Assembly (NCBI RefSeq): GCF_026686735.1
Contig: NZ_CP113432.1
Span: forward strand, 4,391,001 to 4,455,000
DNA from: Pseudomonas triclosanedens
Lineage (GTDB): Bacteria > Pseudomonadota > Gammaproteobacteria > Pseudomonadales > Pseudomonadaceae
Reading direction: 5' to 3'
Length of the DNA: 64,000 nucleotides
Part shown: positions 1 through 64,000 of the stretch, in pieces
How positions within the stretch are numbered: position 1 is the stretch's first letter
How the letters are laid out: each line of letters opens with the position of its first letter
Translations under genes and position numbers: made by a program
Notes under the pieces: model-generated
Seen by the model: the letters and a program-made list of their open reading frames with translations, nothing else
Database searches by the model: none
Told to the model about the DNA's origin: nothing

Positions 1-1
1 C

Positions 2-451
2 GTGGTCTACGGCGCACTGCTCATCGCCCAGCGCAAACTGGACAAGTCGCAGTGGCTAACCCTCGGCGCCTGCCTGGTGTTCGGCAGCCTGACCCTCGCC
101 TTCCACCAGGAGGCCGTTCTCAAGTGGAAGGCCCCGGTGGTCAACTGGGTATTCGCCGTGGCTTTCGCCGGCAGCCACTTCATCGGCGACCGCCCGTTGA
201 TCCAGCGGATCATGGGCCACGCCGTGCAGCTCAACGATAACCTCTGGGCGAAGCTCAACGTCGCCTGGGTGCTGTTCTTCCTGATCTGCGGCTTTGTCCA
301 GTTGTACGTCGCCTTCACCTTCCAGAGCATCTGGGTGGACTTCAAGGTGTTCGGCAGCCTGGGCATGACCCTGCTGTTCCTGATCGGCCAGGGCGTGTTC
401 CTGGCCCGCCACATGCACGACGAGCCAACCGGCGAAAAGCCCAAGGACTGA
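2..451 (+). CDS. yciB: YciB/septation protein A, inner membrane protein (5' truncated by window)
   Basis: This is the C-terminal 149 residues of an intracellular septation/YciB family inner-membrane protein; the start lies before the window. The visible part has about four hydrophobic helices and family-typical stretches such as [18 protein letters not shown] and [19 protein letters not shown]. It ends in a charged tail (EKPKD). YciB proteins affect cell-envelope synthesis, division and membrane potential; no enzymatic activity is known. The TGA is followed after one base by the ATG of the YciI-like gene, so the two are co-transcribed. Identification rests on sequence recognition and on the yciB-yciI pairing known from enterics and pseudomonads. 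Confidence 0.93.
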
Positions 452-452
452 C

Positions 453-752
453 ATGCTCTACGCGATCATCGCCCGTGATATCACCGCCTCCCAAGAACGC
501 CGCCTGGCCGCCCGTCCGGCGCACATCGCCCGTCTGGAGCAACTGAAGGAAGAAGGCCGCCTGGTCCTTGCCGGCCCGCACCCGGCCATCGACAGCAACG
601 ACCCGGGCGCCGCCGGCTTCACCGGCAGCCTGATCGTCGCCGAATTCGAGTCGCTGGCCGCCGCCCAGGCCTGGGCCGACGCCGACCCGTACCGCGCCGC
701 CGGCGTCTATGCCGAAGTCGTGGTCAAGCCATTCAAGAAAGTCCTGCCCTGA
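453..752 (+). CDS. YciI family protein
   Basis: A 99-residue protein of the YciI superfamily (dimeric alpha/beta ferredoxin-like fold). It opens with [10 protein letters not shown] and has the family His in [11 protein letters not shown], followed by the VLAGPHPAI strand-turn and the [10 protein letters not shown] region near residues 70-80. YciI homologues are small cytoplasmic proteins with a proposed Asp-His catalytic pair; their physiological reaction is unknown. The start is one base after the yciB stop, giving a tight operon. The length matches the family. Confidence 0.92.
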
Positions 753-769
753 CCTCCATTCCGTAGCAG

Positions 770-794
770 CCCCGCGTCAGGGACGTTCGCGGGG
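770..794 (+). other. GC-rich hairpin after yciI
   Basis: CCCCGCG (770-776) pairs perfectly with CGCGGGG (788-794) across an 11-base loop, 17 bases after the yciI stop codon. No U-run follows. It could attenuate or protect the 3' end of the yciB-yciI transcript, or simply be a secondary structure in the leader of the next gene. Confidence 0.4.
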
Positions 795-858
795 AATCGC
801 AGCCGTGCACCGCCGGGATGGCTGTGGACGGCGGTACATCATCGAACAAGGAGTCCCG

Positions 859-1272
859 ATGCACCGTCTGCCCCTGCTTGCCTTCCTCACCCTGCCGCTG
901 GCCGCCTTCGCCGAAGAGCCGGCCGCGGAACAGCCGCAAGCCGCCGCTGTCGAATCCGCGGCTGACGTCGCCCAGTCGCTGGCCGACCTCGAACGGCGCC
1001 TGGCCGAAAGCGAGCAGCAGCGCAATACGCTGGCTGCCCAACTTGCCAGCCCCGACAACAGCCAGGACGAAGCGGTCATCAGCCACCTGCGCCAGGAAAA
1101 CCAGCGACTGAAGCTGCAATTGCGCGAGGCCCGGGCAGAACAGCCGCCACGCCTGCTGACCGAACAGCAGACCTGGTATGTCGCCGGCGGCGGCACTGCC
1201 CTGCTGGCCTTCATCCTCGGTGCGCTGGGCCGCGGCAGCCGCCGCCGGCAACGCCGCGAATGGATCAACTGA
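859..1272 (+). CDS. Small exported coiled-coil protein with C-terminal membrane anchor
   Basis: 137 residues. The ATG at 859 is preceded by an AAGGAG-type site, and the N-terminus reads as a signal peptide (MHRLPLLAFLTLPLAAFA, cut around residue 18). A Glu/Gln/Arg-rich coiled coil follows (about 35-100), then a hydrophobic helix (about 105-122, TWYVAGGGTALLAFILGALG) and a basic tail (RGSRRRQRREWIN). This is the architecture of YgiM/TIGR04211-type SH3 proteins without the SH3 domain. Homologues in Pseudomonas carry the dubious name 'translation initiation factor 2'. It is probably anchored in the inner membrane with the coiled coil outside. It sits 13 bases before the cpxR-like gene and may belong to the envelope-stress unit. 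Function unknown. Confidence 0.8.
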   Translation: MHRLPLLAFLTLPLAAFAEEPAAEQPQAAAVESAADVAQSLADLERRLAESEQQRNTLAAQLASPDNSQDEAVISHLRQENQRLKLQLREARAEQPPRLLTEQQTWYVAGGGTALLAFILGALGRGSRRRQRREWIN

Positions 1273-1285
1273 AAGAAGCGTCTCC

Positions 1286-1963
1286 ATGAGTGAACTGCTG
1301 CTGATCGACGACGACCGCGAACTCTGCGAACTGCTGAGCACCTGGCTGGTCCAGGAAGGCTTCAGCATTCGCGCCGCCCACGACGGCGCCGAGGCCCGCG
1401 TAGCACTGGCCAGCCGCGCCCCGGACGCCGTGGTGCTCGACGTGATGCTCCCCGACGGCAGCGGGCTGGAACTGCTCAAGCAACTGCGCGGCGAACATCC
1501 GGACCTGCCGGTGCTGATGCTATCGGCCCGTGGCGAGCCGCTGGATCGCATACTCGGCCTGGAGCTGGGCGCGGACGACTACCTGGCCAAACCCTGCGAC
1601 CCGCGCGAACTCACCGCCCGCCTGCGTGCCGTCCTGCGCCGCAGCCACCCGGCGCAACCCAGCGCCCATCTCGAACTGGGCGACCTCGCACTGAATCTCG
1701 CGCGCGGAGTCGCCAGCATCGGCAGCCAGGAAATCAGCCTGACCCTGTCCGAAAGCCGCATCCTCGAAGCCCTGCTGCGCCAACCCGGCGAACCGCTGGA
1801 AAAACAGGCCCTGGCGCAGCTCGCACTGGGCCGCAAGCTGACGCTGTACGACCGCAGCCTCGACATGCACGTCAGCAACCTGCGCAAGAAGCTCGGCGGC
1901 CATCCCGACGGGCGGCCACGCATCCTCGCCCTGCGCGGCCGCGGCTACTTCTACGCACCCTGA
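1286..1963 (+). CDS. cpxR: OmpR/CpxR-type response regulator
   Basis: 225 residues. The receiver domain (1-115) has the acidic pocket D8-D10, phosphoacceptor D52 in VVLDVMLPDG, switch residue S80 and K102 in LAKPCD. A winged-helix Trans_reg_C domain (about 130-225) ends in RGRGYFYAP. The partner kinase lies at 2702-4057 with the Spy-like gene between them, the arrangement known for the Pseudomonas Cpx system. A tandem TTTAC site sits just downstream at 2012-2027, in front of the Spy-like gene. The domain call is certain; assignment as CpxR rests on synteny, the Spy neighbour and the binding site. Confidence 0.88.
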   Translation: MSELLLIDDDRELCELLSTWLVQEGFSIRAAHDGAEARVALASRAPDAVVLDVMLPDGSGLELLKQLRGEHPDLPVLMLSARGEPLDRILGLELGADDYLAKPCDPRELTARLRAVLRRSHPAQPSAHLELGDLALNLARGVASIGSQEISLTLSESRILEALLRQPGEPLEKQALAQLALGRKLTLYDRSLDMHVSNLRKKLGGHPDGRPRILALRGRGYFYAP

Positions 1964-2011
1964 CGGGTTGCGCCGCTCCGGCGGTCGCATCGGCAAGCGC
2001 CTCACGCAATC

Positions 2012-2027
2012 TTTACCGAAGCTTTAC
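2012..2027 (+). promoter_or_regulatory. CpxR-box-like tandem repeat before spy-like gene
   Basis: TTTAC (2012-2016) and TTTAC (2023-2027) are separated by six bases, which reads as GTAAA-N6-GTAAA on the other strand. The CpxR consensus is two GTAAA half sites with a short spacer. The site lies 81 bases upstream of the Spy-like ATG and after the cpxR stop, so a CpxR-activated promoter for the spy-like/cpxA part of the cluster is likely. A TAGACT sequence at 2060-2065 could be the -10. Confidence 0.6.
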
Positions 2028-2107
2028 CTGTGACTGACCGCCCTTGACCTTGCCGACCCTAGACTGGGCACATCCGGTAACGACCGGTCCCTGAAAGGAG
2101 AAATACC

Positions 2108-2563
2108 ATGCGCAAGCCCCTGACCGCCCTGCTGATCGCCGCCGCCCTGCCGACCGTCGCACTGGCGGCCACTCCCGCGCCGACCGACGCTCCGCCGCCG
2201 GCCCCGTTCATGAAAGACCACGGCCACGGCATGATGCGAGGCGAGCACGGTGGCCCGTTCCGCGAGCTCAACCTGACCCCGGAACAGCGCCAGCAGGTTG
2301 GCAAGGTGATGGGCGAATCCATGAAGGATCGCCGCGAGATCACCGAAAAATACTGGAACAAGCTGCCCGAAGCCGATCGCAAGGCCATGCAGGAAGAGCT
2401 GAAGGCCAATCGTGACAAGGCCGACAGCAGCATCCGCGGCATCCTGACGCCCGACCAGCAGAAGAAGTTCGACGAGCTGAAGAAGCAACGCGAACAGCGC
2501 AAGGCCGAATGGGCTGAATTCCAGAACTGGAAAGCCCAGAAAGATGGCGCCAAGACCAACTGA
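2108..2563 (+). CDS. Spy/CpxP-family periplasmic chaperone-like protein
   Basis: 151 residues with an N-terminal signal peptide (cut near residue 20, VALA/ATPAP). A His/Met-rich segment (35-50, HGHGMMRGEHGG) could bind metal. Two copies of the LTxxQ motif diagnostic of Spy/CpxP follow: LTPEQ at 56-60 and LTPDQ at 113-117, with an amphipathic helical region between. Spy is an ATP-independent chaperone in the periplasm, and CpxP inhibits the CpxA sensor. The gene lies between the response regulator and the kinase, behind a CpxR-like box, and an AAGGAG site precedes the ATG. It is probably both an output of and a feedback partner for the two-component pair. Confidence 0.88.
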   Translation: MRKPLTALLIAAALPTVALAATPAPTDAPPPAPFMKDHGHGMMRGEHGGPFRELNLTPEQRQQVGKVMGESMKDRREITEKYWNKLPEADRKAMQEELKANRDKADSSIRGILTPDQQKKFDELKKQREQRKAEWAEFQNWKAQKDGAKTN

Positions 2564-2575
2564 TCGCTCACCGAG

Positions 2576-2607
2576 GGCAAGACGCCGGGTTATCCCGGCG
2601 TCTTGCC
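2576..2607 (+). terminator. Perfect 14-bp stem-loop between spy-like gene and cpxA
   Basis: GGCAAGACGCCGGG (2576-2589) pairs without mismatch with CCCGGCGTCTTGCC (2594-2607) around a TTAT loop. It starts 13 bases after the spy-like stop. There is no downstream U-run, so it may be an attenuator or 3'-end stabiliser that lets spy-like mRNA accumulate above kinase mRNA rather than a full terminator. Confidence 0.65.
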
Positions 2608-2701
2608 GTAAGGGCCCGTCCAACAGGCTCGCCAGGCGCAATCCGAGCAAGCTCCGGCAGGCCCTGAACAGGCCCAGGCGACGCCCCGACACGGACACAC
2701 C

Positions 2702-4057
2702 ATGCGGCTGAACAGGAAGACCATGCGTTCACTCTTCTGGCGGATCCTCGCCGCCTTCTGGCTCGCCCTGCTGCTGGTGGCAGGACTGTCGATCCTGCTG
2801 GGCCGCGCGCTCAACCAGGATACCTGGATCATCGCCCGCTACCCCGGCCTGCACGATCTCGCCCGGCAATGGACCGTGCTCTACGAAACCAGGGGGCCCG
2901 AAGCCGCACAGAGCCTGCTAGACACCCGCCGGCAACAGTACGAGCTGTCCGTGCAGGTGCTCGACGAAAGCGGCCAGCGACTGGTCAACGGTACCTACCT
3001 GCCGCGCCCGCCGCGCCCCCACGGCGGTTTCGACCGCGAAAGCCTGCCGCGTTTCCCCTGGCGCCAGTTGAGCCAGGAATACACCAGCAGCCGCACCGAG
3101 CAGACTTACCTGTTCATCTACCGTATCCCTCATCCCGCGCTGCAGGCCTGGCACCGCGGCAGCCTGCTGTGGCCGCTCAGCGCACTGGGTATCGCACTGG
3201 TGGTGCTGACCGTCTTCAGCCTGCTGCTGACGCTGTCCATCACCCGCCCGCTGAACCGCCTGCGCCGTGCCGTGCATGACCTTGGCCAGACCAGCTACCA
3301 GCAGGACAGCCTCGCCCGCCTGTCGCGCCGCGGCGACGAGTTGGGCGTACTGGCCCGCGACTTCAACCGCATGGGTGCGCGCCTGCAGCGATTGATCGGC
3401 AGCCAGCGCCAATTGCTGCGCGACGTATCCCACGAACTGCGCTCGCCACTGGCGCGCCTGCGCATCGCCCTGGCCCTGGCCGAACGCGCAGAGCCGGAGC
3501 AGCGTGCGGCCATGTGGCCGCGCCTGGAGCAGGAATGCGACCGCCTGGAAGCGCTGATCGGCGAAATCCTCGCCCTGGCCCGCCTCGATGCCGACCCAGG
3601 GCCGGCCAGCCGCATCGAGCTGTTGCCGTTGCTCGAACGCCTGCGTGGCGACGCCCAGTTGCTCGGCCCGGAACAGCACATCACGCTGGATGTCTCGCCG
3701 GAGCTGGGCCTGGACGGCTGGCAGGACATGCTCGAACGAGCGCTGGACAATCTGCTGCGCAATGCCCTGCGCTTCAACCCCGCCGACAAGCCGCTGGAAA
3801 TCCGCGCCCGCCCCGATGGCGAGCGCCTGCACATCGATATCCGGGACCACGGCCCTGGCGCCAGCGAAGAGCACCTGGCACACCTGGGCGAACCGTTCTT
3901 CCGCGCGCCCAACCAGAGCAGTCCTGGCCACGGCCTGGGCCTGGCCATCGCCCGCCGCGCGATCGAGCGCCACGGCGGCAGGCTGCGCCTGGGCAACCAC
4001 CCGGACGGCGGCTTCCTGGCCAGCATCGATCTGCCGATGCACCGGCAGATCGGCTGA
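2702..4057 (+). CDS. cpxA: Sensor histidine kinase, CpxA-like
   Basis: 451 residues (an alternative ATG at 2723 would remove seven). Order: TM1 (about 12-34), periplasmic sensor (35-153), TM2 (about 155-177), HAMP linker starting ITRPLNRLRRA, then HisKA with H244 in RDVSHELRSPLARLRI. The HATPase_c domain follows, with an N box around 348 (DNLLRNALRFNP), G1 DHGPGA near 382 and G2 GHGLGLAIARR near 406. All catalytic motifs are intact. It would phosphorylate the regulator encoded at 1286. It is separated from the spy-like gene by a strong hairpin. The cognate signal is presumably envelope stress, inferred from the CpxA-type layout. Confidence 0.9.
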   Translation: MRLNRKTMRSLFWRILAAFWLALLLVAGLSILLGRALNQDTWIIARYPGLHDLARQWTVLYETRGPEAAQSLLDTRRQQYELSVQVLDESGQRLVNGTYLPRPPRPHGGFDRESLPRFPWRQLSQEYTSSRTEQTYLFIYRIPHPALQAWHRGSLLWPLSALGIALVVLTVFSLLLTLSITRPLNRLRRAVHDLGQTSYQQDSLARLSRRGDELGVLARDFNRMGARLQRLIGSQRQLLRDVSHELRSPLARLRIALALAERAEPEQRAAMWPRLEQECDRLEALIGEILALARLDADPGPASRIELLPLLERLRGDAQLLGPEQHITLDVSPELGLDGWQDMLERALDNLLRNALRFNPADKPLEIRARPDGERLHIDIRDHGPGASEEHLAHLGEPFFRAPNQSSPGHGLGLAIARRAIERHGGRLRLGNHPDGGFLASIDLPMHRQIG

Positions 4058-4083
4058 ACGGCACGTCTTTACGGAGAGTCACC

Positions 4084-4557
4084 ATGAGCCTTCCTGCCCT
4101 GGTTATCCCGCCTCCCGGCGCTCCCCTGCCGTCTGCCGCGTTGCAATTCGGCATGCCGCAGGACGATCCGCAAAGCCTCGTGCTGGCCGTGGAACTGGCG
4201 CGTCTGGCCGCGCAGTGGCGGCGACACTGGCCCGGCCTGCGCCTGAGCCTGCCAGCCACCGGCACCTGGCCGCTGGAAAGTTGGCCCGAGGCATTGCACG
4301 GCGCGCTGGACGCCCTGCTGCAGGCCGCACTGGAACGGCAGCCCGACGCCGCACTGGAACTGCTGCTCAGCTCCGCGCGCGGGCTTCTGCGAGTAGACCT
4401 GCGTGGACACGACCCGCTCGCGCGGGCCTGGCTACCGGACGCGCTGCGTCCGGCCCAGCGCCTTGCCGCCTGGCAGGGCGGGCGCCTGCTCTGGCGGGCT
4501 CACGGCAAAGGCTGGAAGATTCGCCTGGGCTTGCCGCTCAGCCCCGCCAGGCGCTGA
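4084..4557 (+). CDS. Conserved hypothetical protein downstream of cpxA
   Basis: 157 residues, starting at an ATG preceded by a GGAGAG-like site 26 bases after cpxA. It has no signal peptide or membrane helix. It is Leu/Ala/Arg rich, with Trp residues in motifs such as AAQWRRHWPGLRLSL and GRLLWRAHGKGWKIRLGLPL. The equivalent position in P. aeruginosa also carries a hypothetical gene, so it is probably genuine and co-transcribed with the kinase. The C-terminus resembles the last strands of a GHKL-like ATPase domain (GKGWKIRLGLPL), but no N or G boxes are present. Function unknown. Its last 20 bases overlap the convergent nitroreductase gene. Confidence 0.7.
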   Translation: MSLPALVIPPPGAPLPSAALQFGMPQDDPQSLVLAVELARLAAQWRRHWPGLRLSLPATGTWPLESWPEALHGALDALLQAALERQPDAALELLLSSARGLLRVDLRGHDPLARAWLPDALRPAQRLAAWQGGRLLWRAHGKGWKIRLGLPLSPARR

Positions 4558-5098
4558 CGAATCCGGCCGGATCGAGCGGCGCCGGACGACGAAGCTCGCC
4601 GACCGGCGTGCCCAGATAGATGAAGCCGACGATCCGCTCGTTGGCGGCCAACCCCAGCCCCTGGCGCACGAACGGGTCGAAGGCCATCGCGCCAGTACGC
4701 CACATCGCCCCCAACCCCTCGACATACGCCGCCTGGACGATGCCATAGGCGGCGCAGCCGGCCGCCAGCCACTGCTCGATTTCCGGCACCTTGGGGTGGT
4801 CCTGCAGCCGCGCTACGGCGACGATCAGCATCGGCGCCCGCAGCGGCATCGCGCGCGCCTTGGCCAAGGCCTCCGGCGTAGCGTCGGGCTGCTCGGCCTG
4901 CAACGCGCGGGCGAACAGGTCACCCAGGCGCTCCCGCGCATCGCCCTCCACCGTCAGGAACCGCCACGGACGCAACTGGCCGTGATCCGGCGCACGCAGG
5001 GCGGCGCGGAACAGGCGGTCCAACTGTTCGGCAGACGGCGCCGGTTCCCCCAGGCGAGCGTGGGACACACGGTTCTGCAACGCGTCGAGAGCCTTCAT
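4538..5098 (-). CDS. Nitroreductase family protein, YdjA-like
   Basis: 186 residues, homologous to the minimal FMN-dependent nitroreductase YdjA (183 aa in E. coli). It shows the family opening LDALQNRVSHARLGEPAPS and the flavin-binding PDHGQLRPWRF, followed by ERIVGFIYLGTP near residue 160. Such enzymes reduce nitroaromatics or quinones with NAD(P)H and act as homodimers in the cytoplasm; the natural substrate is unknown. The start at 5098 was chosen because GGAGGT lies at the right distance, whereas a longer frame to 5161 lacks one. The 3' end overlaps the convergent hypothetical gene by 20 bases. Confidence 0.9.
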   Translation of the reverse strand: MKALDALQNRVSHARLGEPAPSAEQLDRLFRAALRAPDHGQLRPWRFLTVEGDARERLGDLFARALQAEQPDATPEALAKARAMPLRAPMLIVAVARLQDHPKVPEIEQWLAAGCAAYGIVQAAYVEGLGAMWRTGAMAFDPFVRQGLGLAANERIVGFIYLGTPVGELRRPAPLDPAGFVSAWRG

Positions 5099-5176
5099 CG
5101 GCCACCTCCAGACAAAATCGAAAGCCGCCATTGTAGACGCAAAGTTTTCGCATTTGCCCAACGAGCTGGCGAAGCG

Positions 5177-5548
5177 TCAGGCCGCCCGGCCCGGCGACAG
5201 GGTCGGCTGCAACGGCGGCGTCAGCGGTGGCAGGCCATAGGCGGCACGGGCGGCATCGCAGTTGGGATTGTGCTGGCCATTGACCCAGGACGCCTCGAAC
5301 TCCCGACAGGTCGAGGAACGCTGCTCGTACATCGTGCAGCGCACACCGCAGCCAACCTCGCCGAGCAGGCCCACGCAGCGCACCGGGCGAACCTCGGTGC
5401 CACGCATGGCGACCCTATGGGGGCTGACCTGGACGACCTGATCATCCGGTACTACACCACCGGAGGACTGGCACTCGCCAAAATAGAAGGACACACGAAA
5501 ATGCGCACAGCAGGCGCCGCAGTTCAAACACGGATTGTCTTGGGACAT
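5177..5548 (-). CDS. YkgJ-family cysteine cluster protein
   Basis: 123 residues from an internal Met (MSQDNPC); a frame-extended start at 5608 is possible and no clear ribosome site decides. The N-terminus carries the CxxCxxCC cluster (CLNCGACC) of the YkgJ/CxxCxxCC family. Further Cys residues (CVGLLGEVGCGVRC, STCREFEAS, PNCDAAR) make a putative Fe or Zn binding protein. Members are small cytoplasmic proteins of unknown function, sometimes annotated as Fe-S oxidoreductases. It lies upstream of the nitroreductase on the same strand with a 78-base gap, so the two may be linked. It diverges from trkH. Confidence 0.85.
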   Translation of the reverse strand: MSQDNPCLNCGACCAHFRVSFYFGECQSSGGVVPDDQVVQVSPHRVAMRGTEVRPVRCVGLLGEVGCGVRCTMYEQRSSTCREFEASWVNGQHNPNCDAARAAYGLPPLTPPLQPTLSPGRAA

Positions 5549-5643
5549 GGATGCGATTGCACCAGAGAAACCGGCGAGCGCCGGCGGGCGAAGCAAGATT
5601 CTATCCATCCCGCATGACTTGTGAAGAGGGCGAATTCACTCGG

Positions 5644-5671
5644 TTTACACTTGCCCGACGGCAGGTAGAAT
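5644..5671 (+). promoter_or_regulatory. Sigma70-type promoter for trkH
   Basis: TTTACA at 5644-5649 and TAGAAT at 5666-5671 are spaced by 16 bases, a good match to -35/-10. The -10 lies about 30 bases before the trkH ATG at 5703, giving a short leader. Confidence 0.6.
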
Positions 5672-5702
5672 GGCCGGTTCCACGATAGCTGAGCGCCGCC
5701 GC

Positions 5703-7157
5703 ATGGCCCTGCCGACATTACGTACTCTTGGTTTCATCATCGGCATCTTCGTGATCACCCTGGCGGTCGCCATGTTGGCCCCGATGGCCACTCTGCTGTA
5801 CTACGGCCGCGCCAACGAACTGCATCCGTTCATCTGGTCCGCCATCATCACCTTCACCTGCGGGCTGGGCATGGTCATCCCCGGGCGCCCGGACCAGGTG
5901 CACCTGCGCCCACGGGACATGTACATGCTCACCGTGTCGAGCTGGGTGATCGTCTGCTTCTTTTCTTCGCTGCCGTTCATGTTCGCCCGGCACATCAGCT
6001 TCACCGACGCCATCTTCGAGAGCATGTCCGGCATCACCGCTACCGGCTCCACCGTTCTCAGCGGCCTGGACAGCATGTCGCCTGGCATCCTGATCTGGCG
6101 CTCGCTGCTGCACTGGCTGGGCGGCATCGGCTTCATCGCAATGGCGGTAGCGATCCTGCCGATGCTGCGCATCGGCGGCATGCGCCTGTTCCAGACCGAA
6201 TCCTCCGACCGCTCCGACAAGGTCATGCCGCGCTCGCACATGGTGGCCAAGTACATCGTCGGGGTGTACGTCGGCATAACCATCCTTGGCGCGCTCGCCC
6301 TCTGGTGGGCAGGTATGGGCCTGTTCGACGCGGTCAACCACGCCATGTCGGCGATCTCAACCGGTGGTTTCTCCACTTCCGACCAATCGCTGGCCAAGTG
6401 GCACCAGCCCGCCGTGCACTGGGTCGCGGTGGTGATCATGATCCTGGGCAGCATCCCGTTCGTGCTCTACGTAGCTACCCTGCGCGGCCATCGCAAGGCG
6501 CTGCTCAAGGACCACCAGGTCCACGGTTTCCTTGGCCTGCTGCTGTTCACCTGGCTGGTGATGGGCACCTGGTACTCGGTGAACTCCGACCTGTCCTGGT
6601 TCGACGCCTTCCGCATCGTCGCGGTGAACGTCACCTCGGTGGTCACCACCACCGGCTTCGCCCTGGGCGACTACAGCCTCTGGGGCCATTTCTCGATCAT
6701 GCTGTTCTTCTACCTGGGCTTCATCGGCGGCTGCTCCGGCTCCACCGCCGGCGGCATCAAGATTTTCCGCTTCCAGGTCGCCTTCACCCTGCTGCGCGCC
6801 AGTCTCTACCAGTTGATCCATCCGCGCGCAGTGATCAAGCAGAGCTACAACGGCCACCGCCTCGACGAAGAAATCGTGCGTTCGATCCTGACTTTCTCGT
6901 TCTTCTTCGGCGCCACCGTCGGCGTACTGGCGCTGGGCCTGTCGTTCCTGGGGCTGGACTGGATGACCGCACTGACCGGCGCGGCCAGCACCGTGGCCGG
7001 CGTAGGCCCCGGCATGGGGCCGATCATCGGCCCGTCGGGCAACTTCGCCTCCCTGCCGGACGCCGCCAAGTGGCTGCTGTGCGCCGGCATGCTGTTCGGT
7101 CGCCTGGAAATCATCACCGTGCTGGTGCTCTTCACCCCGGCGTTCTGGCGGCATTGA
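5703..7157 (+). CDS. trkH: Trk system potassium uptake protein TrkH
   Basis: 484 residues, the full length for TrkH, starting MALPTLRTLGFIIG. It is a polytopic inner-membrane K+ channel subunit. The four selectivity-filter loops are readable: SGITATGSTVL (near 110), AISTGGFSTS (near 217), VVTTTGFALGDY (near 312) and AASTVAGVGPGMG (near 427). Each has the conserved glycine that lines the pore. It works with a cytoplasmic TrkA gating ring encoded elsewhere. The shorter start was chosen because it matches the family N-terminus. It is a single-gene unit with its own promoter. Confidence 0.96.
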   Translation: MALPTLRTLGFIIGIFVITLAVAMLAPMATLLYYGRANELHPFIWSAIITFTCGLGMVIPGRPDQVHLRPRDMYMLTVSSWVIVCFFSSLPFMFARHISFTDAIFESMSGITATGSTVLSGLDSMSPGILIWRSLLHWLGGIGFIAMAVAILPMLRIGGMRLFQTESSDRSDKVMPRSHMVAKYIVGVYVGITILGALALWWAGMGLFDAVNHAMSAISTGGFSTSDQSLAKWHQPAVHWVAVVIMILGSIPFVLYVATLRGHRKALLKDHQVHGFLGLLLFTWLVMGTWYSVNSDLSWFDAFRIVAVNVTSVVTTTGFALGDYSLWGHFSIMLFFYLGFIGGCSGSTAGGIKIFRFQVAFTLLRASLYQLIHPRAVIKQSYNGHRLDEEIVRSILTFSFFFGATVGVLALGLSFLGLDWMTALTGAASTVAGVGPGMGPIIGPSGNFASLPDAAKWLLCAGMLFGRLEIITVLVLFTPAFWRH

Positions 7158-7249
7158 TTGCCCTTGCGGCCACACTGGCAGGATGCACGCGCCATCATCC
7201 CATCCGCCGTAACGGCTACGCCCGTGCGCAGCTAACACCGCCCTGCGCT

Positions 7250-8248
7250 TCAGAGCCCGTCCCGGTACTCTCCTGGCGTCATGCCGAACCAGCGGCGGAA
7301 GGCACGGAAGAAGTTGCTCGGTTCGGAGAACCCCAGCAGGTAGGCGATTTCCAGCAGCGTCATGCGCGGCGTGGCGAGGTACTGTTCGGCCAGATCGCGG
7401 CGGGTGTCGTCGAGTAGCTGCTGGTAGCTGGTCCCCTCTTCCTGCAAACGGCGCTGCAAGGTGCGTTCGGACAGATGCAGCGCCTGCGCCACGCCCTCGC
7501 GCTTCGGCTCGCCCTGGGGCAGCAGGCGGCACAGTACCTGGCGCGTCTGGTGGCTGAATCGGCTGCTGACGAAGCGCGCCAGGTACTCCCCGGCGAAACG
7601 GTCGTGCAGGCGCGCCAACTCCTCGTTGGCGGTGGGCAGCGGTGCGCTCATGTCCTCGTGGGAAAACAGCATGGCGCAGTGCGTGTGGCCGAAGCTCAGC
7701 GGCGCCTGGAACAGTTCGCGGTAAGGCGCGGCATCGGCCGGCGGCTCGCCGGCAAGGCGCACTTCCAGCGGCTGGATCGGGCGGCCGGTGATCCAGCGCA
7801 GCATGGCGATCAGGCTGGCCAGCGAGCACTCGGCGCTCTGCCGTGGCACCGGCACGCGGTCGCCGTGCACGGTGAGGCTGTACAGGCAGCCTTCGGGCAG
7901 GCGGCGGAAAGTCAGGTCGGCGCCCTCGGCGATGATCCGCTGGTAGCGCTCCAGGCGCTCGAAGCCTTCGCCCAGGTTGCGGCTGGACATCAGTGCATAG
8001 CCCACCACCGGAAACGCCGGCGTATGCACTCGTGCGATATTCAGGCCAATGGCGGGATTGCCGGACAACTCCACCGCACGGTTCCACAGCCGGCTTATGG
8101 AGTCCTGCGCAAAACGCGCATCGGGATCGTCGAGGGCGGCGAAATCCAGCCCGAGCTCGGTGAACAGAGCCCGGCAGTCCAGGCCCTCCATTTCCAGGGA
8201 GTGGACGATCCCCCGCACCCAGCTCGACAGGGTTGTACGCTCAGGCAT
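7250..8248 (-). CDS. AraC-family transcriptional regulator (Arabinose_bd/OruR type)
   Basis: 332 residues. The N-terminal effector domain (about 20-205) is of the type found in OruR/ArgR-like AraC regulators (AIGLNIARVHTPAFPVVGYA). The C-terminal HTH_18 pair (about 235-330) has HLSERTLQRRLQEEGTSYQQ as the first helix-turn-helix and EIAYLLGFSEPSNFFRAFRR as the second, ending MTPGEYRDGL. The domains are intact. No obvious catabolic target adjoins it: the divergent neighbour is a DUF962 gene and the convergent one is trkH. Effector unknown. Confidence 0.9.
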   Translation of the reverse strand: MPERTTLSSWVRGIVHSLEMEGLDCRALFTELGLDFAALDDPDARFAQDSISRLWNRAVELSGNPAIGLNIARVHTPAFPVVGYALMSSRNLGEGFERLERYQRIIAEGADLTFRRLPEGCLYSLTVHGDRVPVPRQSAECSLASLIAMLRWITGRPIQPLEVRLAGEPPADAAPYRELFQAPLSFGHTHCAMLFSHEDMSAPLPTANEELARLHDRFAGEYLARFVSSRFSHQTRQVLCRLLPQGEPKREGVAQALHLSERTLQRRLQEEGTSYQQLLDDTRRDLAEQYLATPRMTLLEIAYLLGFSEPSNFFRAFRRWFGMTPGEYRDGL

Positions 8249-8385
8249 GCTCGATTCTTCTGGTTATGGTGATGGCCGGCGCCAACGATGCGGCACACGC
8301 GGATACTAAACTGGCACCCTATGTCATCCGCAAGTCCGAAGGCTCCGGCCTAAACTGGCGCCATCACAACAACAGGAGGTGCGCC

Positions 8386-8703
8386 ATGAGCACCCAGAGC
8401 GCCGATCGTTTCCAGAGCTTCGCCGAGTTCTACCCCTACTACCTGCAGGAACACAGCAATGCTGTCTGCCGCCGTCTGCACTACGTCGGCAGCCTGCTGG
8501 TGCTGGGCATACTCGCCTACGCCATCGCCAGCGGGCACTGGCTGTGGCTGCTGGCCATGCCGCTGGCCGGCTACGGCTTCGCCTGGGTCGGCCATTTCGT
8601 GTTCGAGAAGAACCGCCCGGCCACCTTCAAGTATCCGCTGTGGTCGCTGATGGGCGACTGGGTGATGCTCAAGGACGCCTTCACCGGCCGCATCCGCTTC
8701 TGA
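8386..8703 (+). CDS. DUF962 / Mpo1-like membrane protein
   Basis: 105 residues preceded by a strong AGGAGGT. The family pattern is complete: FAEFYPYYLQEHSNAVCRRLHYVG at the start, two hydrophobic segments (about 33-50 and 52-70), then VGHFVFEKNRPATFKYPLWS and GDWVMLKD. In yeast the relative Mpo1 is an Fe2+-dependent dioxygenase that alpha-oxidises 2-hydroxy fatty acids. The His residues of HxxxH-type positions (HSN, HYVG, GHFVFEKN) are kept here. The bacterial role is not established. It is a stand-alone gene, divergent from the AraC regulator. Confidence 0.87.
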   Translation: MSTQSADRFQSFAEFYPYYLQEHSNAVCRRLHYVGSLLVLGILAYAIASGHWLWLLAMPLAGYGFAWVGHFVFEKNRPATFKYPLWSLMGDWVMLKDAFTGRIRF

Positions 8704-8728
8704 CCGCCAGTAACGACCGGTGCAGCCT

Positions 8729-10249
8729 TCAGCGCGCGGCGCTACGCTGCGTCGTGCGCTCGAAGAGCATCGCCTGCACCTCCCCGCCGGCATGCCGGGC
8801 CACGCGCCGCCAACTGGCGGGCACATCGGGAATCTCGTCGTCGTTGTAGCGGCTCATCACCAGCCAGACGCGGCCATCGTCCTGCGGCAGGTCGGCCAGG
8901 TGATCGACGAAAACATGCCGGCGGTCGTCGATCAGCGAACCGAAGCCATAACGTCCCGGGCGCCCGGACGAACCGTCCGCCGCCGGCGCGGTGTACAGCA
9001 GCGGCTCGCTGCCGGTGCGGTTGTAGTAGCGGAATGTCAGGTACCAGAGGATATCGTCCACCACCACGCGGTCGCCGTGGCGGTAATGCGCGTTCACGTA
9101 GGCCACCATGCCGTCGAACTGCTCGTTCGGGTCAGCCGCGAACGTCTGCCCCAGGCCCACGCACTCCAGCCCCAGCAACGTCACCAGCATGGCCGCGCCC
9201 AGCGCGCGGCGCGACGCCAGCAGGCGGTCCAGCGCCACCGCCAGCAGCAGCGGCAGGCCCAGGGCGAAGGCCGTCAGGTAGCGCTCGACGAATACTGGCG
9301 AGAGGAACGACACGCCATACAGCAACAGCAACGGCAAGCCGCAATATAGTGCCAGCAGCACGCCGCTGCGCAGGCGACTGCGATCGCGCAGCAGCACCAG
9401 CAGCGTCGCCGCCAGCAGCAACATCGGCAGGCCGAGCAGCACCGGCCAGGGCAGCTCGTTGCCGTCGGACTGCGCCAGCCATTGCCAGAGCATCGAGGGC
9501 AGCGACAGCGCATCGACCGGCGGCTGCCAGCCGACATCGCCACCGGCCACCAGTACGCGCATATGGCCAAGCAGATCGAGCAGCCCCGGCAGCCAGGGCA
9601 GGACCAACACGCCGATGGCCAGATTGGCCAGCCACCAGTCGCGCCGCCGCAGCGGGCTGTCCGCCAGAGAAGCCAGCCAGAGCCAATGCACCAGCAGGCC
9701 CAGCACGGTGAAGTAATGGGTGTAGAACGCCGCCGCCATCAGCAGCACATAGACCGCCAGATAGCGACGCCGCCCACCCTCCAGCCAGTACAGCAATGCC
9801 AGGGTCGCCGCCAGCAACCAGCACCCCAACAGCGAATACATACGCACTTCCTGGCTGTAGCGCACCGCCGTGGGCAGCAGCGCCAGCAACAGCATGGCGA
9901 GAAAGGCCGCGCGGCGGCTGGCGAGCCGCCATGCCAGCCAGGCGCCAAGCGACACAGCCAGAACACCGAACAGCGCGCTCAGCAGACGCAGCGAGAGGAT
10001 GCCGTCGCCCAGCACCTGCACCCACACATGCAGGAGCAGAAAATACAGCGGCGGATGCACGTCGTGGGCAGCGTGGCGCCACAACTGCAACGGCGAATAC
10101 TGGGCAAGGATCAGGCTGGAGCTCTCGTCGCCCCAGATGGCCGAAGCGGTCAGTTCATGCAGCCGCAGGTACAGGGCGAGCGCCAGCAGCGGCAGGAACC
10201 ACCACTGACGCAACAGGCTAGGAAAGCTCGACGGCTCGCGGGACGACAT
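8729..10249 (-). CDS. GT39/ArnT-like polytopic glycosyltransferase
   Basis: 506 residues, starting MSSREPSSF after a GAGGGTG ribosome site. It is a GT-C fold integral membrane protein with about ten or eleven helices. The first external loop carries the acidic motif SAIWGDESSSLILAQ near residue 40, typical of PMT/ArnT-like transferases that use polyprenyl-phosphate sugars. HDVHPPLYFLLLHVW and YSQEVRMYSLLGCWLLA are family hallmarks. The last 110 residues form a soluble, presumably periplasmic, domain. Acceptor and sugar are unknown; lipid A, arabinan-like or protein glycosylation are all possible. No aminoarabinose operon adjoins it. Confidence 0.85.
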   Translation of the reverse strand: MSSREPSSFPSLLRQWWFLPLLALALYLRLHELTASAIWGDESSSLILAQYSPLQLWRHAAHDVHPPLYFLLLHVWVQVLGDGILSLRLLSALFGVLAVSLGAWLAWRLASRRAAFLAMLLLALLPTAVRYSQEVRMYSLLGCWLLAATLALLYWLEGGRRRYLAVYVLLMAAAFYTHYFTVLGLLVHWLWLASLADSPLRRRDWWLANLAIGVLVLPWLPGLLDLLGHMRVLVAGGDVGWQPPVDALSLPSMLWQWLAQSDGNELPWPVLLGLPMLLLAATLLVLLRDRSRLRSGVLLALYCGLPLLLLYGVSFLSPVFVERYLTAFALGLPLLLAVALDRLLASRRALGAAMLVTLLGLECVGLGQTFAADPNEQFDGMVAYVNAHYRHGDRVVVDDILWYLTFRYYNRTGSEPLLYTAPAADGSSGRPGRYGFGSLIDDRRHVFVDHLADLPQDDGRVWLVMSRYNDDEIPDVPASWRRVARHAGGEVQAMLFERTTQRSAAR

Positions 10250-10305
10250 CACACCCTCGCAGGAAATATTTCCGTGCTGCTGAGTGTATGCCAGCCGCAC
10301 CGAGC

Positions 10306-14619
<4,314 letters not shown>

Positions 14620-14728
14620 GAACCCACTATGGTGGCGCGCGATGTCGGTCACAAGGACCGCTGATCGCTGCTCGCCGCCGCCAGTGCTTCCCGCTACGCT
14701 GCGCGCATCGGCATCCGGACGAAACGAC

Positions 14729-15097
14729 ATGAGCGAAAAAGACCGCGACTGGTACTGGCAACAGGTCAGGAACCAGAACCAGCCTCCCCCCGAACAGCCG
14801 CCCCGCCGCGACTGGCGGGCGTTGCTCAAGCCGTTGCCGTGGCTGCTGGTCCTGGCGCTGCTGATCGGCGCCGGCACGGCGCTCTGGCGCAACCCCGCCG
14901 GCCAGCACTGGCTGCAGGAGCGCTGGATACTGCTGCAAAGCCGCCTGGGCCTGGCCCCGGAAGGCACCAGCCACGCTCCGGCGGCCTCCCGCTACAGCGA
15001 CAGCCCGCGCCGGCTGTCCGAGTGCATCAAGCCCGGCAACGTGATCGACGACGACGTCCGCGCCTGCGTGAAGGGCTACCGGCCGAAGACCTGGTAG
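14729..15097 (+). CDS. Small single-pass membrane protein
   Basis: 122 residues starting [18 protein letters not shown]. It has a hydrophilic Gln/Pro-rich N-terminus, one membrane helix (about 34-51, [18 protein letters not shown]) and a C-terminal domain with two Cys (SECIKPGN and [12 protein letters not shown]) that may form a disulfide if periplasmic. It is divergent from lhr, with 109 bases between starts. Homologues appear beside lhr in pseudomonads as hypothetical proteins. Function unknown. Confidence 0.75.
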
Positions 15098-15111
15098 CCC
15101 ATCGCACAGAG

Positions 15112-18100
15112 CTAGAACTTGGCGAAGTTCAGCGCGTCGACAATGATTGAACCGCCGATGCCGGTCAGTGACAGCAACAGCGCGCGAACCAGCGGTTCCT
15201 CCGAATAGCGGGAGAAGGCGCCTGTCTTCAGCCCGGCGATATGCGCACGGATCGCCTCGAACTTCGAATACTCCGGGTTGTTCCTGTTCTCGCGCAGCAG
15301 GTACGAATCGAAGTGCTGCAACGCCTGGGCGCGCGCTTTCTCAGCCGCGCGCCGCAAGCCCAGGGCAGAGAAGAACAGAATCAGGCCGGTCAGCACAAAG
15401 GAAATCACCAGGCCCGGCGGCGTCGGCCAGTTGTCGAAGAGGCTGCTGCGCGAGGCGATCAGGATCAGCAGGACCACCGTTGGCGCATAGATCAGGCGGC
15501 TGACGGCGGCGGTCCGACGGGCGATCAGGTTGATGTCCACCCAGTCGTCGATGCAGGCGTGACGTGGCACGCCGAAGATTTGCTGGTGCTGCCTCTCCAA
15601 TTCGTACGGCCACTTCGCATGGTGGTTGATCAACTGGCGGATGAACCGGCTGAGCAGCCAGTTGGCGTCCACCACCCAGAACACCAGGAGCTGGAATGCC
15701 AGCACGGGCAGCATCCAGGGCGTCTTGCCTACCAGCAGTTCGCCGCGGATGGGCATGCCGTCCAGCGGCCAGAGCACGTAGAGCACGCCTGTCGCCGCGG
15801 CGAATATCCACGTCGCCAGCGCCGCCCTCAGCAATCGGGCGCCGAACGCTCCACCCAGGCAGTGCTCGCGCCAGAACGCCTGCAGGTCGATGAAGGGCCG
15901 GCCATCGCTTCCCGGGTACGAACCCTGGCTGAGCGGCACGGGCGGCAAGCTTTTCAGGCTTTGCGCCGAGAGAGGGAACAGCACCAGCAGCAGGTAGGCG
16001 CCAAAGCGCCTGAGCCAGGGCCCCTTGGACTTCTTCGCCCGCCACGCCGGGAAGCGGCTCCAGAGCCCCGGCGCGTGTACCAGGCAGTACTCACGCTCGA
16101 TCTCCTGGCGATTGAGCCGCAGGCAGCGCCAGCCCCATGCCAGGGCGGAGATGGAAATCAGCAGGGCCAGTACGCGCAGCGCCATCGTCGGCCAGGCGCT
16201 GATGCCCTCGAAGAGGAACATCGGCTCGCCCAGCCCGTTCTCGGTCAGCATCTGCCTGGACTGATAGCCCCAGAGCAGGGTCAGCACGAAGATCACCGAA
16301 GGCAGCGCCAGGTAGTAGATCGACGAGTCGAACAGCCCGCCCGGGACCGGCCTGGTCTTCGGATCGTCCGACTCCATCTCGCGATGACGCCTGATCAGTT
16401 GCGCGGTCAGCAGCCCCAGGAGGATCAGCACGAAGGTTATCCAGATCAGTTGTACGCGCCATTGCAGGGCTGCCACCCAGGCGAACAGGCCCGCCACCAG
16501 ATAGAAGGCCAGCGGCAACCGGCGCACCCAGCCCGGCAGCTCACTGCGGCGGTGCTTGCGGTCCTGCAACTCGTCGACCCACCACCAGCCCAGGAACAGC
16601 ATCAGGGCAGCCACCAGCAGAACCAGCCAGCCGCCGCGCCACATTGACATCACCGCATCCAGGCGCCCCTGCAGCGCATCGGTGATCTGTGGATAAGGCG
16701 GTGGCGGCGCATCCTGCAGGCAGGACAGGGCCATGATGTCCTGCGTCTTCGCCGGCAAGCCCTCGCCCGCCGCCCAGGAACGCCGCGACCTCGGCGCTTC
16801 GCAATAAGCCCCCCGCGCGGCGCGGAGCCTGCTTGCCAGGGGAATGAACCCGCTGGCACCGATTTCGTAGATGCCCGGCGACAACAAACTGGCCCCGGAT
16901 GGATCGAACTTCGCCTGCTTGTAGGCGAAATCCCGTTCGGACAGCGCCGCCAGCACCGCGACGAACACTGCGCTCTGCAAGCTGTCGCGGAACGGCGGTA
17001 CATCCTGCTGCAACGCCTGGGTCAGGGTCAGGCCGTAGGGTGAAGCCAGGACCAGATTGCGGGTGGTTTCCGTCTGGCCGGCCTGCAGCATTCGCGCGTC
17101 CAGGTCGGTGGAGAAATACAGCTTGTTCGGCAAGCGTCCCTTGAGCGCCTGCAGCACCAGCAGCTTGTCGTAGGCGTCGGTGCCCAGAACACCGATCGCG
17201 CTGATGCCGTATTCGCCATTGCGCCGGTAGTTCTCGTCCAGCCTGGCAATGTGATCGGCCAGGCGTCGCAGATAGTCGAGCTGCGTGTCGCCATCGGCGC
17301 TTTCCAGCGCACCGTGCACCTGGCTCGTCGACTTGTCCGGCGTGGCCGGCGCCTTGTCGGGCGCCTTGCCGGCCTGTTCCGGCAGGCGGCCATCGATGCC
17401 GCGCAGGTAGCTGAAGCGCAACACCCAGTCGTCAACCATGTCGCGGTCTTCGCCATTCAGCCGTGCGCGGTCCACGACCCGCGCCCTGAAGCTCTCGGTC
17501 AATGCCCGCGAATAGTAGCTGTCCCACTCCGAGATCAGCGCAATGCGCCCACCGCCGTACAATGCATTGGCGGCCTGGCATTCGGTGCCGCTGCGCAGCG
17601 ACACCCCTCGGCTGCACTGCACGCCATTGACCGGATCGACATGGCGCAGGCGCAGTTCGTCCAGCAACAGGGAGGAAAGACGTCCATCGTCGCTGACGGT
17701 GCGCAGCAACTTCATGTTTTCGTTCACCTGTTCGAGCGTCGCCTTGTTGTCCACCGGGGAAGTGCAGCCCAAGCGCCTCATTTCGCGGCTTGGGACTACC
17801 TTGCCGCACAGCAGAAGGTTGCGTTCGGCCGTAGCCAGCGGCGAATAGATTTCGAGGTCCGCGTACTTCCGGTCACGGGCATTCAGGTACATCTGCTGCA
17901 ACAGCGAAGAGGTCGACGGGCCGATGACCTTCATCGGCTCGGCCTGCGTCCCGTCGGGCGATACCTGCCTGGCGAGGTAACCACGCAAGTCCTGCAGCCG
18001 TACCAGCGGGTCAGGCTCCAGGTACTCCTGCTTGACCCAGAACAGCAGTGTCCGCTCGTTCGGCCGTGGCTGGCCCATGAGATTCCTGGGCGGGTCCAGC

Positions 18101-18606
18101 GGATTGGAAACCAGCGACTCGTAGGGAATCTCCTCGCGCATGGCGCTGGCGGGCAGCTTTTGCTCAGGTTTCAGGCAACGAATGTGCTGCTCGTCCTCCG
18201 GCACCAGGTGCGCATTCTTGAATCCCGCCAGCACCGCATAGCGCACCCGGCGGCGCAGCTCTACCTCATCGGCATAGGGACCGCCTTCGAGCACTGCGAC
18301 CATTACCCTGGTACCGGGCGTCACAAGCTCAGGGGCCACCTGGCTCGTGCACAGATCAATCTTCTGATCATCGCCGTTGAGCTCGCGCGACTCCTTGAGC
18401 TTCTTGCGATATCGCTCCAGCGCGTCGAACGGGTCTTGCCACAGCCGCGCCTCGATCGGCATCTGTGCCTGGAATTGCCCGCCGACAGGACGAGGTTCGA
18501 GAAAAGGCGCGCGAGTCAGCGCGAAGGTGGAAACGACCAGGCTGAGAATGACCGCTCCGCCCGGTATCCAGAGGGCGAAGTTGCTCCCTGAGTCCTTGTT
18601 GTCCAT
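15112..18606 (-). CDS. Very large receptor-like polytopic membrane protein, function unknown
   Basis: 1164 residues from an ATG with GGGAGG at the proper distance; an in-frame ATG five codons earlier lacks one. Layout: one membrane helix (about 10-32), a large extracytoplasmic region (about 33-650), then about ten hydrophobic helices between 655 and 1160. The soluble region contains a strand/helix series resembling a type I periplasmic-binding fold: RIALISEWDSYYSRALTESF, then AIGVLGTDAYDKLLVLQAL near 470 and KLYFSTDLDARML near 492, followed by RNLVLASPYGLTL. I recognise no catalytic motif. It is a single-gene unit between a conserved small membrane protein and phhR and looks accessory. Topology is from hydrophobicity by eye, and the receptor idea is inference. 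Confidence 0.75.
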   Translation of the reverse strand: MDNKDSGSNFALWIPGGAVILSLVVSTFALTRAPFLEPRPVGGQFQAQMPIEARLWQDPFDALERYRKKLKESRELNGDDQKIDLCTSQVAPELVTPGTRVMVAVLEGGPYADEVELRRRVRYAVLAGFKNAHLVPEDEQHIRCLKPEQKLPASAMREEIPYESLVSNPLDPPRNLMGQPRPNERTLLFWVKQEYLEPDPLVRLQDLRGYLARQVSPDGTQAEPMKVIGPSTSSLLQQMYLNARDRKYADLEIYSPLATAERNLLLCGKVVPSREMRRLGCTSPVDNKATLEQVNENMKLLRTVSDDGRLSSLLLDELRLRHVDPVNGVQCSRGVSLRSGTECQAANALYGGGRIALISEWDSYYSRALTESFRARVVDRARLNGEDRDMVDDWVLRFSYLRGIDGRLPEQAGKAPDKAPATPDKSTSQVHGALESADGDTQLDYLRRLADHIARLDENYRRNGEYGISAIGVLGTDAYDKLLVLQALKGRLPNKLYFSTDLDARMLQAGQTETTRNLVLASPYGLTLTQALQQDVPPFRDSLQSAVFVAVLAALSERDFAYKQAKFDPSGASLLSPGIYEIGASGFIPLASRLRAARGAYCEAPRSRRSWAAGEGLPAKTQDIMALSCLQDAPPPPYPQITDALQGRLDAVMSMWRGGWLVLLVAALMLFLGWWWVDELQDRKHRRSELPGWVRRLPLAFYLVAGLFAWVAALQWRVQLIWITFVLILLGLLTAQLIRRHREMESDDPKTRPVPGGLFDSSIYYLALPSVIFVLTLLWGYQSRQMLTENGLGEPMFLFEGISAWPTMALRVLALLISISALAWGWRCLRLNRQEIEREYCLVHAPGLWSRFPAWRAKKSKGPWLRRFGAYLLLVLFPLSAQSLKSLPPVPLSQGSYPGSDGRPFIDLQAFWREHCLGGAFGARLLRAALATWIFAAATGVLYVLWPLDGMPIRGELLVGKTPWMLPVLAFQLLVFWVVDANWLLSRFIRQLINHHAKWPYELERQHQQIFGVPRHACIDDWVDINLIARRTAAVSRLIYAPTVVLLILIASRSSLFDNWPTPPGLVISFVLTGLILFFSALGLRRAAEKARAQALQHFDSYLLRENRNNPEYSKFEAIRAHIAGLKTGAFSRYSEEPLVRALLLSLTGIGGSIIVDALNFAKF

Positions 18607-18984
18607 GGCCCCTCCCGACACCTCGGGCCGACCGTTAACAATGCCTCAAGGCTCAGGCAGGGAGCGTCGCTACGCATGCCAGGGCCGGGTCCATCGCCTC
18701 TCGCACGCCAACAGGACAACCGCACTCGGGCTGGAGGTTACTCCCTTTCCCTTGCCGGCCACGGGACGAGCGAACCACTCGGCACTGGCCGACCGACCGG
18801 ATGCACCGGGCTGTGCGTGACTGCCTACGCGTCCCCGCCGGGGAATCAGCCCTGTTCGATCGACGGAACCTCCACGACTCAACATAGCCCAGCGCCAGAA
18901 AACTGTACAAATCTCATACAGCCCGCCAGTCATTTGGCGAAACCGCCGAGCGTGAACGTGGAGGCCCGCGAAACTGGCGCCAGA
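18607..18984. other. 378-base intergenic region between the large membrane protein gene and phhR
   Basis: No convincing gene. Short frames here lack ribosome sites or recognisable products. It must hold the promoter of the 1164-residue protein and the 3' end of phhR. One inverted repeat, CTGTA-N9-TACAG (18903-18921), is visible; its spacing fits neither LexA (CTG-N10-CAG) nor TyrR exactly. Confidence 0.5.
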
Positions 18985-20547
18985 TCAGGACTCGTCGTTC
19001 TGCCCCAGGCCGTGCTGGCGCAGCTTGTTGGCAATGGTGGTGTGCGAAACTCCCAGGCGCTTGCCCAACTGGCGGCTGCTCGGGTGCTCGCGGTAGAGGC
19101 GCTCCAGCACGGCCTTCTCGAAGCGGCCGACAATGACGTCCAGCCCGCCTTCAAGGGAGAAGTCACCCAACGGGTGCGGTGCGCCGTAGTCCGGCAGGCG
19201 GATGTGCTCGGGCTTGATGGTGCCCCCCTCGCACAGCGAAACCGCCTGGAACAGCACGTTCTCCAGTTGCCGCACATTGCCCGGCCAATGGTAGCGGCCC
19301 AGGCGGTCCAGGGCTTGCGGCAGCAGCCTGGGCAGCGGGCAGCCGATCTGCCGGCTGGCCTGGTCAAGGAAGTGTTCGACCAGCGGCTCCAGGCCATCGA
19401 GGCATTCGCGCAGCGGCGGGATATGCAGCGACAGCACGTTCAGGCGGTGATAGAGGTCCTGGCGGAATTCGCCCTTGGCGCAAAGCTCGGAAAGATCGAC
19501 CTGGGTGGCGCAGATCACCCGCACGTCGAGATACACCTCCTCGTCGCTGCCCACCCGACGGAAACAGCCATCCTGCAGGAAGCGCAGCAGCTTGGCCTGC
19601 AGGCGCGGGCTCATCTCACCGACGCCATCGAGGAATAGCGTGCCGCCGGCGGTCAGTTCCAGCAGCCCGAGCTTGCCTTCCGGGCGCGCGCCCTCGAAAG
19701 CGCCGGGACCGTAGCCGAACAGCTCGGTCTCGGCCATCGACTCGGGCAGGCCGGCGCAGTTCAGCGCCATGAACGGCGACTGTCCGCGCGGGCTGGCCAG
19801 GTGGCAGGCGCGGGCCAGCAGTTCCTTGCCGGTGCCGGTCTCTCCCTCGATCAGCAGCGGCGCATCCAGGGGCGCCATGCGCCGTGCCTCGCGCACCACG
19901 GCGGCCATCACCCGCGAGCTCTGGAAGATACTGTCGAAGCCGCGCAGCTCCAGGCGCCGCACGTTGTAGATGCGTTCGCCGACACGGTCGGCGCGGTGCA
20001 GCGTCAGCACGGCACCGGCCAGCGCCTCGCTTTCATCGTGCTCGGTCTGCAGCGGGGCGATGTCGGCGAGGAATACGTCGCCCTTCACCTTCACCCGCAG
20101 GCCGTTGATGCGCGCCTTGTTGGCCCGCACCAGTTCCGGCAGGTCGAGGTCTTCGACATAGCGCGACAGCGGGATACCTGGCACCTCGTCGACGCGCACG
20201 CCAAGCAACTGCGCCGCCGCCCGGTTGCCGGCGACGATCTGCCCGGCCATATCGATGGACAGCACCGGGAACTCCAGCGCCGCCAGCAGCGCATTCAGCT
20301 CCAGGTGGCGACGCTCGCTGGGCATCAGACCGACGCGCTTGACGCCGAACACTCCGGGCACTGCTTCGAGCTTGGGCTTGAGCGACTGGAACTGAAGATT
20401 GATGAGATTCGGACAAAGCAGGTAGATGGCGTTGCCCTGCTCGCCGCCGACCTCGCCGCGATTGACGTTGATGCCGTAGTCGACCAGCAGATTGAGGATG
20501 TCGCGCAGGATACCGACGCGATTCTGGCAGTGCACTTTTATGCGCAT
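18985..20547 (-). CDS. phhR: PhhR, TyrR-type regulator of aromatic amino acid catabolism
   Basis: 520 residues: N-terminal ACT domain (1-75, MRIKVHCQNRVGILRDIL), PAS (about 80-190), AAA+ (about 205-430) and a C-terminal Fis-type HTH (about 490-512, SRQLGKRLGVSHTTIANKLR). Walker A GETGTGK is at 235-241. The sigma54-contact loop is GAFEGA rather than GAFTGA. Walker B reads GTLFLDGVGEM (302-312) with Gly at 308 where active AAA+ enhancers have Glu. TyrR/PhhR proteins are known to activate sigma70 promoters in response to Phe/Tyr, consistent with the degenerate motifs. It is divergent from phhABC, and a TyrR-type box lies between them. Confidence 0.95.
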   Translation of the reverse strand: MRIKVHCQNRVGILRDILNLLVDYGINVNRGEVGGEQGNAIYLLCPNLINLQFQSLKPKLEAVPGVFGVKRVGLMPSERRHLELNALLAALEFPVLSIDMAGQIVAGNRAAAQLLGVRVDEVPGIPLSRYVEDLDLPELVRANKARINGLRVKVKGDVFLADIAPLQTEHDESEALAGAVLTLHRADRVGERIYNVRRLELRGFDSIFQSSRVMAAVVREARRMAPLDAPLLIEGETGTGKELLARACHLASPRGQSPFMALNCAGLPESMAETELFGYGPGAFEGARPEGKLGLLELTAGGTLFLDGVGEMSPRLQAKLLRFLQDGCFRRVGSDEEVYLDVRVICATQVDLSELCAKGEFRQDLYHRLNVLSLHIPPLRECLDGLEPLVEHFLDQASRQIGCPLPRLLPQALDRLGRYHWPGNVRQLENVLFQAVSLCEGGTIKPEHIRLPDYGAPHPLGDFSLEGGLDVIVGRFEKAVLERLYREHPSSRQLGKRLGVSHTTIANKLRQHGLGQNDES

Positions 20548-20679
20548 GGGGAGCCCGTGATTGTGGTTCTGGTGGGCGCTCCGGCGGCCTTCTTTCGCAA
20601 GGCGGCCGGAAATTTCCGTCAAGAATATGTGACACAAGGACGCATCTTCAAGCCAACAAGAAGCGATAACCCGCAAAAG

Positions 20680-20697
20680 CGTAATCAATTCTTTACG
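20680..20697 (+). promoter_or_regulatory. TyrR/PhhR box upstream of phhA
   Basis: CGTAAT-CAATTC-TTTACG is an 18-base near-palindrome matching the TyrR consensus TGTAAA-N6-TTTACA at 9 of 12 defined positions, including the essential G and C. It lies 110 bases before the phhA ATG and 133 bases from the phhR start, so it could serve activation of phhA and autoregulation of phhR. Confidence 0.7.
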
Positions 20698-20764
20698 AAA
20701 TCAGGCCCGCGCAGGTTCGCCAGGCTTCCATGCGGGGGCTGTCCAGCGGCACGACTCGCGCTAA

Positions 20765-20786
20765 TTGTTGGTCATCAGAACAACAA
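20765..20786 (+). promoter_or_regulatory. Inverted repeat TTGTTG-N10-CAACAA in the phhA leader
   Basis: TTGTTG (20765-20770) and CAACAA (20781-20786) form a perfect 6-bp inverted repeat 21 bases upstream of the phhA start. It could be a second protein-binding site, or an mRNA hairpin that partly sequesters the leader. There is no direct evidence for either. Confidence 0.35.
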
Positions 20787-20806
20787 AGCCCGATGCCGGA
20801 GGCTCC

Positions 20807-21595
20807 ATGAAGACAACGCAGTACGTGGCCCGCCAACCTGACGAGAACGGTTTCATCCATTACCCGGAAGCCGAGCACCAGGTCTGGAACACGCTGATCA
20901 CCCGCCAGTTGAAAGTGATCGAGGGCCGCGCATGCCAGGAGTACCTGGATGGCATCGACCAGCTCGGCCTGCCGCACGACCGCATTCCGCAACTGGACGA
21001 GATCAACAGGGTCCTCCAGTCCAGCACAGGCTGGCGCGTGGCGCGGGTGCCAGCGCTGATCCCCTTCCAGACCTTCTTCGAACTGCTGGCCAGCCAGCAG
21101 TTCCCGGTGGCCACCTTCATCCGCACCCCGGAAGAGCTGGACTACCTGCAGGAGCCGGACATCTTCCACGAGATATTCGGCCACTGCCCACTGCTCACCA
21201 ATCCGTGGTTCGCCGAATTCACCCACACCTACGGCAAGCTCGGCCTGGCCGCCAGCAAGGAAGAGCGCGTGTTCCTCGCCCGCCTCTACTGGATGACCAT
21301 CGAATTCGGCCTGCTCGATACCTCGCAGGGCCTGCGCATCTATGGCGGCGGCATCCTTTCCTCGCCCAAGGAAACCGTCTACAGCCTCTCCGATACGCCC
21401 GAACACCAGAGCTTCGACCCGCTGGAAGCGATGCGCACACCATATCGCATCGACATCCTGCAACCGCTGTACTTCGTCCTGCCGGAACTCAAGCGCCTGT
21501 TCGAACTGGCGCACCAGGACATCATGGCGCTGGTCCGGGAAGCCATGCGCCTGGGCCTGCATGCCCCCAAATTCCCGCCCCGGCAAGCAGCCTGA
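20807..21595 (+). CDS. phhA: Phenylalanine 4-monooxygenase PhhA
   Basis: 262 residues, the standard length of the bacterial single-domain enzyme. It hydroxylates L-Phe to L-Tyr using O2 and tetrahydropterin in the cytoplasm. The 2-His-1-Glu iron site is visible: HEIFGHCP gives H121 and H126, and E166 lies in YWMTIEFGL. The pterin-binding segment (GWRVARVPALIPFQTFFELL) is intact. The start MKTTQYVARQ at 20807 has a GGAGG-like site; a longer frame to 20765 does not. It is the first gene of phhABC, preceded by a PhhR box and divergent from phhR. Confidence 0.97.
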   Translation: MKTTQYVARQPDENGFIHYPEAEHQVWNTLITRQLKVIEGRACQEYLDGIDQLGLPHDRIPQLDEINRVLQSSTGWRVARVPALIPFQTFFELLASQQFPVATFIRTPEELDYLQEPDIFHEIFGHCPLLTNPWFAEFTHTYGKLGLAASKEERVFLARLYWMTIEFGLLDTSQGLRIYGGGILSSPKETVYSLSDTPEHQSFDPLEAMRTPYRIDILQPLYFVLPELKRLFELAHQDIMALVREAMRLGLHAPKFPPRQAA

Positions 21596-21630
21596 TCTGC
21601 TGCAAATACCCCCAATCTGTACCTAGGATC

Positions 21631-21666
21631 GGGCTCGCCATCGAACGTAAGATGGTTCACGAGCCC
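21631..21666 (+). other. Stem-loop in phhA-phhB intergenic gap
   Basis: GGGCTCG (21631-21637) pairs with CGAGCCC (21660-21666), and inside it CCATC (21638-21642) pairs with GATGG (21651-21655), leaving a four-base bulge. It lies 28 bases before the phhB ATG, with no U-run. It probably stabilises or processes the transcript so that phhA and phhBC are expressed at different levels. Confidence 0.55.
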
Positions 21667-21694
21667 GCTCCTACGACCCGACCAGGAGAATCCC

Positions 21695-22051
21695 ATGACC
21701 GCTCTCAACCAAGCCCACTGCGAAGCCTGCCGCGCCGACGCCCCGCACGTCTCCGAAGAAGAGCTGGCGACACTGATCCGCCAGATTCCCGACTGGAACA
21801 TCGAGGTACGTGACGGCCACATGGAGCTGGAGCGCGTATTCCTGTTCAGGAACTTCCGCCACGCCCTGGCCTTCACCAACGCCGTGGGCGCCATCGCCGA
21901 GGAAGAAGGCCACCACCCCGACCTGCTGACCCAATGGGGCAAGGTCACCGTCACCTGGTGGAGCCATGAGTTGAAGGGCCTGCACCGCAACGACTTCATC
22001 ATGGCCGCCCGCACCGACGAACTGGCGGCAAAGGCAGAGGGACGCAAATGA
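21695..22051 (+). CDS. phhB: Pterin-4a-carbinolamine dehydratase PhhB
   Basis: 118 residues. PhhB dehydrates 4a-hydroxytetrahydropterin released by PhhA, regenerating the cofactor. The catalytic His pair is seen in [10 protein letters not shown] (H73, H74) and the third His in TWWSHELKG (H91). The protein begins [17 protein letters not shown] after an AGGAG site. It follows phhA, and its TGA overlaps the phhC ATG by four bases (ATGA), so translation of phhB and phhC is coupled. Confidence 0.97.
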
Positions 22052-23244
22052 GTCATTTCTCCAAGGTCAACCGTGTGCCGGGCGACCCGATCCTCGGCCT
22101 GCTCGACGCCTATCGCGCCGACCCGAACCCGGCGCGGCTCGACCTTGGCGTGGGCGTCTACAAGGATGCCCAGGGCCTGACACCGATCCCGCGCGCGGTG
22201 AAGCTCGCCGAGCAGCGCCTGGTGGAGAGTGAAACCACCAAGAGCTATGTCGGCGGCCACGGTGACGCACTGTTCGCCGCACGGCTGTGCGAAGTGGTGC
22301 TGGGCACCGACTCGCGGCTGCTGGCCAGCCAGCGCGCCGACGCCACCCAGACACCCGGCGGCACCGGCGCACTGCGCCTGGCGGCGGACTTCATCGCCCG
22401 CTGCCTGCCCGGCAGGAGCATCTGGCTGAGCGACCCGACCTGGCCGATCCACGAAAGCCTGTTCGCCGCCGCCGGCGTGCGCGTTTCGCACTACCCCTAC
22501 GTCGACGCCGACAACCGCCTGGACGTCGAAACCATGCTCGATGCCCTGGAGCGCGTGCCTCGTGGCGACGTAGTGCTGCTGCACGCCTGCTGCCACAACC
22601 CCACCGGCTTCGACCTGGCCTACAACGACTGGCAACGCGTGCTCGACGTGGTGCGCCGCCGCGAACTGCTGCCGCTGCTCGACTTCGCCTACCAGGGCCT
22701 GGGCGACGGCCTGGAGGAAGACGCCCGTGCCGTGCGCCTGTTCGCCGACAGCCTTTCGGAAGTGCTGATCACCAGCTCCTGCTCGAAGAACTTCGGCCTC
22801 TACCGCGACCGTGTCGGCGCGCTGATCGTATGCGCCGGCAGCGCCGCCAAGCTCACCGATGTGCGCAGCCAACTGGCACTGATGGCCCGCAACCTGTGGT
22901 CCACTCCGCCGGCCCACGGCGCCGAAGTGGTCGCCACCATCCTCGGCGACTCGGACCTCAAGACACTCTGGCTGGAAGAACTCGACGCCATGCGCGCACG
23001 CATCGCCGGGCTGCGCCTGGACCTGGTGGAGGCGCTGCGCCCCCACGGCCTGGCCGAACGCTTCGCGCACATCGCCATCCAGCGCGGCATGTTCTCCTAC
23101 ACCGGCCTCACCCCCGAACAGGTGCGCCGCCTGCGCGAAGAGCACAGTGTGTACATGGTCGGCAGCGGCCGCGCCAACGTCGCAGGGCTGGACGCCAATC
23201 GCCTGGGCGACCTGGCGGCAGCCATCGCCAGCGTCTGCCGCTGA
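22048..23244 (+). CDS. phhC: Aromatic amino acid aminotransferase PhhC
   Basis: 398 residues of the class I (AspC/TyrB-like) PLP aminotransferases. The PLP lysine is K247 in [15 protein letters not shown]. The family segments [26 protein letters not shown] and [13 protein letters not shown] provide the cofactor contacts, and the C-terminal GRANVAGL carries the substrate carboxylate arginine. It converts Tyr to 4-hydroxyphenylpyruvate (and Phe to phenylpyruvate), feeding Hpd encoded at 32567-33649. It is the last gene of phhABC and is followed by a strong terminator. Confidence 0.96.
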
Positions 23245-23263
23245 CGCAGCTTTCTTCCCACTC

Positions 23264-23290
23264 GACCGGCCAGTGCGCCGGTCTTTTTTT
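23264..23290 (+). terminator. Rho-independent terminator of phhABC
   Basis: GACCGGC (23264-23270) and GCCGGTC (23277-23283) form a perfect 7-bp stem with a CAGTGC loop, followed directly by seven T. It starts 20 bases after the phhC stop. Confidence 0.92.
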
Positions 23291-23321
23291 GCCTGCGCCT
23301 GATTACTGACGAAGCTTGCAC

Positions 23322-24353
23322 TCAGTTCGCCGGCAACGATCCCGCATGCCGCTTCCAGCGCCCCGGCGACTGCCCGGTCCAGCGCTGGAATGCGCGGGAA
23401 AAACTCGCCGCCTCGGCGTAGCCAAGGCATTGCGCGACTTCGTGCAGATCCATGCGCGACTCCCGCAGCAGGCGTTCGGCTAGGCGCTGCCGGATGCCGT
23501 CGTTGAGCGCCTGCATGCTCTGCCCCTCCTCTGCCAGGCGGCGCTGCAGGGTGCGTTCCGAAAGCCCCAGGCGGCCGGCTACGGTGCTGGCGCCCAGCAG
23601 GCTGGCGGGCTCGCGCAGCAGCAGTTGCTGCACCAGGCGTGCGGTCGGGGTGGCGGCAAGGGTCAGCGATAGCTCGTTGCACAACTGCTCGCAGAGTTGT
23701 TCACCGCTGTCACGGGCGCTGATATGCGCCTGCGGCAGCGCTGCCAGCAGATCATCGGTGGCGAACAGCATGGCGTTGCGCGGTGCGGCGAAGCGCGGGA
23801 CCTGCGCGAACAGCTCGCGGAACGCCTCGACGCCATCCGGGGCCGTCGCCTTCAGTTCGATCGCCAGCGGCCGCACTGGCCGCTGCAGCAACTCCCGCGA
23901 CAATTGCAGGCAGCCGGCGATGCCACGCTCCACCACGAAGGGCCGGGCATCCTCGGGCAGCACAGTGTCGTCGTAGATCAGCCAGACGCCGCGCGGCTCC
24001 GCTTCGCTGCTCACCGGGCAGAGGGTCAGCGCCAGGCTCTGAAAGCGCCCGAACGTCTCGAACGCCTCCTGCAGCGTACGGCTGGCAAGCATGGTGAAGC
24101 CCAGATGGCCGAGAGACGTCAGGTGGTAGCGCTGGCCGGCGGCAAGGCCGAGGCCGGGGCCGCCGATGCGCTGCAGCACGTTGCGGATCACCGCCAGCTC
24201 CTGCCACGCCTGGATGCGTAGCGTGCGCGACTGCAGGTCGGCCACGGCAATGGCGCTGCCGACCAGGCACTCCTCCGGCGTCAGCCCCGCATCGCTGGCG
24301 GTTTCGAGCAGATAGCGGACCCCGGTGACCTCACGGACCTGACGCCAATCCAT
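23322..24353 (-). CDS. AraC-family regulator divergent from the TauD-like dioxygenase
   Basis: 343 residues with an N-terminal Arabinose_bd-type effector domain (about 15-210) and a C-terminal double HTH. The HTH shows VAGRLGLSERTLQRRLAEEGQ near 260 and EVAQCLGYAEAASFSRAFQRW near 310. The start MDWRQVREVTG has AGGAGCC upstream. It is divergently arranged with the dioxygenase/hydratase pair, and a two-copy direct repeat lies between the genes. It is therefore very likely their specific activator, with a catabolic substrate as inducer. The inducer cannot be told from sequence. Confidence 0.9.
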   Translation of the reverse strand: MDWRQVREVTGVRYLLETASDAGLTPEECLVGSAIAVADLQSRTLRIQAWQELAVIRNVLQRIGGPGLGLAAGQRYHLTSLGHLGFTMLASRTLQEAFETFGRFQSLALTLCPVSSEAEPRGVWLIYDDTVLPEDARPFVVERGIAGCLQLSRELLQRPVRPLAIELKATAPDGVEAFRELFAQVPRFAAPRNAMLFATDDLLAALPQAHISARDSGEQLCEQLCNELSLTLAATPTARLVQQLLLREPASLLGASTVAGRLGLSERTLQRRLAEEGQSMQALNDGIRQRLAERLLRESRMDLHEVAQCLGYAEAASFSRAFQRWTGQSPGRWKRHAGSLPAN

Positions 24354-24375
24354 CGCAGGCTCCTGGTGGAATTCG

Positions 24376-24411
24376 TTGGCGGAAAAGATCAATTTTTGGC
24401 GGAAATCATCA
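24376..24411 (+). promoter_or_regulatory. Direct-repeat operator between the AraC and dioxygenase genes
   Basis: TTGGCGGAAAAGATCA (24376-24391) and TTGGCGGAAATCATCA (24396-24411) agree at 14 of 16 positions and start exactly 20 bases apart, about two helical turns. This is the geometry expected for an AraC-family protein binding as a pair of monomers. The proximal copy ends 64 bases before the dioxygenase ATG and the distal copy lies 22 bases from the regulator ATG. Confidence 0.75.
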
Positions 24412-24475
24412 TGGAAGAAAGCGGGCGCGCTGACCATCCTTGAATGGCCAATAACACCCACAAGAGGCTTCCCCC

Positions 24476-25369
24476 ATGTTCGAGTTCTTCTATGCCTTGC
24501 CAAGCCAGAACCGCGCGGCGGACTACCGCTCCTTCAGCATCGTCCCCGCCACCGGCGCCATCGGCGCTGACGTCACCGGCGTCGATCTGACCAAGCTGGG
24601 CGAGGACGGTTTCGCCGAGCTGCGCCAGGCCCTGCTGGCGCACAAGGTGCTGTTCATCCGCGACCAGTCGCTGAGCGTGGAAGACCTCGAAGCCATCACC
24701 CTGCGCCTGGGCGAATTCGGCCGCGAGCCCTATGTCGAAGGCATGCCCGGCCATCCACATGTGGTGCGGGTGGTGAAGGAAGCCAACGAGCGCACGCCGG
24801 TGGTGTTCGGCGGCGCCTGGCACACCGACTGGTCGTTCCAGGAACGGCCGCCGGCCTTCACGCTGCTCTATGGCCATGACATTCCGCCGTTCGGCGGCGA
24901 CACCCTCTACGCCAACCTGGCGCTGGCCTACGAATGGCTGTCGCCCAAGCTGCGCGCGCAACTGGAAAGCCTCGACGCCATCCACAGCCCGGAACGTGCC
25001 TACGGCGCCGAAGCCAAGCACAACGACCTGATGGAGAACATGGCGGTGCGCTACGGCAGTCACGACGGCGAAGTGCGTTCCCACCCGCTGGTGATCCGCC
25101 ACCCGGAAACCGGCAAGAAAATCCTCTTCGTCAACCCGGCCTACACCAGCGGCATCAAGGGCATGCGCCCCGCCGAATCGCAGCCGCTGCTCGACTACCT
25201 GTTCAGCATCGCCACCCAGCCGGCCTTCACCTGCCGTATGCGCTGGACCCGTGGCACCCTGGCGATCTGGGATAACCGCAGCACCTGGCACTACCCGGTA
25301 TCGGACTACCACGGCATGCGCCGCGAGATGTTCCGCACCACGGTGGTCGGCGACGTACCGAGCCGCTGA
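24476..25369 (+). CDS. TauD/TfdA-family Fe(II)/2-oxoglutarate dioxygenase
   Basis: 297 residues of the TauD/TfdA superfamily. The facial triad is readable: H116 and D118 in GGAWHTDWSF, and the distal H272 in STWHYPVSDYHG. The 2-oxoglutarate-binding Arg lies in the following GMRREMFRTTVVG. Members hydroxylate taurine, alkyl sulfates, 2,4-D or similar carboxylates/sulfonates. The substrate is not deducible, but the partner is a 2-keto-4-pentenoate hydratase-type enzyme, which suggests carbon-skeleton degradation rather than sulfur scavenging. It is the first gene of a two-gene operon (11-base gap), divergent from an AraC gene. Confidence 0.9.
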   Translation: MFEFFYALPSQNRAADYRSFSIVPATGAIGADVTGVDLTKLGEDGFAELRQALLAHKVLFIRDQSLSVEDLEAITLRLGEFGREPYVEGMPGHPHVVRVVKEANERTPVVFGGAWHTDWSFQERPPAFTLLYGHDIPPFGGDTLYANLALAYEWLSPKLRAQLESLDAIHSPERAYGAEAKHNDLMENMAVRYGSHDGEVRSHPLVIRHPETGKKILFVNPAYTSGIKGMRPAESQPLLDYLFSIATQPAFTCRMRWTRGTLAIWDNRSTWHYPVSDYHGMRREMFRTTVVGDVPSR

Positions 25370-25380
25370 GGAACCGCGCC

Positions 25381-26163
25381 ATGAACGACGACAGATTCCA
25401 CGACGCCGCCCGCGCCCTGGCTAACGCGCGGGCCAGCCGAACGCCCATCGCCGCCCCGGCGGCCCACTATGGCCTCGTCGACCTGGACGACGCCTACCGA
25501 GTGCAAGCGCTGGGCATCGACCTGGCCCTGGCAGCCGGCCAGCGACTGGCGGGCGCCAAGGCCGGGCTGATCTCGCCGATGATGCAGGCCGCGCTGAAGG
25601 TCGGCGAAGCGGTGTATGGCCGCCTGCTCGCCGACCTGCGCTGCCCGCCCGGCGCCAGCATCGCCCGTGAGCGCCTGTTGCAGCCGCGCATCGAGGCGGA
25701 GATCGCCCTGCTGGTCGGCCGCGACCTGCCCCCCGGCGAGCCGGACCTGGCCACCCTGCGCGCCTGCCTCGACGGCGCAGTCCCGGCCATCGAGATCAAT
25801 GACACTGCGGTGGCCAACTGGCAGATCGGCCTGCTCGACTCGGTCGCCGACAACCTCTGCGCCGGCCTCTACCTCACCGGCGAACGACCACTGCCGCTGG
25901 AAGAACTGGAAGGCCGTGGGCTGGGCGTGCAACTGCAACGCAACGGCGCACCGGCCTTCCCGCCAACCCAGACGACCCTCTCGGCGATGCTCGACGTCGC
26001 CCTCTGGCTGGCCCGGCGCATGGCACGCCTTGGGGCGCCACTGAAGGCCGGCGACGTGCTGCTGTGCGGCGCGCTGGCGCCGATGTCGCACGTTGCGCCG
26101 GGTGATGAGTTCGAGCTGGAGATCGACGGGCTGGGGCGGCTCGGCTGCCGCTTCGAGCGCTGA
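25381..26163 (+). CDS. 2-keto-4-pentenoate hydratase / FAH-superfamily protein
   Basis: 260 residues, the usual length of MhpD/XylJ/HpaH-type hydratases. Family segments include LAGAKAGLISPMM (substrate pocket), RIEAEIALLVGRDLP with the metal-binding E-x-E, PAIEINDT, and AGDVLLCGALAPMSHVAPGD near the end. Such enzymes hydrate 2-hydroxypenta-2,4-dienoates from meta-cleavage pathways, or decarboxylate related 4-oxo acids. No aldolase or acetaldehyde dehydrogenase follows, so the pathway context is incomplete. It is co-transcribed with the TauD-like gene. Confidence 0.88.
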   Translation: MNDDRFHDAARALANARASRTPIAAPAAHYGLVDLDDAYRVQALGIDLALAAGQRLAGAKAGLISPMMQAALKVGEAVYGRLLADLRCPPGASIARERLLQPRIEAEIALLVGRDLPPGEPDLATLRACLDGAVPAIEINDTAVANWQIGLLDSVADNLCAGLYLTGERPLPLEELEGRGLGVQLQRNGAPAFPPTQTTLSAMLDVALWLARRMARLGAPLKAGDVLLCGALAPMSHVAPGDEFELEIDGLGRLGCRFER

Positions 26164-26321
26164 ACCGGCGACGGTGAGCCCATCAACCAAGGCCGGCGCC
26201 TCTATCCGCGCGAGATCGACATGGATGCCCCTCGCCACCGCCCCGCCGCCTGGCACGTCCCCCGCTGGAGCGACGAGCAGATCGCCCAGGCCACTCCACG
26301 AAATCGATCGGTGACGACTTG
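26164..26321 (+). other. Possible coding remnant after the hydratase gene
   Basis: Directly after the hydratase stop, the same frame stays open for about 50 codons (reading for instance RRLYPREIDMDAPRHR and WHVPRWSDEQIAQAT) with coding-like GC3, then runs into the 3' end of the convergent oxidoreductase. There is an ATG at 26221 but no convincing ribosome site or known family. It may be the tail of a decayed gene or plain spacer. Confidence 0.25.
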
Positions 26322-27554
26322 TCAGTCCGCCTGCCTCGCCGCCCAGCGCCGGTACTGCCTTGCCCGGCGCAACGTGCGCCACTGCTCCATGACCAGCGTG
26401 CGCAGCGGCGAAGCCTGTGGGTTGGGTGTGCGACGCGCGCCGATGCGGTGCAGTTGCAGCTTCACCAGCGCCATGTAGGCCAGCGCCGCAAGTGGCTTGG
26501 AGCGCCAGCGAATCGCCGGCAGCTCCGGCTGGGTCTGGCTGCCACGCTGCCAGTGCAGGACCAGTTGCGGCTCCAGCGCCAGGGCGGTGCCAATGCCGAC
26601 CATATCGAGCCCGCTGTCCAGCACCTGCTGCGCCACCGGCAGACGGCGGATTCCGCCAGTGACCATCAGCGGCATCCGCGCGGCCTCGCGCATCTGGCGG
26701 GCGAACTCAAGGAAGTACGCCTCCCGCGCCAGGGTGCGGCCATCGCGGGCGTCGCCCTGCATCGCCGGTGCCTCGTAGCTGCCGCCGGAGAGCTCCACCA
26801 GGTCGACCGCCTCGGCGTTCAGCCATTCGACCACCTGGCGCGCATCACTGGCGTCGAAGCCGCCGCGCTGGAAATCCGCCGAGTTGAGTTTCACACCCAC
26901 GCAGAAACCAGGCGATACCGCCGCTCGCACCGCACGTACCACCTCCAGCAACAGCCGCGCACGGTTCTCCAGGGAGCCGCCCCAGCGGTCCTGGCGCTTG
27001 TTGACCAGGGGCGAAAGGAACTGGCTGAGCAGGTAGCCGTGGGCCGCATGGATCTGCACGCCGCTGAAGCCGGCCTGCTCGGCCAGGGTGGCGGCGCGCA
27101 CGAAGCGGCGGATCACCTCGGCGATGTCGTCTTCGGTCATCTCGCGGGCGACGACAAACAACTTGGAGAACCTGCCCATTTCCATCGGCACCACCGACGG
27201 CGCGATGGCGTCCTGGCCGAGGTTGGTCTGCACCTGGCGGCCCGGATGGTTCAGTTGCAGCCAGAACTGTGCGCCGCCGGAACGGCCGATGCGTGCCCAT
27301 TCGCGGAAGCGCTGCAGGTGGCGCTCGTTTTCCAGCACCACGCCGCCCGGGCCGGTCATGGCGCGACCGTCGATCATCACGTTGCCGCTGAGGATCAGGC
27401 CAACGCCGCCATCGGCCCAGGCCCGGTACAGGCGGAGCAGTTCCGCCGAGGGTGCCTGGTCGGCATCGGCCATGTTCTCTTCCATGGCGGCCTTGGCGAT
27501 ACGGTTGGGGATTTCGCCGCCGTTGGGCAGGCGCAGGGGCTGGAAGGGGGACAT
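26322..27554 (-). CDS. NADH:flavin oxidoreductase / Old Yellow Enzyme family
   Basis: 410 residues with a single FMN TIM-barrel domain. Family marks: LPNGEIPNRIAKAAM-type opening (here LPNGGEIPNRIAKAAMEE), FWLQLNHPGRQV, the catalytic His region GVQIHAAHGYLLSQFLSP near 180, NKRQDRWGGSLENRARLLLE, and PLMVTGGIRRLP near 320. It lacks the extra Fe-S/FAD domains of 2,4-dienoyl-CoA reductase, so it is a stand-alone OYE-like ene-reductase. It is divergent from a MerR gene that shares its promoter region; oxidative or electrophile-responsive control is plausible. Confidence 0.92.
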   Translation of the reverse strand: MSPFQPLRLPNGGEIPNRIAKAAMEENMADADQAPSAELLRLYRAWADGGVGLILSGNVMIDGRAMTGPGGVVLENERHLQRFREWARIGRSGGAQFWLQLNHPGRQVQTNLGQDAIAPSVVPMEMGRFSKLFVVAREMTEDDIAEVIRRFVRAATLAEQAGFSGVQIHAAHGYLLSQFLSPLVNKRQDRWGGSLENRARLLLEVVRAVRAAVSPGFCVGVKLNSADFQRGGFDASDARQVVEWLNAEAVDLVELSGGSYEAPAMQGDARDGRTLAREAYFLEFARQMREAARMPLMVTGGIRRLPVAQQVLDSGLDMVGIGTALALEPQLVLHWQRGSQTQPELPAIRWRSKPLAALAYMALVKLQLHRIGARRTPNPQASPLRTLVMEQWRTLRRARQYRRWAARQAD

Positions 27555-27583
27555 GGGCTGGCTCCGTGGTTGTGGTGCCAGCG

Positions 27584-27614
27584 AGGTTAAGTTTAAAGTT
27601 CACTTTAAGGTCAA
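27584..27614 (-). promoter_or_regulatory. MerR-type promoter of the oxidoreductase gene
   Basis: On the minus strand, TTGACC (27614-27609) and TAACCT (27589-27584) act as -35 and -10 with a 19-base spacer. The spacer contains the perfect inverted repeat TTAAAGT-GA-ACTTTAA (27593-27608). An overlong spacer with a centred palindrome is the signature of MerR-activated promoters. The adjacent divergent gene encodes a MerR protein, so the circuit can be read directly from the DNA. Confidence 0.85.
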
Positions 27615-27633
27615 GCCCCTTTCGGAGCCCTCC

Positions 27634-28062
27634 ATGAAAATCGGTGAACTGGCCAGCCTCAGCGGGCTGGCGCCCTCGCGCATCCGCTTCTACGAAGCCA
27701 GCGGCCTGATCGCCCAGGTGCGGCGCGGCAGCAACGGCTACCGCGAGTATCCGGCGGAAACCCTCGACCTGCTGGAGATCATCCGCTGCGCCCAGCAGAC
27801 CGGCTTCAGCCTGGAAGAAATCCGCAACCTGCTGCCCCACTCCGATCCATCGCAGCAGCGAGGGCACGACGAACTGCTCGCCGGCCTGCGGCGCAAGGTG
27901 GCGGAAATCGAAGCGATGGAGCGCCAGTTGCGACAGAACCGCGAGCAGTTGCTGGCGGTGATCGACGGGATCGAGAACAAGCCCGCCGGCATGGACTGCC
28001 AGGCCAATGCCGAACGGATGATGGCCGGGATGCGCGAGCGCAAGGCTCGCGGGGCTCAGTAA
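27634..28062 (+). CDS. MerR-family transcriptional regulator
   Basis: 142 residues. The N-terminal winged HTH ([20 protein letters not shown], then EASGLI...SNGYREY) is followed by a dimerisation coiled coil (about 80-120) and a short C-terminus. The usual SoxR Fe-S or metal-binding Cys clusters are absent; only C at IIRCAQ and C at MDCQAN are seen. It is probably a sensor of organic compounds or redox through single cysteines. It is divergent from the OYE gene, whose promoter overlaps its operator. The 3' end overlaps convergent arfB by seven bases. Confidence 0.9.
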
Positions 28063-28469
28063 TCGACCTTGCCGCGCCCGGCCTTGATCGCGCCGCGCTT
28101 GCTCTTGCCGTCGAGGCGGCGCGTTCTGGAGCCTAACGTCGGCCTGGTGGGACGGCGCTTCTTCTGCACGGCGGCAACACCACGGATCAATTCCGCCAGG
28201 CGGTTCAGCGCGTCGTCGCGGTTCTGTTCCTGGGTGCGGTACTGCTGAGCCTTGATCACCACTACGCCATCGCTGCTGATGCGCTGGTCTCTCAGCGCCA
28301 GCAGGCGCTCCTTGTAGAACTCCGGCAACGACGAGGCACGGATGTCGAAGCGCAGGTGCACGGCGCTCGACACCTTGTTGACGTTCTGCCCGCCAGCACC
28401 CTGGGCGCGAATGGCGTTCAGCTCGATCTCGGCATCGGGAATCTGCACGGTGTTGGATATCTGCAGCAT
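28056..28469 (-). CDS. arfB: Alternative ribosome-rescue factor / peptidyl-tRNA hydrolase ArfB
   Basis: 137 residues. The GGQ peptidyl-hydrolase motif is at 26-28 ([19 protein letters not shown]). The C-terminal tail is very basic ([21 protein letters not shown]), and in ArfB/YaeJ it inserts into the empty mRNA channel of stalled ribosomes. The protein hydrolyses peptidyl-tRNA on non-stop complexes. Start [12 protein letters not shown] at 28469; the frame continues upstream but the shorter form matches family length. It overlaps the MerR gene tail to tail. Confidence 0.95.
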
Positions 28470-28578
28470 GGCCGTTGTGAAAGTCGGAAAGACCACAGCA
28501 TATCGCGCGGCAGCCGGCCTGTCGCCAAACCCCGGCGTATTGCCGGGCAGAGCGCTTTCCTGACTTTCAGATCAACTT

Positions 28579-28600
28579 TTGTATACGAATATGTGTACAA
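28579..28600 (+). promoter_or_regulatory. GntR-like palindromic operator upstream of the outer-membrane channel gene
   Basis: TTGTATAC (28579-28586) and GTGTACAA (28593-28600) form an inverted repeat matching at 7 of 8 positions around a 6-base AT-rich centre, in an otherwise GC-rich genome. It lies about 110 bases before the ATG. TTGTATAC/GTATACAA half sites are common for GntR/FadR-type repressors; no such regulator is encoded nearby. Confidence 0.5.
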
Positions 28601-28708
28601 GTTTTTCTTGCAATGTCCTCAATTCACCATTAGAACCCTCTGCTGTCACCGGCCGCAGCCCACACCGCGGTACGTCGGCCCCATAACAAAAACAAGACGA
28701 GGTGCAGC

Positions 28709-29629
28709 ATGTTCCCAACCGTGTTGGCGCCAGCGGCCATCGATGCCGCCCGCCCTCAAACACGCTCCCGCAGCCGCCTGAGCACCGGCCGCCGGATCGC
28801 CCTCGGCGCCGCGCTGATCACAGCCCCACTGGGGCTGGCGCAAGCCGACGACGACCGTTTGTTCGAGTGGACCAGCAACACGCTGGGCTTCCGCTACGGC
28901 AAGGGTTTCACCAACCCGAACAACCCCCACGACATCACCAAGCGCATCTTCAGCTTCAGCCACGCCGATGGTTACCGCTACGGCAGCAACTTCTTCCATC
29001 TCGACGTGCTGCAGTCCGACAGCGATGACCCGCGCAAGGGCACCGACCACGGCAGCAGCGAAGTCTATGGAGTGTTCCGCAGCCAACTGTTCGCCTCGCG
29101 GGTATTCGACCTGCCGCAAGGCAAAGGCCTGGTGAAGGACCACGCGCTGACCTTCGGCTTCGACGCCAGCCGCAACAACAACCTCGCCTCGGCGAAGAAG
29201 CGCGCGCTGGTGTTCGGCCCCACGGTGAAGTTCAACGGGCCCGGCGTGCTCGACCTGTCGCTGTTCTACTACCGCGAGAAGAATCACTCCGGCATCCCCA
29301 ACGTGAAGCACCCGGACCACACCTTCGACACCACCTACATGCTCAACCTGACCTGGCTGCGGCCTTTCCAGTTGGGCAACCACGGTGCGAAGTTCCAGGG
29401 TTTCCTCAACTACACCGGGGAGAAGGGCGAGGACTACAACGACAACGACACCGCGCCGGAAACGCTGATACGCACCTCGCTGATGTTCGCCACCCTGCCG
29501 GGCGCCAAGCGCCAGCCGAACCTGTGGCTAGGCGTGGGCTACGAGTACTGGCACAACAAGTTCGGCGTGGACGGCGGACGCGGTAGCCGTACCTCGACGC
29601 CGACAGTGAACGTGGAGTTCACCTTCTGA
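28709..29629 (+). CDS. Tsx/OmpK-like outer-membrane channel protein
   Basis: 306 residues with a long signal sequence (basic stretch 18-30, hydrophobic 31-45, cut near AQA/DDD at 46). A beta-rich body follows, with alternating hydrophobic strands (FEWTSNTLGFRYGKGF, GPGVLDLSLFYYREK, FQGFLNYTGEKG). The last residue is Phe (VNVEFTF), as expected for BAM-dependent outer-membrane barrels. It resembles the nucleoside-specific channel-forming Tsx/OmpK superfamily; a nucleoside or purine substrate is possible but not shown. It is a single-gene unit, preceded by a GntR-like palindrome and ending before a bidirectional terminator. An ATG nearer residue 20 is absent, so the long signal peptide is retained. 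Confidence 0.82.
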   Translation: MFPTVLAPAAIDAARPQTRSRSRLSTGRRIALGAALITAPLGLAQADDDRLFEWTSNTLGFRYGKGFTNPNNPHDITKRIFSFSHADGYRYGSNFFHLDVLQSDSDDPRKGTDHGSSEVYGVFRSQLFASRVFDLPQGKGLVKDHALTFGFDASRNNNLASAKKRALVFGPTVKFNGPGVLDLSLFYYREKNHSGIPNVKHPDHTFDTTYMLNLTWLRPFQLGNHGAKFQGFLNYTGEKGEDYNDNDTAPETLIRTSLMFATLPGAKRQPNLWLGVGYEYWHNKFGVDGGRGSRTSTPTVNVEFTF

Positions 29630-29857
29630 CGTGAGCGTCGCGCCTGCGAAAGCGTTTCCTGCCGGAGGCGAAGCCGGTCGCATGCGCACACCATCGACGC
29701 GGACATACCGCACCCGATGGGTATAGCTTCGCTCTACCCGTCCTGCGGACGTGCCCTGGCAGGTGCTGCTGTGGATGGGGCTTTGCATCTGTCCGCTCCT
29801 GCCAGGGCCTCGACGTCGCAATGGGGGCCGTTTCTGCGGGAGCGTGCATTCGCTCAT

Positions 29858-29889
29858 GAAAAAAGCCCGGCACTTGCCGGGCTTTTTTC
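29858..29889. terminator. Bidirectional rho-independent terminator
   Basis: GCCCGGC (29865-29871) pairs with GCCGGGC (29876-29882) around an ACTT loop, flanked by six A (29859-29864) and six T (29883-29888). It would end the channel gene on the plus strand and mliC on the minus strand. Confidence 0.93.
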
Positions 29890-29906
29890 ATCGTGGCGCA
29901 AAGCGT

Positions 29907-30284
29907 TCACTTTTCCTTGCAAGCCACGCCGTCTGCTGGCTCGCCACCCTTCCAGTCCTTGTACAAGGTGGCGTCCTCGCCCTTTGTCCACCACACGTAC
30001 TGGCCGGCGGCGTACTTGGCGCCGGAGGCGGAAATGACGTTGGCGAAGACCAGGCTGGAGGCATCCGTCACCGGCACCACGGCAAGGCTGTTGTCGCCCT
30101 TGTTGAGGTATTGCACGCTGATCTTGCGGCCGTCCTCGCACTTGTACGAGACGCTGCGCGAATCGAGCTTGGCGTCGCCAGGCAGGACCAGTGCATCCAC
30201 CTGCGGCGCCTTCTTTTCTTCGCCACCACAGGCGACCAGCATCACGGGCACGGCGGCAGCGAGCAGCCAAAGTGCTTTTTTCAT
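29907..30284 (-). CDS. mliC: MliC-family lysozyme-inhibitor lipoprotein
   Basis: 125 residues. A lipoprotein signal peptide (MKKALWLLAAAVPVM) ends in the lipobox LVAC with C19. The mature part has the MliC signature VSYKCEDGRKISVQYLNKGDNSL near 52-75 and a second Cys in DGVACKEK for the family disulfide. MliC proteins inhibit host C-type lysozymes from the outer-membrane inner leaflet. The start at 30284 was chosen over an upstream frame extension because it gives a proper signal peptide. It is downstream of aroP on the same strand (92 bases) and ends at a bidirectional terminator. Confidence 0.92.
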   Translation of the reverse strand: MKKALWLLAAAVPVMLVACGGEEKKAPQVDALVLPGDAKLDSRSVSYKCEDGRKISVQYLNKGDNSLAVVPVTDASSLVFANVISASGAKYAAGQYVWWTKGEDATLYKDWKGGEPADGVACKEK

Positions 30285-30376
30285 GAGTATCCCTCTGACG
30301 AAAAATGGCCCGGACACTCTAGGAAGTAAGGGGCCACACGGTCAATCGCGGGCGGCCCGGAATAAAGTCGGGTAGC

Positions 30377-31792
30377 TCACTCCGCCAGGGCCGCCCTTGC
30401 CTCGCCACGGACCGGGCCCTGGCGTTTCAGGCGATAGCAGCCGTACATCACCAGTAGCCAGAGCGGAATCGCATAGACCGACACCTGAATGCCCGGGGTG
30501 AACAGCATGACGCCGAGGATGAACAGCACGAAGCCCAGGCACAGCCAGTTGCCCAGCGGATACCACACGGCGCGGAAGGCGGTGCGGGTGCCCTGCGCAT
30601 CCATCCGTGCACGGAACTTCAGGTGCGCCAGGCTGATCATCGCCCAGTTGATCACCAGGGCAGCCACCACCAGCGACATCAGCAACTCCAGCGCGCGCGC
30701 CGGGATCAGGTAGTTCACCAGCACGGCAAGGAAGGTCACGGCCGCCGAGACCAGCAGCGAGCGCACCGGCACGCCGCGGCTGTCCACCCTGGCCAGCGCG
30801 CGCGGAGCGTCGCCCTGCTCCGCCAGGCCCACCAGCATGCGGCCGTTGCAGTAGGTGCCGCTGTTGTAGACCGAGAGCGCGGCAGTGAGCACCACGAAGT
30901 TGAGCACGTGAGCCGCGGTGCCGCTGCCGATCATCGAGAATATCTGCACGAACGGGCTGCCGCTGTAGGAGTCGCCGGAGGCGTTCAGCGTTTGCAGCAG
31001 GCTGTCCCAGGGCGTCAGCGACAGCAGCACGGTGAGGGCGCCGATGTAGAAGATGAGGATGCGGTAGATGACCTGGTTGATCGCCTTGGGGATCACGGTC
31101 TTCGGCCTGTCGGCCTCGGCGGCGGTGAAACCGAGCATCTCCAGCCCGCCGAAGGAGAACATGATGATCGCCATTGCCATCACCAGCCCGCTGACGCCAT
31201 TGGGGAAGAAGCCACCATGCGCCCACAGGTTGCTGACCGTGGCCTGCTCGCCGCCGCTGCCGCTGGCCAGCAGGTAGCAGCCCAGGGCGATCATGCCGAC
31301 GATGGCGGCAACCTTGATGATGGCGAACCAGAACTCCGCCTCGCCGAAGGCCTTCACGTTGAACAGGTTGATGGCGTTGACCACCACGAAGAACAGCGCG
31401 GCACTGGCCCAGGTCGGCACGTCCGGCCACCAGTAATGGATGTACTTGCCCACCGCGGTGAGTTCCGACATGCCCACCAGGATGTACAGCACCCAGCAGT
31501 TCCAGCCCGAGAGGAAGCCGGCGAAACCGCCCCAGTACTTGTGCGCGAAGTGGCTGAAGGAGCCTGCGACGGGCTCCTCGACGATCATCTCGCCGAGCTG
31601 GCGCATGATCAGGAAGGCAATGAAGCCGGCGATGGCATAGCCAAGGATCATCGACGGCCCGGCGGACTTGAGTACACCGGCGGAGCCCAGGAACAACCCG
31701 GTACCGATGGCGCCGCCCAGGGCGATCAACTGGATATGGCGATTCTTCAGGCCCCGCTGGAGCTGGCCTGCGTGTTGAGTTTCACGCGTCAT
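30377..31792 (-). CDS. aroP: AroP-type amino acid permease (APC family)
   Basis: 471 residues with twelve predicted helices. The family opening is LKNRHIQLIALGGAIGTGLF, followed by helix 3 hallmarks LGEMIVEEPVAGSFSHFA and the internal IMFSFGGLEMLGFTAAEA. It belongs to the AroP/PheP/CycA group of H+-symporters in the inner membrane. Aromatic amino acid specificity is inferred from its position downstream of maiA and hpd on the same strand, and from the aroP2 next to hpd remembered from P. aeruginosa. It would supply Phe/Tyr to PhhABC and Hpd. Confidence 0.9.
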   Translation of the reverse strand: MTRETQHAGQLQRGLKNRHIQLIALGGAIGTGLFLGSAGVLKSAGPSMILGYAIAGFIAFLIMRQLGEMIVEEPVAGSFSHFAHKYWGGFAGFLSGWNCWVLYILVGMSELTAVGKYIHYWWPDVPTWASAALFFVVVNAINLFNVKAFGEAEFWFAIIKVAAIVGMIALGCYLLASGSGGEQATVSNLWAHGGFFPNGVSGLVMAMAIIMFSFGGLEMLGFTAAEADRPKTVIPKAINQVIYRILIFYIGALTVLLSLTPWDSLLQTLNASGDSYSGSPFVQIFSMIGSGTAAHVLNFVVLTAALSVYNSGTYCNGRMLVGLAEQGDAPRALARVDSRGVPVRSLLVSAAVTFLAVLVNYLIPARALELLMSLVVAALVINWAMISLAHLKFRARMDAQGTRTAFRAVWYPLGNWLCLGFVLFILGVMLFTPGIQVSVYAIPLWLLVMYGCYRLKRQGPVRGEARAALAE

Positions 31793-31873
31793 GCGTCACC
31801 TGTTGTTTTTATCTGTGACGTGAATCGGCCGCCCGGCTCGTGGCTGGGCGGTGCGGGCAAGGTAGAACGGAGC

Positions 31874-32515
31874 TTACTGGGCGTCGGGCTGCACCTCCGG
31901 GGCAGCTTGCTGGAAGGCTTCAAGGGGCTCGCAGCGCGCGGCGATGGCGAGCAGGCGCGGGCAACCGGAAAGGTCGCAGCCGAAGCGCCGCGCGTTGTAC
32001 AACTGGGGAACCAGGCAGGCTTCGAAATAACCGGGGCGTTCGCCCAGGGACAGCGGGCCGGTCCAGGCGGCAACGCCCTGTTCCACCGCGTGCAGTCCGG
32101 TTTCGACCCAGTGTCGGATCCAGGCGTTCTTCGCGTCGTCCGCCACGCCCAGCGGGCCGCTGAGGTACTGCAGTACGCGCAGGTTGTTCAGCGGATGGAT
32201 GTCGCAGGCGATGTGCAGGGCCAGCGCACGAACCTGGGCACGCTGCAGCGCATCGCGCGGCAGCAGGCTCGGTTGCGGATGGGTTTCGTCGAGGTATTCG
32301 AGGATGGCCAGGGACTGCGCGATGCGCGCATCGCCGTCCACCAGCAACGGCACCAGTTCCTGCGGGTTGAGTGCCTTGTAGTCGGCAGCGTGCTGCTGGC
32401 CGCCGTCCTTCACCAGGTGCACCGGCACCTGACGGTAGGCCAGGCCCTTGAGGCCCAGGGCAATGCGCACGCGGTAGGCGGCGCTGGAACGCCAGTAGGA
32501 GTACAGGGTGAGCAT
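31874..32515 (-). CDS. maiA: Maleylacetoacetate isomerase (zeta-class GST)
   Basis: 213 residues. The zeta-GST active-site motif SSAAYRVRIALGLKGL is at about 10-25, and NPQELVPLLVDG plus the IAQSLAILEYLDE glutathione-binding segment are present. MaiA isomerises 4-maleylacetoacetate to fumarylacetoacetate in the homogentisate pathway. It is placed between hpd (51-base gap) and aroP (81-base gap) on one strand. hmgA and fahA, which act before and after it, are not in this window, so the pathway is split over loci. Confidence 0.93.
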   Translation of the reverse strand: MLTLYSYWRSSAAYRVRIALGLKGLAYRQVPVHLVKDGGQQHAADYKALNPQELVPLLVDGDARIAQSLAILEYLDETHPQPSLLPRDALQRAQVRALALHIACDIHPLNNLRVLQYLSGPLGVADDAKNAWIRHWVETGLHAVEQGVAAWTGPLSLGERPGYFEACLVPQLYNARRFGCDLSGCPRLLAIAARCEPLEAFQQAAPEVQPDAQ

Positions 32516-32566
32516 GGCGGACTCCGGGGGCAGCCACGCTCCTCGCGCGGCCGCCCGGCAAACGAG

Positions 32567-33649
32567 CTACTTGTCGGAGATCACGCCACGGCGAATCTGA
32601 TCTTCCTCGATGGACTCGAACAGGGCCTTGAAGTTGCCCTCGCCGAAACCCTGGTTGCCCTTGCGCTGGATGATCTCGAAGAAGATCGGGCCGATCACCG
32701 TGTTGGTGAAGATCTGCAGCAGGATACCGTCGTCACCCGGCGCGCCGTCGATCAGGATGTTCAGTTCGCGCAGTTGCTCCAGCGGTTCGCCGTGGCCGGC
32801 GACGCGGCTGTCGACCTTCTCGTAGTAGGTGTCCGGGGTGCTCATGAAGTCCACGCCGTTGGCGCGCAGCTTGCGCACGGTGGCATAGATATCGTCGGTA
32901 GTCAGGGCGATGTGCTGGATGCCTTCGCCGTGGTACTCGCGGATGAACTCCTCGATCTGCGAGGTATCGTCCGCCGACTCGTTGATCGGGATGCGGATCT
33001 TGCCGCAAGGCGCAGTCATGGCGCGGGAGAACAGGCCGGTGAGCTTGCCTTCGATATCGAAGTAGCGGATTTCGCGGAAATTGGCGATGCGCTCGTAGAA
33101 GCCCGACCAGACGTCCATCTGTCCGCGCTTGACGTTATGGGTCAGGTGGTCGATGCACAGCAGGCCGACGGCATTGTCACCGGCGGTACGGCCTTCGATG
33201 AACTCGAAGTCGACGTCGTAGATGCTCTTGTCGCCATAGCGGTCGACGAGATATAGCAACGAGCCGCCGATACCTTCGACACACGGAATGTTCAGCTCGC
33301 CGAAGTTGGCGTGGCTGCCAACCAGCCTGGCGCCCTGGGACTCGACATAGGCGGCGGCCTGCGCTGCATTCTTCACCCGGAAGGCCATCGCGCAGGCGCT
33401 CGGCCCGTGTTTCCTGGCGAACTCGTGAACGTGACCGGTGGGGCTGCCGTTGAGCACGATGTTGATGTCGTTCTGCTGGAACAGGAAGACTTCCTTGGAG
33501 CGGTGCTTGGCGGTCTCGGTGAACCCCATGCCGGTGAACAACTGGCGCAGTTGCTCGATGCCCTGCGCGTCGGGGGCGGTGAATTCGACGAACTCGAAGC
33601 CGTCGGTGCCGATTGGGTTGTGTTGCTCGATCTTGGTCACGGCGTTCAT
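32567..33649 (-). CDS. hpd: 4-hydroxyphenylpyruvate dioxygenase
   Basis: 360 residues. It converts 4-hydroxyphenylpyruvate, the PhhC product, to homogentisate. The Fe(II) ligands are visible: H168 in CIDHLTHNV, H246 in GIQHIALTT and E325 in PIFFEIIQRKG. The C-terminal GNFKALFESIEEDQIRRG forms the gate helix. GAGGAGG precedes the ATG. It heads hpd-maiA-aroP, and two TyrR-box-like sequences lie upstream, so PhhR may control it along with phhABC. Confidence 0.96.
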   Translation of the reverse strand: MNAVTKIEQHNPIGTDGFEFVEFTAPDAQGIEQLRQLFTGMGFTETAKHRSKEVFLFQQNDINIVLNGSPTGHVHEFARKHGPSACAMAFRVKNAAQAAAYVESQGARLVGSHANFGELNIPCVEGIGGSLLYLVDRYGDKSIYDVDFEFIEGRTAGDNAVGLLCIDHLTHNVKRGQMDVWSGFYERIANFREIRYFDIEGKLTGLFSRAMTAPCGKIRIPINESADDTSQIEEFIREYHGEGIQHIALTTDDIYATVRKLRANGVDFMSTPDTYYEKVDSRVAGHGEPLEQLRELNILIDGAPGDDGILLQIFTNTVIGPIFFEIIQRKGNQGFGEGNFKALFESIEEDQIRRGVISDK

Positions 33650-33785
33650 CCGGCCTCCTCTTTGTCGTTATCGGCTGGCTCGGCGCGGGGCCGTCCAGGC
33701 GTCTGGAATGCCTTCATCTCAACCCTGCGCGGCGCCGCGGACAAGCCGCTGCGGCGAGGCCCGGCTGCGGCCCGGCCCGGCTGCG

Positions 33786-33803
33786 CGGCAAGAAATCCTT
33801 ACG
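33786..33803 (-). promoter_or_regulatory. Weak TyrR/PhhR-like site upstream of hpd (distal)
   Basis: CGGCAA-GAAATC-CTTACG matches TGTAAA-N6-TTTACA at 7 of 12 positions. It shares the identical N6 core GAAATC with the stronger copy at 33837-33854. It lies about 140 bases upstream of the hpd start. Confidence 0.3.
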
Positions 33804-33836
33804 CGCCCCGACGCCCCCTGCGGCGAGCCGCCGCAC

Positions 33837-33854
33837 CGTAAAGAAATCATGACA
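33837..33854 (-). promoter_or_regulatory. TyrR/PhhR-like site upstream of hpd
   Basis: CGTAAA-GAAATC-ATGACA matches the TyrR consensus at 9 of 12 positions, the same score as the phhA box, and lies 51 bases from the weaker copy. It is far (about 190 bases) from the hpd ATG but also about 100 bases from the divergent AraC gene, so either promoter could be the target. Confidence 0.45.
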
Positions 33855-33951
33855 AGGTGGTGCGACAGCCTTCCAGCGCGAGCAGGCGCATCTCGCCAGC
33901 GGCCGCTCCGGTTAGCTACCATGCGCGACATCTTCCTCGCCGAATTCGCCA

Positions 33952-34719
33952 ATGGCCCGCGCCGCACCTCCGGATTTCGACGCCACGACCGCGTCACTTC
34001 GCGCCCTCGCCCGCAGCTACCCGCGCGGGCTGCACATCGAGCCGCATTCCCACGATTGGGGCCAGGTGCTGTACGCAATGTCCGGGGTGATGTGGGTGGA
34101 AACGCCGCACGAAGCGCTGCTGGTGCCGCCCAACCGCGCCGTCTGGCTGCCGCCGCGCGTGCCCCACGGCATCCGTGTGGTCAGCGAGCTGCAGATGCGC
34201 AACATCTACCTGCGGCCGGGAACCGCTGACTCGCTGGGCGAACAGGTGCAGGCCTTCGAGGTGGGCGGCCTGTTGCGCGAGCTGATCCTGCATCTGGTCG
34301 AGCACGAGAGCGAACCGGACACCGACTACTACCAGGCACTGTCGCGGCTCGCTGTGCTGGAGCTGCAGCGAGCGCGCAGCCTGCTGCTGCGGGTTCCGCT
34401 GCCGGACGAGTCCGACCGCCGCCTGTCGAACCTGTGCCAGGCAGTGATGGCCGAGCCGTCCCAGGAGATTTCCTTCGAGCAGCACGCCGCCGACGCCGGC
34501 GCCAGCGTGCGTACCCTCGCCCGCCTGCTCCAGCGCAGCCTGGGCATGGGCTTCGCCCAATGGCGCCGCCAGGTGCAATTGGCCACGGCGGTGGCGCAGT
34601 TGAGCGAGGGCGTTCCGGTGAGCACCGTTGCCCATGCGCTGGGCTACCAGCCAGGCAGCTTCAGCGAGATGTTTCGGCGCGAACTGGGCGTTACGCCGTC
34701 GGAGTACTGCGCCCGGTAG
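33952..34719 (+). CDS. AraC-family regulator with N-terminal cupin
   Basis: 255 residues. The N-terminal cupin (about 15-95) has the metal-site-like histidines in RGLHIEPHSHDWGQVLYAMS and VWLPPRVPHGIRV. The C-terminal double HTH (about 160-255) reads EQHAADAGASVRTLARLLQRS and VAHALGYQPGSFSEMFRRELG, ending in TPSEYCAR. Cupin-AraC proteins of this short type often control a neighbouring oxidoreductase or exporter, here probably the XapX/oxidoreductase pair downstream. It is divergent from hpd and transcribed toward the xapX-like gene. Confidence 0.9.
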   Translation: MARAAPPDFDATTASLRALARSYPRGLHIEPHSHDWGQVLYAMSGVMWVETPHEALLVPPNRAVWLPPRVPHGIRVVSELQMRNIYLRPGTADSLGEQVQAFEVGGLLRELILHLVEHESEPDTDYYQALSRLAVLELQRARSLLLRVPLPDESDRRLSNLCQAVMAEPSQEISFEQHAADAGASVRTLARLLQRSLGMGFAQWRRQVQLATAVAQLSEGVPVSTVAHALGYQPGSFSEMFRRELGVTPSEYCAR

Positions 34720-34849
34720 CGCCTGCGCGGCCCCGGCGCGGCCCGCCATCTGTCCGATATTCCGAAGTCGATGACCGGCGCCAGCCGGTACGCCACCCTA
34801 GACTTCAGGCACTCCATTTCCCACCGTCGGGTGCGCCGCGGAGAGTGCC

Positions 34850-35011
34850 ATGAACTACCTGATTTCCCTGGCCATCGGCATCGCCGTCGGCCTCGCTTAT
34901 CACTTCCTCGACTTCCGCTCGCCGGCCCCCCCGCTGGTGGCGCTGGTCGGCCTGCTCGGCATGCAGATCGGCGAGAACGCGCTGCCGCTGCTGACCCGCT
35001 GGCTGCACTGA
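34850..35011 (+). CDS. XapX-domain small membrane protein
   Basis: 53 residues: MNYLISLAIGIAVGLAYHF, then DFRSPAPPLVALVGLLGMQI, then a short polar tail ending TRWLH. This is a complete XapX/DUF1427 protein: two membrane helices with the conserved RSPAPP turn and the second helix GLLGM. A GGAGAG site precedes the ATG. Such tiny proteins are usually found next to AraC regulators and oxidoreductases; function unknown. It is followed 35 bases later by the quinone-oxidoreductase-like gene. Confidence 0.85.
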   Translation: MNYLISLAIGIAVGLAYHFLDFRSPAPPLVALVGLLGMQIGENALPLLTRWLH

Positions 35012-35046
35012 AACCTTTCTTCACCCACGTCACCAGGACCTGCACC

Positions 35047-36003
35047 ATGAAAGCCCTGCAATTCGACCGTACCGGCGACCTCGCCGCCCTGAGCTTCACC
35101 GACATCGCCGAGCCGATTCCGGCCGCCGGCGAAGTGCTGGTGGAAGTACGCGCCGCCGGCCTCAACCCCAGCGATGTGAAGAACGTGCTCGGCCGTTTCC
35201 CCTACACCACCCTGCCCCGCGTGCCGGGCCGCGACTTCGCTGGCGTGGTGATCAAGGGTCCGGCCGAGCTGGTCGGAAAATCCGTGTGGGGCACCGGCAA
35301 GGGCCTGGGCTTCACCCGCAACGGCAGCCATGCGCAATTGATGAGCGTGCCGATGGGCGGCGTGGCGCCGATGCCCGAGCGCATGAGCTTCGCCCAGGCC
35401 GCCAGTTGTGGCGTGCCGTTCACCACTGCCTGGGATGCACTGGAGCGCAGCCAGGTGTGCACGGGCACCCGCCTGCTGGTGATCGGCTTGGGCGCGGTTG
35501 GCGCCGCCGCCATTTCGCTGGCCAAGGCCCGCGGCGCACAGGTGCTGGGCGCGGTGCGGCGCGAGCAGGCCCAGGCAGGGTTACAGGCCCAGGGCGTGCC
35601 GACCCTCCTGCTGAGCGGCGCGGAAACCCTGGCCGCGCAGGTGGAAGAGCACTTCCCCGGCGGCGCCGAGGTGATCTTCGATACCACCGGTTTCTGGCTT
35701 CCCGCCGCGGTCAGCGCGCTGACAACTTTCGGCCGCATCGCGATCATCGCCGCGCCGGTGGACGGACACGTGCAGTTGCCTGCCCTGGCGCTGTATCGCC
35801 GTGGCGGCTCGGTCGTCGGTGTGAATTCGCTGCTGTACGACGCCGTCGCCTGCGCGGCGATGCTGCGCCAGTTCGGCCAATGGTTCGACGACGGCAGGCT
35901 GCCGCTGCCTTCCGGCCTGTGCGAGGTACCGCTGAGCGAAGGTGTACAGCGCTACCACGAAATCAACGAAGGGAGCAGCGAGAAGATCATCCTGCTGCCC
36001 TGA
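35047..36003 (+). CDS. Medium-chain dehydrogenase/quinone oxidoreductase-like protein
   Basis: 318 residues of the MDR superfamily. The GroES-like N-terminal domain (1-120) has GLNPSDVKNVLGRF and VPGRDFAGVV but none of the Cys/His set for structural or catalytic zinc, so it is a QOR-type enzyme. The Rossmann part has LLVIGLGAVGAAAISLAKARGA around 140-160 for NADPH, and C-terminal EVPLSEGVQRYHEINEGSS. It is probably an NADPH-dependent quinone or enone reductase. It is operonic with xapX, downstream of an AraC-cupin regulator. Confidence 0.88.
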   Translation: MKALQFDRTGDLAALSFTDIAEPIPAAGEVLVEVRAAGLNPSDVKNVLGRFPYTTLPRVPGRDFAGVVIKGPAELVGKSVWGTGKGLGFTRNGSHAQLMSVPMGGVAPMPERMSFAQAASCGVPFTTAWDALERSQVCTGTRLLVIGLGAVGAAAISLAKARGAQVLGAVRREQAQAGLQAQGVPTLLLSGAETLAAQVEEHFPGGAEVIFDTTGFWLPAAVSALTTFGRIAIIAAPVDGHVQLPALALYRRGGSVVGVNSLLYDAVACAAMLRQFGQWFDDGRLPLPSGLCEVPLSEGVQRYHEINEGSSEKIILLP

Positions 36004-36021
36004 CAGGCATGCGGCTGCGGG

Positions 36022-36810
36022 CTAGCCCGCAGCCTGCATCGGCTCCCGCCGCGAACCGCCCTGCGCCTGCTCCAGCGCCATGCAGTAGTCGAGGAACAGG
36101 CGCATGTAGCCATAGCTCTTGCAGATCGCCTCGCGCAGCTCCAGGCAGCGAGGCGCGGTCATCCGTGGGCCGCTGAGGGTGCAGATGATCTCCAGCGCTT
36201 CCCACGGATGGTCATCGTCGTAGCGGGCATGCAGCTTGAGCCAGCGCATCGCCTCCTTGCGGGAGCCCGCCGGCAGCGAACGCTCGTAGGCATCGCTGGA
36301 ACAGACGATCGCCGACCAGTCGCCCGTCGCGCCCTCGATGGCGTAGTTGGTAGCCGCCATCGACAGCGCCAGTGCATCGGTGGCGCAGGTATGCCAGCAC
36401 CAGTGCCCTAGAGCATGCAGTTCGGCGGGCACCAACTGGGCCTTCAGCTCCGCCAGAGTCACTCCGTAGGACTCCGCCCAGTGCAACCAATAGTCGGCGT
36501 GATTGAGTTCGACGCGGATGTTGCGCATCAGCCAGCGCCGCGCCATGTCTTCCCCGGGGCTTCGCCCGAAGCGCGTCTTGAGCAGGTTCTGCGACATGTA
36601 CAGGGGGAACTGCTCCACCACCTGCCAGCCGCCGATGAGGAAGGCGCGCATGGTCTGCCGGCTCAGTTGGCCGTCACGCATGCGTGCGTAGAGGGGATGG
36701 CCGACCACCGCCAGGCGGCTGCTCTCGCAGTCCTGCACGAGGCGTTGTGCCCAGACGGGGTAACTGGAAAGTTCCTTGAGCGGCCCACTACGAACAAAGG
36801 TGTCGTTCAT
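36022..36810 (-). CDS. TenA/PqqC-like (heme-oxygenase fold) protein
   Basis: 262 residues (GGAG precedes this ATG; an ATG nine codons upstream is less likely). It is all-helical, with the TENA/THI-4/PqqC pattern: HPLYARMRDGQLSRQTMRAF near 37-56, IGGWQVVEQFPLYMSQNLLK, MRNIRVELNHADYWLHWAES, and ALGHWCWHTCATDALALSMAATNYAIEG. The Glu/His residues in these helices suit a di-iron or cofactor-free oxygenase site. Pseudomonas relatives are labelled 'TenA family transcriptional regulator' without evidence. It is a single gene between the MDR enzyme and rbdA. Function unknown. Confidence 0.8.
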   Translation of the reverse strand: MNDTFVRSGPLKELSSYPVWAQRLVQDCESSRLAVVGHPLYARMRDGQLSRQTMRAFLIGGWQVVEQFPLYMSQNLLKTRFGRSPGEDMARRWLMRNIRVELNHADYWLHWAESYGVTLAELKAQLVPAELHALGHWCWHTCATDALALSMAATNYAIEGATGDWSAIVCSSDAYERSLPAGSRKEAMRWLKLHARYDDDHPWEALEIICTLSGPRMTAPRCLELREAICKSYGYMRLFLDYCMALEQAQGGSRREPMQAAG

Positions 36811-36886
36811 CCAAGGCTCCGTTGCCGGTCGATCCATGCAAGCACCGGTAAGACTGGCCTCAGGTTAGCCCTACCCACGCGCGGCG

Positions 36887-39346
36887 TCACCGTCCGGAGG
36901 TTGTGTTCGACTCAACGGTCGCCATTGCCGAATCGCGCAGGAAGCTCCGGTTGAATGCCTGCGGCCTGGCCAGGCCATAGCCCTGGGCGTAGTCGACGCC
37001 GATCTCGCGCAGCACGCCGAGGATTTCCTGCGACTCGACGAACTCCGCCACCGTGCGCTTCCCCATGACGTGACCGATCTGGTTGATCACCTGGACCATC
37101 GCCCGGTCGATGGGGTCGTCGAGCATGTCCTTGATGAAACTGCCATCGATCTTCAGATAGTCCACCGGCAGATGCTTGAGGTAGACAAAGGACGACATGC
37201 CGGCACAGAAGTCGTCGAGCGAGAAGCGATAGCCCAGGGTCTTGAGTTCCTGGATGAAGCGCGTCGCGTTGACCAGGTTGGCGATGGCGCTGGTTTCGGT
37301 GATCTCGAAGCAGATGCTGGCCGGCGCGATACCGTAGCGCGGCTGCATCTCGCGCAGGAAGTCGAGGAATGTTTCGTCGCCGATGGTTGCGCCGGAGAGG
37401 TTGATGGCGCAGGTCTGGATCGGCTCGTAGTCGCCCTCCGCCGCCCGAGCGGCCAGAGTGCGGAACGCGCTCTCGACCACCCAGCGGTCGATCTCCGGCA
37501 TCAGCCCGTAGCGCTCGGCCGCCGGGATGAAGTTGATCGGCGCCACCAAGCGTCCGTTCTCGTCGTTCAGCCGCAGCAGCAGCTCGACATGGGCGCCCTC
37601 GTCGGCATGCGGGTCGACCGGGTAGATCGATTGCGCGAACAGACAGAAGCGCTCCTCTTCCAGCGCCAGGCGAATGCGCTGGACCCAGGCCATCTCGCCG
37701 ACGCGGGTGGACAGCTCAGTATCGTCCGGACGGAACACCTGGGCGCGGTTGCGGCCCTTTTCCTTGGCCATGTAGCAGGCCATGTCGGCGCAGCGCAGTG
37801 CCTCTTCCACCGAAACCAGCATCGACGAAACGTGCACCACACCGATGCTGACGGTGATATTGAACGGGCGGGCCTCCCAGATGAAATGCAGGCTCTGGAC
37901 AGTCAGGCGGATACGCTCGCCGAGCTGCTCCGCCATGTCCGGCGGGCAGTTCTCCAGCAGGATGCCGAACTCGTCGCCCCCCAGCCGCGCGAGTGTGTCG
38001 CCTTCGCGCAGGCATTGCTGCAGCACCGAGCAGACCTGGCGCAACAGCTCATCCCCCGCCGCGTGCCCACAGGTATCGTTGACCAGCTTGAACTGGTCCA
38101 GGTCCAGGTACATCAGCGCATGGCGATCATCCATGTGCGCCGAGCGCTCCAGCGCCTGCTTGAGGCGGAATTCGAACTCGCGGCGGTTGGTCAGGCCGGT
38201 CAGCGCATCGTGGGTCGCCTGCCAGGACAGGCTGGCCATGTACTGACGCTCGCGGGTCATGTCGTGCATCACCAGCACGACGCCCACGACGCGGCCGTCG
38301 GCATGGATCGGTGTTCCCATCAGCGTCACCGCGACGGAAGTGCCGTCCAGGCGCTGGATCAGCTTGCTCGACTCACTGCCGCCATCCACCTCCCCGCGCA
38401 GGATCTGCCCCAGCAGCGGCAACCCTTCCTCCTGGCTGTTCTCGTCGAACACCCGCAGCAGCGAGCGCAGCGGCAAGCCGACGGCCATCGCACTGTCCCA
38501 GCCGATCATGCGTTCTGCGGCCGGATTGAAATAGGCAATGCACTCCTGGGCATCGAGGGTGACTACTCCATCGCCGATTGCCGCAAGGGTGGTCTGGGCG
38601 CGCTCCTTTTCGGTATCCAGAGCGCTCTCGAAGGCGCGCTGCTGGCGCAGCAGCTTGCGGGTGCGCCACACCGCCAGCAGGATCAGCGCCAGGCCGACCA
38701 GGCAGTTTGCGACCAGCAGTATCCGCATCAGCACCCGCGACCCCTCGCCGAGCGCAGCGGAGAACGCCATCGCCGCCGGCGTCACGCCATCGTTGATGTC
38801 CTGGATGCGGCTGCCCCAGTAGCTCAGGTCGCCAGCGCTGACCGCACCGGCCTGGATGCGCGCGTGCATCTCGCCGGCCAGGTGTTCAAGTTGGTCGAGG
38901 TAGGCGTCGCCGACGATCCAGCGCCGTACCGCCTCGTCGAAATAGCTGTACTCGTGGAAGTAGCGGTACAGCCAGATGAGGCTGTCGACGTCATCCGGGT
39001 GGTTGCCACCCGCCAGCGCACCGCGCCTGGCCGTTTCGATGTCTGGCGGATTCTGGTCGAGGGCCGTGCGGAACAGGCGGTCGCCCTGCGGGATGGCAAT
39101 CGCCGTCTGATAGCGCCGGAAGTCTTCCGGGTCGTAGGTCTGCCCGTAGCGCTGGAGATAGTGGATGGCGTCCTTCTGGCCTTTCGACCAGAGGCTTTCG
39201 CCACCGACGTAGGCACGGACGCCCGAGAGGATGAACAGGCTGCCGCCACCGATCAGCGCCTGCAACAGCGCCACCGCCATGAACGGCCATACCAGCCGCA
39301 GCATTCGGGTTCGTCGACGGATAGGCAAAAGTCCCAAGGCATCCAT
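36887..39346 (-). CDS. rbdA: RbdA-like PAS-GGDEF-EAL c-di-GMP enzyme
   Basis: 819 residues from MDALGLLPIRRR, matching my recollection of P. aeruginosa RbdA (about 818 aa); a frame-extended ATG at 39430 is possible. TM1 about 19-41, periplasmic sensor to about 205, TM2 about 208-230, a coiled linker, PAS (about 245-370), GGDEF (about 390-550) with intact RLGGDEFGIL near 453, and EAL (about 565-819). The EAL signature reads ELLLRL; NLSGATIGD and DDFCAGMSSFVYLKHLPVDYLKIDGSF in pieces supply the metal and loop-6 residues. RbdA degrades c-di-GMP and promotes biofilm dispersal. No strong ribosome site is seen at either start. Confidence 0.9.
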   Translation of the reverse strand: MDALGLLPIRRRTRMLRLVWPFMAVALLQALIGGGSLFILSGVRAYVGGESLWSKGQKDAIHYLQRYGQTYDPEDFRRYQTAIAIPQGDRLFRTALDQNPPDIETARRGALAGGNHPDDVDSLIWLYRYFHEYSYFDEAVRRWIVGDAYLDQLEHLAGEMHARIQAGAVSAGDLSYWGSRIQDINDGVTPAAMAFSAALGEGSRVLMRILLVANCLVGLALILLAVWRTRKLLRQQRAFESALDTEKERAQTTLAAIGDGVVTLDAQECIAYFNPAAERMIGWDSAMAVGLPLRSLLRVFDENSQEEGLPLLGQILRGEVDGGSESSKLIQRLDGTSVAVTLMGTPIHADGRVVGVVLVMHDMTRERQYMASLSWQATHDALTGLTNRREFEFRLKQALERSAHMDDRHALMYLDLDQFKLVNDTCGHAAGDELLRQVCSVLQQCLREGDTLARLGGDEFGILLENCPPDMAEQLGERIRLTVQSLHFIWEARPFNITVSIGVVHVSSMLVSVEEALRCADMACYMAKEKGRNRAQVFRPDDTELSTRVGEMAWVQRIRLALEEERFCLFAQSIYPVDPHADEGAHVELLLRLNDENGRLVAPINFIPAAERYGLMPEIDRWVVESAFRTLAARAAEGDYEPIQTCAINLSGATIGDETFLDFLREMQPRYGIAPASICFEITETSAIANLVNATRFIQELKTLGYRFSLDDFCAGMSSFVYLKHLPVDYLKIDGSFIKDMLDDPIDRAMVQVINQIGHVMGKRTVAEFVESQEILGVLREIGVDYAQGYGLARPQAFNRSFLRDSAMATVESNTTSGR

Positions 39347-39676
39347 AAGGTACTTCGAATTCCTTCTTCTTGTCCCTGGCCCCAGACAGCGCCGGCTGTG
39401 ATCGAGGGGGGACACATTCGATCGCCCCATTCTTTACTCATAGCCGATCACGACAATTCCTCAAACCGCCGGACATCGCGCCTGGCCGGCGGGAACCGGC
39501 AGCACACGGCGAAACACTGGTAGCACCGTGCCTTCACCGGCCTTTACCGGCCTTTCGTCGGGAGCGCCACATCCGACCAACGGCCAGCAACGACGCGGGC
39601 TTCAGACTGCTTGCAGGAATAAAGGCCATGTGCCATACCTCAGCCAATCGTGCAATCTGCAAGTCTGGAGAATTCC
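39347..39676. other. 330-base intergenic region between rbdA and the LuxR-type gene
   Basis: No gene supported. It carries the divergent promoters of rbdA and the LuxR-type regulator, and a short tandem repeat of about 10 bases at 39531-39560. The GGAG for the LuxR gene is at about 39666. Confidence 0.5.
39531..39560 (+). repeat. Three tandem ~10-bp repeats (CCTTnACCGG)
   Basis: CCTTCACCGG, CCTTTACCGG and CCTTTCGTCGG follow each other with a 10-base period; the first two differ at one base and the third is degenerate. One helical turn spacing could position a regulator on one DNA face, 120-150 bases before the LuxR-type start. Confidence 0.45.
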
Positions 39677-40780
39677 ATGCCTCGTCGGGATATGGATGCG
39701 CAGTACGACCAACTGCTGGGGCTTTCCTATGAGTGTGTACTCGACGAGGGTGCTTGGCTGCCCCTGCTCTCCGGGCTGATCGACGCCACCGGTCGGCAAC
39801 AGGGCGTGCTGCTGTTCTGGGACCAGACAGAGGAAGGCGCGCTGGCCAGTGAGATCAACCTGTGCGATCCCGGTGCCATCGACACCTACAACCGCGAGTT
39901 CTGCAACATGGACCCATGCAAGCGCTTCATGCTCAGGCGCCCGGTGGGCCACTGGTATCACGACCTGCTTGAATACGGTCCCGAGAAAATCCGCCGCGAC
40001 CCGTACTACCAGGAGTTCCAGCTACCCAACGGCATGCACAACGTGTCGTGCCTCAAGCTCAACGAACAGGCCAGCGCCGGCATCTACCTGTCGGTGCTCA
40101 CCAGCGTGGGTGCGCGCTACCCGAAGGCTTCCGAGCAGGCCCTGCTGGGCCGGATCAGCCAGCATCTCGTGCGGGCGGCGCGGATGTTCGAACGGGTCAG
40201 TGGCATGCGCCTGGAACTGGCCCGGCGCGACCTGCTGCTCGACCATCATCCCACACCGCTCTGGCTGCTGGACGGCGATACCCGTGTGCTCTACGCCAAC
40301 CAGGCTGCCCAGCAGCAACTGACGCAGAAGAAACCGCGTTTTCATGAAGTATTCGGCCGCCTGCATTGCCGCCAGCACGACGCGCGGCTGCAAGCCCTGG
40401 TGCGCCAGGCCACTCCGCGCCAGGGCAAGGGGCAAGCCGGCTGGCTGTCGCTGGGCGATGGCAGCGCACTGGAGCTGCTGGTCACCCCGGTGCCGGCCGA
40501 AGCCCGCTTCAATCAGCCGTTCCAGCGCCCACTGGCGTTGCTCGCCCTGCTCGATGCGCACCGCCAGAGTCGCCTGCTCGGCGACCTGTTCGGCCTGACA
40601 CCCGCCGAGCAGCGCCTGGGCGACCTGCTGGTACGCGGCCTGACGCCGGAGCAGTGCTCCGAGCAACTGGGCACGTCCATCAACACCGTGCGCAGCCAAC
40701 TGCGTGCCCTGTTCCGCAAGACCCGCACCAACCGGCAGGCGGAACTGATGAGCCTGCTGGTGCGGCTGGGGCAGCGTTGA
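39677..40780 (+). CDS. LuxR-family HTH transcriptional regulator
   Basis: 367 residues from MPRRDMDAQYDQ, with GGAG at the right distance. The C-terminal GerE-type HTH (about 305-365) reads LTPAEQRLGDLLVRGLTPEQ and CSEQLGTSINTVRSQLRALF. The N-terminal 300 residues hold a PAS-like segment near 180-200 (HHPTPLWLLDGDTRVLYANQ) and no autoinducer-binding Trp/Tyr pattern of AHL receptors. It is therefore an orphan LuxR protein with an unknown ligand. It is divergent from rbdA and followed by a methyltransferase-like gene; both seem to be additions to the rbdA/ABC-transporter synteny. Confidence 0.85.
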   Translation: MPRRDMDAQYDQLLGLSYECVLDEGAWLPLLSGLIDATGRQQGVLLFWDQTEEGALASEINLCDPGAIDTYNREFCNMDPCKRFMLRRPVGHWYHDLLEYGPEKIRRDPYYQEFQLPNGMHNVSCLKLNEQASAGIYLSVLTSVGARYPKASEQALLGRISQHLVRAARMFERVSGMRLELARRDLLLDHHPTPLWLLDGDTRVLYANQAAQQQLTQKKPRFHEVFGRLHCRQHDARLQALVRQATPRQGKGQAGWLSLGDGSALELLVTPVPAEARFNQPFQRPLALLALLDAHRQSRLLGDLFGLTPAEQRLGDLLVRGLTPEQCSEQLGTSINTVRSQLRALFRKTRTNRQAELMSLLVRLGQR

Positions 40781-40898
40781 GCCGACGAGCAGCATCATCC
40801 ATTCAGATGATGGCCAGGACATTTGCCCGCTCTAACGTGGTGACTGGATTACCGGCCCGGCGGGCCGGCCACGAATTCGGCATACCAGGTGGACGGCA

Positions 40899-41786
40899 AT
40901 GGACAATCGCTCGCAACAGAATCCGGACTCGCTGAACCAGGCCATCGAACAGCTCGAACGGCAACTGCGCCGCATCCGGGACAGCGCTCCCGATCTCATG
41001 GAACTGGCCAGGATCGGCACCGAACCGCCGCCATCGCCACGGGTCGTCCGTTTCCCACGGCGGCGCGAACGGCCGATGGGCGAAGGAGCCTGCAACGCGG
41101 TGCTGCTCGACTACCTGTATGGAATCGACAGCACGCTGCGCACCATGCTGCCCGACGGGCCGACCGACGAACTGTTCCGCTATGCCAGCACGGCAGCCCC
41201 GCCCAGGGCATTGCGCTCGCGCCGGCAATTGCTGGCGCGGGAGATCGACCGTACCTGCGAGCTGCTCGGCGGCCAGGCCCGCATCCTCTGCGTGGGCTGC
41301 GGACATCTGCGCGAGGCCGATATTTCGCGCGCCCTGCGGCACGGGCAGTTTCGCGATTTCCTGGCGCTCGATGCCCAGCCTCAGCCCTTGCAGACGGTGG
41401 AGTCCTGCTACGCCGCGCTCGGCATCCAGACGGTGAAGTGCAGCCTCGATGACCTGTTCTATGGTCGCGCCGAACTCTGCCACTTCGACCTGATCTATTC
41501 CGCCGGCCTTTATGAGGTGCTCGACGAACAGGACGCCCGCGACCTCACACGCAACCTGTTCGCCCGCCTGCAGCCGGGCGGGCGTCTGCTGATGAGCAAC
41601 TTCCTGCCGGGCATACCCGACATCGCTTATCTGGAGGGGTTGCTGGACTGGCGGCCGCACTACCGCAGCGACTCGGCGCTGCTCGATCTGCTGCTGGGCA
41701 TCCCCTACAACGACATCGGCAGCGCACGGGTCTTCCACGACCTGGGCAATTGCGTGGCCTTCCTCGAAGTCACCCGATACGGCTGA
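40899..41786 (+). CDS. Class I SAM-dependent methyltransferase-like protein
   Basis: 295 residues. The motif I equivalent is RILCVGCGHLREADI near 127-141, then LALDAQPQPLQTVE (motif II acidic end) and LCHFDLIYSAGLYEVLDEQD (motif IV/V), with LFARLQPGGRLLMSNFLPG as post-motif strand. Asn/Asp-rich loops keep a Rossmann methyltransferase fold. The layout resembles PhcB-like enzymes that methylate 3-hydroxy fatty acids to make a diffusible signal, but that is a guess. It sits 118 bases after the LuxR-type gene on the same strand and ends one base before the convergent ABC transporter gene. Confidence 0.78.
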   Translation: MDNRSQQNPDSLNQAIEQLERQLRRIRDSAPDLMELARIGTEPPPSPRVVRFPRRRERPMGEGACNAVLLDYLYGIDSTLRTMLPDGPTDELFRYASTAAPPRALRSRRQLLAREIDRTCELLGGQARILCVGCGHLREADISRALRHGQFRDFLALDAQPQPLQTVESCYAALGIQTVKCSLDDLFYGRAELCHFDLIYSAGLYEVLDEQDARDLTRNLFARLQPGGRLLMSNFLPGIPDIAYLEGLLDWRPHYRSDSALLDLLLGIPYNDIGSARVFHDLGNCVAFLEVTRYG

Positions 41787-43580
41787 TCAGTTCTGCTGCA
41801 GGTGGCCATACAGGCGCGCGTAGAGCCCGCCTTCGGCAATCAGTTGCTGGTGGTCGCCGTCTTCGGCGATGCGCCCGCCATCGAACACCAGCACTCGGTC
41901 CGCCTGCTTAACCGCCGAAAGCCGGTGGGCGATGATCAGTGTGGTGCGACCGTCGAGGAAGCGTCCAAGCGCCTGGTGCAGCGCATACTCGGTGGCAGCG
42001 TCCAGCGCCGAGGTGGCCTCGTCGAGGATCACTACGCTGGGCTCGGCCAATACCATGCGAGCGATCGCCAACCGTTGCCGCTGGCCGCCGGATAGGCGCA
42101 CGCCGGAACGCCCGACCACGCTGTCCAGCCCCTGCGGCAGGGCGCGGATGGTATCCGCCAGTTGAGCCACTTCCAGCGCTCGCCAGCAGGCTTCGTCGCT
42201 GCGCTCGCGGCCCATCGTCAGGTTGGCGCGCACCGTGTCGTTGAACAGCGCCGGATGTTGCAGCACCACGGCGACATGCTCGCGCACGCACTCCAGGCCG
42301 ATCTCCTCCAGTGCGACGCCGCCATAGCGGATGCTGCCGGACTGCGGCTGATAGAGGCCCAGCAACAGTTGCACCAGGGTGCTCTTGCCGCCGCCGCTGG
42401 CGCCGACGATGGCGACCTTCTCGCCGGGAGCGATATCCAGGTCCATGCCGTCGAGAACCCGTTCGTCGCGATAGGCGAAACTCAGGCCGCGCACCTGGAT
42501 GCCGACGTTGTCGCGTCCGGCAAAGGGATCGCGACGCGGCGGGTACTGCGGCTCGTCGGCGCGAGCCAGCAGCTCGTTGATGCGGGTGAGCGCGCCACCG
42601 GCGGCATAGAAGGCGTACTGCAGGCTGAGCAGTTGCTCAACCGGGCCGATCATGAACCAGAGGTAGCTGAACACCGCCAGCATCTGGCCGATGGACAGGT
42701 CGGAGAACAGCACCGTGAGCATCGCCGCGGCGCGGAACAGGTCGATGCCGAACTGGAACAGCAGACCGCTGGCGCGTCCGGCGGCGTCGCTCTTCCACTG
42801 CGAGGCGACGGCGTAGTCACGGACTTCGCGGGCACGCACGCCCAGGCGGCCGAGGAAGAAACCCTGGCGATTACCGGCGCGTACCTCCTGGATCGCGTCC
42901 AGGGTCTCGGTGAGCGCCTGGGTGAAGCGAGCGGTGCTGTCGTTCTCCAGCTTCTTCAGGTGTTTGACGCGCTTGCCCAACTGCACCGTGGCAAAGATCA
43001 CCAGCGGGTTGAACAGCAGAATCAGCAGTGCCAGTTGCCAGTGCATCCAGATCAGGATCGCCGCGGTGCCACACAGCGTCAGCAGCGCCACCAGGAAGCG
43101 GCTCAGGGTGTCGCCGACGAACTTGTCGAGGGTGTCCAGGTCGGTCACCAGGTGCGCGCTGACCGAACCGCCGCCCAGTGTCTCGTATTCGCCCAGGGCG
43201 ATCCGCTTCAGGCGCTCGATCAGGCGCAGCCGGATGCGGTACACCACATCCTTGGACAGCCGCGCGAAGAGCCTGGCCTGCAGTACGTTGAACACCAGGG
43301 CGCAACTGCGCAGCAGCAGCGTGACCACCAGCATCAGGCCGATATAGCCCACCGGTTTGTGCCACGCCTGCGGCAGCCAGTTGTTCATCACCTGTAGCGC
43401 CGCGTCGCCCTTGCCCAGCAGTACTTCGTCCACCAGCAGCGGCAGCAGCAACGGAATCGGCACGCTGCACGCAGTGGCCAGCACGGCGACCAGGTTGGCG
43501 AGGATCAGGGCCTTGCGGTGGTGGAAGGCGAGCCGACGAATCTCCGCCCAGCTCAGGCGGTCTGCTACCGCCTCAGGCAT
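41787..43580 (-). CDS. ABC exporter half-transporter (MsbA-like)
   Basis: 597 residues: six membrane helices (about 25-305), then the ATPase domain. Walker A VGASGGGKST is near 393, the Q-loop region VVLQHPALFNDTVRAN near 430, the signature VRLSGGQRQRLAIARMV near 497 and Walker B VVILDEATSALD near 520; the H-loop is LIIAHRLSAV. It is a homodimeric exporter of lipid or peptide type. It starts inside the DsbA-like gene's stop (8-base overlap), giving trhO-dsbA-like-ABC in that order on the minus strand. Confidence 0.92.
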   Translation of the reverse strand: MPEAVADRLSWAEIRRLAFHHRKALILANLVAVLATACSVPIPLLLPLLVDEVLLGKGDAALQVMNNWLPQAWHKPVGYIGLMLVVTLLLRSCALVFNVLQARLFARLSKDVVYRIRLRLIERLKRIALGEYETLGGGSVSAHLVTDLDTLDKFVGDTLSRFLVALLTLCGTAAILIWMHWQLALLILLFNPLVIFATVQLGKRVKHLKKLENDSTARFTQALTETLDAIQEVRAGNRQGFFLGRLGVRAREVRDYAVASQWKSDAAGRASGLLFQFGIDLFRAAAMLTVLFSDLSIGQMLAVFSYLWFMIGPVEQLLSLQYAFYAAGGALTRINELLARADEPQYPPRRDPFAGRDNVGIQVRGLSFAYRDERVLDGMDLDIAPGEKVAIVGASGGGKSTLVQLLLGLYQPQSGSIRYGGVALEEIGLECVREHVAVVLQHPALFNDTVRANLTMGRERSDEACWRALEVAQLADTIRALPQGLDSVVGRSGVRLSGGQRQRLAIARMVLAEPSVVILDEATSALDAATEYALHQALGRFLDGRTTLIIAHRLSAVKQADRVLVFDGGRIAEDGDHQQLIAEGGLYARLYGHLQQN

Positions 43581-44208
43581 GCCGCCCGCGCTCCAGCCAG
43601 CGCTCCAGCAGCGGGGCGAGCTGTTCCAGCGGCTGGTAGCCGTTGGTCAGCAGGGCCAGTTGCCCATCGCGCTCGGCGAGCAACGTGGGGAAGCCGGCGA
43701 TGCCCAGGTCGCGGGCCCAGGAAAAGTCCGCCAGCGTCGTCAGGTGATTTTCCTGGCTGTCGAAGGCATCGGCGAACTCGATGCGCGGCAGCCCGACGCG
43801 CTCGGCCAGCTCGGTGAGGACGCTGGCCTGCGTGACATCACGGCCTTCGGCGTAGAACGCCTTCTGGATCTCGCCGGCCAGCGCCCAGGCGCAGTCTTCG
43901 TCGAGACGGCGAGCGCTGACCACCGCGCGGCAGGCAGGCTCGGTGTCGTAGACGAAACCGTCGGGCAATGCGTCTTCGAAGCGGAACGGCTGGCCGGTGG
44001 CGTCATGCACCGCGTGCCAGTGCTCGAGGATATAGCGCTTGGTGGATGGCTCCAGCGCTGCGCCCTGGCCAGTGCGCAGGCCGCCCATCACCAGCGCCAG
44101 CGGCACGCCGGCGGCGCGCGCCTGCTCTACCAGCGCCCGCGCCACCGGGGCGAACCCCCAGCACCAGGAGCACATCGGGTCCATCACATAGAGCAGGCGG
44201 CTGGTCAC
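43573..44208 (-). CDS. DsbA/FrnE-like thioredoxin-fold protein
   Basis: 211 residues, no signal peptide, thioredoxin fold with an inserted helical domain. The redox motif is C13-S-W-C16 in MDPMCSWCWGFAPV. The C-terminal cis-Pro region is LGIAGFPTLLAERDGQLALL. It belongs to the cytoplasmic DsbA-like/FrnE group (2-hydroxychromene isomerase-like oxidoreductases). It is three bases after trhO and overlaps the ABC exporter gene by eight, so it belongs to one transcript. Substrate unknown. Confidence 0.87.
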   Translation of the reverse strand: MTSRLLYVMDPMCSWCWGFAPVARALVEQARAAGVPLALVMGGLRTGQGAALEPSTKRYILEHWHAVHDATGQPFRFEDALPDGFVYDTEPACRAVVSARRLDEDCAWALAGEIQKAFYAEGRDVTQASVLTELAERVGLPRIEFADAFDSQENHLTTLADFSWARDLGIAGFPTLLAERDGQLALLTNGYQPLEQLAPLLERWLERGRHA

Positions 44209-44211
44209 GTA

Positions 44212-45147
44212 TCAGGTCTCCGCTCGGGGATCACGGCCAATGGGGTGCGGCTGGTTGCGCGCGCGCGCCAGCTCGATCTGCTTTTGCCGCTCGCGGGCAC
44301 TGGCGCGGGTCTTCTCCGGCAGCGAGTCCCAGCAATGCGGGCAACTGATGCCCGGCGCGTAATGTTCGGAAGCGCGATCCTGCGCCGAAATCGGGTTGCG
44401 GCAGGCATGGCACTGATCGTAGTCGCCCTCGGAGAGATCGTGGCGCACGGTCACGCGGTTGTCGAAGACGAAGCAGTCGCCGCGCCAGAGGGTTTCGGCC
44501 TCGGGCACTTCCTCCAGGTACTTGAGAATGCCGCCCTTGAGGTGGAACACCTCTTCGAACCCTTCGCCGAGCATGTAGCTGGAAGCCTTCTCGCAGCGGA
44601 TGCCGCCGGTGCAGAACATCGCGACCTTCTTGTGCTTCGCCGGGTCGAAATGCTCGCGGATGTATTCGGGGAACTCACGGAACGACTTGGTCTTCGGGTC
44701 GATGGCGCCCTCGAAGGTGCCGATGGCCACTTCGTAATCGTTACGGGTGTCGATCAGCAGCACTTCAGGATCGGAAATCAGGGCGTTCCAGTCCTTGGGC
44801 TCGACGTAGGTGCCGACCCTGGCATTCGGATCCACGCCCGGAACACCGAGGGTGACGATTTCCTTCTTCAGCTTGACCTTGGTGCGATAGAAGGGCTGCT
44901 CATCGCAGTAGGACTCCTTGTGGTCCACATCGGCCAGGCGCGGGTCGAGCCGGAACCAGGCCAGCAGCGCGTCGATGCCTGCGCGGGTCCCGGATACGGT
45001 GCCATTGATGCCCTCCTCGGCGAGCAGCAGGGTGCCTTTCACGTCATTGTCCAGCAGGATTTGCAGCAGGGGTTCGCGCAGGGCGACGTAGTCGGGCAGG
45101 GAGACGAACTTGTACAACGCCGCGACGACGATTCGATCGGTGGTCAT
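44212..45147 (-). CDS. trhO: tRNA uridine(34) hydroxylase TrhO (rhodanese-like)
   Basis: 311 residues. The N-terminal acylphosphatase-like part ([20 protein letters not shown]) is followed by a rhodanese domain with the active-site Cys C179 in [12 protein letters not shown]. The C-terminal CHACRN...CPHCWDS segment is a probable zinc ribbon. TrhO (YceA) hydroxylates U34 of tRNAs with O2. GGAG precedes the ATG. It is the first gene of a three-gene minus-strand operon. Confidence 0.93.
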
Positions 45148-45214
45148 GTATCACTCCAGTGGTCGCCCGCGTAAAGGGCGGACCGGGCTCTTTGAAACGA
45201 AAGCTGAAAATGAC

Positions 45215-45236
45215 AGCGCCGGCTGAAGCCGGCGCT
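45215..45236 (-). terminator. 10-bp GC-rich inverted repeat downstream of bolA
   Basis: AGCGCCGGCT (45215-45224) and AGCCGGCGCT (45227-45236) form a perfect inverted repeat with a two-base centre. On the minus strand it is followed by GTCATTTTC, a weak U-rich stretch. It would separate bolA from trhO, which starts 67 bases further on. Confidence 0.55.
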
Positions 45237-45376
45237 GGGTATCGCATTCTACACGGAGCGGTGCCTGTCGAGCATTCCTGTAGTCAGGCGTCGCGAACCG
45301 GGGCCATGTACGGCGAAGCCAAGCGAAGTGAGGGGTTCATGTGAGCGACTTCGGCCGGCTTCCAACGCTGCTGCTC

Positions 45377-45682
45377 TCAGAGGTCGTGCTTGCTACCGCC
45401 ACGGCAGGTCGGCGAATCCGGCGCCTGCCCCTGCTCCGCCCACTCCTCGGGGGTGTAGGTGTGCAGTGCCAGGGCATGGAACTGGCCCATCAGCTCCCCC
45501 AGGGTCGCGTAGACCTTCTGGTGTCGCTTCACTGCGTTCAGCCCGGCGAACACCGGGCTGACCACGACGGCCTTGTAGTGCGTTTCCTGCCCGCGGCTGT
45601 GCATATGGCTCTCGTCGAGCACCGCCAGGTGCAGCGGTTCGAGGGCGCCCAGGGCGGTCTGAATACGGTCACGCATGCTCAT
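45377..45682 (-). CDS. bolA: BolA family protein
   Basis: 101 residues from MSMRDRIQTALG. The BolA fold motif is clear: LDESHMHSRGQETHYKAVVVSPVF, then KRHQKVYATLGELM and HALALHTYTPEEW. BolA proteins work with monothiol glutaredoxins in Fe-S trafficking and influence morphology and stress gene expression. The His in HMHSRG and HALALHTY are possible cluster ligands. It lies 26 bases downstream of the DUF2059 gene on the same strand. Confidence 0.95.
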   Translation of the reverse strand: MSMRDRIQTALGALEPLHLAVLDESHMHSRGQETHYKAVVVSPVFAGLNAVKRHQKVYATLGELMGQFHALALHTYTPEEWAEQGQAPDSPTCRGGSKHDL

Positions 45683-45708
45683 CTTCGATCTCGATCAGGT
45701 TGGCTGGA

Positions 45709-46221
45709 TCAGGGCTTCTTGGCCGGAGCGGCCGGCGCTTTCACACCCAGCTCCTTGTCCATGTCAGCCATCAGCTTGTTCACCGGCTCCACTGCGGTCT
45801 GCAACTTGGCCTGGGTAAGCTGCGCGGATTCGGCGGTCAGGCGCGGCATCTTCTCCAGCACCTTGCGGCCCAGCGGCGAGGCGTAGAAATCGTTCAACTG
45901 CTTGAGTTCGGACTCGCTGAAGTTGCTGGTGTACAGCTTGACCAGTTCGGGCTTGAGCTTGTCCCAGCCCACAGCGCGGTCCAGTTCGGCGTTGGCCTTG
46001 GCCTGGTAGCGATCCAGTACGGCTTTCTTGCTGTCCGGCGCCTTGGCCTGGGCGAAACGCTGGGCGAGCATCTGCTGGACCTGCGCATAGACCGGCACGG
46101 TGAGCTTGTCGGCGTGAACCTGCTTGAGGAATTTCTCCGCCTCGGCGTTGGCGTCTGCCAGGGCGACGGAGCTGAAGCCAACCAGTAGTGCTGCGGTGCA
46201 GAGCTTACGAAGAGCGGTCAT
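45709..46221 (-). CDS. DUF2059 exported protein
   Basis: 170 residues with a signal peptide (MTALRKLCTAALLVGFSSVALA, cut near 22). A helical mature part follows, carrying the DUF2059 pattern LVKLYTSNFSESELKQLNDFY and SPLGRKVLEKMPRLT near 110-135. An AAGGA site precedes the ATG. It is a periplasmic protein of unknown function, directly upstream of bolA (26 bases), an arrangement kept in P. aeruginosa. Confidence 0.9.
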   Translation of the reverse strand: MTALRKLCTAALLVGFSSVALADANAEAEKFLKQVHADKLTVPVYAQVQQMLAQRFAQAKAPDSKKAVLDRYQAKANAELDRAVGWDKLKPELVKLYTSNFSESELKQLNDFYASPLGRKVLEKMPRLTAESAQLTQAKLQTAVEPVNKLMADMDKELGVKAPAAPAKKP

Positions 46222-46386
46222 GGGGCGGTCCTTGAGTCTGAAGGGGTGTCCGTGGGACCCGACATTCTGCGCCTAAGTTCGGAAAGCCCTCAAGTGACCG
46301 CCGAGCAACGGAGAAATGAACCACTTATCTTGTCGACTTCACGGCAAACCGGCATGCTGCGACGCGTTGCCACATGGATGTGTCCA

Positions 46387-47400
46387 ATGAACACCTTCAC
46401 CTATCTGCCGCCATACGCGAACTCACCGCCGCTGTGCGACGCCCGCGGCCGCCTGAATGCCGATGCCGTCGGCTGGTCGAGCCGGCCGCAGACACTCTGC
46501 AGCCTGCCCGGCAACACCGGCCGGCGCAAACGCTGGAATCACTGGTGCATCAACGCGCCGGGCTGGATGCTCTCGCTGACCATCGCCGACCTCGACTACC
46601 TGGGCTACGGCGCCATCTACTTCCTCGACCTGGAAACCGGCCGCTCGGTACATCGCACACAGATAACCCCGCTCGGCCTGGGCTGCGACCTGCCCGACGT
46701 TCCCAACCAGAGCCACGGTTTCCAGCATGGCGACCTGTGCCTGAATTTCAGCGAACAGCCCGGCCAGTTGCGGATCACCGCCAGCGCACCCGATCTCGGC
46801 GGCCAGCCGCTGGACCTTGCGCTGGAAATCCGGCGTCCCGCGCATCTGGAGTCGGTCAACCTCAACGTACCGATGGCCGGCCGCTGCTTCCACGCCTGCA
46901 GCCGGCAGATGGGCCTGCCCGTGCGCGGCAGCCTGCAACTCGGCCACCGCACCTTCCAGTGCAGCGAAGGCGCAAGCTTTGCCGCGCTGGACTTCGGCCG
47001 CGGCGTCTGGCCCTTCCGCACCCATTGGACCCGCGCCGCCTTCGCCGCGCCCGGCGGCATCGCCGGCAACTTCGGCAGCGGCTGGACCGACCACACCGAC
47101 CTCAGCGAAAACGCCCTCTGGTTCGGCGGCGAGCTGCAGCGCCTGTCTGGCGAGGTCGATATCCAGCGTCCGTCCCTCGACGCCCTGGCGCCGTGGCGGC
47201 TGCTCAGCCAGTGCCAGCGTGTCGACCTCACCTTCACCCCGCGCAAGCTGCATCGCGCCTGCCCACGCCTGGGCCCGCTGTTCGCCGAGACCAGCCAGTG
47301 GTTCGGCCACTTCGACGGCTTCCTGCGCAGCCTCGACGGCGAGCGCGTGCCGGTGCGCAAGGCCCTGGGCTGGATCGGCGCCACCAACGCACGCTGGTGA
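46387..47400 (+). CDS. DUF2804 family protein
   Basis: 337 residues starting MNTFTYLPPYANSPPLCDARG. Family stretches include RKRWNHWCINAPGWMLSLTIADLDYLGYG (as shorter pieces), LDFGRGVWPFRTHWTRAAF, NFGSGWTDHTDLSEN and the late ARCSQ/LLSQCQRVDLTF-type strand. DUF2804 proteins resemble lipocalin-like or carotenoid-hydratase-fold proteins and have no proven activity. The frame opens further upstream, but the region before 46387 has no ribosome site or family similarity. It is divergent from DUF2059-bolA. Confidence 0.85.
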   Translation: MNTFTYLPPYANSPPLCDARGRLNADAVGWSSRPQTLCSLPGNTGRRKRWNHWCINAPGWMLSLTIADLDYLGYGAIYFLDLETGRSVHRTQITPLGLGCDLPDVPNQSHGFQHGDLCLNFSEQPGQLRITASAPDLGGQPLDLALEIRRPAHLESVNLNVPMAGRCFHACSRQMGLPVRGSLQLGHRTFQCSEGASFAALDFGRGVWPFRTHWTRAAFAAPGGIAGNFGSGWTDHTDLSENALWFGGELQRLSGEVDIQRPSLDALAPWRLLSQCQRVDLTFTPRKLHRACPRLGPLFAETSQWFGHFDGFLRSLDGERVPVRKALGWIGATNARW

Positions 47401-47498
47401 CGCCTCCTCAGCCTCTCTATCGCGGCGATTGATCCACTGCGGAACCCGGAACGCCGACAACGGCCTAAACTGCCCGAGTCAATCCAGGAGAACGCATC

Positions 47499-48893
47499 AT
47501 GAGCCGCACAGAAACCGACAGCCTCGGCCCTATCGAAGTCCCTGACGATGCCTACTGGGGCGCCCAGACCCAACGCTCGCTGGTGAACTTCGCCATCGGC
47601 GGACAACGCATGCCGCTCGCCGTGGTGCATGCCCTGGCACTGATCAAGAAGGCCGCCGCCCGGGTGAACGCGCAATTGGGTGAACTGCCGGAGAGCATCA
47701 CCAGCCTGATCGAACAGTCCGCCGACGAAGTCCTCGCCGGCATGCACGATGACCAGTTCCCGCTGGTGGTCTGGCAGACCGGCAGCGGTACCCAGAGCAA
47801 CATGAACGTCAACGAAGTGATCGCCGGCCGCGCCAACGAAATCGCCGGCAACCCGCGCGGCGGCAAGACACCGGTGCACCCCAACGACCACGTCAACCGT
47901 GCCCAGAGCTCCAACGACAGTTTCCCCACCGCCATGCACATCGCCGCCGCCCGCGCGGTGCATGACGATCTGCTGCCGGCCATCGCAGAACTCAGCGGAG
48001 GCCTCGCCCAGCAGGCTGCCCGCCATTCGCAACTGGTGAAGACCGGCCGCACCCACCTGATGGACGCAACGCCAATCACCTTCGGCCAGGAGCTTTCGGC
48101 CTTCGTCGCCCAACTGGACTACGCCGAACGCGCGATTCGCGCCGCCCTGCCGGCCGTCTACGAGCTGGCCCAGGGCGGTACCGCCGTGGGAACCGGATTG
48201 AATGCCCCGAAAGAGTTCGCCGACGCCATCGCCGCCGAACTGGCCGACCTCTCCGGGCTGCCCTTCGTCTCGGCGCCGAACAAGTTCGCCGCCCTCTCCG
48301 GCCACGAACCGCTGGTCACCCTCGCCGGCGCACTGAAAACCCTCGCCACTGCCCTGATGAAGATCGCCAACGACCTGCGCCTGCTCGGCTCCGGCCCGCG
48401 CGCAGGGTTCGCCGAAGTGAAGCTGCCGGCCAACGAACCGGGCTCCTCGATCATGCCCGGCAAGGTCAACCCGACCCAGTGCGAGGCCCTGTCGATGCTC
48501 GCCTGCCAGGTGTTCGGCAACGACGCCGCAATCACCTTCGCCGCGAGCCAGGGCCACCTGCAGCTCAACGTGTTCAAACCGGTGATCATCCACAACCTGC
48601 TCGAATCGGTGCGCCTGCTCGCCGACGGCTGCCGAAACTTCAACACCCACTGTGTGGCAGGCATGGAGCCGGACGCCGCCAAGATGCGCGAACACCTCGA
48701 CCGTGGCCTGATGCTGGTGACCGCCCTCAACCCGCACATCGGCTACGACAAGTCCGCCGAAATTGCCAAGAAAGCCTACGCCGAAGGCAAGACCCTGCGC
48801 GAAGCGGCGCTGGAGCTGGGCTACCTGACCGACGCCGAGTTCGACCAGTGGGTGCGCCCGGAAAGCATGCTGGAGGCGGGCCAGAATGGTTGA
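47499..48893 (+). CDS. fumC: Class II fumarate hydratase FumC
   Basis: 464 residues. The fumarase/aspartase signature [15 protein letters not shown] is near 315, with the catalytic Ser in the SS-loop. [14 protein letters not shown] and [20 protein letters not shown] give the other two conserved regions. It is an oxygen-stable, iron-free homotetramer converting fumarate to malate in the TCA cycle. AGGAG precedes the ATG. Fumarate is also an end product of the homogentisate pathway encoded partly in this window. Its stop overlaps the next gene by eight bases. Confidence 0.97.
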
Positions 48894-49509
48894 AGCAGCC
48901 AAGTCCGGCGCCACGCCCATCGAAGGCGACGGCAAGCGCATCCTGCTGCTGCTTGGCTCGCCCAAGCCCGGCGGTTTCTGCCACGCACTGGCCGAAGCCT
49001 ACGCCCAGGGCGCCCGCTCCAGGGGCCATGTGGTGCATAGCATCAAGCTCGGCGAAATGAACTTCGATCCGGTGCTGCGCGGCGGCTACGAGCAGAGCCA
49101 GAACCTGGAGCCGGACGTGCTGGAAGCGCAGCGGCAGATCCACTGGGCGCAGCACCTGGTGTTCATCTACCCGATCTGGTGGGGCGGGCTGCCGGCACTG
49201 CTGCAAGGGTTCTTCGACCGTGTGCTGCAGCCAGGCTTCGCCTTCCGCTACCGTGCAGCCGAGTCCCGCGAGTTCGAGCCGCTGCTGGGCGGACGCAGCG
49301 CCGACCTGCTGGTCAGCCACGACCAGACCCACTGGCACTACCGCCTGCGCCAGGGCGCGCCGGCACATCGGCAGATGAGCCGCTGCATCCTCGCGCCGTG
49401 CGGCATCGGCCTGCGCCACCTGGAAGAATTCAGCCCGGTGCGCGGCTCCAGCGAGGAACAGCGCCAGGGCTGGTTGCGCCGGGCGGAGCAACTGGGCACG
49501 CTGGTCTGA
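48886..49509 (+). CDS. Flavodoxin-fold NAD(P)H:quinone oxidoreductase
   Basis: 207 residues of the Flavodoxin_2 (KefF/MdaB/NQO-like) family. The FMN/FAD phosphate loop is [20 protein letters not shown] near 15-35, and the characteristic [20 protein letters not shown] is near 90-110, followed by [13 protein letters not shown]. It probably catalyses two-electron quinone reduction in the cytoplasm. It overlaps the 3' end of fumC by eight bases and is translationally coupled to it. A palindromic repeat follows seven bases after the stop. Confidence 0.9.
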
Positions 49510-49515
49510 TGGAAC

Positions 49516-49599
49516 GGCGGATAACGCCTGAGGCGTTATTCGCCCTACACCGTCGATTAAATCCGTGTAGGGCGCATAACCCGGAACGGGTTATCCGCC
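49516..49599. repeat. Composite palindromic intergenic repeat (copy A)
   Basis: Two 35-base arms (49516-49550 and 49565-49599) face each other across 14 bases. Each arm has fixed ends, GGCGGAT on one side and CGCCCTACAC on the other, around its own hairpin: ATAACGCC-TGA-GGCGTTAT and ATAACCCG-GAA-CGGGTTAT. It lies between the convergent oxidoreductase and hsdR stops, so it may also terminate both transcripts. It is a mobile-REP-like element; a related copy is at 62461-62537. Confidence 0.85.
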
Positions 49600-49606
49600 G
49601 CTGCCA

Positions 49607-52600
49607 TCAAGCCGCCTCGGCAGACGCCTTGACCTTGGCCAATGCTGCGAACAGCTCATCGACCTGCGCTGTATTGAACAAGCCCTCCGGCCCGGCTGGC
49701 GTCAGATCGGTGAACGGCGACTCATAAAGCAACCGCGCCTCCATCACCCCATGCTCGGTCAGGTGCTGGATCACCAGGTTGACGAATTCCAGTTGGTTCC
49801 CACTCATCGCCCTGCCACCGATGAAGCTGGACAGTGCCTCGCTAGCCGCTTCGCGGTCCAGACCAACCAGCGAACGGATGAACAGCCCCAGGCCGTGGGC
49901 CTGCTCCTTGGCGCGATGAATGTCGCCAGCTCCGCCTCCGCTCTCCACCAGCATCTGTTCCAGTGCCTCAAGGTCCGTCGGCGTCAAAGGTTGATTACGA
50001 CGCAGCTTGCGCAGGGACAAATGATCCTCGTGGGCGCGCAGGAAGGCACGGGCCTTCTCGCGGAAGCGCTCGAAGCTGGCGGGGTTGACCATCGATGGCA
50101 TGACCACCTCGCTGATATCACCCAGCTCATCCTCGAAATTGCTGTACACCACCGCCCCCTTGCGCTTCTCCAGCAGCTTGATCAGCGCTCGCAGCTTTCG
50201 CCTGGCCTGCTCCAGCATGGAAACGGTGACATCCCGCCACCACTCCTCACCCGCCACGGCCTCAATCAGTAGCACGTGCTCGGCGATGGCCGGAATGCTG
50301 GTCTGCTCAAGCAACGCCCCGGCGATTTCACGAACCTTCTCGCTCAAGCGGGCAAACCCCGGCTCGGCGTTCAGCACGCACAACTGCAAACGCAGCAACA
50401 GTAGGTCGAAGCGTTTGGCCTCTTCATCCTCGTCAGGCAACGTACTGGGCAGCCCGGAGACATGTTCCCCCAGGTCGCGCAGGCTGCCGTCATCCAGGGT
50501 TTTCCAGGCATCCATCTGGGCGAAGCGCTCCACCCAGCGGCGTTTGGGCCGCACCAGGAAATTGTCCAACGACATGCCCGCCACCCGCTCCTGCAACATC
50601 ACCGCAGTTTCCTCACGCAATAGCTCGTCGCTGTACAGCGCCCCATAAGCGCCGCAGGTTTCGCGCGCTTCACTACTGGCGCGGCGGCAATCCAGTGCGG
50701 ACAGCAACTCCAGGCGAGTCTTGAACAGTCGCTGTCCCAACGGCTCAGTCAGCGAGCCATCAGTAGGCTCGGGATTCTGGTTGAAATACTCCAGGTTCTG
50801 GCAGAAGTCGAAGATGTAGAAATCCTGCTTGTCGTTCTCCGGCTCCGGCCCAGGCCCGTACAGGTTCTTGCAGAGCCGGGTACCACGCCCGACCATCTGC
50901 CAGAACTTGGCCTTGGAGCGCACCAGCTTGAAGAACACCAGGTTGACCACTTCCGGCACGTCGATGCCGGTGTCGAGCATATCCACGGAAATAGCGATAT
51001 GTGGCGCCTTGTCCTTGATGGAAAAGTCGTCGATCAGCGTCTGTGCGTACTCAAGCTTGTAGGTGATAGTGCGAGCGAAGGCACCGGCCTTGTCCGGGTA
51101 GTTAGCGTCGAAGCGCCGGGCGATGAAATCCGCGTGATCATTGTTCTTGGCGAAAATGATGGTCTTGCCCAGGCGGTCGCCGCCGGCCACCTTGTGGCCG
51201 CGCTCCATCAGTACCTGCAGCATCTTGTCCACGGTATCTTCGTTGAACAGCCAGCGGTTGACCGCCTCGGCGTTCACCTCTTCCGGCGGCTCTTCCTCAT
51301 CGCCCCAGTCCAGTTCGTCCCACTGGTCTTTCTCGTCCTCGCTCAAGTCGTCGTAACGAATGCCACCACGCTGAAACTTCAGTGGCACCGACACCCCGCG
51401 CGGTTTCACCAGATAACGTTCGGCAATGGCGTCATCCAGGGTATAGGCGTCGGTGGGCACACCGCTTTCCAGGTTGAACAGGCTATAGGTATTGCGGTCG
51501 ATCTCGTCCTTCGGCGTGGCCGTCAGCCCCACCAGCAGCGCATCGAAGTAAGAAAAGATCGCCCGGTACTTCTGGTATACCGAGCGGTGCGCCTCGTCGA
51601 TGACAATCAGGTCGAAGTGTCCGATACCAAAGCGCTTGGGCCCCTCCTGTTTCTCATTGATCAACCCCATCATGGTCGGGTACGTGCTGACGTAGACCCG
51701 CCCTTCGGTGTTCTTCTCGGTCACCAGATTGACCGGCGCCACGTCCGGCAGGAATTTCTTGAACGCCCCGGCCGCCTGGTTCACCAACGCCACGCGATCG
51801 GCGAGGAAGAGAATGCGCTTGGCCCAATTGCAGCGCATCAGCAGGTCCGTGAGCGCAATCACCGTGCGCGTCTTGCCGGCACCGGTGGCCATTACCACCA
51901 GGGCCTTGCGCTGACGGTCGTGTTCGAAGGTCTCGCCGATTCGGCGAATGGCGCGCTGCTGGTAATGGCGCTCGACGATGGCCGGATCGATGGTCGCCTC
52001 ACCCAGCGGCTTGCGGCTACTGCGTCGCTGTACCAGCAATGCCAGTTCATCCTTCTTGTGGAAGCCCTGCACCAGGCGCGGCGGATACATCGCGTCATCC
52101 CACAGCCAATGCTCATATCCATTGCTGTAGTAGATCAGCGGGCGCTGCCCATAGCGCTGTTCCAGGCAATCGGCATACAGCTTGGCCTGCTGCTGCCCCT
52201 CCTGAGCATCACGGCTGGTGCGCTTGGCTTCGACCAGCGCCAACGGCTTGCCATCATCGCCCCAGAGCACGTAATCGACGAAACCGACACCCTGCTGATT
52301 AGGCATGCCACTGACTTCGAATTCACGGTCCTGGACGCTATCCAGTGTCCAGCCGGCCTCATGCAGCAACTGGTCGATGAACAGATCGCGAGTCTGAGCC
52401 TCGTTGTAGTCGTGACTATCGGGAATGGCCTTATTGGCAGCCTTGGCAGCCTCGACCTCGGCACGCAGCCGGGCGCGCTCCTCATCCAGCGCGGCGTTCC
52501 TCTGCTGGGCCTTGGCCAGCGCCTCGTCGCGCTGCGCCAGCTCATCCTCCAGCTGTCGCAACTGCGCTTGGGTTTGTAGCGCTGCCTGCGCGGCAGGCAC

Positions 52601-53029
52601 CGGCAACAAAATAGCCTCGAAACGCAGACTACCGCCGGGCCTTCCCGCTGCCGTGCGCGCGTAGGTACGCGCCAACCAGTAGGCAACATGGAACAGTTCG
52701 CTGACCACTGCCTGGGCATCGCGCTCGCGCACTTCCCGCTGGCTGTGCACCGCATCGTTGCCGCGCTTGCGGATGATCTCCATCTTCGCGTGGAGCATCG
52801 GCCCCACCAGCGCCTTGAAGCTCGGCTCGAAAAGGAAGGCCGACAGATCGCTCTTGTACGGCAGCTTCAGGCTGCGGTCGGCCTGGAACAACCAGGCTAC
52901 CAGCAGCTCCAGCGTGCGCCGGGAGTAGAAGCAGGCCGAGCGCGGGTCGGCCAGTACATTGGCCTCCGCCTTGGTCGCCTCGGCGTGCAGGTTGGGCCAT
53001 TCGGCCTTGAGGAAGGCGAAGTTACTCAT
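49607..53029 (-). CDS. hsdR: Type I restriction enzyme R subunit with DUF4145 N-terminus
   Basis: 1140 residues. Order: DUF4145-like helical domain (about 15-120, SACFYSRRTLELLVAWLFQ and GNDAVHSQREV); coiled coil (about 150-200); PD-(D/E)xK nuclease (about 205-300, VDYVLWG then LALVEAKR near 263); SF2 translocase with Walker A MATGAGKTRTVI near 384 and VIDEAHRS near 474; motif VI region QMVGRGTRLCKNL near 712; helical C-terminus for MTase docking. All key residues are present. It cleaves unmodified DNA after ATP-driven translocation. The start ATG overlaps the previous stop (ATGA) with GGAG upstream. Last gene of the five-gene operon. Confidence 0.95.
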   Translation of the reverse strand: MSNFAFLKAEWPNLHAEATKAEANVLADPRSACFYSRRTLELLVAWLFQADRSLKLPYKSDLSAFLFEPSFKALVGPMLHAKMEIIRKRGNDAVHSQREVRERDAQAVVSELFHVAYWLARTYARTAAGRPGGSLRFEAILLPVPAAQAALQTQAQLRQLEDELAQRDEALAKAQQRNAALDEERARLRAEVEAAKAANKAIPDSHDYNEAQTRDLFIDQLLHEAGWTLDSVQDREFEVSGMPNQQGVGFVDYVLWGDDGKPLALVEAKRTSRDAQEGQQQAKLYADCLEQRYGQRPLIYYSNGYEHWLWDDAMYPPRLVQGFHKKDELALLVQRRSSRKPLGEATIDPAIVERHYQQRAIRRIGETFEHDRQRKALVVMATGAGKTRTVIALTDLLMRCNWAKRILFLADRVALVNQAAGAFKKFLPDVAPVNLVTEKNTEGRVYVSTYPTMMGLINEKQEGPKRFGIGHFDLIVIDEAHRSVYQKYRAIFSYFDALLVGLTATPKDEIDRNTYSLFNLESGVPTDAYTLDDAIAERYLVKPRGVSVPLKFQRGGIRYDDLSEDEKDQWDELDWGDEEEPPEEVNAEAVNRWLFNEDTVDKMLQVLMERGHKVAGGDRLGKTIIFAKNNDHADFIARRFDANYPDKAGAFARTITYKLEYAQTLIDDFSIKDKAPHIAISVDMLDTGIDVPEVVNLVFFKLVRSKAKFWQMVGRGTRLCKNLYGPGPEPENDKQDFYIFDFCQNLEYFNQNPEPTDGSLTEPLGQRLFKTRLELLSALDCRRASSEARETCGAYGALYSDELLREETAVMLQERVAGMSLDNFLVRPKRRWVERFAQMDAWKTLDDGSLRDLGEHVSGLPSTLPDEDEEAKRFDLLLLRLQLCVLNAEPGFARLSEKVREIAGALLEQTSIPAIAEHVLLIEAVAGEEWWRDVTVSMLEQARRKLRALIKLLEKRKGAVVYSNFEDELGDISEVVMPSMVNPASFERFREKARAFLRAHEDHLSLRKLRRNQPLTPTDLEALEQMLVESGGGAGDIHRAKEQAHGLGLFIRSLVGLDREAASEALSSFIGGRAMSGNQLEFVNLVIQHLTEHGVMEARLLYESPFTDLTPAGPEGLFNTAQVDELFAALAKVKASAEAA

Positions 53030-55140
53030 GCATCGGCTCCATTGCCCAATTGACGCTCCAAAGACTGACGGACCAGCCCGATGATGTAGGGCACATCGTC
53101 CATATCCTCAAGAAATACCGACACATCGCCATTGCCCCAACGCCCCAACCCAGTCACATCCTGGCAAATACCCCACGGGTCATTGATGTCGGCAAACGGC
53201 ATATTCAACGACAGACGCAGGCGATTAGCTTGCGGCACCACATCGACGAAATTGGTCTCCGCCTTGTAAGCCACATACAACTTGAGGAATTCTTCGTTGA
53301 TGCATGGATCAAGCTGCAGGACAGACTGACGGAAATAATGGAACAGGTCTGAAACCCGCCCTTGCAGCAACTGCGGATGGTCCTCGATGCCGTACACCGC
53401 AGCAGTACTCTTCGGCTGGTAGCTTTGCAGGAGTTCAGCCCCCAGTATCGGCGCCCCCCACACCTGAACAGCCGTATCAGCCAAACGCTCCGCCCGCGCC
53501 TTGATCGCGGCCTCATCCCAGTGTTCCACCACCCCCAGCCCCGCATTCAAGCGCAGCGGGCTCTCGCGGAAGCCTCCAACCATATCGCGCTTTTCGGCAA
53601 AGGCCCGGTCGCTGTACTCGGAGTTGTAGCCCGTCAGCGTGAGGTTGCCGAGGGTATGCAGCCAGGTGCCTTGCACGCGTTCCCAGTCTGCGCCCAGCTC
53701 AGCCTTCCAGGCAGCGGAAAGCGCCGGGTTCTGCGGCAGGATGTGCTCGATGCTGTACTCATCCACCGACACCCGCTCCTTGCGCCCGAAGTTCTCCAGG
53801 CGGCGCAGCCAATAACTGCGGCTGCGGAAGTGATACAGATCGCGCGTCTGCAACTCACGCCAGAACTCATCGTCAGACGGGAAGCGGCGATAGGACGGCA
53901 ACATCAGGAACTGGGCCTGAATGCTTTCCAGATAGCGCGCCTTGTTCAACGCACGGCTGAAGGTCGCGAAGGTCTTGTTCAGCGAGTTGGTAGGGATAGC
54001 GCAGACCGCGCGGCGGAACACATAGCCCTCCACCAGGCGCACCGCGGCCAACAGGTCCGCCTTGCTCAGGTCGCCGCCCACGTAGTCGTGGTACAGCTCC
54101 AGCAGGAAGGGATAGGCCACATCCACCTTCAGCTCGCGCAGATCGTGGAAAGCCAGGCGCAGCTCGGCATCGCTCTCCGCGCCCAGCGCCATCGCGCCGA
54201 AATAGCGGGCGTAGTCGCGAATTTCCCGCACCAGCGCCTCTACCCCCGCCTGCTCCACCTCCAATCGCCGCGCGTGGTTGCGGAACTCGTCGTAGACCTC
54301 GTCCTGGCGCGGGATTTCACCGGTCTTGACGATCAGGTAATGGCGCATGAAGGCATCGAAATACTGCACATAAGCTTCCTGGCCGAAGCCCACTTCCATT
54401 GGCCGCCAGTACTCCTCGTAAAGCCGCGTCTGCAACGCCGGCTCCAGCCCCATGAGGATGAAGTTGCGGATCAGGTCGGCCTGGCTCAGCTTGCGGCCGG
54501 TGGAGTTCATGCTTTCGAAGATGCGCTGCGGGTTGTCCTGCGCGCGGTTCAGCGCGATATCCACCACCACCAGCTTGGCCAGCCCCTTGCACAAGGCCAG
54601 CAACTCCTCGGCATTACAGGCGGCGATACGCGACTGGAACAGCGCGAAGTTCTCGCAAACCCGCAGCGACCGCGCCTCGGGCAGATCGCGCCCGGCCACC
54701 AGGGCCAGCAGCGACTGCTTGTCGGTTTGCGACAACAGCAGCTTGAAGTGCCGCTCGCCCTCCTCCTCGGCATTGAGCAGATACCAGTTACGCAGCTTGC
54801 GCGGGGCGAAACCGTCCAGCGGCTCACGCTCGCCTTCCGGCAGGGCCTCCAGCGTGCGGGCCAGCGCGGTGAGCAGCAAAGTCACCGTGGTCAAGCGCTG
54901 CTGGCCGTCGATCACCAGCAGCGGCTCGATGCTGGTCAGGTTGGACAGGCCCTTCTCCACATACACGATGGAACCCACGAAATGCGAAGCCAGTTGCTCA
55001 TCGCTGCCCACCCGCAACACATCGGCCCAGAGCTGCAGGCATTCCTTTTCCGTCCAGGAATAGCTGCGCTGGTAGATGGGGATGACGAACTGCGGAGACT
55101 TCTTCAGGAAATCGAGGAACTTGGCTTCCGATGCTTTCAT
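53026..55140 (-). CDS. DUF262/DUF1524 GmrSD-like protein embedded in the hsd operon
   Basis: 704 residues. The N-terminal DUF262 domain carries VIPIYQRSYSW near 29-39 and the ParB/sulfiredoxin-like nucleotide motif IDGQQRLTT near 77. The central/C-terminal DUF1524 His-Me-finger nuclease has EHILPQNP near 465 and GNLTLTGYNSEYS near 495, the H...N pair of the fold. A DUF5655-like domain covers about 590-704. GmrSD proteins are NTP-dependent type IV nucleases against glucosylated or otherwise modified phage DNA; DUF262 proteins also occur as RloF-type inserts in type I loci. AAGGA precedes the ATG. It lies one base after the 274-aa gene and overlaps hsdR by four bases. Confidence 0.9.
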   Translation of the reverse strand: MKASEAKFLDFLKKSPQFVIPIYQRSYSWTEKECLQLWADVLRVGSDEQLASHFVGSIVYVEKGLSNLTSIEPLLVIDGQQRLTTVTLLLTALARTLEALPEGEREPLDGFAPRKLRNWYLLNAEEEGERHFKLLLSQTDKQSLLALVAGRDLPEARSLRVCENFALFQSRIAACNAEELLALCKGLAKLVVVDIALNRAQDNPQRIFESMNSTGRKLSQADLIRNFILMGLEPALQTRLYEEYWRPMEVGFGQEAYVQYFDAFMRHYLIVKTGEIPRQDEVYDEFRNHARRLEVEQAGVEALVREIRDYARYFGAMALGAESDAELRLAFHDLRELKVDVAYPFLLELYHDYVGGDLSKADLLAAVRLVEGYVFRRAVCAIPTNSLNKTFATFSRALNKARYLESIQAQFLMLPSYRRFPSDDEFWRELQTRDLYHFRSRSYWLRRLENFGRKERVSVDEYSIEHILPQNPALSAAWKAELGADWERVQGTWLHTLGNLTLTGYNSEYSDRAFAEKRDMVGGFRESPLRLNAGLGVVEHWDEAAIKARAERLADTAVQVWGAPILGAELLQSYQPKSTAAVYGIEDHPQLLQGRVSDLFHYFRQSVLQLDPCINEEFLKLYVAYKAETNFVDVVPQANRLRLSLNMPFADINDPWGICQDVTGLGRWGNGDVSVFLEDMDDVPYIIGLVRQSLERQLGNGADA

Positions 55141-55141
55141 G

Positions 55142-55966
55142 TCAACGTCCTTGGAAAAGGGCTTCCGCATCGATGCGGCCGCTCAAGTACGGGGTGAAAC
55201 CGACGAACAGAATACAAAGTGCCAGCATGTCGCGCATCCCCAACTCCCCTTCTACGCTGGCGGGTTTGCCGCCGTGGCGGATGCCCGGGTAGTCGCAGGT
55301 GAAGCCATACAGCAGCTTGAGCGCCTCGCGCACCTTGCGGTGCGGCCAGAGCGGCATCTGATCGCAGATGCTCGACAGGGCGTACTCCTTGACGTACGGG
55401 TTGCTGCGTCCGAGCGCCTCCAGCAGGTTCATCTGCTTGTGCAGACAGGTCTTGATGCGGCCCTGGCTGGGCGCGTCGTGCAGGTCGCGGAAGGCATCGT
55501 CGAAGTCGCGCAGCAGGGTCGGCAGGCTGGGGTGGCTGGCGCTGTGCTCGCGCAGTTGCGCCAGCAGGCCGGCGAACAGGCCCGGCAGCGTGGGGTACAG
55601 CTTGCACGGGCGGCGCAGTTCGTACTGCAGGTTATAGGTATCGATCAACGCGGCCAGGCGGTTGAAGTAGGCATTGGCCAGGGCCTCGCCGCCCAGTTCA
55701 TCCAGCGCGCCGTGCAGGCGCTGGAGAAAGTCTGTCAGCGCCGCTTCACCGGTCAGCGCCTCGGGTTTGAGCGCGCGGAAGGCGCGGCGGCTGGCCGCCG
55801 GGTCGCCGAGGAGGTCGGCCAGTGGCGTCGGGCCGGGGCTTACCCGCAGGGCCGGAACGATGGCGCGGAACAGCTCGCAGTAGAAATCTCCCGGCGCCCG
55901 CCGCGCCAGCGGCCCCCACAGCTCGCGGCCCAGGCGGGGCCAGACAGCGAGCAGGGAGCCGCGCAT
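55142..55966 (-). CDS. Unrecognised 274-aa protein in the hsd operon, possible Abi/HEPN-like
   Basis: 274 residues, all-helical looking, no membrane helix or signal. Segments that might be diagnostic are RRPCKLYPTLPGLFAGLLAQL near 118-138, KQMNLLEALGRSNPYVKEYA near 180, and above all FTCDYPGIRHGGKP near 233 followed by a hydrophobic helix (MLALCILFVGFTPYL). The late R-H-G-G plus helix resembles the end of abortive-infection/HEPN-type domains, but I could not place it in a named family. It is three bases after hsdS and one base before the GmrSD-like gene, so it is an obligate part of the operon. Its presence between hsdS and the nuclease suggests an accessory or effector role. Confidence 0.75.
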   Translation of the reverse strand: MRGSLLAVWPRLGRELWGPLARRAPGDFYCELFRAIVPALRVSPGPTPLADLLGDPAASRRAFRALKPEALTGEAALTDFLQRLHGALDELGGEALANAYFNRLAALIDTYNLQYELRRPCKLYPTLPGLFAGLLAQLREHSASHPSLPTLLRDFDDAFRDLHDAPSQGRIKTCLHKQMNLLEALGRSNPYVKEYALSSICDQMPLWPHRKVREALKLLYGFTCDYPGIRHGGKPASVEGELGMRDMLALCILFVGFTPYLSGRIDAEALFQGR

Positions 55967-55969
55967 GGG

Positions 55970-57076
55970 TCAGAGCTCGCCGCGGAAGGCGCGGTGTTGG
56001 AGGGAGTGGAATAGGTTATCCAATTCCTTCAATTGCTTTAACAGCACCTGTCTAGACTGCCGAATTGTCTCTATCCGATTTAAAAATTTTTTCTGCAGCG
56101 CTACATCAGGCAAGGGAACTTTCAACTCTCTAATCATTGACAGGTTCAAGTTCTGTTGACGAACGCCTCGCTGCATCCTGCGATAGTCTTCCCGCCCTAT
56201 CAAAATCGAGAAGTAAACAAACACTGCATCAACCAAATTCTCATCCAAACTTGAGAACGCTATGGCTTGATTACAGGAGCAATCAATCGCGGAAATACTT
56301 ACCTTAAGCGCAGCAGTGTCGTACATCCCGATCAAAATGGATCCAGCCAAGACCGGCTTGGCTGACGTTTTCTGCAATGCCTCTTTTGATATCTTCTCCT
56401 GGCTTTCAGAGATATACATCCCCTCTAGCTCTCCAGAAGAAAACCAAGGTACGTCGCCTTCAAAATGCTGCTGTTCACTTCTGGGAGGCGTGCCGCCAGT
56501 CCTCCATGCGCCAAGTTCCCCTAGGGAAACCATTTTGCGATCTTTCGGACCACGCGTCGGATGTCCAAACATCTCAATAAAAATCGCCTGAGCCAGCGCA
56601 TCCAGCTGTTCAAGCGCAGCACGGCGTTTGGCGCGCAGGGATTCGGCTTGATCTAGAATAGTTGCAATGCGTTTTTGCTCCTTCTCTTCCAAAGGAGCAA
56701 CCACATCAAACTCCTTTAAGAATTTAAAATGGCGTGAGTAACCTGCACTCTCGATTTTAATAGAGCGAAGAAAATGATATAAATACCTTGCATCTCCCTT
56801 TTTGGGAGATAGAACTTTGACGCCATCCGCCCCAATGCAAAATGGAAAATCAATGTATTTTAGATTCCGGGTATGATCACCGAAAACCACAACAGGAAGC
56901 TCGCCTTTCCAAAGCATCCTTTCATCATTTACATAACCCGCAATCAAATCCTTACCTTGGTCAATTACAGGGTATGCTCCTGACTTTAGATACTCAGTCT
57001 GCGGAACTTTTTCGTTACCACTCGAAACGTCATTCACTACGTCAAGAAATGGTAATTTCTCCCAAGTAGCGTTCAC
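55970..57076 (-). CDS. hsdS: Type I restriction-modification specificity subunit HsdS
   Basis: 368 residues with a GTG start that overlaps the hsdM stop (GTGA). Two target-recognition domains (about 5-125 and 180-310) are each followed by a conserved coiled coil: EEKEQKRIATILDQAESLRAK near 130 and DVALQKKFLNRIETIRQSRQ near 325. SLGELGAWRTGGTPPR opens the second TRD. It is somewhat short (typical 390-450). The stretch 56000-57060 is visibly AT-rich and rich in rare codons compared with hsdM and hsdR, consistent with recombinational replacement of the recognition domains. Recognition sequence is not predictable here. Confidence 0.93.
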   Translation of the reverse strand: MNATWEKLPFLDVVNDVSSGNEKVPQTEYLKSGAYPVIDQGKDLIAGYVNDERMLWKGELPVVVFGDHTRNLKYIDFPFCIGADGVKVLSPKKGDARYLYHFLRSIKIESAGYSRHFKFLKEFDVVAPLEEKEQKRIATILDQAESLRAKRRAALEQLDALAQAIFIEMFGHPTRGPKDRKMVSLGELGAWRTGGTPPRSEQQHFEGDVPWFSSGELEGMYISESQEKISKEALQKTSAKPVLAGSILIGMYDTAALKVSISAIDCSCNQAIAFSSLDENLVDAVFVYFSILIGREDYRRMQRGVRQQNLNLSMIRELKVPLPDVALQKKFLNRIETIRQSRQVLLKQLKELDNLFHSLQHRAFRGEL

Positions 57077-58611
57077 TTGAGCATCCCCCGCAGCACCGTC
57101 ATCCCCTGCTGAATTTCCTCTTCCAGTTTCTCCAGCTCATCGAGAATCTCAGCCGGGCTGCGATGCTCTACCACCTCGTGCTCCACTTCCCTATAGCGGT
57201 TGAGCGTCAGGTCATAACCATTGGCGACTATTTCCTCACGAGGCACGCAGAAGCTTTGCGCGGTGCGCGGGCGGTTGCGTTCGCTGGTGGCGCGTTCGTG
57301 CCAGCGAGCGAGCACGTCGGGCAGGTTGTTCTTCGCGTGGTCCGCCTCATCCAATGCCTGCTCGGGGCGCACGCCGAACTTGGCTTCATCGAGCAGCAGG
57401 TTGCGCTTGTCGTCCAGGCTCATGCCGTCGGCTTCGACGTTGTAGAACCAGACGTGGTCGGTGCCGCCGGAGTTGGTCTTGGTGAACAGCAGGATGGAGG
57501 TGGCGACGCCGGCGTAGGGCTTGAATACGCCGCTGGGCAGTTTCACCACGGCGTCGAGCTTGTGCTCGTCCACCAGCAGGCGGCGAATATCCCGGTGCGC
57601 CTTGCCGGAGCCGAAACAGACGCCGTCGGGCACGATTACCGCGGCGCGGCCGCCGGGCTTGAGCAGGCGCAGGAACAGGGCGAGGAACAGCAGTTCGGTC
57701 TTCTTGGTTTTGACGATGCGTTGCAGGTCCTGAGCGGTGCTTTCGTAGTCCAGGCTGCCGGCGAACGGCGGGTTGGCGAGGATCAGGCTGTAGTGCTCGG
57801 CTTCGCCGGCGGTGTCTTCCGCCAGGGAGTCGCGGTAGCGGATGTCGGGGTTTTCCACGCCGTGCAGCAGCATGTTCATGCTGCCGATGCGCAGCATGAC
57901 GTTGTCGAAGTCGAAGCCGTGGAACAGGCCGTGGTGGAAGTGCTGCTTCTGTGCGGCATCGTGCAGCAGCGCGGGATATTCGCGGCGCAGGTATTCGCCA
58001 GCACCCACCAGGAAGCCGCAGGTGCCGGCGGCGGGATCGCAGATCACGTCGTTGGGCTTGGGCGCGGTGAGCTCGACCATCAGTTGGATGATGTGCCGCG
58101 GGGTGCGGAACTGGCCGTTCTGCCCGGCGGCGGCGATCTTGCCGAGCATGTATTCGTAGATATCGCCCTTGGTGTCACGGTCTTCCATGGGGATGCGGTC
58201 GAGCAGGTCGACCACGGTGGCCAGCAGGCGCGGCGTGGGGATGGTGAAGCGCGCATCGCGCATGTGGTGGCTGTAGGTGGAGCCGTCGTCGCCGAGGGTC
58301 TTGAGGAAGGGGAAGACGTGCTGGCTGACTACTTCGTACATTTCCGCCGGGGGCAGGTTCTTGAACACGCTCCAGCGGTAGTCGTTGTAGTTGCAGCCGC
58401 GCGGGTCGAGGCCGTCGGGGAAGATGCAGCGCTCCATCTCGCGGCCCAGGCGGGCGGCCTTGTTCAGTTCGAGGGTGTGCAGTTCGTCGAGGCGGCGCAG
58501 GAACAGCAGGTAGGTGAGCTGTTCCATCACTTCCATGGGGTTGGCGATACCGCCGGTCCAGAAGGCGTTCCAGACGGCGTCGACTTGGCTCTTGAGTTCC
58601 CCGGTAATCAT
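57073..58611 (-). CDS. hsdM: Type I N6-adenine DNA methyltransferase HsdM
   Basis: 512 residues. The N-terminal HsdM_N helical domain (MITGELKSQVDAVWNAFWTG) is followed by the gamma-class N6-MTase. Motif I is DPAAGTCGFLVGAGEYL near 195, catalytic motif IV LILANPPFAGSLD near 278, and RTPRHIIQLMVEL (motif X) near 175. It methylates adenine with HsdS and protects host DNA. It is the first gene of the operon; the other four follow without spacing. The region upstream (58612-58792) must carry the promoter. No strong ribosome site is seen (AAGG about 10 bases before the ATG). Confidence 0.96.
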   Translation of the reverse strand: MITGELKSQVDAVWNAFWTGGIANPMEVMEQLTYLLFLRRLDELHTLELNKAARLGREMERCIFPDGLDPRGCNYNDYRWSVFKNLPPAEMYEVVSQHVFPFLKTLGDDGSTYSHHMRDARFTIPTPRLLATVVDLLDRIPMEDRDTKGDIYEYMLGKIAAAGQNGQFRTPRHIIQLMVELTAPKPNDVICDPAAGTCGFLVGAGEYLRREYPALLHDAAQKQHFHHGLFHGFDFDNVMLRIGSMNMLLHGVENPDIRYRDSLAEDTAGEAEHYSLILANPPFAGSLDYESTAQDLQRIVKTKKTELLFLALFLRLLKPGGRAAVIVPDGVCFGSGKAHRDIRRLLVDEHKLDAVVKLPSGVFKPYAGVATSILLFTKTNSGGTDHVWFYNVEADGMSLDDKRNLLLDEAKFGVRPEQALDEADHAKNNLPDVLARWHERATSERNRPRTAQSFCVPREEIVANGYDLTLNRYREVEHEVVEHRSPAEILDELEKLEEEIQQGMTVLRGMLK

Positions 58612-58792
58612 TGCGTGTGCCTTGGCCTGAAAATGACAAAGGCGCGATTGTACTCATTGGCGTGTGGCCGTTCATCCTGCGACATTTTCGCTGGATGGAT
58701 TCGCTCACCACTCTGGCAAACGAGGCATTACGCCACAGCGCCCAGAGGAGGCGTGCCGGAGCAATGGCCCGACGCGCGCTCCTTGGGAGCCT

Positions 58793-59752
58793 TCAGACAT
58801 CCACCACCCGCTGGCGGCGCGCGCGGTAAGTGCGCAGCAGCGACGGCGCCAGCGCCGTGAGCGCCGAGCCGCTGACTACCAGCAATGCACCGATGTAGGC
58901 CAGGCCGTTGAGGTTTTCCGGGTGCACGTAGTCGGGCCACAGCGAGGCGGCGAGTGCGACCGAGGCAAAGGTCACCAGCGGCGTGATGGCCAGGGTGGCG
59001 CTGACGCGGGACGCCTCCCAGTGGACCAGCGCCTCGGCGAAGGCGCCGTAGGCGACCAGGGTGTTCAGGCAGCAGGCCAGCAGCAGCCAGCCTTGCAGCG
59101 GGCTGAGCTGCAGCGCTTCCAGCGGGTGCGCCCAGGGCGTGAGCAGGGCGGCGCAACCGAGGTAGATCACCATCATCACCTGCACCGAGGTCCACTGCGT
59201 CAGCAGTTGCTTCTGCGCCAGGCCGTAGAAGGTCCAGACGAAGGCGGCGAAGACCACGATCAGCACGCCAGTGGTGTAGTTGCCCAGCGAGCCGAACAGC
59301 TCGGCCAGACGCTGGTTGAAGAACAACCCGAAGCCTGCGATCAGCACCGCCAGGCCGAGGCCCTGGCCAATGCTGAAGCTTTCCTTGAAGAGGAACAGAC
59401 TGCCCAGCAGCAGGAGGATCGGGGCGATCTGGATCACCAGTTGGGTGGTGCCCGGGGTGAGCATGCGCAGGCCGATCAGGTAGAACACGTAGTTGCCGGT
59501 CAGGCCCAGGATCGCCACCAGCACAAGCCCCCCTCCGCGCCGGCCCAACGGCGAGAAGCGCGGCAACTGGCGGGTGAAAGCCAGGTAGATCAACAGCAGG
59601 CCACCGGAGACCACCAGGCGAAACCAGGTCACGGTGACCGGGTCCATCGTCTTGAGGACTTCCTTTAGCTTGATCGGCAGGATGCCCCAGAGTACGGCGG
59701 TGACCAGGGCGAGGAACAGGCCGAATTGCCAGCGGCCGGATGTAACGTGCAT
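58793..59752 (-). CDS. DMT-superfamily (EamA) transporter
   Basis: 319 residues, ten membrane helices arranged as two EamA repeats (about 10-145 and 160-300). LALVTAVLWGILPIKLKEVL and PVTVTWFRLVVSGGLLL open the first repeat, and TGVLIVVFAAFVWTFYGLAQ the second. Members export or import amino acids or other metabolites; specificity is not deducible. The start MHVTSGRWQ at 59752 has GAGGCTCCC upstream. It is a single-gene unit between hsdM and the MAPEG gene. Confidence 0.92.
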   Translation of the reverse strand: MHVTSGRWQFGLFLALVTAVLWGILPIKLKEVLKTMDPVTVTWFRLVVSGGLLLIYLAFTRQLPRFSPLGRRGGGLVLVAILGLTGNYVFYLIGLRMLTPGTTQLVIQIAPILLLLGSLFLFKESFSIGQGLGLAVLIAGFGLFFNQRLAELFGSLGNYTTGVLIVVFAAFVWTFYGLAQKQLLTQWTSVQVMMVIYLGCAALLTPWAHPLEALQLSPLQGWLLLACCLNTLVAYGAFAEALVHWEASRVSATLAITPLVTFASVALAASLWPDYVHPENLNGLAYIGALLVVSGSALTALAPSLLRTYRARRQRVVDV

Positions 59753-59854
59753 GGGAGCCTCGACGCGTGTGCGGTTCGCCATGCTATGTCATGGCGCCAA
59801 CACACCATAGGAACAGTTGCGGCGTGCAACTGTTCCGGTCGGTTCTCCAAGCCT

Positions 59855-60274
59855 CTAGATCAGGCCGGACAGGCGCAGCAGCCACCAGATCAGGATCAGC
59901 AACTGGACGAAGAAGGCAGCGAAGCGCAGCCAGACGAAGAGTGCCGAGGTGCTGATCAGGTGCACCACCGACTGTACGATGCGCGCTGCCAGCAGGGTCG
60001 GCGCCAGCGGGTCGGTCACCACGCTCTGGCCGCTGACCATCGCGTAGAGCAGCGCAGCGGCGAACAGCGGGACGTTTTCCACACAGTTGGCGTGCGCCCG
60101 CACCAGGCGCTGGCCGAACGCGCCCGGCGTGTTGCTGCCGTCGGCGGCGAAGATGTTGACCTTCATGCGGCCGGTCATCACCAGCAGGCCGCGCTGGTTG
60201 ACCAGCAGCAGCACCAGCAGCACGGTCCAGGCGATCAGGCCGAGCAGAGCGAAGGCAGAGGGGCTGAGGGACAT
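59855..60274 (-). CDS. MAPEG family membrane protein
   Basis: 139 residues with four membrane helices. The MAPEG pattern is present: an N-terminal helix, then RLVRAHANCVENVPLFAAAL near 58-78 (the E-N-x-P core) and late AARIVQSVVHLIS near 100. MAPEG proteins are glutathione-dependent eicosanoid/leukotriene-type enzymes in eukaryotes; bacterial relatives are uncharacterised. AAGGAG precedes the ATG at 60274. It stands alone between the EamA transporter and the ssu operon. Confidence 0.9.
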   Translation of the reverse strand: MSLSPSAFALLGLIAWTVLLVLLLVNQRGLLVMTGRMKVNIFAADGSNTPGAFGQRLVRAHANCVENVPLFAAALLYAMVSGQSVVTDPLAPTLLAARIVQSVVHLISTSALFVWLRFAAFFVQLLILIWWLLRLSGLI

Positions 60275-60445
60275 GCGGGACTCCTTGTTCTTGTTGGTTT
60301 GAGCGGAGTCTAGGGGAAGTAGAGCAATTACTCTAGCCAGGTATCCCCGGCACAAAGGTTGGCTCTTCGCAGGATGGGTGGAGCTTGCGATACCCATGCT
60401 GCGAAAGCGCCAGGCGCGGCTCGACAGTCACCTGCCACAAAAGAA

Positions 60446-60475
60446 AACGGGCAGCCCGTCGCCGGACTGCCCGTT
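60446..60475 (-). terminator. Terminator of the ssu operon
   Basis: AACGGGCAG (60446-60454) and CTGCCCGTT (60467-60475) form a perfect 9-bp stem with a 12-base loop. On the minus strand it is followed by TTCTTTTGT. It lies 18 bases after the ssuF stop. Confidence 0.8.
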
Positions 60476-60492
60476 CTTTTCCAGCGCCGCAC

Positions 60493-60708
60493 TCAGAGCT
60501 TGGCGATGGACACCTCGGTGGACTTCACGAAGGCGATCACTTCGCTGCCGATGGCCAGTTCCAGCTCACGCACGGAACGGGTGGTGATCACCGAGGTGAC
60601 GATGCCGGCGGCGGTCTGCACGTCGATTTCCGACAGTACATCGCCTTCGACGATTTCCTTGATGGTGCCTTTGAACTGGTTGCGGACGTTGATGGCTTTG
60701 ATGGTCAT
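60493..60708 (-). CDS. ssuF: TOBE-domain molybdopterin-binding-like protein SsuF
   Basis: 71 residues, a single TOBE/Mop domain: AINVRNQFKGTIKEIVEGDVL then IVTSVITTRSVRELELAIGS and VIAFVKSTEVSIAK. Free-standing molbindins bind molybdate, but as the last gene of ssuADCBF in pseudomonads (known for P. putida) the protein is needed for growth on sulfonates; its ligand there is unclear. It lies 45 bases after ssuB and is followed by a terminator. Confidence 0.92.
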   Translation of the reverse strand: MTIKAINVRNQFKGTIKEIVEGDVLSEIDVQTAAGIVTSVITTRSVRELELAIGSEVIAFVKSTEVSIAKL

Positions 60709-60753
60709 GGCGATGCTCCTTGGGGGAATGTCGTGATACGGATGAACGTTGGA

Positions 60754-61566
60754 TCAAAGTGCCCAGCGCAGTTGCGTGGGCAGTGGGGAAACAGGTTCCG
60801 GCTCGGGCGGCTGGGCTGGTAGCGACAGCACGCGTTCGAGCACCTCGGCCTCCAGCGCGGCCAGGCGCGCCGAGCCACGAACGCGCGGCCGGGGCAGGTC
60901 GACGGACAGGTCCAGGCCGATTTCGCCGTTCTCGATGAGGATCACCCGGTCGGCGACGGCGACCGCCTCGCTGACGTCATGGGTCACCAGCAGCACGGTG
61001 AAGCCGTGGCGCTGCCAGAGGCGCTCGATCAATTGCTGCATCTCGATGCGGGTCAGTGCATCCAGCGCACCCAGCGGCTCGTCGAGCAGCAGCAGGCGTG
61101 GCCGGTGGATCAGTGCGCGAGCCAGCGCCACGCGCTGTTTCTGTCCGCCGGAGAGCCCCGCCGGCCACTCGTTGGCGCGATCGGCCAGGCCGACCGCTTC
61201 CAGGGCTTCCAGCGCCTGGCCACGCCAGTCGCCCTTCAGGCCGAGGCCAACGTTGTCGATGACGCGCTTCCACGGCAGCAGGCGCGAATCCTGGAACATC
61301 AGGCGAGTGCCTTCGCGGGCGCTCTCCAGCGGGGCGGAACCGGCCAGCAACTGGCCTTCGCTGGCCGTGTCGAGACCGGCCAGCAGGCGCAGCAGCGTGC
61401 TCTTGCCGCAACCACTGCGGCCGACGATGGCGACGAACTGGCCAGCGGGAATGCGCAGGTCGATGTCCTTGAGCACCTCGCGGTCGCCAAAGCGCTTGGC
61501 TACGCCTTCCACCACCAGTGGAATGCCCTGCTTGAGTTGTTGCGGCAGTTGGTTGATAGCGTTCAT
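60754..61566 (-). CDS. ssuB: Aliphatic sulfonate ABC transporter ATPase SsuB
   Basis: 270 residues. Walker [11 protein letters not shown] near 49, signature [15 protein letters not shown] near 137 and Walker [13 protein letters not shown] near 157, with the H-loop VTHDVSEA. It energises uptake with SsuC and SsuA. The ATG overlaps the ssuC stop (ATGA). Although the frame is open far upstream, that stretch is antisense or out-of-frame to ssuC, so the start is firm. Positioned in ssuADCBF. Confidence 0.95.
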
Positions 61567-62357
61567 GCCACACCTGCCTTGGCCTGGTAGGCCGGGTGCC
61601 AGCGCAGCCAGACACGCTCCAGGCCGCGCGCAGCGAGGTCGGCCAGTTTGCCGAGCACCGCATAGAGCAGGATTGCCAGCACTACCACGTCGGTCTGCAG
61701 GAACTCCCGGGCGTTCATCGCCAGGTAGCCGATGCCGGAGTTGGCGGAAATGGTTTCGGCGACGATCAGGGTCAGCCACATGAAGCCCAGGGCGAAGCGC
61801 ACGCCCACTAGGATCGAGGGCAGCGCACCGGGCAGGATCACCTGGCGGAACAGGGCGAAGCCGGACAGCCCGTAGCTGCGCGACATTTCCAGCAGGCCCG
61901 GATCGATGTTGCGGATGCCGTGGTAGGTGTTGAGGTAGATCGGGAACAGCGTGCCGAGGGCGACCAGGAAGATCTTCGCCGACTCGTCGATGCCGAACCA
62001 CAGGATCACCAGCGGGATCAGCGCCAGGTGCGGCACGTTGCGGATCATCTGCACCGAGCTGTCGAGGAAACGCTCGCCCCACGTCGACAGGCCGGTGATC
62101 AGGCCCAGGGCCAGGCCGATGCTGCCGCCGATGAGGAAGCCCACGGCGGCGCGCCAGGTACTGATCGCCAGGTGTTGCCAGAGCTCGCCGCTGACCACCA
62201 GGTGGTAGCCGGCCTCGGCCACCGCGCTGGGCGCGGGCAGGATGCGGCTGGACAGCCAGCCGAATTCCACCGCGAGCTGCCAGATGACCACCAGGCCCAC
62301 CGGCAGGGCCCAGGGCGCGAGGCGCTGGGCGATTGTATTCAGAGAGTTCTTTCCCAT
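61563..62357 (-). CDS. ssuC: Aliphatic sulfonate ABC transporter permease SsuC
   Basis: 264 residues from [15 protein letters not shown], the standard SsuC length. It has six membrane helices and the EAA loop [20 protein letters not shown] near 165-185 that contacts SsuB. Alkanesulfonate specificity comes from operon context. The ribosome site is weak (GAAGCG). It is separated from ssuD by 188 bases that contain a palindromic repeat, so its expression may be modulated relative to ssuD. Confidence 0.94.
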
Positions 62358-62460
62358 TTTCGCTTCTACCTGTGCATCGTTTCTGGACTCCCGCATTCGC
62401 GGGAGCGACGGGACGGAGATACCGCGCTGCCGTCATCCCCGCGAACGCGGGGCCCCAGTC

Positions 62461-62537
62461 GTAGGGCGCATGAAGCGGCACGCTTCATCCGCCGTTGCTC
62501 ATCGGCGGCGGATAACACTGCGCGTTATTCGCCCTAC
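62461..62537. repeat. Composite palindromic intergenic repeat (copy B) between ssuD and ssuC
   Basis: Left arm 62461-62493 (GTAGGGCG...ATCCGCC) encloses ATGAAGCG-GCA-CGCTTCAT; right arm 62507-62537 (GGCGGAT...CGCCCTAC) encloses ATAACAC-TGC-GCGTTAT with one mismatch. The conserved ends are identical to copy A but the two arms are in the opposite mutual orientation (GTAGGGCG ends outside). It sits inside the ssu transcript. Confidence 0.82.
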
Positions 62538-62545
62538 GTTTTTCT

Positions 62546-63694
62546 TCAGCTCGCCGCAGCCGCCTTGGGCAGGATGTCATTCGCCACCATTTCGCCGAAC
62601 GGGCTGACATAGCCGCGCGCCTGCGGTTGCTGCGCCTGGGCCAGGTCCAGGTGCGGGAACAGCAGCTCGGCGACCCGGTAGGACTCTTCCAGGTGCGGGT
62701 AGCCGGAGAAGATGAAGGTGTCGATCCCCAGGTCCGCGTACTCCTTCACGCGGGCCGCCACGGTCGGGCCGTCGCCTACCAGCGCGGTACCGGCGCCGCC
62801 GCGTACCAGGCCAACGCCGGCCCAGAGGTTGGGGCTGACTTCCAGGTTATCCCGGTTGCCGCCATGCAGGGCGGCCATGCGTTGCTGGCCAACGGAGTCG
62901 AAGCGCGCCAGCGAGGCCTGGGCGCGGGCGATGGTGTCGTCGTCCAGGTGCGAGATCAGGCGGTCGGCGGCCTTCCAGGCTTCCTCGTTGGTCTCGCGGA
63001 CGATCACGTGCAGGCGAATCCCGAAGCGCACGCTGCGGCCCTGTTTCGCAGCCTTCTCGCGTACCTGGGCGATCTTCTCGGCAACGGCGGCCGGTGGTTC
63101 GCCCCAGGTCAGGTACAGCTCCACCTGCTCGGCGGCGAGGTCCTGGGCGGCATCGGAGGAGCCACCGAAATACAGTGGCGGGCGCGGTTGCTGGATCGGC
63201 GGGTAGAGCAGCTTGGCGCCCTTCACCTGCAGGTGCTTGCCATCGTAGTCGACGGTCTCGCCTTCCAGTACGCGGCGCCAGATACGGGTGAATTCGACCG
63301 AGGCTTCGTAGCGCTCGGCGTGGCTCAGGTGCAGGCCGTCGCCGGCCAGCTCGTCCGGGTCGCCGCCGGTCACCAGGTTGAACAGCGCGCGCCCGCCGGA
63401 AAGCCGGTCGAGGGTTGCCGCCTGGCGTGCGGCCACGGTCGGGGAGATGATCCCCGGACGCAGGGCGACCAGGAACTTCAGGCGCTGGGTCACCGGGATC
63501 AGCGAGGCGGCGACCAGCCAGGAGTCCTCGCAGGAGCGGCCGGTGGGGATCAGCACGCCACCGAAACCGAGACGGTCGGCGGCCTGGGCGATCTGCTGCA
63601 GATAACCGTGGTCCACGGCGCGGGCGCCTTCGGCGGTGCCCAGGTAATGGCCGTCGCCGTGGGTCGGCAGGAACCAGAAGATGTCGAGACTCAT
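62546..63694 (-). CDS. ssuD: FMNH2-dependent alkanesulfonate monooxygenase SsuD
   Basis: 382 residues of the bacterial luciferase-like family (E. coli SsuD 381). The start [19 protein letters not shown] is diagnostic, followed by [18 protein letters not shown] (active-site Cys), [19 protein letters not shown], and late [17 protein letters not shown]. It cleaves C1-C14 alkanesulfonates to aldehyde and sulfite under sulfur starvation. Its reductase SsuE is not in the window. The C-terminal stop lies nine bases from the palindromic repeat that separates it from ssuC. Confidence 0.97.
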
Positions 63695-63770
63695 CGCAAT
63701 AACTCCAGATTGAGCGCGCCGGCGTGGCGTAGCCGCGCGATGAAGGGATTCGTGTACGTCGTGCTGTTTG

Positions 63771-63795
63771 CGCAGGAGCGGAGCCCGCCCCTGCG
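63771..63795 (-). other. REP-like hairpin between ssuA and ssuD
   Basis: CGCAGGAGCGG (63771-63781) pairs with CCGCCCCTGCG (63785-63795) with one mismatch and a three-base loop. It resembles short Pseudomonas REP hairpins with an AGGAGCGG core. It lies seven bases after the ssuA stop and could protect ssuA mRNA, raising binding-protein levels over the enzyme. Confidence 0.55.
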
Positions 63796-63801
63796 AAAGC
63801 G

Positions 63802-64000
63802 TTACTGGCTGGCGGCGACCTTGGCCGGAGCCGTCCACACCACGTCCTTGATGCTCAGCTTCTTGGGAATCAGCTTCAGGTCGGTGAAGGTGTCGGCGAT
63901 CTTCTGTTGCGCGGCGGTGACTTCCGGGGTGATCGGCTGAGCGCCGTAGCCCTGCCGTTTAACCGCGGTGAGGGTGATGTCCGCCGGCAGGCCGAGAAGC
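63802..64000 (-). CDS. ssuA: Aliphatic sulfonate-binding protein SsuA (3' part, cut by window end)
   Basis: The last 65 codons of the periplasmic binding protein of the ssu system. The readable C-terminus includes [36 protein letters not shown] and ends [12 protein letters not shown]. The Q-x-I-A-D-T-F-x-x-L pattern and position directly before ssuD support SsuA. The signal peptide and most of the protein lie beyond the window. The spacing to ssuD is 107 bases and holds a hairpin. Confidence 0.85.

Follow-up and report, generated by a model that had tools for sequence, protein, structure and literature searches.

The question raised by this locus is what a 274-residue protein, here called X, does between the specificity and restriction genes of a type I restriction-modification (R-M) operon, and whether it belongs with the GmrSD-like gene that follows it or with the hsd genes on either side. 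The operon lies in a stretch of 64,000 nucleotides of the Pseudomonas triclosanedens chromosome, referred to below as the window. An earlier note on this DNA saw a composite defence operon in which the pairing of X with the GmrSD-like gene was the new element. In the reading developed here, which we judge to have about an even chance of being correct, X would be a PrrC-like HEPN protein without an ATPase that guards an EcoEI/EcoAI-like enzyme, and the GmrSD-like gene would be exchangeable cargo.

The operon and its chromosomal slot

Positions 58611-49607 contain five open minus-strand genes, arranged hsdM-hsdS-X-GmrSD-hsdR, and the near-touching junctions described in the earlier note (-4, +3, +1, and -4 bases) were borne out. 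The type I N6-adenine methyltransferase subunit HsdM (512 aa, 57073..58611) matched Pfam N6_Mtase (3e-61) and HsdM_N (1e-14) and PADLOC MTase_I (2e-187), and the specificity subunit HsdS (368 aa, 55970..57076), also placed by reading the sequence, matched Pfam Methylase_S (3e-23); by Pfam and PADLOC, the two are ordinary type I subunits. Their genes overlap by 4 bases (57073-57076), with the GTG start of hsdS within GTGA, as found from both the sequence and the coordinates. Across hsdS, the GC content drops to 0.54-0.56 in 2-kb windows.

The sequence as read has three bases between hsdS and X (55142..55966) and a single base between X and the GmrSD-like gene (53026..55140), the stop codon of X being followed by C and then by the ATG at 55140 (TGAC, then ATG). 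The length of 704 aa for the GmrSD-like protein is counted from this ATG; an in-frame ATG upstream, at 55170, overlaps X. By coordinates, the GmrSD-like gene overlaps hsdR by 4 bases (53026-53029). The restriction subunit HsdR (1140 aa, 49607..53029) has the Pfam domains DUF4145, HSDR_N, ResIII (helicase), and EcoEI_R_C. It scored 242 bits against the NCBIfam EcoAI family, under the cut-off of 550, and it is termed EcoEI/EcoAI-like because of the EcoEI-type C terminus together with this sub-cut-off score.

The interval between the flanking flavodoxin-like and EamA genes measured 9,283 bases in the window; in the other same-genus genomes with both flanks on one contig, 10 in all, it ranged from 69 to 5,919 bases (in one more, G502, the flanks are on separate contigs). 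The 9.0-kb operon is too long for the interval in all 10 of these genomes, and in seven of them the interval was read as open frames. The slot is therefore variable, with the five genes housed there together.

Linkage of X to the hsd genes

An alignment of X was scanned against one genome per species, which yielded 71 loci whose neighbours were scored by tblastn with the window proteins. Three loci were archaeal, and at least two of the genomes concerned are metagenome bins. Where 3.5 kb or more of upstream sequence was available (60 loci), hsdM was found upstream in 57 and hsdS in 55. Those without hsdM were the fragments L070 and L072 and the locus L020, in which an open X is followed directly by hsdR and neither hsdM nor hsdS was found within 10 kb upstream. 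An upstream hsdS scored by tblastn was additionally lacking in L068, where the order is hsdM-X-hsdS-hsdR, and in L069, where an hsdS-like frame missed by tblastn was judged by eye to lie directly before X. Where 4 kb or more of downstream sequence was available (57 loci), hsdR was found on one side or the other in 56; in the exception, L072, X is reduced to its final 36 residues. In other searches, X was present in 1 of 72,556 plasmid records, a single-sequence scan of viral contigs found none, and 496 relatives were obtained at E<=1e-3 in one single-sequence search.

The start of X was -4 to +3 bases from the hsdS stop in 52 of 61 measured loci. Five other spacings were 802-805 bases, and the rest were 579, 53, -11, and -44; the 802-805-base spacing represents an intervening gene, which in L018 is of the Ymh HEPN family (Pfam 6e-42). 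In L064 and L069, hsdR is upstream of hsdM, and X nonetheless directly follows hsdS. The conserved feature is the location of X directly behind hsdS. Such tight coupling, which persists when hsdR is elsewhere, would suit a non-toxic accessory subunit or regulator that, for example, stabilises HsdM-HsdS or limits HsdR loading, with the HEPN domain serving for binding and not for RNA cleavage.

Sampling from the side of hsdR bears on this alternative. It was found that, in 17 judged loci with an HsdR at least 50% identical, X was intact in 2, present as a truncated start in 2, and absent from 13. This count excludes the window itself, G133 (in which the contig starts inside hsdR), and G272 (a partial hsdR, 54% over residues 314-1034, with no hsdM, hsdS, or X in the stretch read), and one of the two intact loci, L131, is probably from the same genome as L042 of the X-first sample. 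The X-first loci had suggested that X might be a core component of its hsd clade, and these numbers led us to reject that idea. In L095, the start of X (alignment score 55, relative to 8-21 for other frames and X-less sites) continues in frame into a DUF4143 ATPase, and in L096 it (score 75) is followed by a gene called Fic-like from its resemblance to that of L098, a locus with no X remnant. In these two loci, X was therefore displaced while hsd persisted. Both the 15 of 17 loci lacking an intact X and its displacement by ATPase or Fic cargo argue against an accessory subunit.

Mapped onto a 75-row HsdR tree, X requires 12 changes, of which starred branches force at least 10, and GmrSD requires 10. 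Clustering of the X-less rows was stronger than under label shuffling (counts as low arose in 3 of 500 shuffles, with a shuffle mean of 17.1). The idea of X as one clean clade was rejected on the basis of the 12 changes on this tree, which contains more X-less rows. Distances for X correlated with those of HsdM and HsdR at r 0.69 and 0.73, compared to r 0.91 between HsdM and HsdR (44 loci); with HsdS, the values were r 0.20 for X and r 0.32 for HsdM (34 loci). The linkage between X and hsd is nearly one-way: hsd manages without X, whereas L020 was the single case of an intact X lacking both hsdM and hsdS.

The GmrSD-like gene and the gap between X and hsdR

The GmrSD-like protein consists of DUF262, DUF1524, and DUF5655 domains (Pfam GmrSD_N 8e-33, GmrSD_C 3e-24, and DUF5655 3e-7). 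The motifs QR, DGQQR, FESMN, and IEHI were identical in the 15 GmrSD copies found at X loci, that of the window among them, and the window gene combines DUF262 and DUF1524 with the QR, DGQQR, FxxxN, and His-Me motifs. By the criteria of PMC11411939, these identical motifs predict an active modification-dependent enzyme, and the gene is predicted to encode a type IV restriction enzyme that acts independently on modified phage DNA. The earlier note was right that a type I system is joined here to a DUF262/DUF1524 protein, through overlapping or near-touching junctions and with intact motifs, and its suggestion that the operon could cover both modified and unmodified DNA is plausible given the type I genes and these motifs.

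A composite of this kind is not new. The Vibrio cholerae VPI-2 operon hsdM-hsdS-tgvA-tgvB-hsdR, like that of the window, is a five-gene type I operon enclosing a GmrSD-family system, and it has been published and tested against modified phages (PMC11411939). GmrSD neighbourhoods are enriched in type I genes, with RloF located between hsdS and hsdR (PMC4619093). In the island of BREX with BrxU (GmrSD), a GmrSD-type enzyme likewise complements a methylation-based system, there BREX and not type I (PMC8565348).

The VPI-2 system requires two proteins, the DUF262 protein TgvA being required by TgvB (PMC11411939). The 1-base junction in the window would fit a similar arrangement, in which X and GmrSD would be partners in a TgvAB-like type IV pair inside the hsd operon. 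Of the 63 loci in which hsdR follows X, 14, from several phyla, carry a window-type GmrSD in the gap between the two, and in 13 loci the GmrSD distances tracked those of HsdR (r 0.89) and X (r 0.60). However, the other 49 loci lack a full window-type GmrSD: the gap was shorter than 260 bases in 28 and contained something else in 21, among them L068 (hsdS itself), L070 and L071 (partial X), and L057 (X with only a GmrSD fragment). Furthermore, X has no DUF262 domain in Pfam, unlike TgvA, which is the first inserted gene product in VPI-2, and window-type GmrSD occurs without X. GmrSD genes at 55% identity or above were found in 11 plasmid records and in 5 other genomes of the class sample, and the 12 regions read (7 of the 11 plasmid and all 5 genome regions) contained X once, on a plasmid of Ruegeria sp. 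TM1040 with an operon order identical to that of the window and GmrSD immediately behind X; the flanks covered around the other 11 had none. On these counts in both directions, X as a specific GmrSD partner was rejected, and we consider a TgvAB-like pairing very improbable. GmrSD is best read as exchangeable cargo, one of several such genes in the gap, and is independent of X. The earlier note had placed the novelty in the pairing itself and had named rare adjacency of the two genes in other genomes as an outcome that would count against it; rare adjacency is largely what was found.

Other open frames also lie between X and hsdR in some GmrSD loci (such as L002, L012, L014, L055, and L058). 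Cargo identified by Pfam in 16 representatives included AlbA_2/Schlafen with HATPase, Ymh, RloF-type DUF262, Fic, T5orf172, PLDc, DUF4143 ATPase, AAA ATPase, and nucleotidyltransferase; five representatives had no Pfam family. So many unrelated defence-type genes in the gap could also mean that X is a free-standing abortive-infection toxin, a hitch-hiker in a defence operon with its own phage sensing like other AbiJ proteins. The seven AbiJ_NTD4-HEPN relatives examined have no hsd genes in the flanks read, and L020 is an X with neither hsdM nor hsdS nearby. Yet apart from L020, no intact X was found away from hsd genes, and it is X that adjoins hsdS whereas the cargo behind it varies, which makes a hitch-hiker rather improbable in our estimation.

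The HEPN domain of X and its proposed guard function

X matched no Pfam or NCBIfam family, and it matched PADLOC PDC-S32 at 1.6e-5. Residues 162-258 aligned with AbiJ_NTD4 proteins in hhalign at E 5e-8, whereas 13 controls gave 0.16 or worse. This HEPN-like domain (approximately residues 162-258, 55193..55483), delimited by the hhalign range, residue conservation, and helix positions in the model, has a LYG(F/Y)xSD..GIRH motif, a conserved E, and two H in common with AbiJ_NTD4-HEPN proteins (PF18863; PDC-S32). Judged from profile scores and the identity of coinciding residues, the C-terminal domain of X is homologous to the AbiJ-type HEPN domain, AbiJ being a protein of phage defence; the number of shared conserved columns is by itself not significant (hypergeometric P 0.16). 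Unlike AbiJ_NTD4-HEPN proteins, X is located behind hsdS and has no recognised AbiJ N-terminal domain: X had no Pfam match, and the 12 families to which any of 32 X proteins gave hits at E<=10 included no such domain. A structure model from a 59-row alignment had a pLDDT of 92.9 and superseded a 32-row model (pLDDT 81.6), for which VIA neighbours were HEPN proteins and lyases intermingled at similar Z. Foldseek against PDB and BFVD gave a best E of only 0.48, and a match of the X profile to a designed repeat protein among PDB sequences (1e-5), with weaker ones, was dismissed as coiled-helix noise.

Residues E183, H209, and H231 are invariant in X proteins and fall on three HEPN active-site places. 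The canonical Rx4-6H motif is absent: the conserved arginine, R230, adjoins H231 instead of lying 5-7 residues before it, and the only R-x4-6-H patterns in the window X are unconserved. Because H231, E183, and H209 are in place, RNase activity is plausible, although the arginine is displaced. The missing motif would favour an accessory subunit that uses the domain for binding, whereas invariant E183 and H231 at active-site positions would be unexpected in a mere scaffold; with the hsdR-first loci also against it, we regard this alternative as unlikely.

The guard reading draws on PrrC, the classic example of a restriction enzyme keeping a suicide nuclease silent; PrrC is linked to type IC loci and to an ABC ATPase (PMC3014915). 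In PrrC-EcoprrI, a type IC hsd locus with a latent anticodon nuclease, the order hsdM-hsdS-effector-hsdR, the HEPN-superfamily C-terminal domain, and the systematic type I linkage resemble those of X (PMC3014915, PMC3710099), which likewise lies between hsdS and hsdR. In contrast to PrrC, X is without the N-terminal ABC NTPase, since no ATPase was matched in Pfam by the window X or by 32 X proteins; its HEPN domain is AbiJ-type, it accompanies an EcoEI/EcoAI-like type I enzyme whose N terminus is DUF4145, and its silencing and activation are predicted. HEPN proteins in R-M operons have been proposed to be silenced by the R-M proteins and freed when phage neutralise these, as for PrrC (PMC3710099).

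X is taken as a PrrC-like guard because of the prrC position, the tight hsdS junction, and the nearly one-way linkage to hsd. We infer that the HsdM-HsdS(-HsdR) complex encoded alongside X would hold it silent, that inhibition of this complex by a phage would release it, and that released X would serve as a back-up suicide switch by stopping translation, probably through RNA cleavage; the GmrSD-like enzyme would act separately on modified phage DNA. The absence of Rx4-6H, the intact X in only 2 of 17 hsdR-first loci, and L020 count against a guard. The earlier note had offered the inner two genes as a back-up against evasion of R-M, which may hold for X, with its AbiJ-type HEPN domain and prrC position, and not for GmrSD.

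A HEPN effector within a type I locus is of a known kind. A literature search with most subscription papers outside its coverage found no published description of X, nor of its family, its coupling to an EcoEI/EcoAI-like hsdS, or the exchangeable gap. Certain AbiJ solos are noted in R-M operons (PMC3710099, Table 1), and therefore single X-like members may already have been seen. We tentatively propose, at somewhat less than an even chance, that the X family comprises widespread, unnamed hsdS-coupled HEPN guards across bacterial phyla and archaeal metagenome genomes, a second, independent and ATPase-less use of the PrrC principle that would turn an EcoEI/EcoAI-like enzyme into an anti-restriction sensor, with the gap behind X as a docking site for defence genes. 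If X does guard with a bare AbiJ-type HEPN domain, the guarding of restriction enzymes would be a repeatedly invented strategy, AbiJ-type proteins would acquire a trigger that can be tested, and a function would be assigned to a protein family without a Pfam or NCBIfam entry. The modular gap would help to explain the origin of composite operons such as type I with GmrSD. X itself is apparently under purifying selection, with dN/dS values of 0.27-0.37 relative to three Pseudomonas relatives.

Length forms and remnants of X

The length of X, the 274-aa protein encoded behind hsdS in the window operon, was found to be variable among the loci compared, mostly through the linker that follows about residue 40. 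Most X proteins are 274-288 aa long, a second form has 310-334 aa and a third 364-416 aa, and proteins of differing lengths have in common the MRG start and the C-terminal domain. This variation was recorded on the X proteins of L038, L036, L054, L056 and L032, as well as those of L039, L041, L042, L043, L050, L055, L057, L058, L059, L061 and L062.

Incomplete copies of X were also found. In L095, a DUF4143 ATPase encoded behind hsdS is fused in frame to the first ~17 residues of X, and this fusion (10131-11408) is a relic of X displacement. An ATPase of the same kind follows an open X gene in L049. As judged by eye, X is cut off at about residue 100 in L060 and in genome G591 (L115), where it is joined to a transposase-looking frame.

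Other HEPN domains and hsd operons

In five alphaproteobacterial loci (L018, L019, L021, L022 and L023), hsdS and X are separated by a Ymh HEPN family gene at about 9198-10004, identified by a Pfam run on L018 and assigned in the other four by clustering with the L018 gene. Therefore, these operons each contain two HEPN-type genes.

The window HsdR (49607-53029) starts with a DUF4145 domain (residues 21-109), which is counted among the HEPN domains in PMC3710099; hhalign gave no similarity between this domain and X. A second HsdR, 37% identical to that of the window, is encoded in the same genome (G000:C1:306294-309626); the DNA examined around its gene (L111) showed no recognisable X.

An E. 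coli plasmid record (L158) has an EcoAI-family hsd operon with a window-type GmrSD next to it; this GmrSD is flanked by yjiR and symE, and the record carries no gene annotation at its position.

The chromosomal slot of the operon

Within the genus, the slot bounded by the flavodoxin-like gene and the EamA gene (window 49509-58793; L164-L170) is variable: in other members it spans 69 to 5,919 bases and differs in content. In the window, a palindromic, REP-like repeat, read from the sequence, lies at 49515-49600 between hsdR and the flavodoxin-like gene.
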